Source: Methanobacteriota archaeon (lineage in GTDB: Archaea > Thermoplasmatota > Thermoplasmata > UBA10834). Taken from it: DNA of 47,780 nucleotides. The position numbers and the translations under genes are program-made. The stretch is from the NCBI GenBank assembly GCA_020347645.1, contig CP070736.1, forward strand, positions 507,385 through 555,164, given 5' to 3'. The notes beneath the pieces were generated by a model, which was not told where the DNA came from, searched no databases, and saw only the letters and a list, made by a program, of their open reading frames with translations. Shown here one piece after another: positions 1 through 47,780 of the stretch (positions are counted from its first letter, which is position 1; every line of letters starts with the position of its first letter).

Positions 1-44
1 ACGATGCTTCGCTCTTGAAAGTAGGTCTCCACTAGTTCCCTCAT
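1..44 (-). CDS. rpoB: RNA polymerase subunit B, first 14 codons (partial)
   Basis: Only the 5' end lies in the window. The ATG at 44-42 (minus strand) is preceded by a strong GGGGGTGA ribosome-binding site and reads MRELVETYFQERSI, which matches the start of archaeal RNA polymerase B subunits (M-x-LV-x-x-YF). It follows rpoH by 4 nt, which is the standard archaeal rpoH-rpoB order, so it is part of the same operon. The rest of the gene continues beyond base 1. Confidence 0.8.
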   Translation of the reverse strand, partial: MRELVETYFQERSI

Positions 45-48
45 AGTC

Positions 49-306
49 TCACCCCCGGACCACTAATCTGTAGCAGACCGACATTCCGCTAGTATCGCTC
101 CGCCTAATGATCTTGACAACCATCCCCTCTTCGACCGGGCCGCATATCGCATCCAACGCACGTATGCAGGGATCGGACAGTCTCATCTTCGGAAGCTGGT
201 CCTTACTGAGGTTGAGTGACTTCAAGACCTTCGCAACCTCCTTCTCCGGAAGGAGATGGTGCTCCGGGACGAGCTCATGCTCCAACACATTGAATTCTTC
301 GGTCAT
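49..306 (-). CDS. rpoH: DNA-directed RNA polymerase subunit H (Rpb5 C-terminal homologue)
   Basis: This is the small archaeal RNA polymerase subunit H, the equivalent of the C-terminal domain of eukaryotic Rpb5. The 85-residue product has the family signature: an LVPEHHLLPEKE segment near residues 12-23, then LPKMRLSDP near residue 40, then a basic KIIRRS strand near residues 66-71. The length is normal for the family. I chose the ATG at 306 over a TTG at 324 because GGGGTGA lies at a good distance before it. It sits between a tRNA-Lys gene (86 nt upstream) and rpoB (4 nt downstream). No clear promoter is visible between tRNA and rpoH, so the three may share a transcript. Confidence 0.95.
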   Translation of the reverse strand: MTEEFNVLEHELVPEHHLLPEKEVAKVLKSLNLSKDQLPKMRLSDPCIRALDAICGPVEEGMVVKIIRRSDTSGMSVCYRLVVRG

Positions 307-408
307 TTCGTAATCACCCCGCAAGCGCAGGATTGAACAAGTTGGGATTGCTCATATCCACCCTCACTATGGGATCCCTCGGCGCGCCGCCTGGCGGGCC
401 CGCGGGGA

Positions 409-438
409 TTTTCGAGACTAGTCTGTAAGGCATAGTCA
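409..438 (-). other. tRNA-Lys intron 2 (T loop)
   Basis: Thirty nt interrupt the T loop between TTCGAA and the last loop base. The 5' exon TTCGA pairs with TCGAA near the intron's 3' end, GACTA pairs with TAGTC as the inner helix, and GGGG/CCCC of the T stem is the outer helix, with small bulges at the predicted cut sites. Removing bases 438 to 409 restores a standard TTCGAAT loop, corresponding to an intron near tRNA position 59/60. Confidence 0.8.
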
Positions 439-478
439 TTCGAACCCCGGGCCACCTGCTTAAAAGGCAGATGCTCTT

Positions 479-516
479 TCTAGGGAGTCCTATACATCGA
501 GAATGCATGAGATTCC
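479..516 (-). other. tRNA-Lys intron 1 (D loop)
   Basis: About 38 nt interrupt the D loop between AGCTAGGTA and the 3' half of the D stem. The exon segment TAGG pairs with CCTA at the intron's 3' end, and TAG and GAA bulges lie on opposite strands. The intron itself folds into a hairpin whose upper part is TGCAT/ATGTA closing a TCTCG loop. This matches the bulge-helix-bulge pattern cut by archaeal tRNA splicing endonuclease. The exact cut sites can shift by 1-2 nt. Confidence 0.75.
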
Positions 517-591
517 TACCTAGCTGAGCTACGGGCCCGTAGGCGGCGCGGATACCCGAGGCTGCTTTAGCAGGGCGTGTAGTCAATTCCA

Positions 592-600
592 CTATTTAAT
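592..600 (-). promoter_or_regulatory. TATA-like box for tRNA-Lys (possibly also rpoH-rpoB)
   Basis: On the minus strand ATTAAATAG lies about 26 nt before position 570. A transcript starting there would contain a leader of about 32 nt that includes the flanking GC repeat. Confidence 0.5.
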
Positions 601-907
601 ACTTATTCGACATGAAGGCGCAGACGAGCCCCGGTCGAGTTTTGAGATAAAAATAACTGTCTGTATAATTAACAATCTGGAATAATATCTGCAATCTCAG
701 AAAAGATTTTGTACCTTCCGATTGCGGGGGAGCTGATGTGAAACCGCATCGGTCCTCCAATCGCATGACTCTGCGCATGGTGTGCTGATGCCGTCGCCCC
801 TGTGAATCCTACTTGTTCCTATATGTCTCGCTAGTCCATGTGATCAGGAGAAGTAGCTTCGAACAGACTCAGGCGTATTCGATGATTACATTGGCTTCAG
901 CAGAAGT
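601..907. other. Gene-free AT-rich stretch with one structured hairpin
   Basis: I see no convincing coding sequence here. Bases 640-700 are AT-rich with several TATA-like words (TATAATTA, ATAATAT). Bases 720-762 can fold into an interrupted hairpin: GATTG/CAATC, GAG/CTC, then CTGATG/CATCGG closing an 8-nt loop. It could be a small RNA or chance structure. Confidence 0.35.
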
Positions 908-949
908 TATATACAAATACCATATTCCTCAGCATCGAGGTAGAGAGAA

Positions 950-1120
950 TTGGCCGGCCAGGAGAAGGCTTGCTCGTCTTGCGGGATTCGTCTTGTGGTG
1001 AGCTCAGAGACCACTTTCCTCTGTCCGGGATGCGGACGGAGTACGATCGGCAGGTGCTCGAAGTGCAGAGACCAGAGCGTGAAATATACCTGCTCAGAAT
1101 GCGGCTTCTCTGGACCTTGA
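950..1120 (+). CDS. Zinc-ribbon translation-associated protein (COG2888 type)
   Basis: This 56-residue reading frame starts at a TTG preceded by GAGGT with suitable spacing, and a TATA-like TTATATAC lies at 908-915. It contains four CxxC knuckles: CSSC near residue 8, CPGC near 25, CSKC near 34 and CSEC near 48, ending in GFSGP. That arrangement is typical of the predicted zinc-ribbon RNA-binding proteins that sit directly upstream of aEF-1beta in many archaea. Here aEF-1beta starts 9 nt downstream, which supports the call. A role in translation is inferred from family and context. Confidence 0.85.
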   Translation: MAGQEKACSSCGIRLVVSSETTFLCPGCGRSTIGRCSKCRDQSVKYTCSECGFSGP

Positions 1121-1129
1121 GATGATTCT

Positions 1130-1396
1130 ATGGGAGAAGTCGCGCTGCAGTACAGAGTTCTGCCGGAGGGGCTGGAGGTAGACCTCGATGTCCTCCTAGA
1201 TTCCATTACTAAGGCATTGCCGGAAGGAGCAAGTATGAAAGCGTCCGAGAAGAAGCCGGTCGCTTTCGGATTGCATGCCCTTCATGTCCTCGTCGTACTC
1301 GACGATAAGGAAGGCGGAGCCGAGAAGGTCGAATCCGCAATGGCCGGAGTTACGGGAGTCCAGAGCGTAGAAATCGTCCAGATGGGGCTGCTCTGA
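1130..1396 (+). CDS. ef1b: Translation elongation factor 1-beta
   Basis: The 88-residue product is the archaeal guanine-nucleotide exchange factor for aEF-1alpha. It has the expected small alpha/beta fold: the first strand VALQYRVLP, the segment VDLDVLLDSI, then a central KPVAFGLHALHVLVVLDD strand region and a C-terminal VTGVQSVEIVQMGLL. Length and ending are normal for the family. It follows the zinc-ribbon gene by 9 nt and is probably co-transcribed with it. The ATG at 1130 is the best start; the preceding GATGAT is only a weak ribosome-binding site. Confidence 0.93.
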   Translation: MGEVALQYRVLPEGLEVDLDVLLDSITKALPEGASMKASEKKPVAFGLHALHVLVVLDDKEGGAEKVESAMAGVTGVQSVEIVQMGLL

Positions 1397-1412
1397 GAGA
1401 CGGCCGAACGCC

Positions 1413-2045
1413 CTATTTGGACCGCGTCTTCTTCTTTGGGTTCTTCTTCTTGTCGGCAGGGCAGCACGATTTCAAGAATTCCCTAAGCTCGTCCTTCTTT
1501 TCAACGCGCTCATGATGGCTCTTATCGTCCTCGGTAATCATAGCGGCGTACTCGAGCATGTACTGCTTGACGAAGAATCCAACTTCATCCATATTCTCGA
1601 TCTTTTCTGTCCACTTACCAGCACATGAGCATTTGTCAACTTCGCCGCTGAGCGCCACAATCTTCTTGACCGCCTTTTCGCTGGGCTTAGATATCAGTCC
1701 GATCTTGGTGAGTCCTTCCAAGGAGTTCTTGACCAGTTCCTCAGTGGCTCGATCCCCTTTCGTCTCCCCGCATGACAGGTGGAACATCTCGGCCGCAGAT
1801 CTGTAGTAGGTCTCTATGAAGTGGCCTACACGCTCCTCTCTGGCGACCTCAACCACACCCACCTTCTTCATCTTCCTAATATGGTGGTAGATCGCTTGAG
1901 CGGTCAGTCCCATCTCGCTAGCGATCTGGCTGACAGTAAGCTCCTTGACTTTCAGAAGATAGATTATCTTTCTTCTAGTCTGATCGGCCAGTATCTCGAA
2001 AGCCTCGGGATTAGTGATTGTCTTGACTGCCTTCACTGTAAACAC
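1413..2045 (-). CDS. ArsR-like winged-helix transcription regulator
   Basis: This is a 210-residue DNA-binding protein. Residues about 10-90 form an ArsR-type winged helix (FEILADQTRRKIIYLL, then LTVSQIASEMGLTAQAIYHHIRKM as the recognition helix). The rest is a helical effector or dimer region with a few cysteines (KCSCAGKW, SCCPAD) and a very lysine-rich tail. The GTG at 2045 has no ribosome-binding site, but TTATAAT about 27 nt upstream suggests a leaderless transcript. Its ligand is unknown; the cysteines could bind metal but they are not in a classical ArsR metal motif. Two TAAAAC/GTTTTA dyads lie in its upstream region and may be its operator. Confidence 0.85.
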   Translation of the reverse strand: MFTVKAVKTITNPEAFEILADQTRRKIIYLLKVKELTVSQIASEMGLTAQAIYHHIRKMKKVGVVEVAREERVGHFIETYYRSAAEMFHLSCGETKGDRATEELVKNSLEGLTKIGLISKPSEKAVKKIVALSGEVDKCSCAGKWTEKIENMDEVGFFVKQYMLEYAAMITEDDKSHHERVEKKDELREFLKSCCPADKKKNPKKKTRSK

Positions 2046-2091
2046 CAGTAAAATGTATTGTAAGACTGTATTATAATGTTTTTCAAGGTAC

Positions 2092-2124
2092 TAAAACAGT
2101 TTTACCATTAAAACGAAGGTTTTA
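2092..2124. promoter_or_regulatory. Two tandem TAAAAC-n-GTTTTA dyads (candidate operator)
   Basis: TAAAAC (2092-2097) and GTTTTA (2099-2104) form a dyad with a 1-nt centre. TAAAAC (2109-2114) and GTTTTA (2119-2124) form a second with a 4-nt centre. They lie just upstream of the regulator gene's TATA-like box and ahead of the rightward ribosome-binding site, so they could control both directions. Confidence 0.55.
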
Positions 2125-2167
2125 TTAGTCAAAAGAGCTATTAGGCTTTAGAAAGAGGTGATTGACC

Positions 2168-2284
2168 GTGTTGAAGGAATTGGCAAGAAGGCGGTTCAAA
2201 GCTCAGAACTCACATACTCGGCATCCCACACTGTACGAAGTCTGGATGAATTCGGAAATCAGAACACGGGGGCGGGTCCAGTGA
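2168..2284 (+). CDS. Possible 38-residue basic peptide
   Basis: A short GTG-started frame follows a strong GAGGTGATT ribosome-binding site and the candidate operator. The product (starting MLKELARRRFKAQ) is basic and resembles nothing I recognise. The strong translation signal is the only support. The overlapping longer frame 2158-2577 has serine-rich, low-quality coding character and I do not call it. The 2.2-2.5 kb stretch may be a decayed gene. Confidence 0.3.
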   Translation: MLKELARRRFKAQNSHTRHPTLYEVWMNSEIRTRGRVQ

Positions 2285-2510
2285 TCTTCGGATCTCGCCC
2301 TCTGCCGTCTTCACACCGAATCGCAGACGATGATCTCAGCCGTTACATAAGAACCGAATATCGCGAGGAGAACTCGTGCTGGTTCACAGCATCAAGGGCC
2401 AAAGGGACATGCCTCAAGCTGCCTGGAAAGGGGTTCCTTCCGAAGGAGAGCACAGCTGGTACCAGTAGCCCGAGTGGCAAAAGACCGGCCTCTAGCGAGA
2501 ACGGCTGTCA

Positions 2511-2702
2511 ATGCCCGTTTCTGAACGCGGTCTCCGGGAAGGGGTCGACGTCAGAGGTCAGCTCAAGGAAGTGGTAGCCCTGCAAAGCCGTGAGGTAGGT
2601 GAGCAGCGCACGTGCACCGTATGCGGACAGAAATGCGAGATCGGCTCCCATGAGTGTCCAAGATGCGGAAACGTATTCTGCTGCAGATGCGCAGTTCGAT
2701 AG
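2511..2702 (+). CDS. Small cysteine-rich zinc-ribbon protein
   Basis: A frame of 63 residues ends in a dense cysteine region: CTVC near residue 35, a lone C near 41, CPRC near 49, then a CCRC motif near the C-terminus. This looks like a zinc ribbon or treble clef. The CPRCGNVF segment is close to CPQCGNVF in the tiny protein at 13361-13480, so both may belong to one family. No good ribosome-binding site precedes the ATG at 2511; a start further downstream is possible. Function is unknown. Confidence 0.45.
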   Translation: MPVSERGLREGVDVRGQLKEVVALQSREVGEQRTCTVCGQKCEIGSHECPRCGNVFCCRCAVR

Positions 2703-2804
2703 TCCAAGGCCGAGCTCCCGCGGGCTCGCTTGACCGTCCGAGACAGAAGTCGAAATGCCTTGAAGCGGGGCTCTGGCTGCAGGGATGCCGTCTTCAGGCG
2801 GACT

Positions 2805-4232
2805 TCAGACCTTGGGTGGCGGGAGTATGAACTTCCCTTTCATGAGATACTTCGTCTGGTCCCTCGCTCGCTTGATGATCGATTCGGCCTTTTCGTACAG
2901 CTCCTTCTTGCTGTGCTTCTCCCGGGCGAGGCCTTCCTTTATCGCTGCCATTCCCACAGCAGTCGCCTCTCTCGGGAAGACTTCCCACTCGTCCATGGTG
3001 GGGACTATGTAATCCTCTCGAAGGCCGTTATCCTCAGCAGTCTTCGCAAGCTCCAGCACGGCCGCGAGACACATGGTATCAGAGATGGTCTTCGCCTTAA
3101 CATCCAACGTTCCACGGAAGATGCCGGGGAATCCGAGGGAATTGTTCACCTGGTTCGGGAAATCGGATCGGCCGGTCGCGACTATCTTGGCTCCTGCCTC
3201 CTTTGCCTCCCAAGGCCATATCTCTGGGATAGGATTCGCAGTGGCGAATACGATGGCGTCGTCTGCCATACCCTTGATCCAGTCGGGGTTGATCGTCCCT
3301 GGCCCCGGTTTGGAGGCTGCGACGACGATATCGGCGCCCTTCATGGCATCTGCGCTGCTTCCGACAACGCCCTCGGTGTTAGAATGGCAGCACATGAACC
3401 ACTTCTCCTTGTACCTCTCCTTCACGTCTTTCCGGCCGTTGTGGAGAGTGCCCTTGGAATCGCACATTACCATGTTCTCCCATTTGTAGCCTGAAATCTG
3501 CATGATCCTCGAGATGGCGATGTTGGCCGCTCCTGCGCCAATGAACACCGCCTTCATCTGCGACGGTTTCTTGCCCACGATTTTCGCGGCGTTGATGGCG
3601 CCAGCGGCAACGATAGTGCCCGTGCCCTGTTGGTCGTCGTGCCAGACAGGTATATCGCATTCCTGTCTGAGCCTCTCGAGTATATAGAAACACTTGGGCT
3701 GTGCGATATCCTCCAGGTTCACGCCGCCCAGCGACGGCTGGAGGTACTTCACCGTCTTTATGAACTCTTCGGGATCCTTGGTTCCGAGACACAGCGGAAA
3801 GGCATCCACGCCTCCCAGGTACTTGAATAGGAGAGACTTGCCCTCCATTACAGGCATTCCTGCCTCAGGACCAATGTCGCCGAGTCCCAGCACGCGCGTC
3901 CCGTCGGATATGACTCCTACGGTGTTCCAGCGGTTGGTATGGACATACGAAAGCTCCTTGTTCTTGTGTATCTCCTTACATGGTTCCGCCACACCTGGAG
4001 TGTACCATATGGCGAAATCGTTGAAGTCCCGTACGACGCATTTCGGGACAATCTCGATCTTGCCCTCATAGAACGGATGATACGCCTTGGCCAGTCTGGC
4101 TGGTTCGTAGGCCTTCTTGAGCAGCTCCTTTACCGCCTTCTCCTTGGCCTTGCCTTTTGCCTTGGTCCCTGCCTTCTTCGGTGTGTTCTTGCTTGAAGGC
4201 TTCCTTTTAACAGATTTGGTCTTCTTCGGCAT
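2805..4232 (-). CDS. NAD(P)-dependent malic enzyme (oxaloacetate-decarboxylating)
   Basis: The enzyme converts malate to pyruvate and CO2. The 475-residue product shows the family motifs in order: YTPGVAEPCKEI (residues about 78-89), GLGDIGPEAGMPVMEGK with the substrate lysine, VWHDDQQGTGT with metal-binding aspartates, the dinucleotide fold FIGAGAANIAI, and FATANPIPEI near the C-terminal part. The catalytic core is standard, but the first 35-40 residues are an added, very lysine-rich tail (MPKKTKSVKRKPSSKNTPKK...). The ATG at 4232 has GAGGGG upstream. It pairs functionally with PEPCK at 15.9 kb for C4/C3 interconversion. Confidence 0.95.
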   Translation of the reverse strand: MPKKTKSVKRKPSSKNTPKKAGTKAKGKAKEKAVKELLKKAYEPARLAKAYHPFYEGKIEIVPKCVVRDFNDFAIWYTPGVAEPCKEIHKNKELSYVHTNRWNTVGVISDGTRVLGLGDIGPEAGMPVMEGKSLLFKYLGGVDAFPLCLGTKDPEEFIKTVKYLQPSLGGVNLEDIAQPKCFYILERLRQECDIPVWHDDQQGTGTIVAAGAINAAKIVGKKPSQMKAVFIGAGAANIAISRIMQISGYKWENMVMCDSKGTLHNGRKDVKERYKEKWFMCCHSNTEGVVGSSADAMKGADIVVAASKPGPGTINPDWIKGMADDAIVFATANPIPEIWPWEAKEAGAKIVATGRSDFPNQVNNSLGFPGIFRGTLDVKAKTISDTMCLAAVLELAKTAEDNGLREDYIVPTMDEWEVFPREATAVGMAAIKEGLAREKHSKKELYEKAESIIKRARDQTKYLMKGKFILPPPKV

Positions 4233-4411
4233 TCGATTTCCCCTCGATTCGATGATGTTTGTTGGAAGTCGCTGGCGTGACTTGCTGCTTTGGACACATT
4301 TCCAACGGCTTCCTGACGCCTTTGACTTGCAATTGGGGGATTGTATCGGCGGATTAATAGATTGTCATCTTACACGTTCCTGCTGATGTAGTCACAATGC
4401 CGCCCACAAAC

Positions 4412-4419
4412 CATATATC
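4412..4419 (+). promoter_or_regulatory. TATA-like box for the radical SAM gene
   Basis: ATATATCA-type sequence lies about 30 nt before the ATG at 4446, in the 213-nt divergent region between malic enzyme and the radical SAM gene. This gives a very short or no 5' leader. Confidence 0.45.
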
Positions 4420-4445
4420 AGCATCTGAGACAATGGCGTGTCATC

Positions 4446-6083
4446 ATGAGAGTGCTTGTGCTGGACGGTTATACGGATGAGCCGTCATGTCTCGGAGTTC
4501 CACCATACATATCTCCATACGTTCGGCTAGCTTACGGCGCAATTAGCGAAGCGGGTTCTGACGCCGGATACGCTACAATAGACCAGTGGCGCTCCAAGGC
4601 CGTGAATCTGGCTCGCTATGATCTGCTATTGGCAATACGCCACGTAGCCGTGCCAGGCAAGTATCTTCGTGGAATGCCGGCAAGTGACAAGGAGCTGGTC
4701 GCGATTGGAAGAGGGTTCGCCGGGGAATCCATAGTCAGCCTGGGAGCGGCGGGAGCCAGAGTCTCGAAGGATGTGACCGATTCATACGACCGTGTCGTCC
4801 ATGAGGACTCCGATGCATACATCCGCGACCTTCTCATCGACGGCGATGCGATGGGCAGGAGGCGCACCAAAGACGAATGGCGGAGGTGGTTGCTCAGAGG
4901 AGCACATGCGTGTGCGCTCCATCCGGACCACGGCGGTCCGCTCATAGCAGAGATTCAGATGTACAGAGGATGCGTCAGATACCTATCAGGGGGCTGCGAG
5001 TTCTGCGTCGAACCTCTCCAAGGAGAGCCGCAGTTCAGAGCTCCCATGGATATCGTCGCTGAGGTGGTCGAGCTGTCGAGGGGCGGTGTTAGGAGTTTCC
5101 GCCTCGGTGCTCAGACCTGCGTCTATTCCTACATGGCCGACGGAATTGGCGAGACCGAGACGCCGCTGCCCAATCACGAGCTGGTTACCAGACTCCTTAA
5201 GGCGATACGTGAGAGCGCAAGACCGGATGTATTTCACTTGGATAACGCAAACCCCGCAGTGATCGCCGCCCATCCTCGCGAATCGAAGGAGATTACCAAA
5301 GCGATAGCTGAGTACTGCACTGGAGGCAATGTGCTCGCACTCGGACTAGAGAGCGCCGACCCAGAGGTGGCACGGGCCAACAATCTGAACTCGACTCCCG
5401 AGGATGCGATCGCTGCGATCCGAATGATCAACGAAGTAGGCGCGACGAACGGGCCTACGGGCATGCCCCTCGTGCTACCTGGCATCAACTTCCTATGTGG
5501 TCTGAAAGGCGAGACCAAGCGAACTTACGCAGCCAACACCGAGTTCATGCGCGAGCTGGTCGACGAGGGGCTCCTGGTTAGGCGCACGAACATACGTCAG
5601 GTCATACCCGCTCGGAGCTGCTTCCCTGGTGTAAGGTTCAGAGCTGAATTCTCCAGGTTCAAGAGATATGTCAGAGAGGAGGTGGATCTGCCTATGCTAG
5701 GAAGAATCGTCCCAAATGGGACGGTTCTGTCTGCTGTGTACACGGAACTGAAGGAGGGGGGCAGAACCTTCGGAAGACAGGTGGGTACCTATCCGCTATT
5801 GATCGGATTGCCCTATACTTACAAGGTGGGAGTCTGGGTAAATGTACTAGTCACTGGCAGAAGCCCGAAGAGTGTCGTTGGCATAGTCTATCCGACTCCG
5901 GTAAACTCGTCAAGCCTCTCCATGCTAGAAGCCGTTCCTGGAATCGGCAGACGACGGGCAATGGCCATTGTTCGCAAGAGGCCTTTCGGCAGCAAAAGCG
6001 AATTGCAGGAGATGATGGGAGGCGGGGCTGTTGAAGAGGCGGCGTTGAAGCTGCTATCAGTAGATGACGAACTCATCGAGTAA
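4446..6083 (+). CDS. Radical SAM protein with C-terminal helix-hairpin-helix (COG1031 type)
   Basis: The 545-residue protein has an N-terminal domain, a radical SAM core starting at about residue 175, and a C-terminal helix-hairpin-helix (LEAVPGIGRRRAMAIVRKRPF, about residues 495-515). The presumed iron-sulfur cysteines are in GCVRYLSGGCEFC, spaced C-x7-C-x2-C rather than the common C-x3-C-x2-C. From memory this spaced arrangement is typical of this archaeal family. The substrate is unknown; the HhH suggests nucleic acid binding. priL follows and their ends overlap or nearly overlap, so the two are probably co-transcribed. Confidence 0.82.
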   Translation: MRVLVLDGYTDEPSCLGVPPYISPYVRLAYGAISEAGSDAGYATIDQWRSKAVNLARYDLLLAIRHVAVPGKYLRGMPASDKELVAIGRGFAGESIVSLGAAGARVSKDVTDSYDRVVHEDSDAYIRDLLIDGDAMGRRRTKDEWRRWLLRGAHACALHPDHGGPLIAEIQMYRGCVRYLSGGCEFCVEPLQGEPQFRAPMDIVAEVVELSRGGVRSFRLGAQTCVYSYMADGIGETETPLPNHELVTRLLKAIRESARPDVFHLDNANPAVIAAHPRESKEITKAIAEYCTGGNVLALGLESADPEVARANNLNSTPEDAIAAIRMINEVGATNGPTGMPLVLPGINFLCGLKGETKRTYAANTEFMRELVDEGLLVRRTNIRQVIPARSCFPGVRFRAEFSRFKRYVREEVDLPMLGRIVPNGTVLSAVYTELKEGGRTFGRQVGTYPLLIGLPYTYKVGVWVNVLVTGRSPKSVVGIVYPTPVNSSSLSMLEAVPGIGRRRAMAIVRKRPFGSKSELQEMMGGGAVEEAALKLLSVDDELIE

Positions 6084-6138
6084 CAGTCAGGTTATTGTAT
6101 TGACCGTTCGATTCGTCTTCTACGCAGTTGGTGTAACA

Positions 6139-7275
6139 TTGGACCTGAAATTGGCGGCGCGATATCCATTCCTGAGGGAATCCGCGGAGCTCCTGAAACA
6201 GAAAGGGGTGACTTTGGATGGTCTCATATCCGGCTTGGCCTATGAAAGGGCTAGAGCCCTCGGCAAGGAGAGAGTGCTTGAGGCCGTGGAGTTCGCCAAG
6301 GTGGTCGAACGCCCGATCGCCACAGAGACTGATGCGGTGAATGAGCTTCTGAGCTATCCAATCGCAAGGATGCTCGTGTCCTGCCTCGGAGACGATAAGT
6401 TCGTCCGCAGATACGCGATCGCAGAGGCTAAGCTGGCGAACGCGAGGTTCAATCGCGAGATAGAGAGCGCCAAGGAGGGGGCTGCAAAGCGCGATCGGAC
6501 GCCCCTCCCCGGCGCCCGCGGATCCGATTTCGTGATTGGCGTAGCGAAGGAGCTGGGCCTTGAGGTGCACCCCATGGACGGCTCGCCTGCAATCGACTTC
6601 TCGGATTTCCTCAGATTCTCCTCGGCAATCAAGGGAAGGTCTTGGAAGCTGGTCAACCAAGATGTCCGAAACGGAAAGGCCATCATCAACGAATCCAGGC
6701 TGGTACGGCTCGTAGAGCAGATGATCGGCGATAAGATCGCGGGAGAGCTGCCGCTGCCCGTAAACGATGACATCATCGAGGCTCTCGCGGACGACGTTGA
6801 GGAGATCAGACAACTACTCGAACAGAAGAGGAACGAACAACCCGAGAGGGATTTCGGAAGGGTGAGCATAGTCAGATTCCCCCCGTGCATGAGGAGACTT
6901 CTGGAGATGATGCGCGCTGGGGAGAACGTCCCGCACACCGGTCGATTCGCCATTGTGGCGTTCTTGCACACCCTCGGGATGGATTCGGAGACGATATTGT
7001 CAACTTTCTCCGCTTCCGCTGACTTCGACGAGAGCAAGAGCAGATATCAGATACAGCACATAACTGGTGAGATATCGGGGACCGAGTATACTCCGCCCGA
7101 ATGCAGCACTATGAAGAGTTACGGCATATGCTTTGACCCCGACAGCCTCTGCGAGAAGGACTGGATGGGACATCCGCTCAAGTATTATCGCCTCAAGGGT
7201 CGAAAGCCTCGAAGCGGACGTAAGAAGGTCAGGAGAGAGACTTCCAGATCAGGTGCGCGCGCTGTACGGCGGTGA
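6139..7275 (+). CDS. priL: DNA primase large subunit PriL
   Basis: PriL is the iron-sulfur subunit of the archaeal/eukaryotic-type primase and works with catalytic PriS. The product has the N-terminal DLKLAARYPFLRESAELL helix typical of the family. The C-terminal domain carries the four conserved cysteines: FPPC, PPEC, YGIC and SLCEKDW, the last followed by GHPLKYY. I chose the TTG at 6139 because conserved sequence begins there; the frame is open back to 6064 and upstream starts cannot be excluded. The 3' end overlaps the convergent lipid synthase gene by 47 nt. The basic tail after YYRL is low-complexity (lysine/arginine-rich). PriS is not in the window. Confidence 0.9.
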   Translation: MDLKLAARYPFLRESAELLKQKGVTLDGLISGLAYERARALGKERVLEAVEFAKVVERPIATETDAVNELLSYPIARMLVSCLGDDKFVRRYAIAEAKLANARFNREIESAKEGAAKRDRTPLPGARGSDFVIGVAKELGLEVHPMDGSPAIDFSDFLRFSSAIKGRSWKLVNQDVRNGKAIINESRLVRLVEQMIGDKIAGELPLPVNDDIIEALADDVEEIRQLLEQKRNEQPERDFGRVSIVRFPPCMRRLLEMMRAGENVPHTGRFAIVAFLHTLGMDSETILSTFSASADFDESKSRYQIQHITGEISGTEYTPPECSTMKSYGICFDPDSLCEKDWMGHPLKYYRLKGRKPRSGRKKVRRETSRSGARAVRR

Positions 7276-7849
7276 CATTGCCTGCAATGCCAAAGTACAG
7301 CATCATCCATCCAATGAGCGAGTATCCTAGGAGGTCCTCTCCTAAGCCGACATCTAGCTCCATCAAACAGTACTGTATTATCGGGATTGCGATAAGCAGC
7401 GCGAGCCGGTCAGCCCTCCCCAATATGCCGCGATACATCCTTTTGAGACCGAGGGCCTGTGCCTGCGTGCCCATATAACTTGCAAGCATCACGCCGATTA
7501 CTGCGAAGAGACCTACAAAGACGGAGCAGTGGACGCCAAGGGCGATGCCGGCAAGGATGAACACATCCGAATACCTGTCGATCACATGGTCCACGAAGTC
7601 GCCCCGTGCGGATTGGTGCGGCTGCAACCTAGCCACCTTGCCATCCAGCGCGTCTAGCAACCCATTTACGCTCACCATGAGAGCGCCCAGTATAATGTAG
7701 AACGCTGGTTCGAGGCTGAAGAAGATGCCAGCGATAAAGGCAGACGCCAATGATAGGATGGAGAGGTGATTCGGGTTTACCGCAGCAAGCCGCTTGGCGG
7801 CGGGAGACAGTAGCCTGTCCGCCTCTTCCCGATATTGGTCTAGAACCAG
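7229..7849 (-). CDS. CDP-alcohol phosphatidyltransferase (archaetidylinositol-phosphate-synthase-like)
   Basis: This membrane enzyme transfers a phosphate-linked lipid from CDP-archaeol to an alcohol. The motif D-x2-DG-x2-AR-x8-G-x3-D-x3-D is complete (LDALDGKVAR...GDFVDHVIDR), and several hydrophobic segments follow. Coding similarity extends upstream of the first TTG (7750) with an N-terminal VLDQYREEADRLLSPAAKRL typical of the archaeal family. In that extension the frame has no ATG, GTG or TTG. A CTG at 7849 follows GGAGGT by 6 nt, so I propose CTG as start (206 residues). It overlaps the end of the NMP kinase gene by 10 nt and is probably in an operon with it and truA. Confidence 0.87.
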   Translation of the reverse strand: MVLDQYREEADRLLSPAAKRLAAVNPNHLSILSLASAFIAGIFFSLEPAFYIILGALMVSVNGLLDALDGKVARLQPHQSARGDFVDHVIDRYSDVFILAGIALGVHCSVFVGLFAVIGVMLASYMGTQAQALGLKRMYRGILGRADRLALLIAIPIIQYCLMELDVGLGEDLLGYSLIGWMMLYFGIAGNVTAVQRAHLIWKSLS

Positions 7850-8355
7850 TCCAAAACCTCCTGGCTCCAGTCAACATGCCCGACTTGATATTTCTCACTT
7901 TCTCCCCGTCCAATTTCCTCAACCGCTCTGGCAACCTCTTCAACTGACAATAGGGTGGTGTCGATTTCGCACACCTTCGGCACAGCATCTAACGCCTCAA
8001 TCAGTATGACGTCGACGGCTTCTGCCTCGACGTTCTCTCTCACCTTCGATTCGGTCCAACCTTTGCCTATCAGCCTGTCTCTCAGCACTCTGGGAGAACA
8101 TCTCAACACTATTGCAATGTCGACGCTCAACAGATGAGATAGATGACCTTCAAACAAGACGTCCTCATCGATTGCATTAGCTGCCTCAGCAAGGACGTCT
8201 ATGTCCACCTCGTTTGTGTCGCGAATGCTGTCACGATCCACGACCGCACCGCTTTCTTTGGCGAAGGCGTCGACACTAACGACCTTGATTGTCTTTATGA
8301 GCGAGGCGGAGGTGGTCTTCCCTACCCCCGGCGTACCTGTCAGAGCAATCCTCAT
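7840..8355 (-). CDS. Fap7/hCINAP-like nucleoside monophosphate kinase (putative adenylate kinase)
   Basis: The 171-residue protein has a Walker A loop at the N-terminus (GTPGVGKTT, residues 7-15), a VLFEGHLSHLL segment near residue 68, and a lid-like region LRCSPRVLRDRLIGKGWTESKVREN. This fits the COG1936 family, related to Fap7/hCINAP, which act as adenylate kinases or ATPases and help small ribosomal subunit maturation in eukaryotes and archaea. The neighbouring truA and trmJ also act on RNA, which fits a ribosome or RNA role. The start ATG is at 8355. Confidence 0.88.
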   Translation of the reverse strand: MRIALTGTPGVGKTTSASLIKTIKVVSVDAFAKESGAVVDRDSIRDTNEVDIDVLAEAANAIDEDVLFEGHLSHLLSVDIAIVLRCSPRVLRDRLIGKGWTESKVRENVEAEAVDVILIEALDAVPKVCEIDTTLLSVEEVARAVEEIGRGESEKYQVGHVDWSQEVLDWF

Positions 8356-8400
8356 TGATCAGGGGCTAGCCGATAAGATGCATATCAATCTTCACTGTGT

Positions 8401-9210
8401 TTAACTCGACCTCAGCCGCATGAGCAATTGTTTCGAGAACTCGCGATTCAAATCGAGGTCAATGATGCGACGGTTTAGCACGCGTCGTATGGCGCTAGCG
8501 GCCTTTGAATCATGAGGGAAAGCGATTCCGCAGTCCACATCCATCAGCACCAGGTACTCCGACGGCGCGAGACCAACTCGTCCTGGTCTGCGCCCTGTGT
8601 CCAACTCGTATTCGTCCAGGTCTATTGTTCCACTGGCGACCGCATCGATGAACCATACGATACGTCGAACCATATTCCAGAGGAAGCTTTCCGCCCTGAA
8701 ATCTATGAAGAACAAGGAATCCGACTCGGTGATGTCGATTGAATCGACGGTTCTTACCGGATTTCTGCCGTCAAGTCTAGCAAAGCCGGAGAAATCATGG
8801 GTCCCAACGAACCTTTCCGCAACCTCCCTCATTATTGATGGATCCTGCGAATCGACCGGTAGGAAGTACCTGTACCATCGCTGCTTCGCCCATCTCGGAT
8901 TGAAGTCATCATCCACCTCCACTGCTGAATAGGTCCAGATAGTGTCCAGAGCAGAATTCAAAGCAGAGCAGAGCGACCTCAATCGAAAGTCCGTTCTGAA
9001 CGATACCACGTTTCCCAAAGCGCTTACGCCCCTGTCGGTTCTGCTGGAGCTGCGAATGCCGAATCCGACCGACGCTTTAGCGTTGCCAATGTCTTCGAGA
9101 GCGGTAATCAGCTCGCCCTCAACGGTGGGCATCCCAGGCTGTCTCTGGAAGCCGTAGTAGTTCGAACCGTCGTAAGCGAGCTTCACCGCGACACGGCGAT
9201 CTTCCGTCAC
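8401..9210 (-). CDS. truA: tRNA pseudouridine synthase TruA
   Basis: TruA makes pseudouridine in the anticodon stem-loop of tRNAs (positions 38-40). The 269-residue product carries the catalytic motif SSRTDRGVSALGNVVSF, with the active aspartate in RTD, after the N-terminal VAVKLAYDGSNYYGFQRQPG strand. FLWNMVRRIVWFI near the C-terminus is also typical. I chose the GTG at 9210 because a TATA-like box is centred 27 nt upstream; further upstream sequence runs through the promoter. It is divergent from trmJ and heads an operon with the NMP kinase and lipid synthase genes. Confidence 0.92.
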   Translation of the reverse strand: MTEDRRVAVKLAYDGSNYYGFQRQPGMPTVEGELITALEDIGNAKASVGFGIRSSSRTDRGVSALGNVVSFRTDFRLRSLCSALNSALDTIWTYSAVEVDDDFNPRWAKQRWYRYFLPVDSQDPSIMREVAERFVGTHDFSGFARLDGRNPVRTVDSIDITESDSLFFIDFRAESFLWNMVRRIVWFIDAVASGTIDLDEYELDTGRRPGRVGLAPSEYLVLMDVDCGIAFPHDSKAASAIRRVLNRRIIDLDLNREFSKQLLMRLRSS

Positions 9211-9231
9211 GAGTTGCTCATCGAGTACATG

Positions 9232-9240
9232 ATTATATAT
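9232..9240. promoter_or_regulatory. Shared bidirectional TATA box between truA and trmJ
   Basis: The near-palindromic ATTATATAT is centred 27 nt from the truA GTG (9210) and 26 nt from the trmJ GTG (9263). Only about 52 nt separate the two starts, and this is the only TATA-like element between them. Confidence 0.65.
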
Positions 9241-9262
9241 CTGCGTCGTCTGTGATGGTCGC

Positions 9263-9982
9263 GTGTCGCATATCAGAGTGGTTATGATCGAACCTCTCAA
9301 CGATGGCAACATCGGGGCCGTTGCCAGATCGATGATGAACTTCGGTCTTGACGAACTAGTCCTTGTTCGACCGTGCAGCATCGGCGAGGAGGGTATCAAG
9401 CGAGCGATGCATGCGATCGACATTCTTAGAAACGCACGCACATGCTTCACCGAGGAAGAGGCGCTGAACGGCGTCGACTACATAGTTGGTACCTCCGGAA
9501 TCGACACTGCTAACGAGAAGAAATTCTCTCGCATATCTATCACTCCAGAGGGTTTCGCTGAGAAGCTTCACGGAAGCGATGATACGGTGGCGATTTTGTT
9601 TGGACGCGAGGATTTCGGACTCGACAATGAGTTGATCAAGCGATGCGACTTCCTTGTGACGATACCAACGAGTCCGGATTATCCCATCATGAACATCAGC
9701 CACGCCGCTGCCGTTGTATTCTATGAAATGTTCGTTCACGGAATCGTGAAGAACACCCCGCGTGAGGCTTCGGAATTTGAAGTCGAGAAGCTCAACGATT
9801 ACTTCGCTAGTCTCCTCGATTCGATAGACTACCCAGAACACAAGAAGACTAAGACGCGCGTCATGTTCAGACGACTTGTCGCAAGGTCGGTGCCGACTAC
9901 TTGGGAATATCACACTCTTATGGGCGTTCTCAAGGACGCGACGAGAGGCTGTTCCAAGAGTCGTGGAAACGACCGTGACTAG
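9263..9982 (+). CDS. trmJ: tRNA 2'-O-methyltransferase of the SPOUT (TrmH/TrmJ) family
   Basis: The product is a 239-residue trefoil-knot methyltransferase. Its three SpoU motifs are visible: NIGAVARSMMNFG (residues about 16-28), LFGREDFGLDN (about 112-122) and IPTSPDYPIMNISHAAAVV (about 134-152). Two of them form the SAM-binding knot. The C-terminal helical extension is like TrmJ, which methylates tRNA position 32. TrmJ is the best match; other SPOUT methylases are possible. The start is a GTG with no ribosome-binding site, consistent with a leaderless message from the shared TATA box. Confidence 0.88.
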   Translation: MSHIRVVMIEPLNDGNIGAVARSMMNFGLDELVLVRPCSIGEEGIKRAMHAIDILRNARTCFTEEEALNGVDYIVGTSGIDTANEKKFSRISITPEGFAEKLHGSDDTVAILFGREDFGLDNELIKRCDFLVTIPTSPDYPIMNISHAAAVVFYEMFVHGIVKNTPREASEFEVEKLNDYFASLLDSIDYPEHKKTKTRVMFRRLVARSVPTTWEYHTLMGVLKDATRGCSKSRGNDRD

Positions 9983-10009
9983 AAATCATCGATATCTAAG
10001 AAAGTGGTT

Positions 10010-10040
10010 GCGCCCCTCGGGAAGTTGCAGCGAGGGGCGC
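10010..10040. terminator. Stem-loop between convergent trmJ and ftsZ
   Basis: GCGCCCCTCG (10010-10019) pairs perfectly with CGAGGGGCGC (10031-10040) around an 11-nt loop. A T-rich tract GTGTTTGCTGTTGTTG follows on the plus strand. It probably ends trmJ transcription and may also affect the opposing ftsZ transcript. Confidence 0.65.
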
Positions 10041-10085
10041 GTGTTTGCTGTTGTTGTGTGGGGGGAGGAACTACTTCCTTCAGCG

Positions 10086-11147
10086 TCATACTCTGTCAAT
10101 GCACGAAACCGTAGGAGGATGTCCCACTGACGGATTGAAAGTGCATGTTCTACTCAGTTCGCATCCTTCGTCACTTTGACTTGGGGACTTCACACCCGTG
10201 ACTATTGCCATCAACTTGATCGTATCCGACATGTCGGGGTCGATTCGGGCGCCGAGCTTGATATGCGCTTTACCTAAACGCTTCGTCACGCCGTCGAACA
10301 CCTCGTAGGCCTTTCTGAGAGACAGGCCTGGTCCGCCAGTGATATGTATCATGGCGCCAGATGCGCCTTCGAAATCTATGTCGAGCAGTGGGTTCGTGAC
10401 CGCCTCCATGACGACCTTCTCGGCATCCACATTCTCAGCGTACAAGACTGTCGATGCTCCCCCTTCAATCATCACATTTCGAAAATCTGCGAAGTCGAGG
10501 TTTATCATGCTAGTCTGACAGATGGTCTCGGTTATTCCCTTGACCACCTCGACTATGAGCTGGTCCATCACCATGAAGGCCTGTTCTACTGGCAACTTAG
10601 GGACGATCTTCAGAAGCCGATTGTTGTCCAGTATTATCGTACTGTGTGCGGATTGCTTAAGTTTAGAGATACCCCTGAACGCAGTCATGAGTCTGCTCTT
10701 CTCGATGTCGAATGGAATTGTCACGAGTGCCACGGTAACAGCGCCGTGTTTGCGCGCGATTTCTGCGACAACCGGCGCTGTTCCGGTTCCTGTGCCGCCG
10801 CCCATGCCCGCACTGATGAACACGATGTCGTACGCCTTCACCAGCGATTCAATCTCATCCGCATATTCGTAGGCGATTTTCTCCCCGAGCTCGGCATTTC
10901 CGCCTGTGCCATATCCACTCGTCGAACGTTCGCCGATGAGCAACCTCTTGTGAGCCTTGATCTTTGCGAGATGGTACTTGTCCGTGTTTATGGCAATTGC
11001 ATCGATGCCATCTAGACCCATCTTGCTTATCCGATGGACACTGTTAGATCCACCGCCGCCGCAGCCGACGACGCATGTCTTTGGTGATAGATGCGTATCG
11101 AAATCGTGTTCGCTCTGAAGAGCTTCCTGCAGGAGCTTGCTGAGCAT
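10086..11147 (-). CDS. ftsZ: Cell division protein FtsZ (FtsZ2-like locus)
   Basis: This tubulin-like GTPase polymerises at the division site. The 353-residue product has the T1 loop VGCGGGGSNSVHRI, the GTP-binding signature GGGTGTGTAP, and the T7 loop NLDFADFRNVM with catalytic aspartates. It is clearly more divergent than the two ftsZ genes at 20.7-23.0 kb. I chose the ATG at 11147 because AGGAGTGGC precedes it. A ribbon-helix-helix gene lies 96 nt upstream on the same strand, as in the haloarchaeal cdrS-ftsZ2 arrangement, so this is probably the FtsZ2-type copy. That subtype is inferred from context only. The C-terminus ends in a non-conserved cysteine-containing tail. Confidence 0.93.
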   Translation of the reverse strand: MLSKLLQEALQSEHDFDTHLSPKTCVVGCGGGGSNSVHRISKMGLDGIDAIAINTDKYHLAKIKAHKRLLIGERSTSGYGTGGNAELGEKIAYEYADEIESLVKAYDIVFISAGMGGGTGTGTAPVVAEIARKHGAVTVALVTIPFDIEKSRLMTAFRGISKLKQSAHSTIILDNNRLLKIVPKLPVEQAFMVMDQLIVEVVKGITETICQTSMINLDFADFRNVMIEGGASTVLYAENVDAEKVVMEAVTNPLLDIDFEGASGAMIHITGGPGLSLRKAYEVFDGVTKRLGKAHIKLGARIDPDMSDTIKLMAIVTGVKSPSQSDEGCELSRTCTFNPSVGHPPTVSCIDRV

Positions 11148-11243
11148 TTCAGCCACTCCTCTTCGAGCGCTCACGCTCGCATGCGTACGTGTGTGTGTCC
11201 AGTCTGCATCCCATTCCGCGCTGAGCGAGTCTTCGCGTTGCCC

Positions 11244-11558
11244 TCACTTGTCGATTTCTTCCATTGCCTTCGAGAGTTTGCCTCGTATGTACTCTCGCAC
11301 GGCGTTCCTTATCGCGTCGTCGACCGAAATCGAATCTCCATCTTGCACTAGTTGCTTCAGGTTCACGACATTGCCCTTCGGTAGTTCGACGGTTACCTTC
11401 TCGATGTACTCGGGAGTGAATTCCCCGTCGACGAAGCGGTCGATCGCGGCACGAATCGCGTCCGATATTGTAGAGAACCTACCCTGGTCCACAAGCGCCT
11501 GCAGGGCACCAATGCGTTCGTGCGGCAATCGTATCGTTACTCTTTCAGACTCGACCAT
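11244..11558 (-). CDS. Tandem ribbon-helix-helix regulator (CdrS-like)
   Basis: The 104-residue protein contains two consecutive ribbon-helix-helix-like units. The first is ERVTIRLP followed by helices ISDAIRAAIDRF. The second is EKVTVELP followed by VDDAIRNAVREYI. Such proteins bind DNA palindromes through the beta ribbon. In haloarchaea the small RHH protein CdrS is co-encoded with ftsZ2 and controls division genes; the position here is the same, but this protein is longer. Start ATG at 11558 follows GGGAGGGCGG. An inverted repeat just downstream of its TATA box could be its own operator. Confidence 0.85.
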   Translation of the reverse strand: MVESERVTIRLPHERIGALQALVDQGRFSTISDAIRAAIDRFVDGEFTPEYIEKVTVELPKGNVVNLKQLVQDGDSISVDDAIRNAVREYIRGKLSKAMEEIDK

Positions 11559-11599
11559 CTGGCCGCCCTCCCATGTCCGACATTTGAGGGCATTTCGTC

Positions 11600-11634
11600 A
11601 GACGATTGTCATTATCGTCTCTGCGATATTTATA
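11600..11634 (-). promoter_or_regulatory. TATA box plus AGACGAT/ATCGTCT operator upstream of the RHH-ftsZ pair
   Basis: On the minus strand TATAAATATC (about 11634-11625) is followed by AGACGAT, 7 nt, ATCGTCT (11620-11600). This perfect 7-bp inverted repeat covers the expected transcription start region, the right place for a repressor site. Confidence 0.6.
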
Positions 11635-11793
11635 CCTTTCTAGCTCTGGGCATTGTTAACTTGAGTATGATGAATCGCGGCAGACGAGTATGACGGAATT
11701 CCGACATTGTCGAGTTTCTATGCTCTCTATCGAGGAGGATGCTGAATACTACCGAAAGGGAAGGAATCCAGAAGGAACAAGAAATGAAAAGGA

Positions 11794-11810
11794 GGGGACT
11801 TGCGGTCCCC
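11794..11810 (-). terminator. Terminator-like hairpin after the first C11 peptidase
   Basis: GGGGAC (11794-11799) and GTCCCC (11805-11810) pair around a 5-nt loop. On the minus strand the hairpin is followed by TCCTTTTCATTTC. A matching element follows the second peptidase gene. Confidence 0.6.
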
Positions 11811-11834
11811 AGTTTAGCACGCAGCTTTGCCTGG

Positions 11835-12995
11835 TCAGGTGTACGCATCCAAGAATGCGAGCCAGGACGTGTCCGTCGCGAATGACACCTCTTCCTCGTA
11901 CTGTTCTCCGTACCACGAGAAGTCGCCTTTGCTCGCCCACCAGATTGTGACGCCTCTCGCGTCCGCCGCCTTCGAAACGTGGCCGTAGCAGGCAAGCACC
12001 GCGTCGTCGATCAAGGTGACCATATCCCCGATCGCGGTCCTCAGGCCGGAGTCCGTGATCTTGGACTGAGCCAAGAGATTGTCACCGAGGTCTGCCATGT
12101 CCACGTACTTGGTCGTTCCCCAAGCGGCGTAAGAATTCCTCAGGGCAGTTGCATACGCCTTAGCATATTGGCCCTCATGTTCTAGCATCTCATCCGTCCA
12201 GGTGTCGATTGTGCTGAACGAGTTCGTTAATGTTGTCACATCGACAGCAGACAGCGTTACCTCGGTGTAGGCCAATGGAGCGTAGAAGGCTTCGTAGCCG
12301 TTGACCATGTCCACGGCCACCTGCGCCGGAGTCCTCGACGTGTCCTGCGCGAGCGGTGTCAGCTGCAAGTCGTACGGGAATCCTTCCAAGGGAACGTACT
12401 CTTCAGATGCGACAAAATAGCCGACATTTCCCGTCAGTGAAACCTCGTACATGACCTCCATCATGGCCATGTTGCATGCGTCGAATCCCAAGATGTCGAT
12501 GTAGACACCTGCATTCGCAATGGCGGAATACAGCTCAGGCATGTATATGTCGTCGTCATCACCCTGGTCCCAGCTGACCCACTTCCAGCCACCGCCATGG
12601 TCCCATATGACCACAGCCAGGTTGTCTGATGGGTATGATGTATCCATCAGAGTTATGAACCACTGGAGCGTAGCATCATCGCCGAAGTTCTTCTCGGCAT
12701 ACGAGGCGACGACTTGCGAGCTGCCCTCAGTTATCTCTACCAGATCGCAGCCATCCTCGCTGTACCTATCGACGGCTGCGACGAGATTGAGGTCAGAGTT
12801 TGCCGGTATGTCCATCAGCATCGGCAGACTGTCGTCGTCCCAATTCGCCTCAAGATCGTTGTCTCCATTCACGTAAATGGCGATGGTCCACGAGACCGTC
12901 TCAGCTCTCACGCCTTGCACCATCAGCAGCCCTGGCATCAACATCGCGATGCTAACGGCCGCCACAATAAGGGTGCTCTTCCTATTGCCGTTCAT
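11835..12995 (-). CDS. Secreted C11 (clostripain-like) cysteine peptidase, copy 1
   Basis: The 386-residue protein begins with a signal peptide (basic start, then an alanine- and leucine-rich core to about residue 31, VRAE). The mature part starts with WTIAIYVNGDNDLE, typical of C11 peptidases. The presumed catalytic histidine is in VIWDHGGGW (about residue 130) and the cysteine in GFDACNMAMMEV (about residue 173). C11 enzymes usually cut after basic residues, but specificity here is unknown. No C-terminal membrane anchor is visible, so it is likely released. It is closely related to the gene at 14254-15408. The ATG has a strong GGAGG-rich ribosome-binding site. Confidence 0.88.
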   Translation of the reverse strand: MNGNRKSTLIVAAVSIAMLMPGLLMVQGVRAETVSWTIAIYVNGDNDLEANWDDDSLPMLMDIPANSDLNLVAAVDRYSEDGCDLVEITEGSSQVVASYAEKNFGDDATLQWFITLMDTSYPSDNLAVVIWDHGGGWKWVSWDQGDDDDIYMPELYSAIANAGVYIDILGFDACNMAMMEVMYEVSLTGNVGYFVASEEYVPLEGFPYDLQLTPLAQDTSRTPAQVAVDMVNGYEAFYAPLAYTEVTLSAVDVTTLTNSFSTIDTWTDEMLEHEGQYAKAYATALRNSYAAWGTTKYVDMADLGDNLLAQSKITDSGLRTAIGDMVTLIDDAVLACYGHVSKAADARGVTIWWASKGDFSWYGEQYEEEVSFATDTSWLAFLDAYT

Positions 12996-13360
12996 TTCCT
13001 CCCCTCCTCGAGCCCTCCTCGAGGGCTGGAAGTAACGGCGTTAATATAGATTAATACTTTTAGTGTGTGCATTTCCGAAGCTGGTACAGAACTCAAGATC
13101 TCGCAGGCAGATAGACGAAAGGATTCGTCTGTGGCCACTGTGAGAAGAGGCCATAGGAGCGGGACGAGACGGTTCAGGCTCATTCCTCCGACAGATAAGA
13201 GAAAACCCGGCTCCGGAAGAAGTGCCCAAGTCGAAGCTCGCGCGGTACGGAGTTCTTGGGAGAGAGGTGTAGTACCCTCCCGGGGCCGGGGATAGCTGCA
13301 GACTCATCTCAGGATTCTTGATTTCTTAATCGTGGCCTCTTTTGGAATGTACTTCCACTC
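12996..13360. other. Gene-poor stretch upstream of peptidase copy 1
   Basis: Bases 13000-13025 contain a direct repeat of CCTCCTCGAG, part of which is the peptidase's ribosome-binding region. A TATA-like ATATTAA around 13042 on the minus strand is the likely peptidase promoter. Beyond about 13070 both strands have short arginine-rich frames without translation signals; I see no credible gene. Confidence 0.4.
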
Positions 13361-13480
13361 TCACCCTCCCTCGCCTCTTCGGAAGACATTGCCGCACTGC
13401 GGGCAGACGGCAGAATCTGGAGGCAAACGACAGTTGCACAGGCAACATACCTTCTGAGACTCCCTTACTGCATTGGCCAT
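13361..13480 (-). CDS. Tiny zinc-ribbon protein (39 residues)
   Basis: The frame starts at ATG 13480, 9 nt after a GGAGG ribosome-binding site. The product has CCLC near residue 12 (CCLCNCRL) and CPQC near residue 26 (CPQCGNVF), giving one two-knuckle zinc ribbon. It shares CPxCGNVF with the small protein at 2511-2702. It lies between the two peptidase copies and is divergent from a ribbon-helix-helix gene. Function is unknown; a regulatory or RNA-binding role is a guess from size and motif. Confidence 0.65.
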   Translation of the reverse strand: MANAVRESQKVCCLCNCRLPPDSAVCPQCGNVFRRGEGG

Positions 13481-13661
13481 ACGATAACGCCTCCAGCTGC
13501 GAACGCACCTCCACCTGTAGTACTGTATGCGTACAAGAATACTTGAGCCTTATGACTGACTCTGGTGACCTTAACTTAGTTAAGCACCCCAGAGTGGCGA
13601 TTTCGGGACTGGATTCGGCACAATAAGGATAATTTACTTCTCAATCCAATGACCGAATTGG

Positions 13662-13889
13662 ATGGCTTCGAAAGACAACCGGGTAACCCTGAAGATCGAA
13701 AAGAAGCTTTGGAAGGAAATTGAGATCCTCATCGAATCCCACCCCGAATGGGGCGTTATCTCGGTGCCTGAGTTTGTGAGAAGGGCAATCGACTCCGAAA
13801 TCAGAGATAGGAAGGAGTCGGAGACCAAACGGGTCATCACTCTTTGTCTCTCTTCTGAAAACGAGGACAAGAGTCGCAAAGACCCATGA
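13662..13889 (+). CDS. Ribbon-helix-helix-like DNA-binding protein
   Basis: The 75-residue protein begins NRVTLKIEKKLWKEIEIL, a short strand then helix, and continues VISVPEFVRRAIDSEIRDR, a second helix pair. This fits the CopG/MetJ/Arc ribbon-helix-helix fold. A TATA-like ATAATTTAC about 27 nt before the ATG suggests a leaderless transcript. It may regulate the nearby peptidase or zinc-ribbon genes, but the sequence does not show a target. Confidence 0.7.
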   Translation: MASKDNRVTLKIEKKLWKEIEILIESHPEWGVISVPEFVRRAIDSEIRDRKESETKRVITLCLSSENEDKSRKDP

Positions 13890-14019
13890 ACAGTCGAGGG
13901 CCGGCAGATTCGATTCTCTCCTTGAGCGTTTTCTCGTCAAGAACGCAGTCTCTTGGCAGAGTCAGCTTGATCTCCATGGGACATGAGAACTTCGAATTCG
14001 TGACCTTGACATCAACCAT
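13837..14019 (-). CDS. Small hypothetical protein
   Basis: The 60-residue frame (starting MVDVKVTNSKFSCPMEI) has balanced composition and a moderate GAGGAC ribosome-binding site. Three cysteines are present, CP near residue 13 and a C-x2-C near residue 50 (GLCDSCPRF). It overlaps the 3' end of the ribbon-helix-helix gene by 53 nt on the opposite strand. I do not recognise a family and it may be a chance frame. Confidence 0.4.
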   Translation of the reverse strand: MVDVKVTNSKFSCPMEIKLTLPRDCVLDEKTLKERIESAGPRLFMGLCDSCPRFQKRDKE

Positions 14020-14211
14020 CGTCTAGTCCTCTGTTCTGCGTGGCAGATTGTTAACAGCGTATTTCAAAGACATTGCACAATTGTCGTCATCTTGCCGGAT
14101 TCAAGAGGACTGCGACTTGCTGGCTAATAAGCTGTCCGACATCAACCTCGAATGATTTCACTGAATCCTACTTAGGAAAGGCAAGAATCGGCAGGAATAA
14201 GAAAAGAAAAA

Positions 14212-14229
14212 GGGGACTATGTGGTCCCC
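14212..14229 (-). terminator. Terminator-like hairpin after the second C11 peptidase
   Basis: GGGGAC (14212-14217) and GTCCCC (14224-14229) pair around TATGTG. On the minus strand it is followed by CCTTTTTCTTTTCTT. It has the same stem as the element after copy 1, so the terminator was duplicated with the gene. Confidence 0.65.
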
Positions 14230-14253
14230 AGTTTCGCGCTATGCTTTGTCTAA

Positions 14254-15408
14254 TCAGTCGTACTCCGAGAGGAAGGCAAACCACGAAGTGTCCGTGCCGA
14301 ACTGGCAGTCTGTCTCGTACTGGTCTGCGTACCAGTTGAAGCCCCATCTTACGCCAAACCATACGGTAAAGCCTCGCGCGTCCAGACATTTCTCAGCACC
14401 CCATTGGGCAATCACCGCATCGTCCACCAATGTGATCATATTGGTGGTTGCGGTCCTGAATCCAGGGTCGGTAATCTTTGATTGTGCCAATAGATTCTCC
14501 CCGAGGTCTGCCATGTCCACATACTCAGATGTCGACCAAGCGCAGTGCGAAGCCCTAAGTGCTGCGGCCATTTGCTTGGCGTAATCACCGACATGGTCGT
14601 ACATCTCATCGGTCCACGTGTCAATCGTTCCAAATGAGTTGGTTATGGTCGCCACGTCGACAGAGGCCAGAGCGACTTCTGTGAATGACAGCGGATCATA
14701 GTACGTTTCGAAGCCGTCGACCATATCCACAGATACCTGGGCAGGCGTTCTTGATGTGTCCTGTGCGACAGGTGTCAGCATTAGATCATATGGAAATCCA
14801 TCCAGCGGCACGCTTTCCTGGGAGGCGACAAAATAGCCGACATTCCCCGTCAGCGATACCTCGTAGATGACCTCCATCATGGCCATGTTGCACGCGTCGA
14901 AGACCAAAATGTCAATGTACACACCCGCATTCGCTATCGCGGCATTCAGTTCGGGCATGTAGATGTCGTCATCGTCACCCTGATCCCAACTGACCCATTT
15001 CCAGCCACCGCCATGGTTCCATATGACGACCGCCAGGTTGTCTGAAGGATACAGAGTATCCATCTGAGTTATGAACCACTCGAGCGTGGCGCCGTCACCG
15101 AAGTTCTTCTCGGCATACGAGGCGACGACTTGCGAGCTGCCCTCGGTAATCTCGACTAGGTCGCAACCGTCTTCTTCGTACCTGTCCACGGCCGCGACGA
15201 TGTTGAGATCTGAATTTGCCGGTATATCCATTAGCATCGGCAGACTGTCGTCGTCCCAATTCGCCTCAAGGTCGTTGTCCGCGTTGACATAGAGGCCTAT
15301 GGTCCATGATACGGTCTCCGCTCTCACGCCTTGCACCATCAGCAGTCCTGGCATTACAAACACTATTGCCAGGGCTACCGCAAAACAAGCTCTCTTCTCA
15401 CCCAACAT
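14254..15408 (-). CDS. Secreted C11 (clostripain-like) cysteine peptidase, copy 2
   Basis: This 384-residue paralogue of the 11835-12995 product keeps long identical stretches (for example the segment around DNDLEANWDDDSLPMLMD) but has a different signal-peptide core and C-terminus. The candidate catalytic residues are retained: histidine in VIWNHGGGW and cysteine in VFDACNMAMMEV. GGGGAG precedes the ATG at 15408. No membrane anchor is visible. The two copies differ most in the last 130 residues, where substrate choice may differ. The divergence shows the duplication is not very recent. Confidence 0.88.
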   Translation of the reverse strand: MLGEKRACFAVALAIVFVMPGLLMVQGVRAETVSWTIGLYVNADNDLEANWDDDSLPMLMDIPANSDLNIVAAVDRYEEDGCDLVEITEGSSQVVASYAEKNFGDGATLEWFITQMDTLYPSDNLAVVIWNHGGGWKWVSWDQGDDDDIYMPELNAAIANAGVYIDILVFDACNMAMMEVIYEVSLTGNVGYFVASQESVPLDGFPYDLMLTPVAQDTSRTPAQVSVDMVDGFETYYDPLSFTEVALASVDVATITNSFGTIDTWTDEMYDHVGDYAKQMAAALRASHCAWSTSEYVDMADLGENLLAQSKITDPGFRTATTNMITLVDDAVIAQWGAEKCLDARGFTVWFGVRWGFNWYADQYETDCQFGTDTSWFAFLSEYD

Positions 15409-15630
15409 GCTTACTCCCCTACCCTAGAGACTGGCTCCGTGAAGTGACCAGCCAAAAAGATGTACCGAAGTCGCAATAATTAAGAGACGTTGAGCAGAAG
15501 TGTTCATTACACGTGTGCCATGCACACTGTGACTATCGATTGACATCATAGCAACCGTCTGGGAGACGAGGTTGCAGACTGAGCTACATCCTGCAAATCG
15601 AGATGGAATTCGAAATTTATATGAGAGGTG

Positions 15631-15921
15631 ATGGTATTACCCGGCTGGTTCTGCGACATGACAGACGGTGAGTGTAAGAAAGAATGGTCAATGCAACTTG
15701 AGGATTTCGAGAAATGCGAACGGCGGACACCGTCGAGGAGGATCACAAAGAGGGTCTTCATTGAAATCCTAAACACGCCACTAGGCGGGAATCTGAGGGA
15801 CGCCGCCGAGACATTGGAATCACGTGAATCGGCAACGAAGACGAGCGGGTGCATACCCTACCCGAAAGGAGTTGCCGAATTCTTAATAGTCCTGCCGACG
15901 ATTGACAGGCAAATGAGTTGA
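15631..15921 (+). CDS. Hypothetical protein upstream of PEPCK
   Basis: A frame of about 96 residues ends 6 nt before the PEPCK start. TTTATAT lies at 15615-15621 and GAGAGGTG overlaps the first start; an ATG at 15658 is an alternative. Codon use is similar to neighbouring genes. There is no family I recognise. A TATA-like TTCTTAATAG near 15880 inside its 3' part probably drives PEPCK separately, which leaves the reality of this gene uncertain. Confidence 0.35.
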   Translation: MVLPGWFCDMTDGECKKEWSMQLEDFEKCERRTPSRRITKRVFIEILNTPLGGNLRDAAETLESRESATKTSGCIPYPKGVAEFLIVLPTIDRQMS

Positions 15922-15927
15922 AAGAAC

Positions 15928-17733
15928 ATGATTGAAGATAATAGCGGATTCGAGCTCAAGTGTGACCATGTTGGGCTCAAAAGATGGATAGACACGATGG
16001 TCCGGATGTGCAAGCCCGACAAGCTGGAGTGGATTGATGGCTCAGAGGAGCAGAAGCAACGCCTAGTAAGAGAGGCTGCGACGGCTGGAGAGGTGACGAT
16101 TCTCAATCAAGAGAAGCTTCCGGGGTGTCTCTACCACAGGACATCTGTGGATGATGTCGCCCGAACTGAAGAACTCACATTCATTTGCACTGCTAGGCTC
16201 GAGGATGCTGGCCCCACCAACAACTGGATGTCCCCCGATGAAGGCTATAGGCGGGCCGGAGAAATATTCAAGGGTTCGATGAGGGGCAGGACCATGTACG
16301 TCATCCCCTTTTCAATGGGACCGATTGGCTCCCCCTTCAGCAAGATCGGCATCGAGCTCACCGACTCGATCTATGTGGTGTTGAACATGTTGATCATGAC
16401 TCGGGTTGGCAAGCGGGTCTTGGATCACCTCGGATCCGACGGAGAGTTCACGAGATGCCTTCACGGAACCGCAGATCGCAACATACACAAACGGCTCATA
16501 CTTCATTTCCCACAGGACAACACCATTTGGAGCGTTGGTTCGGGATACGGGGGAAATGTCCTCCTCGGAAAGAAATGCCTCTCGCTGCGGATTGCCAGCT
16601 ATATCGCAGAGAAGGAGGGGTGGATGGCGGAGCATATGTTCATCCTCGGAATAGAGGAGCCTGACGGTAGGATTAGCTATGTCTCGGGCGCATTTCCGAG
16701 CGCCTGCGGCAAAACGAATCTTGCAATGCTGGTGCCTCCTGAAGGACTCAAGGAGAAGGGATACAGAATCTGGACGGTGAGCGACGATATTGCCTGGATG
16801 AGGATCGACACGGATGGAGCGCTCTGGGCGACGAACCCCGAGGTCGGGATCTTCGGCGTCGTCCCTGGCACCAATTTGAAGACGAATCTGAATGCTATGA
16901 AGACCATAGGCAAGAACACCATCTACACCAACACTCTGTTGAAGCTCGATGGAACGGTCTGGTGGGAAGGAGGAGATGAACCGCCCCCTTCCAACGGCGT
17001 AGACTGGAAGGGCATGCCTTGGAAGCCCGGAACGACCGATGACAATGGAGTGCCGGTTTTCGGCGCGCATCCGAACAGCAGATTCACAGCCCCCTTATCG
17101 CAGTGTCCGACAGCGTCATTCAGGCTAGACCAGCCTCATGGCGTTCAAATCTCGGCGATTCTGTTTGGCGGAAGAAGAGCGTACCTCACACCGTTGGTGT
17201 ACCAATCCTTCGACTGGCCGCATGGAGTCTACGTAGGTGCCACGATGCACTCGGAGAGAACCGCCGCACAGCGCGGCAAAGTCGGGGAGATCCGTTGGGA
17301 CCCGATGGCAATGATTCCTTTCTGCGGCTACAACATGGCGGACTATTTCGGACACTGGCTCTCTGTTGGAAGGAAGCTTGATCATCAACCTTCGATCTTC
17401 CACATCAACTGGTTCCGTCAGGATGAGAATGGAGATTACCTCTGGCCTGGGTTCGGAGAGAACCTAAGGGTCATGGAATGGATTCTATCTCGATGCAGGG
17501 GGGAAGTCGAGGCGGTTGAAACTCCTATTGGCTATGTTCCAAGGCCGGAAGATATCGACATGACCGGGCTAGAGCTTCCTGAAGGAGCAATGGAGAAGTT
17601 GCTGGAGGTTGACAATGAGGCGTGGCTTGAGGAGTTCAAGGTGCACAAGAAAGTGCTCGACAAGTTCGGGGACCGCCTTCCGGAGGAGCTTTGGCGTCAA
17701 CATGAGAAATTCGGAGAACGCCTCAATCGTTGA
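15928..17733 (+). CDS. pckG: Phosphoenolpyruvate carboxykinase (GTP)
   Basis: The enzyme converts oxaloacetate and GTP to phosphoenolpyruvate, CO2 and GDP, the entry step of gluconeogenesis. The 601-residue product shows the GTP-type family landmarks: YVIPFSMGPIGSP (residues about 121-133), the kinase loop FPSACGKTNLAML (about 255-267), the metal-binding SDDIAWM after it, and the NWFRQDENG and GFGENLRVMEWI segments toward the C-terminus. Length is typical. Together with malic enzyme at 2.8 kb it links C4 acids with C3 units. The start has only a weak ribosome-binding site (GAAAGAAC). Confidence 0.96.
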   Translation: MIEDNSGFELKCDHVGLKRWIDTMVRMCKPDKLEWIDGSEEQKQRLVREAATAGEVTILNQEKLPGCLYHRTSVDDVARTEELTFICTARLEDAGPTNNWMSPDEGYRRAGEIFKGSMRGRTMYVIPFSMGPIGSPFSKIGIELTDSIYVVLNMLIMTRVGKRVLDHLGSDGEFTRCLHGTADRNIHKRLILHFPQDNTIWSVGSGYGGNVLLGKKCLSLRIASYIAEKEGWMAEHMFILGIEEPDGRISYVSGAFPSACGKTNLAMLVPPEGLKEKGYRIWTVSDDIAWMRIDTDGALWATNPEVGIFGVVPGTNLKTNLNAMKTIGKNTIYTNTLLKLDGTVWWEGGDEPPPSNGVDWKGMPWKPGTTDDNGVPVFGAHPNSRFTAPLSQCPTASFRLDQPHGVQISAILFGGRRAYLTPLVYQSFDWPHGVYVGATMHSERTAAQRGKVGEIRWDPMAMIPFCGYNMADYFGHWLSVGRKLDHQPSIFHINWFRQDENGDYLWPGFGENLRVMEWILSRCRGEVEAVETPIGYVPRPEDIDMTGLELPEGAMEKLLEVDNEAWLEEFKVHKKVLDKFGDRLPEELWRQHEKFGERLNR

Positions 17734-18424
17734 ATCAGCGTTGACTTGACCTTGCAGTTGGGGCTCTGCAAACAGTTCGCGGTCGAGATTAGCGGGTATC
17801 TCCGTGCTGAAAGACATCAATTGCGTGAATTGTCATGCCCATGAGTATCTCAAAGCGTAGGATGGCCTGTTGAATAATCAGGAATCGTGCTGAGTTTCCG
17901 GGGCACTGCCTGTTTGTCACAGCTCGTCAGTTCTTCATAACCTTAGCCAGCTGACGGCTTAGATTGATCGTTTTACCTTCCTGGTTTGAGCAACATCAAG
18001 ATGGTATTCATTTCCGACACCCCGTGCCAAGGCGACCATGCGCGTGACTCGTCTTTACTAGGTTGCGCAATTAATTTTCTACATTCCTATTCCAACATAG
18101 AAAGACGTCTTGCGATTCTGCACGTGCTAGATTGACGCTTTGCACGAACGCACACGCAATTGACACTGCGATGTTGCACATCGCGAGTTGGGCAATGACC
18201 GTGGTTTCGTGTACTGATTTAGGATTGTGGAGGGCAACCCGAGTTTCCGACAGGTCCTTCTTGGGAGATACCCTGTCATTCGTCATTTGCCGATTGGTTG
18301 ACCAGGAATCGTCGGCCGCAGAGGTTTTGATGATATTCTTATTGGGACGTTGGGATGATTTCGACAAGAACAGATGGCCAGAGGGATTAAAAGCATGCGA
18401 CGGAAGGCCGCCGATTCCGCAAAC
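17734..18424. other. Gene-free region of about 690 nt before tbp
   Basis: Both strands hold only short frames without translation signals and with poor composition. Base composition is more mixed than in the genes. I found no tRNA, SRP RNA or RNase P RNA signature by eye. It could contain an unrecognised RNA or regulatory region. Confidence 0.5.
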
Positions 18425-18447
18425 CTATTTAAATAACTATTTAAATA
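18425..18447 (+). promoter_or_regulatory. Tandem TATA boxes of the tbp promoter
   Basis: CTATTTAAATA occurs twice in direct repeat (18425-18435 and 18437-18447), one base apart. The second box is centred 27 nt before the ATG at 18470, implying a leaderless tbp message. The first may be an extra TBP site. Confidence 0.65.
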
Positions 18448-18469
18448 CCGTCGGGCCGGTGGAATTTCT

Positions 18470-19018
18470 ATGGCTGTGATAAAGATAGAGAACGTTGTCG
18501 CTTCAACGTCTCTCGGGGGGGAGCTAGACCTTCAAGCCATTGCGCTTGCGCTCGACGGTGCCGAATACGAACCTGAACAGTTCCCGGGTCTGATATACAG
18601 GCTAAAGGAACCCAAGACGGCTACGCTGCTTTTCAGAAGCGGGAAGGTCGTATGCACAGGCGCTAAAAGCCTCGAGCAGGTGAAGACTGCAATAAGCAAA
18701 GTCGCGAAGCAGATTGAGGCTGCAGGCATTGTGATCAAGATCGAACCCAAGATAGAGGTTCAGAACATCGTTGCGTCGAGCGACCTCGGCGCGCAGATTA
18801 ACTTGAACGCGATTGCGATCAGTCTCGGCCTTGAGAAGGTCGAATACGAACCGGAGCAGTTTCCGGGCCTGGTCTACAGAATAGACGTCCCCAAGGTTGT
18901 CGTCCTGCTCTTTGGCAGCGGCAAGCTGGTTTGCACGGGCGCGCGCAAGCCAGAGGATGTCGAGGCGGCGGTAGACAAGATCACCGAGGAACTCAAGGCA
19001 GCAGGCCTACTGAGATAG
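18470..19018 (+). CDS. tbp: TATA-box-binding protein
   Basis: TBP binds the TATA element and starts archaeal pre-initiation complex assembly. The 182-residue product is the usual saddle made of two imperfect repeats: each has a VVAS or IVASS strand, YEPEQFPGLIYR/YEPEQFPGLVYR, and FRSGKVVCTGAKS/FGSGKLVCTGARK. Repeat one covers residues about 1-88 and repeat two about 93-182. Length is normal and no acidic tail is present. The paired TATA boxes directly upstream suggest TBP may influence its own transcription. Confidence 0.97.
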   Translation: MAVIKIENVVASTSLGGELDLQAIALALDGAEYEPEQFPGLIYRLKEPKTATLLFRSGKVVCTGAKSLEQVKTAISKVAKQIEAAGIVIKIEPKIEVQNIVASSDLGAQINLNAIAISLGLEKVEYEPEQFPGLVYRIDVPKVVVLLFGSGKLVCTGARKPEDVEAAVDKITEELKAAGLLR

Positions 19019-19035
19019 GCGCAGAGAGCGAACCC

Positions 19036-19878
19036 ATGGCGGTCCCAATCCTGGACAATCACGTCCACCTCGAGCCTACCCGGGGGCGTAATATCGAAGC
19101 CGTTCGCGATTTCGAGCGGGTCGGTGGAACTCACATCATCGTGTCCCATCAGCCGTACAAAGAGTTGCGAGTAGATTCGCTGGATGATTTTCGCAAGAGC
19201 TTCGACCTCACAATCTCAACGGTCGAGCGCATCAACTCGGAGACCTCAGTCAAGGCGTATGCGACTGTCGGCCCTTATCCTGTGGAGCTTCTCCATCTGG
19301 AGAAGAGACTTGGTCTCGAGAAGGCCAAGGAGACGATGAAGGACGGCATGGCTATTGCGGCAGAGTACGTCCGAGAGGGGAAGGCGTTGGCGATTGGAGA
19401 GGTCGGCAGACCTCATTTTGAAGTGTCCGAACGGATTCTTGAGGCATCCAATGATATCCTGGCGGACGCAATGTCTCTTGCGCGGGAGGAGGGTTGCGCA
19501 ATCGTCCTTCACACCGAAACGGGCACCAAGGAGACCATGATGGACCTCGCCAAGATAGCCGACGATGTGGGCCTCGATAGAGCCAAGGTGGTCAAACACT
19601 ACTCACCGCCAATCGTTCTTCCCGAGGAGAATTTCGGGCTCATGCCGTCCGTGCTTGCATCCAAAGAGGGCGTTCGAGAGGCTCTGTCCAAGGGGACGCG
19701 GTTCATGATGGAGACCGATTTCCTCGATGATCCTAGGCGCCCGGGGGCGGTAATGGCGATAACCACTGTTCCGAAGAGGACCTTGTCCTTCATCTCGCAA
19801 GGCCTGATGACGGAGGAGCAGGCTCACACGATTCATTTTGAGAACCCTAGGGAGGTCTACGGCCCGTCGTTCGGATAG
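19036..19878 (+). CDS. TIM-barrel metal-dependent hydrolase (TatD/COG1099-like)
   Basis: The 280-residue product starts with the metal-binding motif LDNHVHLEP (residues about 6-14), then GEVGRPHFEV with a metal-ligand glutamate near residue 120, VLHTETG near residue 158, KHYSPP near residue 187, and METDFLDDP near residue 225. This fits the amidohydrolase superfamily, closest to the archaeal predicted hydrolases of COG1099. The true substrate is unknown. I chose the ATG at 19036 because the conserved HVH strand starts directly after it. It follows tbp by 17 nt. Confidence 0.83.
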   Translation: MAVPILDNHVHLEPTRGRNIEAVRDFERVGGTHIIVSHQPYKELRVDSLDDFRKSFDLTISTVERINSETSVKAYATVGPYPVELLHLEKRLGLEKAKETMKDGMAIAAEYVREGKALAIGEVGRPHFEVSERILEASNDILADAMSLAREEGCAIVLHTETGTKETMMDLAKIADDVGLDRAKVVKHYSPPIVLPEENFGLMPSVLASKEGVREALSKGTRFMMETDFLDDPRRPGAVMAITTVPKRTLSFISQGLMTEEQAHTIHFENPREVYGPSFG

Positions 19879-20192
19879 GTGCGGCTTTCGGTGGTGTCGG
19901 CCCGCTGTCCGCGGCGTTCTCGGGGTCCCAGGGGAAGGTCTATCCGCGATAAGCATCGCGTACTTCTGAACTGCCGCGGTGCCTTCGTCCCTCTTTCCAA
20001 TTTCTTGGCGGACAAGCCCGAGAGACAAGATTCGGAGGGGGCCCTCCTGCGCGGGTTCTTCCTGAACGGCGAAGGGTATTGGAGGGCTCTGTGTGGATCA
20101 TCGCACTGCTGTGCGACATGGCATTATGGGCACGCCCGCGATTGATGGCTTGACCCTCTAGAGTGCAGTCATCGCGGAGGAAACCGAATCCA
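19879..20192 (-). pseudogene. Gap with a possible TPR-like gene remnant
   Basis: No intact gene is visible. On the minus strand a frame open from 20097 reads PLRILSLGLVRQEIGKRDEG and then TAAVQKYAMLIADRPS, which resembles a tetratricopeptide helix pair. It lacks a start codon with a ribosome-binding site and runs into the hydrolase gene antisense. It may be a decayed TPR gene or chance. Confidence 0.25.
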
Positions 20193-20465
20193 CTAACGGA
20201 CCGTGAAGTCGCGATATCGGCCGTCCGGCTCTGAGAACTCCACCTTCTTCGAAGTGACCTTGGCGAGGGGCTGTTCGCTCTCGCACCATTCGATAGCCTT
20301 CCGAACATCTTCCTCCTCGCCCTCGAAGACGGCCTCGACACGACCGTCATTTGTGTTCCGGACCCAACCTACGAGAGCCAGAGACTCTGCGCATCTGAGG
20401 GTGTTCACCCTGAAGAACACGCCTTGCACCCTCCCCTCGAATAGCACCCGCGCCTTGATTTTCAC
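20193..20465 (-). CDS. acyP: Acylphosphatase
   Basis: Acylphosphatase hydrolyses carboxyl-phosphate bonds such as those in acetyl phosphate. The 90-residue product has the full signature: GRVQGVFFR near residues 11-19, containing the substrate-binding arginine, and GWVRNTNDGRVEAVFEG near residues 33-49, with the catalytic asparagine. It ends in the expected strand YRDFTVR. It is a stand-alone gene facing the tandem ftsZ pair's promoter region. Confidence 0.95.
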   Translation of the reverse strand: MKIKARVLFEGRVQGVFFRVNTLRCAESLALVGWVRNTNDGRVEAVFEGEEEDVRKAIEWCESEQPLAKVTSKKVEFSEPDGRYRDFTVR

Positions 20466-20575
20466 GCGGAAATCTACCGCATCGAAGAGTGAAAAAGATA
20501 TCGGATGCGGTCGCGAACAACGAAAAAATGAGTGGCGTGAGATCGCTTCCGCGCCGGAGCGCGACTCTGGAACAA

Positions 20576-20655
20576 GATATTTATACTTACACTGTGATTA
20601 ATTAAATTGCGCGCGACGCGCGCGAGGGATGCACTTAAGCGGTACGAAGTGCATC
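20576..20655 (+). promoter_or_regulatory. Promoter and structured leader of the tandem ftsZ genes
   Basis: A TATA-like ATATTTATAC lies near 20577-20586, so transcription should start near 20605. The leader of about 80 nt contains GCGCGC-GAC-GCGCGC (20609-20623) and a perfect 9-bp inverted repeat GATGCACTT/AAGTGCATC (20628-20636/20647-20655). This contrasts with the many leaderless genes in the window. Confidence 0.55.
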
Positions 20656-20685
20656 ATTTCCAGGCCTCAGGGATGGTGACGGATC

Positions 20686-21807
20686 ATGATGAGATCGCTA
20701 GTCGAAGATGCGCTTGCACGAGAGCCCACGATGGACGTCGGAACCGGCAGTGAAGCCGGGGTCTTCCAGGACCAAAGAGTCGACGCTGAACTCGAACAGA
20801 TACTCCGGGGTCTGAAGACCAACATCAAGATCATCGGGGTAGGAGGAGCTGGTACGAACACGACAGCTCGAATCTTCGACGAGGGGGTTGTCGGAGCAGA
20901 GGTGTACGCCGCCAATACTGACGCTCAACATCTGCTCGTCCTCAGGGTCCCTCACAAGATTCTGCTTGGACGAAGAGTCACACGGGGGCTTGGAGCTGGA
21001 GCGCTACCGCAGGTAGGAGAGGAGGCCGCCAGGGAGGCGGAAGACGATCTAAAGAAGATCCTGGCAGACACCCACATCTGCTTTGTAACATGCGGACTGG
21101 GAGGCGGCACCGGTACCGGAGGAGCGCCCGTAGTGGCCCGCATGGCGAAGGAAATGGGTGCCCTGACAATATCGATTGCCACCGTCCCATTCAGAGGAGA
21201 AGGGCGCATGAGGATGGAGAATGCGGAATGGGGACTCGATCGCCTGAGGGACGCCTCAGATACGGTCATCGTAATACCGAACGACAAACTCCTCGATCTC
21301 GTACCCAGGCTCTCGCTCAATGCGGCCTTCAAGGTAGCGGACGAGGTGCTGATGAGATCGATAAAGGGCCTCACTGAAGTCATCACCCGACCGGGGCTGG
21401 TCAACCTCGATTTCAACGATGTCAAGACTGTTATGAAGGGCGCTGGAGTTGCGATGATGGGGCTGGGCGAGTCCGACGCTCCCGGGGAGGAGCGCATACA
21501 AGAGGCGATCGACCAGGCCATCAACTCGCCGCTGCTTGAAGTGGACATAAGCGAGGCGAACGGAGTACTCGTCGATGTCATAGGAGGCACCGACATGACC
21601 ATCGCTGAGGCGGAAAGGGCCGCTGAGGAGATACAGTCTAGAGTCGGACAGAATGCCCGCATCATATGGGGCGCAGCTGTGGATCCAGCGCTGGACAAGA
21701 CTGTAAAGGTCATGCTTGTCGCCACTGGAGTGAAGTCCAAACAGATCCTCGGCAAGTCGAGCGAACGGCGCTTTAAGGGCACGGGCGAGCTGGAAGTAGT
21801 GCACTGA
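20686..21807 (+). CDS. ftsZ: Cell division protein FtsZ, tandem copy 1
   Basis: The 373-residue product has an N-terminal extension of about 45 residues, then KIIGVGGAGTNTTARI (T1), GLGGGTGTGGAPVVA (GTP-binding loop), and the T7 loop NLDFNDVKTVM. All GTPase residues are present. It is very similar to the next gene and both begin with MxSL(V/I)E-A-L, which indicates a tandem duplication. The location before secE and spt5 is the classic FtsZ1 locus of euryarchaea. The C-terminal tail (GKSSERRFKGTGELEVVH) is short. The ATG at 20686 is followed by a second ATG, and either could be used. Confidence 0.95.
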   Translation: MMRSLVEDALAREPTMDVGTGSEAGVFQDQRVDAELEQILRGLKTNIKIIGVGGAGTNTTARIFDEGVVGAEVYAANTDAQHLLVLRVPHKILLGRRVTRGLGAGALPQVGEEAAREAEDDLKKILADTHICFVTCGLGGGTGTGGAPVVARMAKEMGALTISIATVPFRGEGRMRMENAEWGLDRLRDASDTVIVIPNDKLLDLVPRLSLNAAFKVADEVLMRSIKGLTEVITRPGLVNLDFNDVKTVMKGAGVAMMGLGESDAPGEERIQEAIDQAINSPLLEVDISEANGVLVDVIGGTDMTIAEAERAAEEIQSRVGQNARIIWGAAVDPALDKTVKVMLVATGVKSKQILGKSSERRFKGTGELEVVH

Positions 21808-21933
21808 CGATCGGCTGCCACGTTGCCGAAACTTTTAAGGCACCTAATCGGCTACGGTGAAAAAGCCGGCGGGCCCGACCCGCACCTGGCATTTGTCATC
21901 GAGTTGATGGTTAATGCATGATGGAGGCCGAAC

Positions 21934-23040
21934 ATGAAATCGCTCATAGAGAGTGCCCTTTCGGATGTCGAGGAGGAACATGTCAAAAAATCCCCCGACG
22001 ATTTCCGGTCCTTCACTGCGGAGGACGAAGAACTGCGGATGATCTTGCAGAACCTGAGGACGAACATTAAGATCATCGGCTGCGGAGGTGGAGGCTGCAA
22101 CACAGTGAACCGTCTCGCCGAGGCCGGAATCGTAGGCGCGGAGCTGTTCGCGGCTAACACAGACGCGCAGCATCTACTGATGACACGTGCTCCACACAAG
22201 ATACTGCTTGGCAAGAGGGTGACCCGCGGACTTGGAGCGGGCGCGCTGCCGCAAGTCGGGGAGGAGGCCGCCAGGGAGGCCGAGGACGAGATTAAAACCG
22301 CGTTGAAAGACTCTGATATCGTGTTCATTACCTGTGGACTCGGGGGCGGAACGGGTACTGGCGCGGCGCCGTTCGTGGCAAAGATGGCGAAGGAAGCCGG
22401 CGCTCTGACGATAGCGATATGCACTTATCCGTTCAAGGCGGAGGGAGTCATCAGGGCTGAGAACGCTGACTGGGGACTCGATCGCCTCAGAGGAGTGGCG
22501 GATACGGTAATTGTCATACCCAACGACAAGCTGATAGACCTCGTCCCAAAACTCTCTCTCAATGCAGCCTTCAAGGTTGCGGACGAGGTGCTCATGAGAT
22601 CCATCAAGGGGATAACTGAGATAGTTACCAAACCTGGCCTGGTAAACCTCGACTTCAACGACATAAAGACTGTCATGAAGTCCGGCGGTGTGGCGATGAT
22701 AGGCCTGGGTGAATCGGATGACGATGACCGCGCGGTGACTGCCGTTACCGAAGCGATCAACTCCCCCCTTATTGAACTCGACGTCAGCGAGGCCACTGCT
22801 GCGCTGGTCAACGTCACTGGGGGCGCGGACATGAGCGTCAAGGAGGCCGAGGAGGTCGCCGAAATAATCCAATCGAAGATCAACGACAATGCTAGGATCA
22901 TCTGGGGTGCGGCAGTAGATGCGTCGCTCGAGGACACGATACGCGTGATGGTAGTCATAACGGGAGTGAAGTCGAAACACATATTCGGCCCATCAAAGGA
23001 TAGGAAGGGGCGCGAGTTGGGACTAGACTTTATAAAGTAG
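21934..23040 (+). CDS. ftsZ: Cell division protein FtsZ, tandem copy 2
   Basis: This 368-residue FtsZ is the second member of the tandem pair. T1 is KIIGCGGGGCNTVNRL, the GTP loop is GLGGGTGTGAAPFVA, and T7 is NLDFNDIKTVM. The core aligns with copy 1 almost without gaps; differences concentrate in the first 45 residues and the C-terminal tail. The 126-nt gap from copy 1 contains CTTTTAAGG near 21830, a possible separate promoter, and a GC-rich hairpin. secE follows after 24 nt, so this copy keeps the ancestral FtsZ1 gene order. Confidence 0.95.
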   Translation: MKSLIESALSDVEEEHVKKSPDDFRSFTAEDEELRMILQNLRTNIKIIGCGGGGCNTVNRLAEAGIVGAELFAANTDAQHLLMTRAPHKILLGKRVTRGLGAGALPQVGEEAAREAEDEIKTALKDSDIVFITCGLGGGTGTGAAPFVAKMAKEAGALTIAICTYPFKAEGVIRAENADWGLDRLRGVADTVIVIPNDKLIDLVPKLSLNAAFKVADEVLMRSIKGITEIVTKPGLVNLDFNDIKTVMKSGGVAMIGLGESDDDDRAVTAVTEAINSPLIELDVSEATAALVNVTGGADMSVKEAEEVAEIIQSKINDNARIIWGAAVDASLEDTIRVMVVITGVKSKHIFGPSKDRKGRELGLDFIK

Positions 23041-23064
23041 GTGCAGTACTAAGGAAGGACCGCG

Positions 23065-23304
23065 ATGAGTGACATAGTCGAGAGATCCTGGAAGCTTCAG
23101 AGAAGGATCGAGGAGAAGACGAGGCACATCGGCAAGGGGAAGTACGGGCGCGTCTTCAAGATGGCACGCAAGCCCTCGGGGGAGGAGTACATCCGTATCA
23201 GTCAGATAGTGGCGATAGGCCTCATCCTCGTAGGAGGGTTGGGCTTCCTTATATACTGGATATTCGAGTACGGCTCGGATCTCGTGGTGAGGGCGTTCGG
23301 ATAG
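23065..23304 (+). CDS. secE: Preprotein translocase subunit SecE (Sec61 gamma)
   Basis: SecE is the small subunit that clamps SecY in the membrane translocon. The 79-residue product has an amphipathic helix (residues about 8-35, [19 protein letters not shown]), the conserved [10 protein letters not shown] hinge, and one membrane helix (residues about 48-68, [17 protein letters not shown]). The order ftsZ-secE-spt5-rpl11 is typical for euryarchaea. AAGGA precedes the ATG. Confidence 0.95.
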
Positions 23305-23347
23305 AGCATGCCGCGGAGCATAGTTGATCGCGTTGCGAGGGATCGTT

Positions 23348-24265
23348 TTGGGTATCTTTGAAGACGCTGAGCCAATGAAGACGGAAGATGATAAGAGCGT
23401 TCAGCAGAAGAAGCAAGTGGACAAATCGCTGAAGCTCATCGTTCAGGGCGAGACCAAGCGGAGCATGTCATCCGGTGATTCGTCGGAGTACGATATGACG
23501 CTCAAAATTCCTGAGGATGGGCAGATGCACACCGTCGTCATCAAAGTCGACACGATCTTCTCTGCAACCGAAGAGGGGTCTCCCGAATGGTTCGTCAAAC
23601 TCTACGATCCCTTGGGTGTAGTCTGGGAGAACACCCCTTCCGCGGACCAAGAGGATGAGCGTTCCTTCGACATCATGGCGGGGAATGAAAAGACTTTCAC
23701 GCTCAACATAACATCGCCTACGGGCGCGAGATTCGGTGACAGGATCACTGTTCTTGTGAATGCGAGCTTACAGGATGACCCCAGCGTGACGGATGTTGCC
23801 ACGCTTCAGGCTTCGGCGAGGCAGTCAATCCTCGCGGTCAAGACTTCAATCGGCCACGAGAAGACAGTGGCCGATTCGCTTGCTAGTAGAGCGAAGGGCA
23901 AGCAGATAGGTGTCTTCGCATTGCTGTCTCCAGCGACCATACGTGGATACGTGTTTGTCGAGGCGATGAACACGGACGCACTTCGGGAAGTGGTCAAGGG
24001 TGTACGCAGGACAAGGGGACTCGTCAAGGGAGAGACGAGCTTTGCCGAGATAGAGCATTTCCTGACACCGAAGCCGATTGTTTCAGGAATAGTCGAAGGA
24101 GACATAGTCGAGCTTATTGCGGGACCCTTCAAAGGGGAGAAGGCCCGCGTCCAGCAGATAGACGAGTCCAAGGAGGAAATCACTGTGGAACTCTTCGAGG
24201 CAATGGTTCCCATACCGGTCACCATAAGGGGCGACCATGTACGAGTGCTTGAGAAGGAGAAGTGA
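23348..24265 (+). CDS. spt5: Transcription elongation factor Spt5 (NusG) with large N-terminal extension
   Basis: Spt5 binds the RNA polymerase clamp with Spt4 and promotes elongation. The C-terminal half has the expected NGN domain ([19 protein letters not shown] to about residue 245) and a KOW domain ([27 protein letters not shown]). The first half is unusual: about 35 charged residues followed by about 110 residues of beta-rich sequence ([41 protein letters not shown]) resembling an Ig-like or NEW3-type domain. Typical archaeal Spt5 is about 150 residues. I chose a TTG at 23348 after GAGGG; the ATG at 23375 is an alternative. Confidence 0.87.
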
Positions 24266-24270
24266 ATCAG

Positions 24271-24744
24271 ATGCCGGAGAAGCTTGAAGTGCTTGTGGAC
24301 GGTGGGAAGGCTACACCTGGCCCGCCGCTCGGACCTGCGCTGGGCCCACTGGGAGTCAATGTGATACAAGTAGTGAGTGCGATAAACGAGAAGACGAAGG
24401 CGTTCATGGGCATGAAGGTCCCTGTCACGCTCCTTGTCGATTCGAAGACGAAGGAGTTCGAGATCAAGGTCGGCACGCCACCAACAACGGCACTTATAAT
24501 GAAGGAGCTGGGTCTGGAGAAGGGCAGCGGCACGCCGAACTCCGACTTTGTCGGCAACCTATCGGTTCAACAGGTCACGAAGATTGGCGAGATGAAGAAG
24601 GATTCAATGCTCGCCAAAGACAAGAGGGGACGATTCAGAGAGGTGGTTGGCACCTGCGTCTCCATGGGCGTGACCGTCGACGGCAAAGATCCGAGGAAGG
24701 TCATAGCCGAGATAGACGAGGGCGGATACCAGGGTCTGTTTTGA
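24271..24744 (+). CDS. rpl11: 50S ribosomal protein L11
   Basis: L11 binds the GTPase-associated centre of 23S rRNA. The 157-residue product begins [28 protein letters not shown], the glycine/proline signature of the N-terminal domain, and continues with [16 protein letters not shown] and the C-terminal rRNA-binding part ([22 protein letters not shown]). The ATG at 24271 is best, with GGAG within the end of spt5; a GTG at 24262 overlaps the spt5 stop. Unusually, rpl1 does not follow directly: an inverted oxidoreductase gene intervenes. Confidence 0.95.
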
Positions 24745-24779
24745 CACGACGACTCCGCATGAGAAGTCTTTCCATCCAT

Positions 24780-24798
24780 CCTACTGCGCTTCAGTAGG
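24780..24798. terminator. Hairpin between convergent rpl11 and oxidoreductase
   Basis: CCTACTG (24780-24786) pairs with CAGTAGG (24792-24798) around CGCTT. It includes the stop codon of the oxidoreductase gene. A T-rich word TCTTTCC lies just before it on the plus strand. It may stop transcription from either side. Confidence 0.4.
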
Positions 24799-26199
24799 TG
24801 GCCTCCTCCTGTCCATCTTTAGGCGCACAGATTCGCAGGCGATCGTGATAACGTCGATGGTTGGCGCTGCAGGCGGGCAGTACGCCGTTTCCAACTTGGC
24901 GAAGTCGTGCGCTGTCATGCCCGCTTGAATGGCCGCGACGAAGGCGTTAACCCGTAGGTGAACTCGGGACTCTCCCACTATCTGCGCGCCCAGTATCCTG
25001 CCGTCCTTCGGATGAGCCAGGACCTTGACATAGATCTCCTTCCTTCCTGGAAAATAGTCCGGGAGAGTGTATCCTCTGACCTTGCCGATTATCGGGTGTA
25101 TCCCCGCGTCCTCCAGCTGGGCGGCGGTCGGACCAACGGCGGCCACTTGACATCCGAATGGTTCTGTGGCCCTCGTCTGAAGAAATCCCTTCGGGAGCCG
25201 CTCATCACCGCCAGCGGCGTTCACGCCGGCGACCATCGCCATCTTCACGGCAATTGTCCCGAGTCCGCTAACGGCCGGCCTTCCCGTTATGAGATCAGGG
25301 TACTCTGTGCAGTCGCCCACCGCGTAGACGCCGCTGACACGGGTCTCGCACCGGTCGTCCACCACAACCTGTTTCGTAGGACCGGTCTTGCACCCAATCT
25401 CTTTTGCGAGCTTCGTTTCGCCCCTCTGGCCCGTCGCAAAGACGATGACGTCGGCATAGAAAGTGCGCTCCTCCCCGGTCTTACGGTCGTTTGCGACCAC
25501 ACAATTGGCCCTATCTTCTCCGAGGATCTCGGTCGCCTCGTATTCGGTGAACATCTTGACGCCGTCTCGAGCGATTGCGTCTGCCATCATCCGAGCCATA
25601 TCATCGTCCACCATGGCGAGGATGCAGTTAGACAGGTATTCGATGATGGTGACCTTGCAGCCTCGAATCATTAACGCCTCTGCAACCTCGAGACCGACGA
25701 GTCCTGCTCCGATGACGACTGCGCGCTTCCCCTTCGACGCCAGAGATTGTATCCCTCTGGCGTCCTCAATCGTCCTGAGGACGAATACACCTGGCCTGAG
25801 AGGGCCCTGGCCGTTGCCTTCTAGGAATGCGCCTTTGACAGGAGGTACTGACGCGCTGGCTCCAGTCGCGAGGACCAGAGAATCGTAAGGCATCTCGATC
25901 TCGTCACCATCGGCTCTTGTGACGTGCGCCGATTTGCCGCCGGAATCGACCCGGGTCACGCTGGCGCCCAACAGGATGTCGATCTTGCTCCTCTTCAGCC
26001 TCTCCTCAGGCGCCTCGATCAGATTGGTAAGTTCAGGTATGATGCCAGATATTCCATAAGGCAGGCCACAGCGAGAGTATTGAGGATACGGCTCGCGTTC
26101 GATGATTGTTATCTCTGCTTCCCTGTCGGTCTTCCTGGCGAACTGCGCCGCAGTTCCTCCGCCGCAACCACCACCCACTATGACGATCTTCTTCGCCAA
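24781..26199 (-). CDS. FAD-dependent pyridine nucleotide-disulfide oxidoreductase (CoA-disulfide reductase/NADH oxidase type)
   Basis: The 472-residue flavoprotein has an N-terminal FAD loop (VGGGCGGGTAAQFA), the redox cysteine in YSRCGLPYGI (about residue 44), a central NAD(P) loop (VIGAGLVGLEVAEAL, about residue 164), and the second FAD motif YAVGDCTE (about residue 298). A C-terminal dimerisation domain follows. The single cysteine is the hallmark of CoA-disulfide reductases, NADH oxidases and peroxidases; the exact activity cannot be settled from sequence. The start is a TTG after GGGGG. It sits inverted within the ribosomal protein cluster between rpl11 and rpl1. Confidence 0.87.
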   Translation of the reverse strand: MAKKIVIVGGGCGGGTAAQFARKTDREAEITIIEREPYPQYSRCGLPYGISGIIPELTNLIEAPEERLKRSKIDILLGASVTRVDSGGKSAHVTRADGDEIEMPYDSLVLATGASASVPPVKGAFLEGNGQGPLRPGVFVLRTIEDARGIQSLASKGKRAVVIGAGLVGLEVAEALMIRGCKVTIIEYLSNCILAMVDDDMARMMADAIARDGVKMFTEYEATEILGEDRANCVVANDRKTGEERTFYADVIVFATGQRGETKLAKEIGCKTGPTKQVVVDDRCETRVSGVYAVGDCTEYPDLITGRPAVSGLGTIAVKMAMVAGVNAAGGDERLPKGFLQTRATEPFGCQVAAVGPTAAQLEDAGIHPIIGKVRGYTLPDYFPGRKEIYVKVLAHPKDGRILGAQIVGESRVHLRVNAFVAAIQAGMTAHDFAKLETAYCPPAAPTIDVITIACESVRLKMDRRRPPTEAQ

Positions 26200-26362
26200 G
26201 CGTGCTTCCCCCTTGCAGTAGACGGGATAGCGATTGATAGGGTTAAATCATTCCCAGCAGTTGACCGGTGAACGCCGAGTATGGGGTTTGGAGGAGGAGC
26301 GACGCATCTGGGGCGCCCAAAAGCCTTATAAACCATATCCACATTCGCTCATCTCCCTAGGA

Positions 26363-26396
26363 ATGTAGGAGAGCTCAGTGCTCGCACGCACTACAT
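26363..26396 (+). promoter_or_regulatory. Possible L1 autoregulatory hairpin in the rpl1 leader
   Basis: A TATA-like CTTATAAA lies near 26326-26333, so the leader is about 50 nt. Within it ATGTAG (26363-26368) pairs with CTACAT (26391-26396), directly before the GGAGGG ribosome-binding site. TGTAGGA resembles the L1 site of 23S rRNA. In methanococci L1 represses its own mRNA, so this could be a mimic. Confidence 0.4.
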
Positions 26397-26410
26397 CGGA
26401 GGGATACACT

Positions 26411-27049
26411 GTGACAGATCAGCGCCTCGTGGATACAATAAAGACGCTTCAGGTCGAATCGAAGAAGCGTAATTTTGTGGAGACTGTAGAGCTTGCAATA
26501 AACCTGAAGGACGTCGATCTGTCCAATCCCAAGAATCGCATACAGGAGGATATAGTCCTCCCCCATGGACGCGGCAAGACCATCAAAGTGGGCGTTTTCG
26601 GGGGCTCTGAGATGGCCGTCAAGGCGAAGGGTGTGGCTGACGTCGTCGTGCAACCGGAGGACATAGAAGACCTCGCGACCGATAAGGCGAGGGCTCGGAA
26701 ATTCGCGCGTTCGAGCGACTACTTCGTCGCTGAGGCCCCGTTGATGCCGACGATTGGCAAGCGCCTTGGCATCATACTCGCTCCGAGGGGCAAGATGCCC
26801 AAACCGATACCGCCAGGCTCCGATCCGAGCCCCGCAATAGAGAAGCTGCGGTCGAGCGTGACCGTGCGGACAAGAGACAAGATGACCTTTCATATGCCCG
26901 TCGGGTCGAAGGACATGTCCGCAGACCACCTCGCAGAAAACATCGATGTCGTGCTACAGAGAATCACGTCCAGGCTGGAAAGAGGCAAACAGAACATTAG
27001 GTCGGTCTATGTCAAGACTACCATGGGCCCGTCATACAAGGTGATTTGA
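26411..27049 (+). CDS. rpl1: 50S ribosomal protein L1
   Basis: L1 forms the mobile stalk near the E site and often represses its own operon. The 212-residue product contains the RNA-binding SVYVKTTMGPSYKV ending, the central GKRLGIILAPRGKMPKPIP motif (about residues 118-136) and the N-terminal NFVETVELAINLKDVDL. I chose the GTG at 26411 because GGAGGG lies 7 nt before it; the frame is open from 26378 but that sequence is the leader. rpl10 starts 1 nt after its stop, giving the rpl1-rpl10-rpl12 operon. Confidence 0.95.
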   Translation: MTDQRLVDTIKTLQVESKKRNFVETVELAINLKDVDLSNPKNRIQEDIVLPHGRGKTIKVGVFGGSEMAVKAKGVADVVVQPEDIEDLATDKARARKFARSSDYFVAEAPLMPTIGKRLGIILAPRGKMPKPIPPGSDPSPAIEKLRSSVTVRTRDKMTFHMPVGSKDMSADHLAENIDVVLQRITSRLERGKQNIRSVYVKTTMGPSYKVI

Positions 27050-27050
27050 G

Positions 27051-28076
27051 ATGACCGCACATGTTGCCGCATGGAAGAAGGAAGCGGTCGCTAAGCTAGC
27101 GACCCACATATCCGACAGCAACGTCGTCGGCATCATAAACATAAGAGGTATTCCTGCTCCTGCGTTCCAGACCATGCGGGCCGACTTACGAAACCACGTG
27201 AACATCACGATGCTCAAGAACTCGCTGATGAAGCTCGCGCTTCAAGAGGCGAACAAGAAGCGCAAAGGCATTGTCGATCTCGTTGGCGCGATCGACGACC
27301 AATGCGCGATAGTCACATCAGACCTCAATCCTTTCAGGCTGTTCAAACAGCTCGATGGTACCAAGACTAAGATGCCCGCGAAGGGGGGCGAGATTTCTCC
27401 CGATGACATCGAAATCAAAGCTGGGGACACCCCGTTCAAGCCGGGGCCCGTCGTAGGTGAGCTCCAGAAGGCTGGCTTGCCTGCAGCGATAGAGCAGGGA
27501 AAGGTGGTCATAAAGAGGGACAAGTTGCTTGTCAAGAAGGGCGACGAGATACCCCGTGAGGTGGCGCTCGTCCTTTCCAAGCTTGAGATTTTCCCGATCA
27601 CAGTCGGCCTCGACCTTCGTGCGGCGTTCGAGGACGGTTCGGTCTACGCCAAGGACGTGCTTGAAGTGGATGACTTGGCGTATTTGGCGAAGATCCAGAC
27701 CGCGGCGGCAGGCGCTCTCAGCTTGTCCGTATTCGCTGGCTATCCAACGACCGCGTCCATAGGGCCATTACTCATGAAAGCGCACAGCAACGCCTTCAAT
27801 CTCGCGGTAAACGCCGGCGTGACGACCAGTGAGACCATCAGTTTCATGCTCTCAAAGGCGAACGCCCAGATGAGGGCCCTAGCGTCGAGGATACCGGACG
27901 CGCTCGACGACGAGCTCAGAGCGGCAGTCAGCAGCGAGCCGTCCAGCACCCCAAGAGGTGATGACGAGGCGGACTCGGCCGGGAAGGATGGCAAGAAGAA
28001 AGACGAGGACGATAAGGACGATGAAGAAGTGTCCGAAGAGGAGGCGGCAGCGGGCCTCGGGGCACTATTCGGTTAA
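27051..28076 (+). CDS. rpl10: Acidic ribosomal protein P0 (L10)
   Basis: P0 anchors L12 dimers to the ribosome to form the stalk that recruits translation factors. The 341-residue product has the N-terminal rRNA-binding domain (WKKEAVAKLATHI, VGIINIRGIPAPAFQTMR), an inserted domain, the L12-binding helices, and a highly charged linker ending in [17 protein letters not shown]. That C-terminal peptide is nearly identical to the end of L12 in this window, which is the known factor-binding tail shared by archaeal stalk proteins. Confidence 0.96.
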   Translation: MTAHVAAWKKEAVAKLATHISDSNVVGIINIRGIPAPAFQTMRADLRNHVNITMLKNSLMKLALQEANKKRKGIVDLVGAIDDQCAIVTSDLNPFRLFKQLDGTKTKMPAKGGEISPDDIEIKAGDTPFKPGPVVGELQKAGLPAAIEQGKVVIKRDKLLVKKGDEIPREVALVLSKLEIFPITVGLDLRAAFEDGSVYAKDVLEVDDLAYLAKIQTAAAGALSLSVFAGYPTTASIGPLLMKAHSNAFNLAVNAGVTTSETISFMLSKANAQMRALASRIPDALDDELRAAVSSEPSSTPRGDDEADSAGKDGKKKDEDDKDDEEVSEEEAAAGLGALFG

Positions 28077-28097
28077 TCTACTAAAGGAGGCATAAGA

Positions 28098-28412
28098 ATG
28101 GAGTATGTGTACAGCGCAATGGTCCTGCACGCGGCTAAGAAGCCGGTGACAGAGGAGAACATAACAAGCGTGTTGAAGGCCGCTGGCGTCGAAGTCGACG
28201 CGACGAGAGTGAAGGCTCTGACGGCAGCTCTCGAAGGGGTCGACATAGACGAGGCGACCGCCGCAGCAGTGGCCGCCCCTACACCAGTGGCGGCACAGAC
28301 GCCAGCAGCAGGGCCCGACGAGAAGAAGGACGACAAGAAGAAAGAGGAGAAGAAGGAGGAAAAGGTCTCCGAGGAAGAGGCTGCGGCTGGTCTCAGCGCT
28401 CTGTTCGGATGA
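28098..28412 (+). CDS. rpl12: 50S ribosomal protein L12 (P1-like)
   Basis: The 104-residue stalk protein has the helical dimerisation domain ([22 protein letters not shown]), an alanine/proline-rich hinge (residues about 56-73), a lysine/glutamate run, and the C-terminal [13 protein letters not shown] factor-binding tail. AAAGGAGG before the ATG is the strongest ribosome-binding site in the cluster, which fits the need for several L12 copies per ribosome. Confidence 0.96.
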
Positions 28413-28520
28413 TCGTGAGCCTCCGATCTCCCCAGAGATTTGATATACCTTCTTTCCCGCCGGGAACGGCGTCGGGCTATGACCGCAGCTCAAGCGCTTG
28501 CTCAGCGTAGCTGATGGCGA

Positions 28521-28931
28521 TCAGTCCTGTCCGAGCATCTGGTTGACTTCTCGCTCGAACATACTTACGAGCTCCTGTCCCATCTCCTTCCTCAAATCTG
28601 GAGGGACCATCGAGAGCCCCAGCTTAGCACCGCCCTTAGCGAGCTTGAGCATGGCGATTGCCTCGTGTATCTTCGCGTCCATGAGCATCTTGACTGCAGC
28701 CCCGAGTTCCTTCCTGAGTTCCGGATCGGCCTCGATCTTCTGTCGTATATGCTTCTTTATCTCATCTTTCACGAGGTCCTGGACGGCGTCCACAAGCAGG
28801 GTTTCGGAGCTCAACATGGTCTTTGTGCCTTTTACGAGCGAGTTGATCAAATCATCTTCCGAAGGCGTCTTACCACCGTCTCCTTCGACTGCGCTATGAG
28901 GATAAATCGTTTTTCCCCATGGAGGCCTCAT
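28521..28931 (-). CDS. Conserved helical protein of unknown function
   Basis: The 136-residue protein is mostly predicted helix, with charged segments (DEIKKHIRQKIEADPELRKELGAAVKMLMD) and a GLSMVPPDLRKEMGQELVSMFE ending. There is no signal peptide or membrane segment. A TATA-like word (TTTTAAA, near 28950) lies between it and divergent orc1/cdc6 and could serve both. I do not recognise the family. The first 30 residues are less ordered and an internal start is possible. Confidence 0.65.
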   Translation of the reverse strand: MRPPWGKTIYPHSAVEGDGGKTPSEDDLINSLVKGTKTMLSSETLLVDAVQDLVKDEIKKHIRQKIEADPELRKELGAAVKMLMDAKIHEAIAMLKLAKGGAKLGLSMVPPDLRKEMGQELVSMFEREVNQMLGQD

Positions 28932-28996
28932 CCAGGCCGCGCAAATCGTTTAAAATACAGAGAAGTCAATAGCGAGAGCTGGCCAGGCGAAGTCGG

Positions 28997-30166
28997 ATGT
29001 GGGACGCTACAGGCAAGAGTGTGTTCAAGGATCAGAGGACACTATCCTTCGATTACGTCCCTGAGAAACTGATGCATCGGGACGCTCAGATGAAGAAGCT
29101 GATAATGCTATTCAGACCCATACTTGATTCCAACCTCGCGCAGAATGCGGTGCTGATGGGCAGCGTCGGAACTGGAAAGACTGCCACCTCGAAGCGCTTC
29201 TGCATGGACCTCAAGGAATATGGGGAGAAGCGTCAGAAGGCGATCGATTGGACCCTGGTTAATTGCCGACAGCGGAACAGCGAGTCCAGTGTGATTCTGC
29301 AGGTCGTAAACCACTTCCAACCGAACTTTCCCGACAGAGGGTTCTCCATAGCTGAAATGCTTCGCATATTGCGGAAGGATCTCGAGAAGCGCAAAGTCCA
29401 TCTAGTGATTGTGCTCGACGAAGCTGACGTCCTGCTTAGGAAGGCGGGTTCCGACATAATCTACAAGCTCACTAGGTTTGGCGAGGAGAAGGTCGATGGT
29501 AGGGAGTTCATATCGCTCATTCTGATATCGCAGAAGAATGTTATGGAGATGCTGGATGCGGCGTCTGCTAGCACCTTCAAACGCACAAACACGATCGAGT
29601 TCGGAAGATACACATACGAGGAACTGAAGGACATTGTCGCTCAGAGGGCGGGGCTGGCATTCCATGACGGCGCGATTGGTGAAGACGCGGTGGATATCGT
29701 AGCTGAGGTCGCGTCCGAATGGGGAGACGCGCGCTTTGCGATCGAAGTGCTCGAGAAGGCGGGGATGCTCGCCGATGAAGAGGGTGCAGAAGAGCTGTCT
29801 GTCGAACATGTGAGGGGCGCCAAGGCTGAGGCGTACAGTTCCGTCACGGAATCGAAGCTCTCCCCTCTCGACAAACACCAGAAGCTCACGCTTCTGGCCA
29901 TCGCACGAAGCTCGAAGGGGAAGGCGTTCGTGACCACCAGGGATGTCGAGGCGGCGTACAGGGTAGCTTGTGAAGAACGTGGTGAGAAGGCGAGGGCTCA
30001 CACGGCGTTCTGGGGTCTTATGAAAGACCTCGACACATTAGGCGTTGTGAGCGCTAAGAAGAGCGGGCCAGGCATATCCGGCAAGACGACCGTCATTAAG
30101 CTTCTCGACATACCTGCAAAGGTGCTTGAGCAAAAGATTACGCAGATGTTGAACGACGAAGAATGA
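28997..30166 (+). CDS. orc1: Orc1/Cdc6 replication initiator ATPase
   Basis: Orc1/Cdc6 proteins recognise archaeal origins and help load MCM. The 389-residue product has the AAA+ core: Walker A GSVGTGKTATSKRF (about residue 55), Walker B VIVLDEADVLLR (about residue 138), sensor 1 LILISQKN (about 175) and sensor 2 GDARFAIEVLEKAG (about 240). The C-terminal winged helix begins near LSPLDKHQKLTLLAIARSSKG. The ATG at 28997 gives a short leader from the upstream TATA word. I found no obvious ORB repeat or large AT-rich region beside it, so an adjacent origin is not shown. Confidence 0.93.
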   Translation: MWDATGKSVFKDQRTLSFDYVPEKLMHRDAQMKKLIMLFRPILDSNLAQNAVLMGSVGTGKTATSKRFCMDLKEYGEKRQKAIDWTLVNCRQRNSESSVILQVVNHFQPNFPDRGFSIAEMLRILRKDLEKRKVHLVIVLDEADVLLRKAGSDIIYKLTRFGEEKVDGREFISLILISQKNVMEMLDAASASTFKRTNTIEFGRYTYEELKDIVAQRAGLAFHDGAIGEDAVDIVAEVASEWGDARFAIEVLEKAGMLADEEGAEELSVEHVRGAKAEAYSSVTESKLSPLDKHQKLTLLAIARSSKGKAFVTTRDVEAAYRVACEERGEKARAHTAFWGLMKDLDTLGVVSAKKSGPGISGKTTVIKLLDIPAKVLEQKITQMLNDEE

Positions 30167-30254
30167 TGATTCTGGCGATGGGGCTTCACAAGAGGCAACG
30201 AGTATGTTTATATACACTCGCCTCGGTCAGGATTGTTTGCGGAGGACGGAGCGG

Positions 30255-30803
30255 TTGGACGAGGAAAAGACCGCCCTTGAATTGATGGAATTGGAGCAGG
30301 GTCTCTGCTACATCATCAGAGAGCGCAAGCCCTTCCTTGCGTTCGCTCTCTTCGAGAAGGAGGTGTCTCATAGGGGTCTTGCCGGTCTTTGCGTCACACG
30401 GCAGTTCCCAGACAGGCTGAAGGACGCTTTCAGCCTGGGCGATGCTCGCGTTATATGGCTCAGTCATACACCGGGATCGGATCATCACAACCCCACGAGT
30501 ATCGGCACATTGGCTACGATAATATCCTCATTCATAGAAAGATACGAGAGATGCACTGTAATCATCGACGGGCTTGAGTATCTGGTCATAAACAACGGTT
30601 TCCAGCAGGTCTTGAGATTCCTGGAGCATGTGAACGAACAGGTGATGCAGAGCAAATCTACGGTCCTCGTTCCAATTAGTCCGGACGCTTTCAGCGAGAA
30701 GGAATTGGCGTTAATGGAGCGCAATGTGGAGACCGTGGAACAGCCAGCGATGAGCGTCGCACTGGAGAAGGACCTGACCAGCCTGATCGACCAGTACCGT
30801 TGA
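30255..30803 (+). CDS. DUF835 domain protein
   Basis: The 182-residue product matches the DUF835 pattern: YIIRERKPFLAFALFEKEVSHRGLAGLCVTRQFP, then VIWLSHTPG, a TLATIISSFIERYERCTVIIDGLEYLVINNGFQQVLRFL segment and a final strand STVLVPISPDAFSEKELALMER. DUF835 proteins resemble KaiC/RecA-like folds without a clear P-loop and are common in Thermoplasmatota; their role is unknown. I place the start at the TTG 30255 after GGAGG. Upstream in-frame ATG 30204 overlaps the TATA-like TTTATATA (30206-30213), so that part is promoter. Confidence 0.8.
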   Translation: MDEEKTALELMELEQGLCYIIRERKPFLAFALFEKEVSHRGLAGLCVTRQFPDRLKDAFSLGDARVIWLSHTPGSDHHNPTSIGTLATIISSFIERYERCTVIIDGLEYLVINNGFQQVLRFLEHVNEQVMQSKSTVLVPISPDAFSEKELALMERNVETVEQPAMSVALEKDLTSLIDQYR

Positions 30804-30869
30804 AGTATTCTCGTCTCAGCCGTTTAGTGAACGACGACCATTGCTGCCAAAGATTTTAGGAAGGTGCAG

Positions 30870-32039
30870 ATGATTAGGGCGACTATGAAACGGACTCCGC
30901 TTCACAAGGAGCATCTCTCCGCAGGCGCCATCATGCGAGACTTCGCTGGCTGGGAGATGCCCGTTCAGTATACATCAATCATCGAAGAACATATGGCGGT
31001 GAGGACGGCTTGCGGCATTTTCGATGTATCCCACATGGGCAACATAATCATCCGAGGGGAAGACGCCGCAAATGTCATGGACAGACTCACCACAAACGAC
31101 GTGGCAACGGCCTCGACTGGGAAGTGTGTATACTCTCACATATTGGATGATGAGGGACACATACTTGACGACGTAATCGCCACGCCGATCGCCGACGGCG
31201 AGTTCCTAGTTGTGCCGAACGCCGCCTCGACCGGGAAGGTGATGGACTGGATCCGATCACACTCATCTGGTCAGCATTTGACGAACATCTCTGATGAAAT
31301 CGCCATTATTGCTGTCCAAGGACCGACCGCAGCATCGGTGATGGCGGAGCTCACAACGACAGACCTTGATGGCATCGGCTCCTTCCATGGCGCCTTCGTA
31401 ATGCTTGACGCGCTGAAATGGACGAGTCCTCCCTCCGGCCCTTTGCTCGGGGATAGGTTGTATTCCGGAAATCTGGGCGAAGGTGTCCCGGCGTTCTTGT
31501 CAAGAACGGGATACACAGGCGAGGTTGGCTTCGAAATTGCCTGCGAGAACGCGGCCGCGGTTTCCGTCTGGAGGGCGCTACTATCCCAAGGAGCAGGACA
31601 CGGCCTGCAGCCCGTCGGACTTGGCGCGAGAGATACGCTGAGACTCGAGAAGGGATTCCTGTTATCGGGCACCGACTTCGACGGTACGCAGACATCGCTC
31701 CAGACTGGGCCGAACTGGGTAGTCAAGTATGGGCACGACTTCATCGGAAAGAAGGCGCTCGAGCGGCAACGATCGGCTGGTGGATATGCCCGGTTGGTCG
31801 GCATGAGTATGTTGGGTCGAGGAATACCAAGGCACGGCTATGACGTAGTCTCGGGGACGGACACGGTCGGTAGAATCACGAGCGGTACGATGTCGCCAGT
31901 CTTGAAGAAGGGTATAGCTCTTGGCTATGTGTCCCATAACTTCTCGGAGGTCGGAACGAGCGTACGCGTACGAGTGAGATCCGCGCTTGTCGATGCTGAG
32001 GTCGTTCAAACCCCGTTCATCAGGAGAGGGCAGAATTGA
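30870..32039 (+). CDS. gcvT: Aminomethyltransferase (glycine cleavage T protein)
   Basis: GcvT moves the aminomethyl group of glycine from lipoyl-GcvH to tetrahydrofolate or tetrahydromethanopterin, releasing ammonia. The 389-residue product has the N-terminal TPLHKEHLSAGAIMRDFAGWEMPVQY, DVSHMG near residue 50, the folate-site SRTGYTGEVGFEI (about residue 210) and GARDTLRLEKGF (about residue 255). Start ATG at 30870 follows GGAAGGTG. GcvH and GcvP are not in the window. It overlaps the M42 peptidase gene by 4 nt, so the two are translationally coupled. Confidence 0.93.
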   Translation: MIRATMKRTPLHKEHLSAGAIMRDFAGWEMPVQYTSIIEEHMAVRTACGIFDVSHMGNIIIRGEDAANVMDRLTTNDVATASTGKCVYSHILDDEGHILDDVIATPIADGEFLVVPNAASTGKVMDWIRSHSSGQHLTNISDEIAIIAVQGPTAASVMAELTTTDLDGIGSFHGAFVMLDALKWTSPPSGPLLGDRLYSGNLGEGVPAFLSRTGYTGEVGFEIACENAAAVSVWRALLSQGAGHGLQPVGLGARDTLRLEKGFLLSGTDFDGTQTSLQTGPNWVVKYGHDFIGKKALERQRSAGGYARLVGMSMLGRGIPRHGYDVVSGTDTVGRITSGTMSPVLKKGIALGYVSHNFSEVGTSVRVRVRSALVDAEVVQTPFIRRGQN

Positions 32040-33076
32040 AGGAACTATTGGAGGAGATGATACGAATACCAGGCGTGTCCGGCTATGAGGACAGCATTAG
32101 AAGATACATAAGAGAGAAGGTCGAGGAAATGGGGTTGTCAGTCAATGAGGACAACATCGGGAACCTCCTGGCAACCGTAGGCTCCAAGGGACCGCACATC
32201 GTCTTCATTGCCCACATGGATGAACTCGGTCTGGTGGTGACAAACATCGAGGAAGACGGCTCGCTCAGGATACGAAAGGTCGGTGGCATCGATGATCGCA
32301 CGCTTGTCGGTAGAGTGGTGGAGATTGCCACGCGCAAAGGCAAGGTTTCGGGAGTGCTAGGCCTCAAACCGCCCCACCTCATGACGGAGAACGACGAACG
32401 GAAGAAAGTCATAAACTGGGAGGACGTCAGGGTGGACGTCGGCACGCGCTCTAGAAAGGAGACAGAAGCTCTCGGCATACGCACTCTCGACGCGATGGTC
32501 TTCAAGAAGGATATCGAGTACATCCGAGGAGAGGTCATGTGCGCCAGAGGCATCGACGACCGCGCTGGCTGCGCGATTCTCATCGATTTGTTGAAGAGGG
32601 TGAGAGGGAAGAAGCTCGCAGCTAGGTTGACTTTCGTCTGGAGCGTTCAGGAAGAGATAGGTTTGAGGGGCGCGAAAGTGATCGGTTTCCAGCTGCAGCC
32701 CGACTACGTATTCGCGGTCGATACAATGACGACCACCGATGGTCCCATGCAAGGCAATACCTATGAGAAGATACTGATTGGCGGAGGGCCAGCACTGAGG
32801 ATGTTCGACAGCGCCGCGATAGCGTCCCCGAAGCTGAGGAAGATGATAGAGGGGGTGGCCAAGAGAGGCAAGATATCACTGCAGGCAGGCTCTGGAGGCG
32901 GTGCCACCGACGGCGCGGCTATCCAGGAGTTCGGAGCACTCGCAATGCCCATAGGCATACCCATGAAATACACGCATTCCCCGACCGAGTGCGCCAGCCT
33001 GAAAGACATCCGCGACACTTCCCGCCTGTTGATGCTCATCGCAGAACACATCTCAAAGTCCTCGAAGGCCGGGTGA
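32036..33076 (+). CDS. M42 family aminopeptidase (tetrahedral TET type)
   Basis: M42 peptidases are cytoplasmic di-metal aminopeptidases, often dodecameric, that degrade peptides from the proteasome. The 346-residue product has the ligands in order: HMDELG (about residue 60), GIDDRAGCA (about 177), VQEEIGLRGA with the catalytic glutamate (about 205), VDTMTT (about 229) and THSPTE (about 315). A TTG start overlaps the gcvT stop (TTGA) and follows AGGAGAGGG. The M20 gene downstream overlaps by 4 nt. Confidence 0.92.
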   Translation: MKELLEEMIRIPGVSGYEDSIRRYIREKVEEMGLSVNEDNIGNLLATVGSKGPHIVFIAHMDELGLVVTNIEEDGSLRIRKVGGIDDRTLVGRVVEIATRKGKVSGVLGLKPPHLMTENDERKKVINWEDVRVDVGTRSRKETEALGIRTLDAMVFKKDIEYIRGEVMCARGIDDRAGCAILIDLLKRVRGKKLAARLTFVWSVQEEIGLRGAKVIGFQLQPDYVFAVDTMTTTDGPMQGNTYEKILIGGGPALRMFDSAAIASPKLRKMIEGVAKRGKISLQAGSGGGATDGAAIQEFGALAMPIGIPMKYTHSPTECASLKDIRDTSRLLMLIAEHISKSSKAG

Positions 33077-34149
33077 GAGTGCTGAGCTCCGAGGCGGAGG
33101 ATCTGCTAAGAAGACTAGTATTGTTGAAGAGTTCCGAAAGCGACGACGTGTCGCCTATGGTCGAATTCGTCGTTGGACGACTAAGGGGCCTTGGCCTAGA
33201 ACCAAATCTCCTTGGTGACGCGGACAAGCCCACCATATTTGCCGAGCATGGAAAAGACGGCGTCGTGCTCTCTGGACATCTGGACACAGTGCCTCTCGGA
33301 GAGGGGTGGACGAAGAAACAGGGAGAGGTCGTCGACGGGATGATGTATGGCAGAGGGGCAGCGGACATGAAAGGCGGATGCTCAGCGATACTGCTAGCAG
33401 CCGAAGTGCTTGCTGAGGAGGGGACTCCGTTCGGCATATGTCTGACTCTCGACGAAGAGATATCGATGAACGGCGCCCTCGCGGTCGCACATGCTGGCCT
33501 CCTGAAGAAGGCGCCAGCGGTCCTCATCGCAGAGCCGAGCGACTTCGATATCGTCGTGAGGGAAAAAGGACTCGTACAATTCGCAGTACGGACCGCTGGC
33601 AGAAGTGCCCATGCGGGCATGCCCGAGCTTGGAGACAATGCCATAACCAAGATGACCTCTCTCCTGCACAGGATGAGAGGATTGCAGAAGACACCGAAAG
33701 ACCCGCTGAAGGAGTGTACAATGTGCGTCACAAAGATAGCTGGTGGTACGCAGTTGAATGTTATTCCGGACAGTTGCAAGGCAGAGATCGACTCGCGGTT
33801 CCCCCCGGACATGACCAGCGAAGAAGTCCTGGAAATCGTAAGGAGAACCCTGGATCCGCTGGAGTACGAGATGAGGACTCTGCATCAGCTTGAGCCCGTG
33901 GAGACCGACGCCAACCTTCCAGCGGTGAAGATCTTGCATGAGATTGTTGGCACGGGGGCGAAGATACTGGGAGTACCATACGCCACCGAGATGGTAATGT
34001 TCAAACGCGACAACTCCACGCTGATGGTTTGCGGTCCAGGCGAACCCGCACAGGCACATGCCCTGGACGAGTGTATAGAAATTGATGGGGTCGTCAGGGC
34101 GGCTAAGATCTATCAGGATTACTGCAGACGAATGACGGACGACGAATAA
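33073..34149 (+). CDS. M20 family metallopeptidase (ArgE/DapE type)
   Basis: This 358-residue enzyme has the M20 metal motifs SGHLDTVP (about residue 75), MYGRGAADMKGG (about 100), TLDEEISM (about 135) and a late ligand in QAHALDECI (about 330), plus the dimerisation-domain SAHAGMPELGDNAI. Family members remove acyl or aminoacyl groups, as in acetylornithine deacetylase or succinyl-diaminopimelate desuccinylase; here the substrate is not clear. The GTG start at 33073 overlaps the M42 stop by 4 nt, placing it third in a tightly coupled operon with gcvT and M42. Confidence 0.9.
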   Translation: MRVLSSEAEDLLRRLVLLKSSESDDVSPMVEFVVGRLRGLGLEPNLLGDADKPTIFAEHGKDGVVLSGHLDTVPLGEGWTKKQGEVVDGMMYGRGAADMKGGCSAILLAAEVLAEEGTPFGICLTLDEEISMNGALAVAHAGLLKKAPAVLIAEPSDFDIVVREKGLVQFAVRTAGRSAHAGMPELGDNAITKMTSLLHRMRGLQKTPKDPLKECTMCVTKIAGGTQLNVIPDSCKAEIDSRFPPDMTSEEVLEIVRRTLDPLEYEMRTLHQLEPVETDANLPAVKILHEIVGTGAKILGVPYATEMVMFKRDNSTLMVCGPGEPAQAHALDECIEIDGVVRAAKIYQDYCRRMTDDE

Positions 34150-34162
34150 CTGGCGTTCCACC

Positions 34163-35452
34163 CTATGGATAGACCCTTGCGACCGTTCTCGGAAATGGGG
34201 TCGCGTCTCGTATGTGCTCCAGCCTGCAAACCCAGGTGACCATACGCTCCAACCCCAGTCCGAAACCGGAGTGCGGGACTGAACCGTATTTCCTCAAATC
34301 CAAGTACCACTGGTAGTTTTCCAGACTCTCGCCTATCTCCTTCAACCTATCGACCATAAGAGAGTTGTCTGTCTCTCTCTCGCTCCCGCCGATGATCTCG
34401 CCATATCCTTCGGGCGCCAACAGGTCGCTGTTCTTGTAGGTCCTGGAATCTTCGGGATTCTCCTTCATATAGAACGGCTTGAGCTCCTTGGGATAGTTTA
34501 CCACGAACAGAGGCGTTTCCCTCTCCTTCGTCAGCGCGCGCTCCTCGACAGCCCCGAGATCTGAACCCCATGAGACTTCACATCCGCCTGCCTGCAGGGA
34601 ATCCATCGCCTCTGCGTAGGACATCCTGTCGAACGGCGGCGATATCTTCCTCAGGGATGCAGGATCCCGTTTCAGGAGCTGAAGTTCGGCCCTGCAACCT
34701 GCTGCCGCGTGTTCCAGCATAGCCGTGACCAGTTCTTCCTGGACCTTCATGTTGTCGTCATTGTTGACCCAGGCGGCTTCCATCTCGAGGTGCCAATACT
34801 CTGCTAGATGTCTGGGCGTTCTGGACTTCTCCGCCCTGAAGGAAGGCGTTAGTGCCCACACCCTTTCGCACGAATATATGAGCGATTCTAGGTAGAATTG
34901 CGCGCTCTGAGATAGATATGCTATCCTGTCGAAATACTTGATTTGGAAGAGAGTCGTGCTGTCTTCTGGCGCTACGGCCGTGATCATCGGCGGCGTCACC
35001 TCAACGTAGTCGTTCTCGTGGAACCATTCCCTAGCGCCTCTCAGCATGGCCGCCTTGATCTTCGTTACAGCCGTCTGCTCGCGTGAACGTATCCAAAGAT
35101 GTCGTTTGTCCAATAGAAGCTCCGTACTCTGATATTCAGTGATAGGAAACGGCTCTGAAGGCGCCACCACCTTGAAACTGGATGCGCGTATCTCTAGCCC
35201 TCCCGGCGCGCGGTCGTCCTCTGCCAGAATCCCCTCGACCTCGACTGCTGATTCTATGCCGGCATTGGACGCGGGACCAAAATTCTCGTCCGGGACATCC
35301 CCCTTCTTCACGGTGGTCTGGACTATTCCTGAAGAATCCCTGATGACAGCAAACACGATGCCGCCGCTGCTGCGCGTCCTATATATCCACCCTCTTATGC
35401 TTACTGGTTGTCCAAGCGACTCACCGGATAGGACCTGCTTTATGGATTGCAT
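34163..35452 (-). CDS. asnS: Asparaginyl-tRNA synthetase
   Basis: This class IIb synthetase charges tRNA-Asn. The 429-residue product has an N-terminal OB-fold (VSIRGWIYRTRSSGGIVFAVIRD), motif 2 around FRAEKSRTPRHLAEYWHLEMEAAW, EIIGGSERETD (about residue 355), and motif 3 GFGLGLERMVTWV with the typical IRDATPFPRT near the end. YWHLEME and the final PFPRTVARVYP support asparaginyl rather than aspartyl specificity. TATA-like CTTATATTC lies about 27 nt before the ATG, indicating a leaderless message. It is divergent from rimI. Confidence 0.92.
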   Translation of the reverse strand: MQSIKQVLSGESLGQPVSIRGWIYRTRSSGGIVFAVIRDSSGIVQTTVKKGDVPDENFGPASNAGIESAVEVEGILAEDDRAPGGLEIRASSFKVVAPSEPFPITEYQSTELLLDKRHLWIRSREQTAVTKIKAAMLRGAREWFHENDYVEVTPPMITAVAPEDSTTLFQIKYFDRIAYLSQSAQFYLESLIYSCERVWALTPSFRAEKSRTPRHLAEYWHLEMEAAWVNNDDNMKVQEELVTAMLEHAAAGCRAELQLLKRDPASLRKISPPFDRMSYAEAMDSLQAGGCEVSWGSDLGAVEERALTKERETPLFVVNYPKELKPFYMKENPEDSRTYKNSDLLAPEGYGEIIGGSERETDNSLMVDRLKEIGESLENYQWYLDLRKYGSVPHSGFGLGLERMVTWVCRLEHIRDATPFPRTVARVYP

Positions 35453-35536
35453 CCAGATGCTGAAGCTCCAGACTGAATATAAGACCTTCGGAGCCGTAGC
35501 AACCCACTTATCGATGGACCCTTCTTATGATTGAAT

Positions 35537-36013
35537 GTGAAGATAAGGCTGGCGCGGCTAGACGACCTTCCTGAAGTGATGAAGATCGAGAACGCCTGCT
35601 TCGGGCAGGAGCGGTTCGATGTGAACATTGTCCGCGCCTTGCTAACACGTAGAAATTCGTTCACGCTTGTGGCAGAAGAATGCCGAGAGACTGTCGGCGC
35701 AGCGATGTGCAGCTGCTCCGTACGATCTGCCCACGGGAGGATAGCCTCTGTCGCGGTGTTGCCCGAGCACCGCAACATGGGAGTAGGCTCGAAGCTGATC
35801 ACGGCCTGCGAAGAGGAATTCCGCAGGAGGGGCGTCACTAGGTTCACCCTCGAGGTGGCCGTGGACAACGCAACAGCCGTTAGGACTTACCTGGCCAACG
35901 GGTACCGAATAGTGAGCGAGATCAGCGATTACTACTCGCGAGGAAGGAGCGCATACAACATGGAAAAAGACGTCACCATGGAAGGGAGAAGGACGAAAGT
36001 CAGAGTCTCCTGA
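35537..36013 (+). CDS. rimI: GNAT N-acetyltransferase (RimI/Ard1-like)
   Basis: The 158-residue product is a single GNAT domain with the acetyl-CoA loop VLPEHRNMGVGSKLI (R-x2-G-x-G type, about residue 77-90), preceded by IASVAV and followed by FTLEVAVDNATAVRTYLANGYRIV. It fits archaeal N-terminal protein acetyltransferases of the Ard1/RimI family. GTG at 35537 is a likely start; a TTG lies 6 nt before. Its end overlaps the convergent ileS gene by 14 nt. Confidence 0.87.
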   Translation: MKIRLARLDDLPEVMKIENACFGQERFDVNIVRALLTRRNSFTLVAEECRETVGAAMCSCSVRSAHGRIASVAVLPEHRNMGVGSKLITACEEEFRRRGVTRFTLEVAVDNATAVRTYLANGYRIVSEISDYYSRGRSAYNMEKDVTMEGRRTKVRVS

Positions 36014-39000
36014 TTGACACCTCGAACGGCATCTTGTTGATCTTCCACAGCTTGCCATCCTCGACGGCGGTTTTGGACGTAAGACTGTTGGCGTTTGTGT
36101 CCCTCAGGATGTTCTTTTCATAGGCGGATATCGCGTTCTCTATCTCTGGATGGGCGGAGTAGTCGATCGCAATTGGCTCGCCGAAATCGAGTTTCAGTTC
36201 CTTCCTCATATGCTGTATGCGTCTCACGACCTCTCTCGACAGCCCCTCCAATTTGAGTTTGGAGCGTACGGAAGTGGAAACGTACACATGGACGGAGCCG
36301 ATGCTAGCGTGAGAATACCCTGCCTTCTCCCTCTCAGAGACTATGACATCCTCCTCAAAGATATCGAAACCGCCCAATCGAATCTTACCCGAGGCGGCAA
36401 GATGCCGTGCCATCTGACCGCCATCAACCTTCTCCATCAACCTCGCGACCTCGGCGGCGGACTCCTTGAGGCGAGGGCCCAGCGATCGCAGGTTCGGTGA
36501 GAGTGCATACTCTATCATCGGCTCTCTCGATTCGATGCATTCCACGTGCTTGACATTTAGTTCGTCCGCTATCATCCGCTCGTAGCGTCTCAATACCCAC
36601 ATGCCGTCTTGGCCGGCAGCTATGATCACCTCGTCCAACGGCTGTCTCAGCTTTATACCAGCCTTCTGACGCGCGAGACGGCCGGCCTCTACTGCCTGAC
36701 GGACTTGGGACATCTGCGATTCTAGGGCGTGATTTACGGCGCTATCGTCCGTCAGGGGATAATCCTCTAGATGCACGCTTTCGAGCGGACCATGAAGGTT
36801 CTTGTACAGTCTCTCTGCAAGGAAGGGTGTTACTGGCGCCATGACTATGGATATCGTCGTCAGGCATTCGTGCAATGTGCTGAAAGCCGAGAAACGGTCC
36901 TCCGGGTCGCCTTCCTGAAGGAACCTTCTTCGAGAACGGCGCAGATACCAGTTGCTCAGATCGTCTACGAATCCCACGAGTGCTCGGCCCGCCCTGTGAA
37001 CCTCGAGCGTTTCAAACGCTCTTCTAGATTCAGATACCGTGCTGTTGAGGCGTGAGAGAATCCATCTGTCCAAGTCGTGGGTCTTCCTGGGTAGCGACTC
37101 GCCTCTGAATCCAGCACGATTTGAATTGGCGGCGAAGTACGAATAGACGTTCAACAGAGTGGTCAATGTCCGGACCATCGATGTCCGGACTTTCTCCTGA
37201 GAGAACTCCACCTCCTGCCACACGGGGGAACTGAGGATGTACAGTCTGGACGCGTCAGCGCCAATCGATGAGAATACTTCATCAGGGTAGATTTCGGCAA
37301 GGTCGTCGGCTCCAATCCTCCCCCCCTTTTCAGCGAAGACCTTCCCCATGACTAACACGGATTTGAACGCGGGTGAATTGAATAGCAGGGTGGCCAGGAC
37401 GTGCTGGGTGTAGAACCATCCTCGCGTCTGATCCGCAGACTCGCTTATGAAGTCTACCGCGCGATGCACGTCGAACTCCTCCATATTTTCGAACGGGTAA
37501 TGGTACTGCGCGAACGGGGCACATCCCGAATCGAACCAACAATCCAGCACGTACTCCTCCCGCGTCATGGGAGATTCGCACTCTGGGCATTGCAGCCTTA
37601 TTGCGTCCACGAACGGTCTATGCAGATCTAGGTCATCGGGGACCGTTCCGAGCGCATGCTGTTTGAGTTCGGCTATGCTGCCTACACAAAGCTCGTGACC
37701 CGAAGGACACCTCCACATAGGCAAAGGGGTGCCCCAGTATCTAGCACGGCTGACGACCCAATCCTTCGCTTCCGTTATGAAGTCGCCGAATCGTCCGCGT
37801 TTGTACGTGTCCGGAATCCATCGCACCTGCTCGTTCATCTCACGCATCCTGTCGCGGACCTCCTTGACAGAAATAACCCATGCATCCATAGGCCTGTAGA
37901 TCAGAGGCGTGTCGCACCTCCAGCAGAACGGATACGAATGGCGGATAAGCTCCCAACTGAACAAGCTGCCTGACGTCTCGAGCAAGCGGATAATCTCTGC
38001 GTCGGAGTCGCCCGCTACGCGCCCCTGCAACTCTGGGACTCCGCTTGTGAACCTGCCGAAATCGTCCACTGGGTCGAAGACTTCGCTCCCCTTTTCGAGG
38101 GCTATGTCATAGTCGACGGTTGCGTATGCCGGAGATATCTGTACGACTCCAGTTCCTTCCAGCTCAGGGATTTCGTCGGAGTGTATCACCTTGAAGGCAT
38201 CGCCTCCGTGTTTCACGAAATCGAACAACGGCTCATACTCCTTTCCTACGAGCGTTTCGCCTGCGTAGGTATCGATGATCTTCGCCTCTGGGAAAAGCCG
38301 AGAAGCGTGGCTGCGTCCCAAGATAAACTTCTCCCCTCTGACCTCCACTGTCGCGTATTCCCAGTCCTTGCGCACAGCAAGGAATGTGTTGGCTACCAGA
38401 GTCCAAGGACTTGCAGTGTATGACAAGATATTGACGTCCGCGTCCCTTACTCTGAACCGTGCCATCACGCCCCTGTCTTCGGTCTCCTTGAATCCGAGCG
38501 CTACCTCGTGGCTGCTGAGAGTCGTTCCGCATCGATAACAGTAGGCCGCCACGTGGCGACCTTTCGTCAGCATTCCTTTAGAATGGAGCTTCTTAATCGC
38601 CCACCAGACGCTCTCGATGTACTCGTTAGACATAGTCAAGTAGGCGTTTTCGTAGTCCAGCCAATACCCGATCCTATGGCTCATCTCCTCCCACTCGGCT
38701 TTGAAACGAACCACTCTCTCCCTGCACAATGCGTTGAAACGATCTATTCCAAGCGATTCTATGTCCGCCTTGGATTCCAGCCCGAGAGCTTTCTCGACTT
38801 CGATCTCCACCGGGAGTCCGTGACAATCCCAGCCAGCAATGTAGGGGATCACCTTGCCACCATTCATGACCTTATAGCGCAGACACGCGTCCTTTACAGC
38901 GCGAGAGAGGGCATCGCCCGTGTGAGGACGGTCCTTCGTTGTAGGCGGCCCTTCGCAGAAGACGAAAGGCTTGCCCGCAACCATGCGCTCGACCGTCTTT

Positions 39001-39092
39001 CGTAGCATGTCACGGTCCTGCCAGTAGGATAGGACCTCCTCCTCTAGCTTGGGGAATGTCTCCCCGGCAGGTTCCCGATAGTACCTCTTCAT
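36000..39092 (-). CDS. ileS: Isoleucyl-tRNA synthetase-like protein lacking HIGH and KMSKS
   Basis: By length (1030 residues) and by many landmarks this is IleS: GWDCHGLPVEIEVEKALG, the RCGTTLSSHEVALGF zinc region, the CP1 editing domain with SYTASPWTLVANTFLAV, DCWFDSGCAPFAQYHYPFE, and a full anticodon-binding domain (WILSRLNSTVSESRRAFE...NWYLRRSRRRFL). The class I signatures are altered. HIGH is HTGD (PPTTKDRPHTGDAL, about residue 58), and the KMSKS site reads GRIGADD (after VFAEKGG). The frame there is intact, so these are substitutions, not frameshifts. It may be a degenerate or repurposed paralogue, or an unusual active IleS. Confidence 0.85.
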   Translation of the reverse strand: MKRYYREPAGETFPKLEEEVLSYWQDRDMLRKTVERMVAGKPFVFCEGPPTTKDRPHTGDALSRAVKDACLRYKVMNGGKVIPYIAGWDCHGLPVEIEVEKALGLESKADIESLGIDRFNALCRERVVRFKAEWEEMSHRIGYWLDYENAYLTMSNEYIESVWWAIKKLHSKGMLTKGRHVAAYCYRCGTTLSSHEVALGFKETEDRGVMARFRVRDADVNILSYTASPWTLVANTFLAVRKDWEYATVEVRGEKFILGRSHASRLFPEAKIIDTYAGETLVGKEYEPLFDFVKHGGDAFKVIHSDEIPELEGTGVVQISPAYATVDYDIALEKGSEVFDPVDDFGRFTSGVPELQGRVAGDSDAEIIRLLETSGSLFSWELIRHSYPFCWRCDTPLIYRPMDAWVISVKEVRDRMREMNEQVRWIPDTYKRGRFGDFITEAKDWVVSRARYWGTPLPMWRCPSGHELCVGSIAELKQHALGTVPDDLDLHRPFVDAIRLQCPECESPMTREEYVLDCWFDSGCAPFAQYHYPFENMEEFDVHRAVDFISESADQTRGWFYTQHVLATLLFNSPAFKSVLVMGKVFAEKGGRIGADDLAEIYPDEVFSSIGADASRLYILSSPVWQEVEFSQEKVRTSMVRTLTTLLNVYSYFAANSNRAGFRGESLPRKTHDLDRWILSRLNSTVSESRRAFETLEVHRAGRALVGFVDDLSNWYLRRSRRRFLQEGDPEDRFSAFSTLHECLTTISIVMAPVTPFLAERLYKNLHGPLESVHLEDYPLTDDSAVNHALESQMSQVRQAVEAGRLARQKAGIKLRQPLDEVIIAAGQDGMWVLRRYERMIADELNVKHVECIESREPMIEYALSPNLRSLGPRLKESAAEVARLMEKVDGGQMARHLAASGKIRLGGFDIFEEDVIVSEREKAGYSHASIGSVHVYVSTSVRSKLKLEGLSREVVRRIQHMRKELKLDFGEPIAIDYSAHPEIENAISAYEKNILRDTNANSLTSKTAVEDGKLWKINKMPFEVSIRRL

Positions 39093-39450
39093 ATCCGTGA
39101 CTCTCCAAAATGGATATCCACACTACTCGGCAATGGGAATGCTACAATCAGCTAATGATAGCTATAATGAACGTGGTTGCCGAGTTCATCGAAACGATTG
39201 CAGCGTCAGGATTGTATATAATACTTGGCCGAAAGACTCCGCTCTGTCCAATCAGAAGCGTTCAAATGAGGGCTTGCGGAGACCTGGCTGCCCAGAACCG
39301 AAAGGTCCATTTGGGCGGCGATAATGCGTTCAAGACTGCGCCTGAGAGCCTGTTCAGTCCAGGAAAGTAATAAATAATAGCGCACACATAGCGCGGCACC
39401 GTGCATACCATGGCCAGGGTGGGTGCCCAGGGCCGATGGGGTGAACACGA
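39093..39450. other. Intergenic region with an orphan strong TATA box
   Basis: The ileS promoter is probably near 39170 on the minus strand (CATTATAGC). On the plus strand TATATAATA (39215-39223) would start transcription near 39245. The transcript would contain a 34-codon frame (39268-39372) without a ribosome-binding site. A second box AATAAATAATA (39367-39377) serves the small gene at 39451. Confidence 0.4.
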
Positions 39451-39621
39451 ATGGAAGAACCCTTGTGCAACGTGGAGTTTCTGAAGAGCAGCGCCGCCTA
39501 CGTGGCGAGAGTCCAAAGTGACCTAGGCGGAATGCGCGAGTACCGAAGCACCAGTCTCGAGGAGATTCTGGAACAGGTCATCATCGATCTGCAAGAGGAG
39601 TTCGAAGGAGCACGACTCTGA
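39451..39621 (+). CDS. Small conserved-looking protein of unknown function (56 residues)
   Basis: The ATG follows GGGGTGA by 6 nt, and a TATA-like AATAAATAATA lies about 80 nt upstream. The product (starting MEEPLCNVEFLKSSAAYVAR) is acidic and helical, with EEILEQVIIDLQEEFEGARL at the end. Composition and signals look like a real gene. I do not recognise the family. It might be a small regulator or subunit. Confidence 0.65.
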   Translation: MEEPLCNVEFLKSSAAYVARVQSDLGGMREYRSTSLEEILEQVIIDLQEEFEGARL

Positions 39622-39762
39622 ACCGGGTGCGAATACCTTGGCGGAAAGCACAGGGATCTATGCCGATGCTTCCAGGCACGCCCATGTTCATCCGTAGGTT
39701 TTGGGGCATCACCGCAAGCCAAACCATTGCTGGACCCATACCATACGATAGGGGGCGTTTCC

Positions 39763-40110
39763 GTGGAAGAGAAGGACAAGAAGGAGTATGAAGAGGTCAT
39801 ATCGTCGTACTATGGCGAGGATCAGGTCACTGCCCTTGTCACATTCAAAATCGACACAAAGGGCTCGGACGATGTCGCCGGTAAGATTGCTGAAAGTGGC
39901 AATATCGAGGATGTCTTCCTTGTAACGGGAGACACGGACATCATCGCCAAAGCTAGATTTCCCAACTACGCCGCACTCAAGAAGTTTATTGTTGATGAGG
40001 TGGCGGAGATTCCCGGAATAAAGGAAACCAGGACTTTCATGGTTGTAACGACCTTCAAAGAGAAGGGGCGGATCATCAGAGACGCCGACGAAGATGAATC
40101 GAAGGAGTAG
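39763..40110 (+). CDS. Stand-alone Lrp/AsnC ligand-binding (RAM) domain protein
   Basis: The product of about 115 residues matches the RAM domain of Lrp/AsnC regulators: VTALVTFKIDTKGSDDVAGKIAE, GNIEDVFLVTGDTDIIAKARF and LKKFIVDEVAEIPGIKETRTFMVV. There is no helix-turn-helix, so it cannot bind DNA alone in the usual way. Such single-domain proteins bind amino acids or partner with full-length Lrp proteins. The GTG at 39763 follows GGGGGCG. It is followed by a UPF0147 gene. Confidence 0.85.
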   Translation: MEEKDKKEYEEVISSYYGEDQVTALVTFKIDTKGSDDVAGKIAESGNIEDVFLVTGDTDIIAKARFPNYAALKKFIVDEVAEIPGIKETRTFMVVTTFKEKGRIIRDADEDESKE

Positions 40111-40152
40111 AGCGCGACTTGACGCGGATGATATTCAAGGAGTGTGATTGTT

Positions 40153-40407
40153 ATGGATGCGGAGACGAAATTGAAGCAGATCACGGAGGTGTTGGACCAG
40201 TTAGCTGAGGACACCTCCGTGCCGAGGAACATCAGACGAGGAGCGACGGAGGCAAAGGACCGACTCCTGCAGAAGAGTGAAGCGCTCGACATTAGAAGTG
40301 CAAGTGCGATCATGATACTCGACGAACTAGCGAACGATCCCAACATACCGCTTCACGGAAGAACCCTCATCTGGAACATCATCAGCCAGCTGGAAACGGT
40401 CAAGTAG
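40153..40407 (+). CDS. UPF0147 family protein
   Basis: The 84-residue helical product contains the family pattern LDQLAEDTSVPRNIRRGATEAKDRLL and SAIMILDELANDPNIPLHGRTLIWNIISQLE. UPF0147 proteins are short archaeal helical proteins with no settled role. The ATG at 40153 is 9 nt after AAGGAGT; a GTG at 40144 is too close to that site. Confidence 0.9.
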   Translation: MDAETKLKQITEVLDQLAEDTSVPRNIRRGATEAKDRLLQKSEALDIRSASAIMILDELANDPNIPLHGRTLIWNIISQLETVK

Positions 40408-40475
40408 GGTGGGGTCGGGCGACCCGAAAATGAATACGCGTGCTACCTGACTCCACATCTGAGGATGTCATCGAA

Positions 40476-41135
40476 ATGTCAACTTCTGGAGAGCTGTGCT
40501 TCTGCTCATGGAGCGGAGGGAAGGATTCCTGTCTTGCATTGCATCGTGCGCTCGCCAGTGGGATGCAACCGGCTGCGCTCTTGACGATGTTGGCAGAGAC
40601 CGGCAATAGATCCAGGTCACATGGCTTGTCGACCGAACTTCTGAGGAGGCAAGCATCATCGCTAGGCATAAGGCTCATCACGAGAAACGCTTCATGGGAT
40701 GATTACGAAGCGGAGTTTCTTGACGCGGCTCGGCAATTTCACGGTGAGGGCGTATCAGCCGGGGTGTTCGGGGACATCGACCTGGAATTGCACAGAGAAT
40801 GGGTCGATAGAATCTGCTCCTCCATTGGCGTAAGAATGGTCATGCCGCTCTGGAAGTCCGAAAGGGAAGACTTGCTGGAGGAATTCCTGTCTAAGGGATT
40901 CCGCGCAATCATTGTCTCAGTCAAGAGCGGAGTTCTTGACGAGAATTTGTTTCTGGGGAGATATCTCGATTCTTCTGCTATTGAAGAGATGAATAGCGCA
41001 GGAATTGACGCTGGGGGGGAAGGAGGGGAATACCATACTTTTGTCGTTGACGGCCCGATATTTTCGTCGCCGGTCGACCTGGAAGCCCGAGATATTCACT
41101 TCAGAGATGGTTATTGGTTCCTTGACCTCATATAG
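40476..41135 (+). CDS. dph6: Diphthine-ammonia ligase-like ATP pyrophosphatase (Dph6 family)
   Basis: Dph6 completes diphthamide on elongation factor 2 by amidating diphthine with ATP. The 219-residue product has the PP-loop SWSGGKDSCLALHRAL (residues about 11-26), the middle GVFGDIDLELHREWVDRIC, and the signature AGGEGGEYHTFVVDGPIF (about residues 182-199). All three are hallmarks of the archaeal COG2102 family. The ATG at 40476 follows GAGGATG. The translation-related role fits neighbouring tRNA and translation genes. Confidence 0.88.
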   Translation: MSTSGELCFCSWSGGKDSCLALHRALASGMQPAALLTMLAETGNRSRSHGLSTELLRRQASSLGIRLITRNASWDDYEAEFLDAARQFHGEGVSAGVFGDIDLELHREWVDRICSSIGVRMVMPLWKSEREDLLEEFLSKGFRAIIVSVKSGVLDENLFLGRYLDSSAIEEMNSAGIDAGGEGGEYHTFVVDGPIFSSPVDLEARDIHFRDGYWFLDLI

Positions 41136-41180
41136 ATATGAAAGTTTTCTCCAAAACTGTGATATTCGCTGGGCAAATAC

Positions 41181-41189
41181 GTTTAAATC
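41181..41189 (+). promoter_or_regulatory. TATA-like box for tRNA-Gly
   Basis: GTTTAAATC lies about 30 nt before the tRNA 5' end and about 45 nt after the dph6 stop, so the tRNA has its own promoter. Confidence 0.6.
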
Positions 41190-41214
41190 AAATCCTCCTA
41201 TTCTTTCTCAGAAA

Positions 41215-41286
41215 GCGGCTGTAGTCTAGCGGTTAGGACTGAAGCTTCCCAAGCTTTAAGCCCGGGTTCGAATCCCGGCAGCCGCA
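41215..41286 (+). tRNA. tRNA-Gly (anticodon CCC)
   Basis: The acceptor stem GCGGCTG/CAGCCGC, D arm GTCT...GGAC, anticodon arm GAAGC-TTCCCAA-GCTTT and T arm CCGGG-TTCGAAT-CCCGG are all present in 72 nt. The anticodon is CCC and discriminator A41286. CCA is not encoded. Unlike tRNA-Lys it has no intron. Confidence 0.95.
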
Positions 41287-41619
41287 CACCTATGCGTAGC
41301 CAGACATATATCTTTCGTTTTCAATCAAAGGTTTTTCTGCAACTCGGGATCTCGCAAGGCGGGGCCTATTGACGTAGGGCGTGTGTTCTTCAGATCGCAT
41401 TTCTTGGAGAAAATGCCTGTAGCGGTGGGACTTTGGCTTGGCGACATCGAAGTGCTAGCCTCTGCGAGCACACTGTTCGATGCGGGCGTAGACAGGATGT
41501 TGCCAACGAAGGATCTAGCCGTCACGGAAGCGCGACTTCGAGGATGTCTGTTAAGAGATCCCGACTGTGAGCTCCGGCTCCGCACATGGACATGGTTTTG
41601 CCATCAGCTATGGTTTGAG
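41287..41619. other. Gap after tRNA-Gly without a recognised gene
   Basis: A plus-strand frame from about 41413 (MPVAVGLWLGDIEVLASAST...) and a minus-strand frame both lack translation signals, and the plus frame runs antisense into the next gene. No integrase or tRNA-end duplication is visible, so I see no integrated element. Confidence 0.4.
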
Positions 41620-43533
41620 TCACTCCGTGCTCGGCGGCTCGGATTCCTCAGGAAAGTCATCTGCGCCTCGCATCTGCTTCCTGAGGCCGATGTACATAGC
41701 TAGCATGACGATGAAGAGAATTGCAGCAATAGCACCTGCCGCACCGAACACAAGGGAAGATGTAGGCATACTATCGATTTCTCTCTCTGCCTGATCCAGC
41801 TCCTCCTCAGCAGCGTCGAGCCTGTCCATCACATCGTCCAGCATATCCTGAGTGGAGTTGAGTTGCTCAAGTAAGGCAGCATTCCCCTCCTGGAGGAGTG
41901 CCATCTCTTCCTGGAGCGCAGTGAGGTTCGTGTCCAACGCATATTCGGGCTCCTCATAGGTCACTGTGATCGTAGTCGCCACGGAATTTCCCTCCGTGTC
42001 GAACGCCGTGATGACGATGTCGTTGGTCCCTTCGACGAGAGGCACTACTGCAACAAACTCCCCGGTGGAATCGTCCACGTGTGCTAGCAGCCCGTTGACG
42101 TACAGCTCTGCTCCGGGCTCGGTCTCCCCGGAGACGGTCACCGATGGCATGGTCGTCGTGGCGCCGTCGAGAGGGGATGTCACAGCGAGCGGTGGCGGCG
42201 TGACGTCCGCTACTACGAATCGGTTTGCGAACATGCTCTCGAAATCGTATTCGACCTGCCCCCATACTGCGATGGCGTTGCCTCCGTCGTCGACGCCGAT
42301 AGCTGCTGACGCACATGATCCCGGTGAGCTCTCTACTGAGACTGCGCCTTCCCATCCCGTGTCAGGTGTGTATCTGTTGGACCAAACGTCGTCGTAGGTC
42401 GAATCGTACTGATTCCACACGGCGAAGGCGACGCCGTCGCCGTTCACCGCGACGCGGACATCCCGTACATGACCTGCTTCATATGACTCGATGTATTCGG
42501 GGTCACCCCATCCGACGCCCGGGACATACCGATTGGCCATCGCGTTTGCCCTGATGTCGACCCATTGGCGCCAGACTACGATCGCGTTCCCCTCGTCGTC
42601 CATCCCCACAGAGGGCCATTCTGCGTATCCATCGTCCATATTCTCGATGAGCGTGGCAGCCCCCCAGCCGGAACCGACCTCGTATCGGTTCGCGTAAATG
42701 TTGTAGCGTAGACCATCGTACTGGTACCAGGTAGTCATAGCATTGCCCGATGAATCCATTGCGACCGACGGCCCCATGACTGTGCCGTCGCCCGTCTCGA
42801 TGAGCGCGACCGTCTCCCAGCCGGTGTCTATGTTGTATCTGTTGGCTCGGATGTTGCTGCGTGTGCCGTCATCCTGCATCCACACTGCTGTGAAGGTGCC
42901 GGACCCATCCCCTGCCAAATCAGGCAGATTGGCGTCCTCCTCCATAAGCCCGAAGCCCGCCAACCCCGCGTACTCCCATCCAACACCATCAGTGTATCTG
43001 CTGGAATATACTGTCAGATATGTGCCGTCGTTTTGTATCCAGACGACGAGAGCATTTCCGTAACTGTCGACAGCGATGGCCGGGTCGATCGCCGGAAATG
43101 CGTCGTTCGTCTCCACCAGCTCCGGCACCTCCCAGCCGAAGTCCTGCACGTACCTACAGGCCCAGATGTTCGTGCGAATGCCGTCGCTCTGCTGCCATGT
43201 GGCAAAAGCGTTGCCTCTCCCGTCGGACACCACCTTCGGACTGCCGGTAGTCCCCCATCCGAGGTCGATTATCTCCGCGGTCATCCAACCGTTTCCAGCA
43301 ACGTACCTGTTCGCCATGACGCTATAGCCTGCACCGTAGTACTGGTTCCACACCGCAAACGCGTTGCCATCGCCGTCTACCGCGATATCCGGTAGAAAAC
43401 CTCCGCCTTCATGGTAATCTTCAATCAGTACGGGAGTCCCCCAACCGGGCACCGTACTCGCCCCTGCATAGTCCAAGGGCAGAGCAAGCACGCAGAACGA
43501 TAGAGCACATAGCAACACGACGGATCTTCTCAT
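41620..43533 (-). CDS. Surface protein: 8-blade beta-propeller, Ig-like domain, coiled coil and C-terminal membrane anchor
   Basis: The 637-residue protein starts with a signal peptide (RRSVVLLCALSFCVLALPL). Eight repeats of about 51 residues follow (to about residue 425), each with a pattern of D-x2-GNA-x-x-VW-x-Q then ANRY then GW, consistent with an eight-bladed propeller. Next are an Ig-like domain (PPLAVTSPLDGATTTMPSVTVSG to VTY), a coiled coil (NLTALQEEMALLQEGNAALLEQL), and a membrane helix near the C-terminus (AAGAIAAILFIVMLAMYIG) with a short acidic cytoplasmic tail. It is probably displayed outside the cell on a stalk. Ligand unknown. I chose the ATG at 43533. Confidence 0.85.
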   Translation of the reverse strand: MRRSVVLLCALSFCVLALPLDYAGASTVPGWGTPVLIEDYHEGGGFLPDIAVDGDGNAFAVWNQYYGAGYSVMANRYVAGNGWMTAEIIDLGWGTTGSPKVVSDGRGNAFATWQQSDGIRTNIWACRYVQDFGWEVPELVETNDAFPAIDPAIAVDSYGNALVVWIQNDGTYLTVYSSRYTDGVGWEYAGLAGFGLMEEDANLPDLAGDGSGTFTAVWMQDDGTRSNIRANRYNIDTGWETVALIETGDGTVMGPSVAMDSSGNAMTTWYQYDGLRYNIYANRYEVGSGWGAATLIENMDDGYAEWPSVGMDDEGNAIVVWRQWVDIRANAMANRYVPGVGWGDPEYIESYEAGHVRDVRVAVNGDGVAFAVWNQYDSTYDDVWSNRYTPDTGWEGAVSVESSPGSCASAAIGVDDGGNAIAVWGQVEYDFESMFANRFVVADVTPPPLAVTSPLDGATTTMPSVTVSGETEPGAELYVNGLLAHVDDSTGEFVAVVPLVEGTNDIVITAFDTEGNSVATTITVTYEEPEYALDTNLTALQEEMALLQEGNAALLEQLNSTQDMLDDVMDRLDAAEEELDQAEREIDSMPTSSLVFGAAGAIAAILFIVMLAMYIGLRKQMRGADDFPEESEPPSTE

Positions 43534-43903
43534 TGTCACGGATGCCACCGCTACCAGTATGCAGGTGATGTGTTATGTCAATTATTGTGTGTGAAGGATG
43601 CGGTCCAGTCCTATATGCAAGAGCGCTCCATTCACTCGCACTCTGTGTCTTGGGGTTCGAGGCGTGGGTGTTGGCTATGTCGGACGGCGGAAGAGAGCCA
43701 TGTGGGGCTCACGTGATCTTCACGGCAGTGATGTGCTTCGAGACTCTTGACAATGCTCACATTTCGGCGTCGCAGCCACTTTGGAGCCCCGCTAATCTTG
43801 CGGGTGAAGAGATTGTCAATCGACATACTGACGGCAATTCATTTATTACGATAAATGCGTTAACACCGGGTCAGGTTCAAGGAATTTGAAGGGGGTAATA
43901 GAT
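43534..43903. other. Divergent promoter region between two secreted-protein genes
   Basis: No convincing gene lies here. ATTTATTACG near 43840 on the plus strand is a likely TATA box for the M28 gene, about 60 nt upstream of its start. A plus-strand frame from 43575 has no ribosome-binding site. Confidence 0.45.
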
Positions 43904-46051
43904 TTGAGGTTTGTGGCGTGGATAGAGGCCTTGGCTTTTGTCGCACTATTGATGGGCGGCACCATGGCGCCTGGGTTGACGGCGTCTTACCTTTGGGATG
44001 GTGGCATGACGGATGATGAGATTCAGTTTCTCGAAGGCATTGACGCCTGCGCAGCCTGGACGCATCTAGAGCACCTCGCTGGGTTAGGCGAGAAAGTGGC
44101 AGGAACCGATGAGGAGTTTTTAGCCCAGCAATATGTCCACGACTGTTTCGAGGGCTTTGGATTGAGTGATGTGGAGATGGAGTATTTTGCCACCTCGAGT
44201 TGGGACCATCACGGAACTTCGCTTACAGTGACTTCACCCGAGCAAGAGGATATTCCGGTTACGACTTATGGCGGCAGTTACTCAATATGGGGGGAAAAAG
44301 ACTATGAACCGTACTTTTTCGGAAACGAGAATGGCGGCAAGATTCTGACTGGGCCAGTCGTGGACGTTGGAACTGCGACAGCAGCGGAGCTAGATGCGGC
44401 GGGCGACCTGGACGACGCGATTGCCCTTGTACTCAGGAATGACTGGATTATGCCATGGCCGACTATAACGGTTGAGGAGCTCGCACTCCGCGACGCCTCG
44501 GCAATTCTGTTCTACGGATACTTCGGCCCATACCCCGACTCTGAGGCGATCAAGCAGGACGCTGTCGGTGGATCCATACCTGCCTTCTCGATATCCCGCG
44601 ATTCAGCAGAGCGAATCAAGGAATTGATGGACATCGACACAGTCACTGTCGAAATAGAAGGTTCGGCAGACCTTTACTCGGTTGAGCACGCCCAGTCCGC
44701 AAATGTCGTAGGCTATCTTTACGGGGAGACCTATCCAGACCAATACATCGTATTCTCAGCTCACGCGGACTCTTGGTGGGCCGGAGCTAATGACGATTGC
44801 TCAGGAGTGGCTGGAGTCCTTGAGCTTGCCCGGCACTTCTCTGAGTCCCGAGCCGATGGCTCCTTCATAAATGACCGGACTATAGTGTTCTGTACGTTCG
44901 GCTCCGAGGAGTACGGCGGACCTTCCGACTGGTACGATTGGATTGTCGGTTCATATGAGTTCGTCTCCGCGCACACAGAGATTTCGGACGGCCTGGTGAT
45001 CGACCTCAACCTCGACATGATAGGAAGCGCAAGAACCCACGGCCCCTACTGGCTCGAGAATACTTGGGAGATCAACGACTTCCTGATAGACGCGCTTGCG
45101 GATTCCAAGGTGGGCGCGACTTGGTCGTATCCCTTATTCTCCTACACCGATGCATGGCCGTTCGCGGCAATCGGAGGAGGGTCCGCAGTGTACGGCTCGT
45201 GGGTTGAGGGCGGATGGGCCAGTTACCATACCCAGCTGGACGATCTGTCTCTGTCGAGTCCCGAGGCGATCAAGGACATGCTCAACCTCTTCGCACTCAT
45301 GGCAATACGGTTGGATGGCGTTTTGGTGATGCCTTTCGATTTCATGACGACAATCAACTGGATAGACGGGTTCCTCCAATCCGAGTCATTCTCGGTTCCT
45401 AGCGAGGCCGAGCTATTCGAGAGCGCGGACGCCGCCCTATCCATCCTCAGAGATGAGGTGAAGGCCGCAAATGCTTGCCGTCACGAGCTAGAAACCGCCT
45501 ATGAGAGAGCGGACAGCGACGATGAAAGGAATGCGATTGTTGCAGAAGCCTCGATCCTCAATCAGGCGCTCATCGAGACTCGTCAGATCATTAACAGGTG
45601 GAGCATTGGCCAGGGGGGGTCGACGGGAACAGAAGAAGTGTTCCTTCGCTCGGAACAGCATGTTCATGACTTTATTGGCGTTGCTGGTGCAATCTCCGCA
45701 CTCATGGACCAATCAACCGATCACGCAATGCGCGCCCTTGAGGGCGTGTATACGATGGAATGGGCGCCTCTGTGCAGCTATGAGACTTATGGTCTCGTGA
45801 TGGCTAGCATGGATAGCGATGATCCGGAGCAGATGTACTGGGCTGGTGAGTTCGACCAGCAACAGGCCTATGTCGATGTTTATGGTATCTACTTGGGTCT
45901 GGCAGATGGTACACTGCTGCGCGATGATGCAAGGCTCCTTCTCGAAGAGATAGTAGATTACGAATTGACGCCGTGGTTGCGGGAGGATCTAGAGACTCTT
46001 GAATGGGCCTGGACTGAAGCGGCGGGCATACTCGATGCGGCCAATACATGA
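43904..46051 (+). CDS. Secreted M28 family zinc peptidase with PA-like insert
   Basis: The 715-residue protein begins with a signal peptide (FVAWIEALAFVALLMGGTMA). Residues about 120-260 form a PA-like region (GPVVDVGTATAAEL, SAILFYGYFG, IPAFSISRDSAERI). The M28 catalytic ligands follow: FSAHADSWWAGANDDCSGVAGVLELA, FCTFGSEEYGG with the catalytic glutamate, LNLDMIGS and SYHTQLDDLS. The last 220 residues are helical and not part of the usual core. It likely acts outside the cell as an aminopeptidase or carboxypeptidase; specificity is unknown. TTG at 43904 is 7 nt after AAGGGGG. Confidence 0.9.
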   Translation: MRFVAWIEALAFVALLMGGTMAPGLTASYLWDGGMTDDEIQFLEGIDACAAWTHLEHLAGLGEKVAGTDEEFLAQQYVHDCFEGFGLSDVEMEYFATSSWDHHGTSLTVTSPEQEDIPVTTYGGSYSIWGEKDYEPYFFGNENGGKILTGPVVDVGTATAAELDAAGDLDDAIALVLRNDWIMPWPTITVEELALRDASAILFYGYFGPYPDSEAIKQDAVGGSIPAFSISRDSAERIKELMDIDTVTVEIEGSADLYSVEHAQSANVVGYLYGETYPDQYIVFSAHADSWWAGANDDCSGVAGVLELARHFSESRADGSFINDRTIVFCTFGSEEYGGPSDWYDWIVGSYEFVSAHTEISDGLVIDLNLDMIGSARTHGPYWLENTWEINDFLIDALADSKVGATWSYPLFSYTDAWPFAAIGGGSAVYGSWVEGGWASYHTQLDDLSLSSPEAIKDMLNLFALMAIRLDGVLVMPFDFMTTINWIDGFLQSESFSVPSEAELFESADAALSILRDEVKAANACRHELETAYERADSDDERNAIVAEASILNQALIETRQIINRWSIGQGGSTGTEEVFLRSEQHVHDFIGVAGAISALMDQSTDHAMRALEGVYTMEWAPLCSYETYGLVMASMDSDDPEQMYWAGEFDQQQAYVDVYGIYLGLADGTLLRDDARLLLEEIVDYELTPWLREDLETLEWAWTEAAGILDAANT

Positions 46052-46242
46052 AGATGGCCTGTTGAGAATATGTAGTCTATTCTGAGGGGATGGTCATAGG
46101 AGCGGAGAACGGAACACGAAGCTGCATACACCATTGCTGGTTCCGCAGGCTGCCATGGAAGAATGGACGGCAGTGGCGTACTGCCGAAAGAACTCTAATA
46201 CCCTCCCGCACTACGTTTCCTCCATGCAACTGAAGACAGGAG

Positions 46243-46602
46243 ATGGTTGGCTTGAGGAAGTCTGATGTCAGGACTGAGCGGGATGTGAAGGAATATCTCA
46301 AGGATTGGTCGGAATTCGAGAGGAGCGTCTACCTCGCTACTTTCAAGATTCCAGAAGGGAAGGTCAGCACATACAGCAGGATCGCTGAAGTCATAGGCAA
46401 GCCGAAGGCACAGAGAGCCGTGGCTAACGCCCTCCACAAGAATCCTCTATATCCAATCGTACCATGCCATCGAGTGGTCAAGTCGGATGGGGGCTTCGGT
46501 GGTGAGAAGAAAGCGGCATCTGATCGAAGGAGACATGTCGAAAGGGAGGGAGTACCGACCAAAGACGGAAAAGTCAGCTTAAGCAAGAGAGTGTTGTTTT
46601 GA
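46243..46602 (+). CDS. ogt: O6-alkylguanine-DNA alkyltransferase-like protein
   Basis: The protein of about 119 residues consists only of the C-terminal DNA-binding domain of the methylguanine methyltransferase family: FERSVYLATFKIPEGKVSTYSRIAEVIG (helix-turn-helix), the arginine-finger region QRAVANALHKNP, and the active site IVPCHRVVKSDGGFGG with acceptor cysteine. Having PCHRV suggests true alkyl transfer rather than the cysteine-less ATL type. The N-terminal domain is missing, as in some short archaeal members. The start may be ATG 46243 or TTG 46252, both close to AGGAG. Confidence 0.88.
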   Translation: MVGLRKSDVRTERDVKEYLKDWSEFERSVYLATFKIPEGKVSTYSRIAEVIGKPKAQRAVANALHKNPLYPIVPCHRVVKSDGGFGGEKKAASDRRRHVEREGVPTKDGKVSLSKRVLF

Positions 46603-46621
46603 TGAAGCAGGAGGGACGTAT

Positions 46622-47101
46622 TTGGCGAAGATACTGATCGTGTATGATTCGAGAACCGGGAACACGGAAAAGATGGCTGGAGCAGTGGCGGATGGCACGC
46701 GGGATGTCGAAGGAGCCGTCACGACCGTGACGAGTGTTGATAAGGCGAAGCTAGACGATTTGCTGGCAGCAGATGCTATTGTCTTTGGATCGCCGACCTA
46801 CTATGGCAACATGTCTGGAAAGATGAAGGAGCTCGTCGACCAGACTTACAACATCCATGGCGAGTTGGAGGGTAAGGTAGGCGGAGCGTTCACTAGCTCT
46901 GGAGGGACTGCGTGCGGCGCAGAGACAGCGCTCCTAGCGATGTTACAGGCTATGCTGGTGCACGGTATGATAGTCCAGGGAAGACACGACGACAAGCATT
47001 ATGGCGTTGCGGCCATCGAGGCCCCCGATGATAACGAGACCGGGCTGTGTCGCGAGTTGGGCAAGAGGGTGGCGACGCTAGCGGTTGCGCTCAAGGGATG
47101 A
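46622..47101 (+). CDS. Flavodoxin-family protein (WrbA-like)
   Basis: The 159-residue protein has the FMN phosphate loop YDSRTGNTEKMA (residues about 8-19), the isoalloxazine-binding FGSPTYYGNMSGKMKELVD (about 55-73) and GGAFTSSGGTACGAETALLAMLQAMLVHGM (about 87-116). This fits flavodoxin or NAD(P)H-quinone oxidoreductase WrbA types. GGAGGG precedes the TTG start. It follows the alkyltransferase gene by 19 nt and may share its transcript. Confidence 0.88.
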   Translation: MAKILIVYDSRTGNTEKMAGAVADGTRDVEGAVTTVTSVDKAKLDDLLAADAIVFGSPTYYGNMSGKMKELVDQTYNIHGELEGKVGGAFTSSGGTACGAETALLAMLQAMLVHGMIVQGRHDDKHYGVAAIEAPDDNETGLCRELGKRVATLAVALKG

Positions 47102-47121
47102 CGGCGACGCCGAGGGATTGT

Positions 47122-47541
47122 TCATGTTCCGAGCTGCAGCACACCCACCTTCTTATCGGGATCGAACTGTCTGCTAGAGTCCAACCCATTGATTGCAATC
47201 AGACATATCTCGTTGCTCATCCAGACCTTGCCACGGAGAAGATGGCCTCCATACGCCGCATGAGACTTGTCGGCTACCGATACATGAACATGGAGTCTTG
47301 GATCCCCGGACGCTGCAATGGAGCCCTGCATAGACAGTAGCTCGTGGGCCTCAATAAACGATTTCGTTATGTACTCGCCATTGTCGAAATATCCGATTTC
47401 GAAATCCGATATCATCCCGAGTCCGGCGATCAGCATCTTAGTCGAACCGTCTGTCCCTGCTCCCTTGATTATGGATTCTATTATGTCCTCGCCATGATCT
47501 AGGCGGAGAATCGTCGTCTTTCCTTTGATTGCCACCTGCAT
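47122..47541 (-). CDS. PPC (DUF296) domain protein
   Basis: The 139-residue product is a PPC domain, found fused to AT-hooks in plants and alone in prokaryotes. Features are KTTILRLDHGEDIIESI, the central AGLGMISDFEIGYFD and the histidine-rich LHVHVSVADKSHAAYGGHLLRGKVW, which can bind metal in related structures. Prokaryotic PPC proteins form trimers and their role is unclear. The ATG at 47541 follows GGAGATAAT. It is on the same strand as the aminotransferase gene upstream (gap 22 nt). Confidence 0.87.
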   Translation of the reverse strand: MQVAIKGKTTILRLDHGEDIIESIIKGAGTDGSTKMLIAGLGMISDFEIGYFDNGEYITKSFIEAHELLSMQGSIAASGDPRLHVHVSVADKSHAAYGGHLLRGKVWMSNEICLIAINGLDSSRQFDPDKKVGVLQLGT

Positions 47542-47563
47542 ATTATCTCCTCTCAAGCGCGGT

Positions 47564-47780
47564 CTAGCAGCGACGAGCGCATTGTTCGGCTCCAGCCCTC
47601 GAAGTCGGTCCAGGGTTGTAGCCCTCCAGCACCCTTCTGATGCGTTCAACCGCCCAATCAATCTCTTCCTCCGTGATAGTCAGTGGGGGAGCGAACCTAA
47701 TGGTTCTTTCATGAGTGTCCTTCGCCAGGACCCCCTCATCCATCAACTTCTTGCACAACGGCCTGACGGTCTCCCCAGCA
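47564..47780 (-). CDS. Class III aminotransferase, C-terminal part (ornithine-aminotransferase-like, partial)
   Basis: The gene enters from beyond the window's end, and only the last 71 codons are seen. The segment LMDEGVLAKDTHERTIRFAPPL and then ITEEEIDWAVERIRRVL is the characteristic end of ornithine aminotransferases and related acetylornithine/GABA aminotransferases (PLP enzymes); LAKDTHE and IRFAPPL favour the ornithine type. The lysine and PLP-binding region lies outside. The last 18 residues are a short non-conserved tail. Confidence 0.78.
   Translation of the reverse strand, partial: AGETVRPLCKKLMDEGVLAKDTHERTIRFAPPLTITEEEIDWAVERIRRVLEGYNPGPTSRAGAEQCARRC

Follow-up and report, generated by a model that had tools for sequence, protein, structure and literature searches.

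The window analyzed here, a 47,780-nt stretch of DNA from an uncultured Thermoplasmata lineage with a euryarchaeon-like genome, contains a tRNA-Lys(UUU) gene interrupted by two introns at noncanonical sites, one in the D loop (tRNA position 20/21) and one in the T loop (59/60). No other tRNA-Lys(UUU) gene was found, and very probably the transcript of this one carries two bulge-helix-bulge (BHB) introns, is cut by the splicing endonuclease EndA, and is ligated. In the precursor cloverleaf, each intron end would pair with exon bases of its own loop (CUAG with CUAG at the D site, UUCG with CGAA at the T site), EndA would cut every 3-nt bulge between nucleotides 2 and 3, and joining of the exons would fall to the archaeal tRNA ligase, which we take to be of the RtcB type. 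The layout would be old in the phylum, with an intron at position 37/38 gained later in some families and some or all introns lost in others.

Anatomy of the interrupted gene

The features of the locus, all on the minus strand, are as follows; exon assignments come from ARAGORN on the spliced sequence.

49-306, minus strand: rpoH (RNA polymerase subunit H), just downstream of tRNA-Lys(TTT), a neighbor conserved in many lineages
395-538, minus strand: two-intron tRNA-Lys(TTT) gene; G73 at 395, with the letters CCA next at 394-392
518-538, minus strand: exon 1, comprising the acceptor 5' strand, the D-stem 5' strand, and the D loop up to U20
520-523, minus strand: exon strand (CUAG) of the 4-bp D-site central helix, partner 480-483, supported by covariation
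478-517, minus strand: intron 1, 40 nt, at tRNA position 20/21 in the D loop; 5' bulge GU/A, 3' bulge AA/A (the slash marks the cut)
480-483, minus strand: D-site central helix, intron half (CUAG), supported by covariation
439-477, minus strand: exon 2, comprising A21, the D-stem 3' strand, the anticodon arm (UUU), the variable loop, the T-stem 5' strand, and the T loop up to A59
441-444, minus strand: T-site central helix, exon half (UUCG), which abuts the T stem without a gap and pairs with 411-414
409-438, minus strand: intron 2, 30 nt, at tRNA position 59/60 in the T loop; 5' bulge AA/U, 3' bulge AA/U
411-414, minus strand: T-site central helix, intron half (CGAA)
395-408, minus strand: exon 3, comprising U60, the T-stem 3' strand, the acceptor 3' strand, and G73

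Read from 538 to 395 on the minus strand, the gene is GGGCCCG TA GCTC AGCTAGGT [40 nt] A GAGC A TCTGC CTTTTAA GCAGG, continuing as TGGCC CGGGG TTCGAA [30 nt] T CCCCG CGGGCCC G. Once 517-478 and 438-409 are excised, the remaining 73 nt are called by ARAGORN as tRNA-Lys(ttt), a cloverleaf with a UUU anticodon and every stem intact, and a covariance model matches 396-538 at 142 bits. In its unspliced form the gene is called as a tRNA by neither ARAGORN nor Rfam, and Rfam at a relaxed threshold gives chance matches alone at this locus. The minimum-free-energy fold of the unspliced 144-mer contains the cloverleaf together with both exon-intron helices (z = -4.0), a result that none of 200 shuffles equals.

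The initial annotation had proposed a tRNA-Lys(TTT) with perfect stems and introns in the D and T loops, and the ARAGORN call on the excised sequence, the fold, and covariation bear this out, as do the length and position of the T intron (30 nt, 438-409). Its D intron has to be redrawn: given as 38 nt with a junction at 516/478, it is 40 nt (517-478) in the archaeal splice register, in which each 3-nt bulge is cut after its second base, and the junction was off by one or two bases. We assign 517-478 on the strength of this register and of intron-free relatives; a D intron of 517-480 was rejected and leaves two extra A residues in the D loop.

A strict T site and a relaxed D site

The T site conforms to the strict hBHBh' motif, with the central helix UUCG/CGAA, its two bulges, and a flush T stem outside; in this genome its inner helix (GACUA/UAGUC) is loose by one base, and in some other families it is tight. 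The D-site motif is always relaxed. Its central helix (CUAG/CUAG) and bulges are accompanied by an inner helix GGA/UCC, and its outer helix, the D stem, is not flush, an AG opposite the 3' bulge intervening. A flush outer pair, as in the strict hBHBh' form, occurs in 0 of 90 sequences, and inspection of the D site for an alternative flush helix found none; the relaxed HBh' form fits, with 3 of 3 inner-helix pairs in 86 of the 90. The earlier view that both junctions fit BHB folding thus holds strictly for the T site and in relaxed form for the D site, where the strict form fails.

Across 25 relatives, 99.9% of the cells of the proposed structure pair and 9 pairs change on both sides, a number reached by 0 of 500 shuffles; such changes affect 3 of the 4 pairs of the D-site central helix and all 3 pairs of the next intron helix. 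With splice positions set by exon anchors alone and the helix ignored, pairing in the D helix reaches 99.2% over 90 distinct sequences, and a shift of 1 to 3 bases lowers it to 24 to 48%. The T helix, counted in the same way over 81 sequences of which a few rows (8 to 12 nt) are parser errors inside longer introns, is 94% paired and drops to 30 to 68% when slid. Pair types at the D helix include CUAG/CUAG, CCAG/CUGG, GUAG/CUAC, AUAG/CUAU, GUCG/CGAU, and UUCG/CGGA, among others. We note that in family f9 (L224, L225, L249, L250), whose introns are among the shortest, the T loop carries TCCG in place of TTCG and the intron end reads CGGA, a matched change.

The only gene found for the AAA-reading tRNA

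An anticodon-arm search of the window's own genome (G000), allowing up to 3 mismatches, returned one match, and no second tRNA-Lys(TTT) is among the 30 Rfam tRNA matches listed for this genome, whose tRNA set rests on Rfam matches and model searches. The single-contig relatives G002 (86% complete) and G006 (90%) gave one anticodon-arm match each. G000 scored 65% complete, so that a second tRNA-Lys or a second enzyme could be missing from G000 itself, and the single-contig relatives argue against either. An intron-less second tRNA-Lys(TTT), which the initial annotation had named, in combination with a lack of spliced reads from this locus, as a finding that would overturn it, was found in none of G000, G002, and G006. 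Codons of the window genes include 41 AAA and 154 AAG.

Other tRNAs of G000 carry one intron near the canonical 37/38 position: Lys-CTT, Met, Gly-TCC, Tyr, Gln-CTG, Glu-CTC, and Ser-GGA (loci L014, L019, L021, L023, L027, L029, and L030). No D- or T-loop introns were seen among the Rfam tRNA matches of G000, a search that would miss such genes. In genomes of this kind an essential tRNA escapes both ARAGORN and Rfam, and such genomes could consequently look incomplete.

Distribution and intron history

Among the sampled families of Thermoplasmata, about 23 share both splice sites (20/21 and 59/60), Methanomassiliicoccus included; the close relatives are uncultured Thermoplasmata MAGs. The loci read were picked to cover families, and the following lists are therefore not frequencies. 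D and T introns together occur in f1, f2, f5, f7, f9, f10, f11, f17, f20, f25, f28, f29, f30, f32, and f33, with f29 including Methanomassiliicoccus (CALUEU010000002.1, JADFDJ010000007.1), and three introns (D, T, and 37/38) in the eight families f3, f12, f15, f16, f19, f21, f23, and f24. A D intron only was read in f13 and, outside class Thermoplasmata, in f43 and f59; a T intron only in f4 and some of f7 and, outside the class, in f37, f60, and f67; and D plus 37/38 introns in f22 and, outside the class, in f39, f52, f54, f56, and f63. No introns interrupt tRNA-Lys(TTT) in f6, f14, f18, f31, f34, and f35, and Thermoplasmatales-like relatives have an intron-free tRNA-Lys(TTT) in the same layout. 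The initial annotation had called two introns unusual for a euryarchaeon-like genome, a judgment that stands against the literature only, the layout being widespread in the phylum. Some families (f30, f12, f51; L270, L292, L285, L267) have an intron in the T loop of tRNA-Lys(CTT), and the 59/60 site is thus not confined to the UUU isoacceptor.

Because rpoH lies downstream of tRNA-Lys(TTT) in zero-, one-, two-, and three-intron lineages alike, the gene represents a single orthologous locus at which introns have been gained and lost. An EndA tree of 28 rows accounts for the D-intron states with 3 changes, the T-intron states with 3, and the 37/38 states with 2; its deep branches are weak, and those of f18 and f14 are long. 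On this tree, f6 looks like a case of intron loss within intron-bearing groups. Intron interiors are wholly different between families. Within f1 (window 438-409, L086-L100), T-intron identity averages 92%, extending to loop bases unneeded by the splice motif, and identity in the downstream flank is 43%; the 60 bases upstream of the tRNA-Lys gene are 80% identical.

The splicing endonuclease

The only gene with PF01974 repeats found in G000 encodes an EndA of 351 amino acids (G000:C1:1139180-1140232, minus strand) that is a single chain with two such repeats. Twelve genomes (G000 and 11 relatives, 10 of which are at least 90% complete) have one PF01974 gene each at the cut-off, with an additional match in G008 far below it. 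Residues Y290, H298, and K329 lie in the C repeat and are near-invariant among relatives, and the N repeat is without Y or H at the matching places, so that the catalytic triad falls in the C repeat alone, as in the α'2 architecture. There are two repeats, no third unit, and no separate β gene, unlike the ε2 or CSL-bearing (αβ)2 types, and the aligned relatives show no CSL- or ASL-type insertion at the crenarchaeal or ARMAN loop place, between FGKxIG and LQLSLIEA. We consequently predict an α'2-like enzyme without the loops linked to broad specificity. The closest proteins by sequence and fold are the EndA of Methanopyrus kandleri (5x89; best sequence match, E 7e-40), then that of Archaeoglobus fulgidus; the EndA model (pLDDT 87.6) gives TM scores of 0.80/0.83 to 5x89 and 0.73/0.83 to 1rlv.

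EndA is about 290 to 300 amino acids long and strongly diverged in f18 (L302, L317) and f14 (L303), where tRNA-Lys is intron-free, and about 350 elsewhere; in f6, tRNA-Lys is intron-free yet EndA is full-length.

Alternative explanations and implications

Multi-intron and noncanonical tRNA introns have been tied to CSL- or ASL-bearing endonucleases (PMC4090602, PMC4033280, PMC12397907), as has broad specificity itself (PMC12397907), whereas euryarchaeal α4/α2 enzymes (PMC4033280, PMC4090602) and α'2 enzymes (PMC4033280, PMC4090602, PMC12397907) are said to cut canonical motifs only. The initial annotation had concluded that the introns imply an endonuclease of broad specificity. This is half supported: intron location by itself does not imply broad specificity, because the strict hBHBh' motif in the T loop could in principle serve as substrate for a narrow enzyme, and although the D-loop motif is relaxed, the only EndA found is α'2-like and lacks CSL and ASL. 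The relaxed D site does conflict with the canonical-only rule for α'2 enzymes, barring help from an unrecognized factor or from an ordered removal of the introns, and efficient D-site cleavage by EndA is conjectural because the outer helix is never flush and reviews limit α'2 enzymes to canonical motifs. We consider it rather unlikely, though not negligibly so, that the tRNA is spliced but its D site needs more than α'2 EndA alone, such as an unrecognized subunit, a cofactor, or removal of the T intron first with the D arm rearranging to a strict motif. Such help would suit the outer helix that is not flush in any of the 90 sequences and the two-repeat EndA without an insertion at the CSL/ASL place. 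It would also suit the finding that ARAGORN recognizes the gene after removal of the T intron alone, which indicates that an otherwise mature tRNA can accommodate the D intron. Against it are the single PF01974 gene at the cut-off in each of the 12 genomes and the lack of an alternative flush D-site helix on inspection.

That standard tRNA finders miss the gene might suggest a decaying pseudogene or insertion-damaged tRNA with an intact tRNA-Lys(UUU) elsewhere, but this is scarcely credible and already contradicted by the intact exons and stems, the architecture common to about 23 families with compensatory changes, the failure to find a second copy in the three genomes searched, and the use of AAA codons in the window genes. 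We also think it improbable that the introns are retained for a role of their own, as a small RNA or as a platform for tRNA modification before splicing. The persistence of the interrupted sites over much of the phylum and the excess of T-intron identity over downstream DNA in f1 would fit such a role, but the interiors differ completely between families, several lineages have lost introns, no RNA family matches, and the upstream flank is conserved too, so that conservation is not special to the introns.

Returning to a single tRNA-Lys(UUU) spliced at two BHB sites, we regard it as quite possible, if somewhat short of an even chance, that a tRNA-Lys(UUU) carrying as many as three introns, of which one has a relaxed motif, has been kept since early Thermoplasmatota and is spliced by a loop-less α'2 EndA. 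If true, relaxed or multiple tRNA introns would not, contrary to the rule, depend on a CSL/ASL endonuclease. This would be a phylum-wide counterexample at one rpoH-linked orthologous locus, with natural gains and losses for each intron, making the co-evolution idea testable in vitro.

Comparison with known systems

Multi-intron tRNAs have been described mainly from Thermoproteota/Crenarchaeota (PMC8450103, PMC4033280), as the initial annotation rightly held, and a listing of them is without any Thermoplasmatota (PMC4033280). Our partial coverage of the literature found no report of multi-intron tRNAs in Thermoplasmatota, and the Methanomassiliicoccus case may already stand in GtRNAdb. The Thermoproteales, of which Pyrobaculum calidifontis has 71 introns in 46 tRNA genes (PMC8450103), resemble the present case in having two or three BHB introns per tRNA, at and outside 37/38. 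Here, by contrast, the host belongs to Thermoplasmatota, the splice sites are essentially constant in one tRNA across the phylum, and the enzyme appears to be an α'2-like EndA without CSL rather than a crenarchaeal (αβ)2 enzyme. The circularly permuted tRNAs of Thermofilum and Cyanidioschyzon share a T-loop junction at 59/60 with a BHB motif (PMC3218864), whereas this is an ordinary intron in a collinear gene. The three-intron tRNA-Ile(UAU) of Cyanidioschyzon merolae has D-arm, anticodon, and T-arm introns (PMC9602550) like the three-intron Thermoplasmata genes, but it is from a eukaryote and its sites are 12/13, 37/38, and 53/54. As for the enzyme, the EndA of M. kandleri (5X89), a heterotetramer of constrained broad specificity, and the narrow α'2 EndA of A. 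fulgidus (1RLV, 2GJW) (PMC6379350) likewise are without CSL or ASL; the EndA described here differs in being a single 351-residue chain in hosts with a relaxed D-site intron.

Follow-up and report, generated by a model that had tools for sequence, protein, structure and literature searches.

On the minus strand of the window, by which we mean the whole 47,780-nucleotide stretch of DNA analysed, lies a gene for a full-length isoleucyl-tRNA synthetase (IleRS) homologue of the bacterial/eukaryal 'type 2' kind, P0001 (1030 amino acids), preceded by a TATA box, a short upstream open reading frame (uORF) and a stem, P1 (Table 1). As the initial annotation had read from the letters, the protein is IleS-like over its full length (765 bits to the TIGR00392 ileS profile, for which the curated cut-off is 621) and both class I signatures, HIGH and KMSKS, are replaced in frame. 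The zinc and anticodon domains were rightly described as intact, with the zinc-ligand cysteines kept, and the C-terminal domain is also retained. The fold of the structure model is intact (pLDDT 89; mean of 62 over the block at the KMSKS position).

Table 1. Features of the type-2 ileS gene and its leader in the window, in the direction of transcription.
Feature	Position	Strand	Detail
TATA box	39215..39222	-	ATTATATA; centre 29 bp upstream of the uORF AUG
Leader peptide uORF	39148..39189	-	MNSATTFIIAIIS, then stop
Leader stem P1, 5' strand	39177..39185	-	ACTCGGCAA; within the uORF
Leader stem P1, 3' strand	39125..39133	-	TTGCCGAGT; past the uORF stop
Shine–Dalgarno-like element	39103..39106	-	GGAG; ahead of the ileS start
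P0001, type-2-like IleRS paralogue	36000..39092	-	1030 aa; lacks KMSKS and the fourth HIGH residue
HIGH position	38913..38924	-	HTGD; residues 57-60
Editing-site Thr-rich strand, eroded	38388..38420	-	YTASPWTLVAN; residues 225-235
Editing-site loop	38112..38141	-	catalytic-region His to Gln; residues 318-327
Presumed part of isoleucine/ribose pocket	37416..37442	-	ESADQTRGW; E551, D554, Q555 and W559 invariant in 14/14 copies
KMSKS position	37302..37322	-	GRIGADD; residues 591-597

A sequencing error at the motifs is excluded by comparable losses in relatives at 55–78% identity. KMSKS is absent from all 16 readable copies in the P0001 family (f1), and the fourth HIGH residue is D or N in 9 of 18; HxGH is still present in 7 of these 18, and some members have a K/R-rich loop at the KMSKS position. 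The missing KMSKS is what counts here; an altered HIGH by itself is weak evidence, because all 23 intact long archaeal IleRS copies compared read HxGT. The closest structural parallel we describe, IleRS2 of Priestia megaterium (PDB 8c8v), has the fold and the full domain order of the P0001 model (37% identity, TM 0.93), but it keeps HVGH and KMSKS, both of which are changed in P0001, and the editing site of P0001 is eroded.

P0001 could be an active but divergent synthetase that binds ATP without the KMSKS lysines, an inducible copy charging tRNA-Ile under stress. The intact, IleRS2-like fold agrees with this, as do the first His of HIGH (retained in 17 of 18 readable copies), the normality of HxGT in the long archaeal enzyme and a leader that P0001 shares with type-2 enzymes with intact motifs; an altered HIGH is also tolerated by IleRS2, according to the available portion of PMC10485003. 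Residual activation is possible, since some family members keep HxGH together with a K/R-rich loop. We nevertheless consider a charging role unlikely, given that KMSKS is lost in every readable copy, that the variability of the loop replacing it lies at the 99th percentile (14 family copies compared) with no fixed alternative, and that the editing site decays in parallel.

The same genome encodes, elsewhere, a canonical IleRS fused to DUF835 (1313 amino acids) with the signatures HVGT and AMSKS. This second ileS refutes the idea of a degenerate sole IleS and, with the family-wide loss of KMSKS, supports the suggestion that P0001 is a paralogue freed from aminoacylation; housekeeping charging appears to belong to the separate long protein. 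A comparable archaeal case, as described in PMC9437257 (available portion), is LeuRS-I of the Sulfolobaceae: this class I paralogue coexists with a canonical copy, does not aminoacylate and has a disrupted editing domain. The P0001 genome likewise has a canonical IleRS, and the editing domain of P0001 is disrupted too; LeuRS-I differs in that it still forms leucyl-adenylate, whereas P0001 lacks the KMSKS motif itself, and the available part of that account mentions no leader peptide of the kind found before the P0001 gene.

The loss is reciprocal across families. All 41 two-copy genomes have exactly one KMSKS-bearing copy, and in eight other families the dead copy is the long one. In families f14 and f26, the long protein lacks most of the catalytic core and keeps Anticodon_1–DUF5915 (in f14, DUF835 too). 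This pattern would fit an obligate partnership in which a dead and an active IleRS form one complex that needs a single active site; either of the two could then be the one without catalysis. Such a complex has a slim chance of being the answer: single-copy families exist in both directions, and the two dead types are unlike, as the core losses in f14 and f26 illustrate.

To judge from its conservation, the gene is not erroneous and is not a pseudogene in decay; purifying selection keeps it. An orthologue occurs in 19 of 19 family genomes (several as contig-edge fragments), reading frames are open across the copies, and synteny is conserved at each of the 12 family loci inspected. Of 36 pairs, 3 have an undefined dN/dS and the other 33 give 0.07–0.28, compared with 0.04–0.23 for the active long copy; most dS values are saturated, and the single clearly unsaturated pair (dS 0.34) gives 0.16 for the P0001 family versus 0.13 for the active copy. 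That P0001 is a functionless relic in slow decay is hardly credible in the face of these features and of a conserved promoter and leader, although motif loss is progressive across the family and amino-acid divergence is faster in the dead copy than in the active one in most pairs.

The part of the initial annotation that does not hold concerns the CP1 editing domain, which was called intact: the domain is present and its active site is eroded. Among 14 family copies, W225 is kept in 4, T227 in 1, T228 in 5, H318 in 3, A320 in none and G324 in 4, whereas T226, N235 and D327 are invariant. Editing in trans, offered earlier as an example of a retained function, would make P0001 a free-standing deacylase of mischarged Val-tRNA-Ile. 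The presence of CP1 and its three invariant residues are compatible with such an activity, which is disfavoured because the rest of the pocket is eroded and which we judge very improbable; the long IleRS also retains its own editing motifs. A set of 192 sites does not vary among 15 active type-2 enzymes; the family copies retain on average 86% of them, with 72% in CP1, the lowest of any domain, and 94% in the anticodon domain. Conservation of the putative isoleucine pocket (8 of 8 residues tested) is only mildly diagnostic, because 139 of the 192 sites are kept in all 14 copies. Binding of tRNA by P0001 is favoured by this distribution, since the tRNA-binding domains are conserved.

Type-2 ileS genes, dead and alive, have a common leader comprising a TATA box, a uORF with an Ile run and a covarying stem in which the beginning of the uORF pairs with sequence past its stop, a feature that has come to light here. 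The centre of the TATA box lies 24–30 bp before the uORF AUG in all 37 loci with a strong box (42 loci looked at), a position that predicts transcription start at the AUG itself. The leader peptides have 9–17 codons; by a loose rule, an Ile-run uORF occurs at 33 of 37 type-2-like loci from five families (24 of the 33 also pass a strict rule; 3 of the 4 remaining loci are cut by contig ends), compared with 6 of 413 control open reading frames (none by the strict rule). The uORF is short, carries a run of the cognate codon and lies close upstream of the gene, and conserved pairing involves it directly. In stem P1, 89% of cells are paired, versus 29–51% when the strands are slid, and 27 two-sided changes were counted versus 11.7 after shuffling, a number reached in none of 500 shuffles. 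Model R2 matched 11 further genomes, with ten of the matches directly preceding an ileS, and a phylum-wide search found the leader in 6 of 389 genomes, all within the same class. The leader has degenerated in one genome (G018), and a U-rich tract past the stem is found mainly in the leaders of family f7.

Leader-peptide attenuators control amino-acid and synthetase operons in bacteria, and we know of no codon-run attenuator in archaea; among the papers listed by our literature search, only bacterial or general work appeared. The bacterial systems described in the available part of PMC4833913 share with the P0001 leader a short uORF, a cognate-codon run and a base-paired element ahead of the gene. 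The P0001 leader differs in being archaeal, in preceding an apparently dead synthetase and in a uORF whose AUG coincides with the predicted start of transcription. Transcription–translation coupling and leaderless initiation in archaea make codon-run attenuation plausible.

We infer both the biochemical role of P0001 and the switching mechanism, as follows. When charged tRNA-Ile is scarce, ribosomes would stall on the Ile run of the leader, and a stalled ribosome would prevent P1 from forming, so that the gene is expressed. P0001 would then bind free tRNA-Ile, isoleucine or both (or isoleucyl-adenylate-like inhibitors); its task would be that of a sensor, a buffer or a decoy, with no charging of tRNA. 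We think it probable that P0001 is a type-2 IleRS paralogue without aminoacylation, maintained by selection as a binder of tRNA-Ile/isoleucine whose synthesis is induced by Ile-tRNA shortage. A similar degree of confidence attaches to the wider reading, in which Thermoplasmata have a second, type-2 ileS under a leaderless Ile-run leader peptide (ribosome-mediated attenuation), one family has turned its enzyme into a non-charging binder, and eight families have lost catalysis in the housekeeping IleRS–DUF835 instead, the two genes swapping which is alive.

Two other accounts of the leader fared poorly. When a ribosome-sized mask was placed on the Ile codons in folding runs, Shine–Dalgarno accessibility did not rise (f7 showed a decrease, f1 almost no change), leaving simple unmasking of that element by a stalled ribosome unsupported. 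The leader shares CUCGGC and CUGAU with the tRNA-Ile anticodon arm, but thrS-like tRNA mimicry is rejected: CUGAU stems from the region of the uORF stop (AGC UGA), and CUCGGC is not maintained in f7.

HisRS and SerRS are class II synthetases. Their non-charging paralogues HisZ and SLIMP resemble the proposed P0001 in being reused as regulators or partners; they differ in parentage and in partners, and control by tRNA starvation is not mentioned for them in the available part of PMC9437257. A literature search on dead IleRS paralogues in Thermoplasmata found nothing. If our reading is correct, archaea gain a codon-run attenuator, and these families document how a synthetase gives up charging under continued selection, in natural stages that run from intact to complete decay. 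The sister families would be the reverse experiment, so that what a dead synthetase still does can be sought by comparison.

The tRNA complement looks ordinary, with one tRNA-Ile(GAT) among the 30 of 32 tRNA hits scanned (4 of the 30 undecoded). An Rfam search of the window returned tRNA-Gly only, and a PHROGs search returned one family, which has no name.

The ileS-like gene of the window is maintained in its family without the standard ATP motifs and with a conserved leader that carries an isoleucine run. Its product (P0001) scores 765 bits against the ileS model, above the cut-off of 621, and has tRNA-synt_1, Anticodon_1 and DUF5915 domains. As the initial annotation had noticed, both class I signatures are replaced, with HTGD at the HIGH place and GRIGADD at the KMSKS place. 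The nearest solved structure, by sequence and by fold, is P. megaterium IleRS2 (TM 0.93 and 37% identity for a predicted model with pLDDT 89); when this model is divided into ten-residue blocks, the KMSKS loop falls in one of the two with the lowest confidence (62).

The same genome, one contig of 1.42 Mb with a listed completeness of 65%, also encodes the second IleRS that the initial annotation had proposed to look for: a protein of 1313 amino acids, 33–35% identical, with HVGT, AMSKS and a C-terminal DUF835 domain. Because HxGT stands at the HIGH place in all 23 intact copies compared of this long, canonical type, the fourth HIGH residue alone is not diagnostic; KMSKS, unlike it, is. A review counts DUF835, described as inactivated-KaiC-like, among the output domains of response regulators in archaea (PMC5847659).

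The paralogue is present in all 19 genomes of the family (f1), five copies being contig-edge pieces. Comparison of the motif columns across relatives showed that none of the 16 copies readable at that place keeps KMSKS, and at the HIGH place the 18 readable copies have HxGH (7), D or N as the fourth residue (9), HMAH (1) or RVGH (1). For 36 pairs drawn from nine genomes, dN/dS is 0.07–0.28 for the paralogue and 0.04–0.23 for the active long copy, with 3 and 1 pairs undefined, respectively; dS is mostly saturated, and the sole clearly unsaturated pair gives 0.16 and 0.13 in the same order. In a tree built by a quick method (SH-aLRT only; 6 of 72 rows, fragments and ValRS, removed beforehand), family copies form one clade (support, 100) nested in the branch of type-2 IleRS, the bacterial and eukaryal kind. 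Neighbouring genes are kept at all 12 family loci examined, as far as each locus extends. One flank has orc1, the DUF835 protein, gcvT, M42 and M20 peptidases, asnS and rimI; the opposite flank has an Lrp-like ligand domain, a small helical protein and dph6.

Coordinates of the genes discussed (window positions unless a locus, L, is named)
Feature	Position	Strand	Remarks
ileS paralogue (P0001)	36000-39092	-	open frame of 1030 aa
56-aa protein (MEEPLCNVEFLKSS...)	39451-39621	+	divergent from the paralogue; conserved in ten family genomes; well conserved stretch precedes its ATG
Lrp/AsnC-like ligand-binding domain	39727-40110	+	no obvious DNA-binding part; adjoins the paralogue across the family
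Stand-alone DUF835 protein	30204-30803	+	in conserved gene block; same domain fused to canonical IleRS
FtsZ-paralogue-like gene	20686-21807	+	
FtsZ-paralogue-like gene	21934-23040	+	
ValRS, same genome as the window	L003:1465-4083	+	PMHASSGN at the KMSKS place
Dead long copy, family f14	L173:887-3937	+	keeps Anticodon_1, DUF5915, HhH, zinc ribbon, DUF835; most of catalytic core lost
Dead long copy, family f26	L176:2192-5041	-	keeps Anticodon_1, DUF5915, weak zinc-ribbon match; only weak tRNA-synt_1 trace

Of 192 sites invariant among 15 active type-2 enzymes, the paralogues retain a mean of 86%; by region, the figure is 94% for the anticodon domain, 91% and 90% for the first two Rossmann parts, 75% for the part with KMSKS and 72% for the editing domain (CP1). 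All 14 full copies keep 139 of the 192, including P49, P50, D89, W519, E551, D554, Q555 and W559, which we take to form the pocket for isoleucine and ribose in Thermus IleRS. The KMSKS loop is lost and lies at the 99th percentile of variability, and 36 sites are fixed within the family but rare among active enzymes. Both the anticodon and editing domains had been described as intact; this holds for the former, and the latter has lost W225, T227, T228, H318, A320 and G324. Loss of the KMSKS loop and of editing residues, with the pocket kept, argues at the level of sequence that ATP chemistry and proofreading have probably been released, with amino-acid and tRNA binding held.

The pattern of loss is reciprocal among 41 genomes with both copies readable at KMSKS, a chosen set of loci rather than every genome, in which a copy without a catalytic core was scored as KMSKS-lost. 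In f1, the long copy is intact and the type-2 copy dead (14 of 14); in f4, f7, f12, f14, f17, f25, f26 and f28, the type-2 copy is intact and the long copy dead (27 of 27). Dead long copies are graded, from those of f25, which still keep HIGH, to others whose catalytic core is hardly detectable or undetectable, and families with a single copy are known in both directions. One exception, not included in this count, is f19, whose long copy looks live and stands beside a third type that reads GVHH and MHRS; in bacterial IleRS2, a GXHH variant is functional (PMC10485003). In-frame TAG codons, reflecting either UAG readthrough or an upstream stop, occur in the type-2 ileS of G035 (L027) and G121 (L097) and in the long-copy remnant of G074 (L210).

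The sequence before the paralogue is conserved within the family. A covariance model of the leader (R1) recovers it in 18 of 19 family genomes, each time with no other strong match, and gives five weak matches elsewhere (E 0.1–0.6); in the other genome, G017, the locus is cut by the contig end. R1 also scores before the active type-2 ileS of f7 and, more weakly, f12, with no match before long ileS. The leaders hold a short open reading frame (uORF) with a run of isoleucine codons shortly before its stop, encoding MNSATTFIIAIIS in the window and, in other leaders, MNSAANSLIIIIG, MSPAAQRVIIIIS, MNWAFEGIIIPE, MSWAADKEEIAIIIIIR, MSSGNGIIIIR and MSSDTIIIR. Such uORFs occur in 33 of 37 type-2-like loci (f1, f7, f12, f22 and f19); three of the remaining loci are contig-cut and one (G109) lacks it. 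A strict rule, which asks for III among the final seven residues, is passed by 24 of the 33 uORFs and 0 of 413 control ORFs, and a looser rule by 6 of the 413; the window's own peptide (IIAII) passes the looser rule and not the strict one. Isoleucine codons are mixed (ATT 47, ATA 45, ATC 41). No such uORF was seen before the type-2 ileS of f4, f10, f14, f17, f18, f25, f26 and f28, or before long copies. The f19 loci L290, L291, L292 and L295 carry a GVHH-bearing bacterial-type ileS, which in G043, the genome checked, stands beside a long ileS that looks live; their uORF has an isoleucine run in three loci (MSSCTIIIIIGR) and is shorter in G162 (MSLITTIISKGH), and the leader therefore also accompanies second ileS genes from another branch.

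The first six codons of the uORF base-pair with sequence 3′ of its stop, forming a stem (P1) that was defined after inspecting leaders and whose 5′ strand doubles as coding sequence. When the 3′ part of single leaders was shuffled, most native stems beat nearly all the shuffled versions; several do not, for example those of G010 (0.53), G131 (0.32) and G030 (0.25). In an alignment of 33 leaders, 89% of cells are paired versus 29–51% after a slide of 1–3 columns, and there are 27 two-sided changes versus 11.7 after shuffling (0 of 500). Among the pairs, one reads C-G in 14 rows and G-C in 13, and another is seen as A-U, G-C, G-U and C-G; a measure of further pair types showed no excess over shuffles (238 of 500). 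A second model (R2) matched once each in 44 of 300 genomes of the class, 11 of them not used in model building; 10 of these 11 matches lie directly before ileS, 9 with an isoleucine-containing uORF. The match in G042 is not before ileS, and the G018 leader has lost its uORF start. Of 389 genomes sampled from the phylum, 6 had a match, all within the same class. A TATA box (at least 6 of 8 matches) is centred 24–30 bp upstream of the uORF AUG in 37 of 37 strong-box leaders, of 42 in total (shuffles: mean, 3.5; maximum, 11). Given the usual archaeal TATA-to-start spacing, the transcript would start at or near this AUG and the leader peptide would thus be translated leaderless.

We propose that, when charged tRNA-Ile is short, ribosomes would stall on the isoleucine run, P1 could not form and the gene would be expressed; the paralogue may then bind tRNA-Ile, isoleucine or adenylate-like inhibitors. 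Simple translational unmasking is unsupported, because Shine–Dalgarno accessibility was not raised when leaders were folded under a mask for a stalled ribosome (0.34 to 0.37 in f1; 0.45 to 0.23 in f7). Transcription termination is possible at the U-rich tract of f7 leaders and is a weak candidate for f1, in which no such tract is evident. Type-2 IleRS is linked with mupirocin resistance (PMC10485003, PMC9437257), and this link, together with the inducible leader, suggests an ancestral role as an inhibitor-resistant reserve enzyme; if so, the dead copy might, speculatively, serve as a decoy. Synthetase paralogues that are dead or have been reassigned are already known, as are leader-peptide attenuators in bacteria; a literature search, with most subscription journals outside its coverage, returned no precedent for their combination, the archaeal setting or the pattern in which either copy can die. 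Elsewhere in the window, two adjoining genes resemble FtsZ paralogues by eye.
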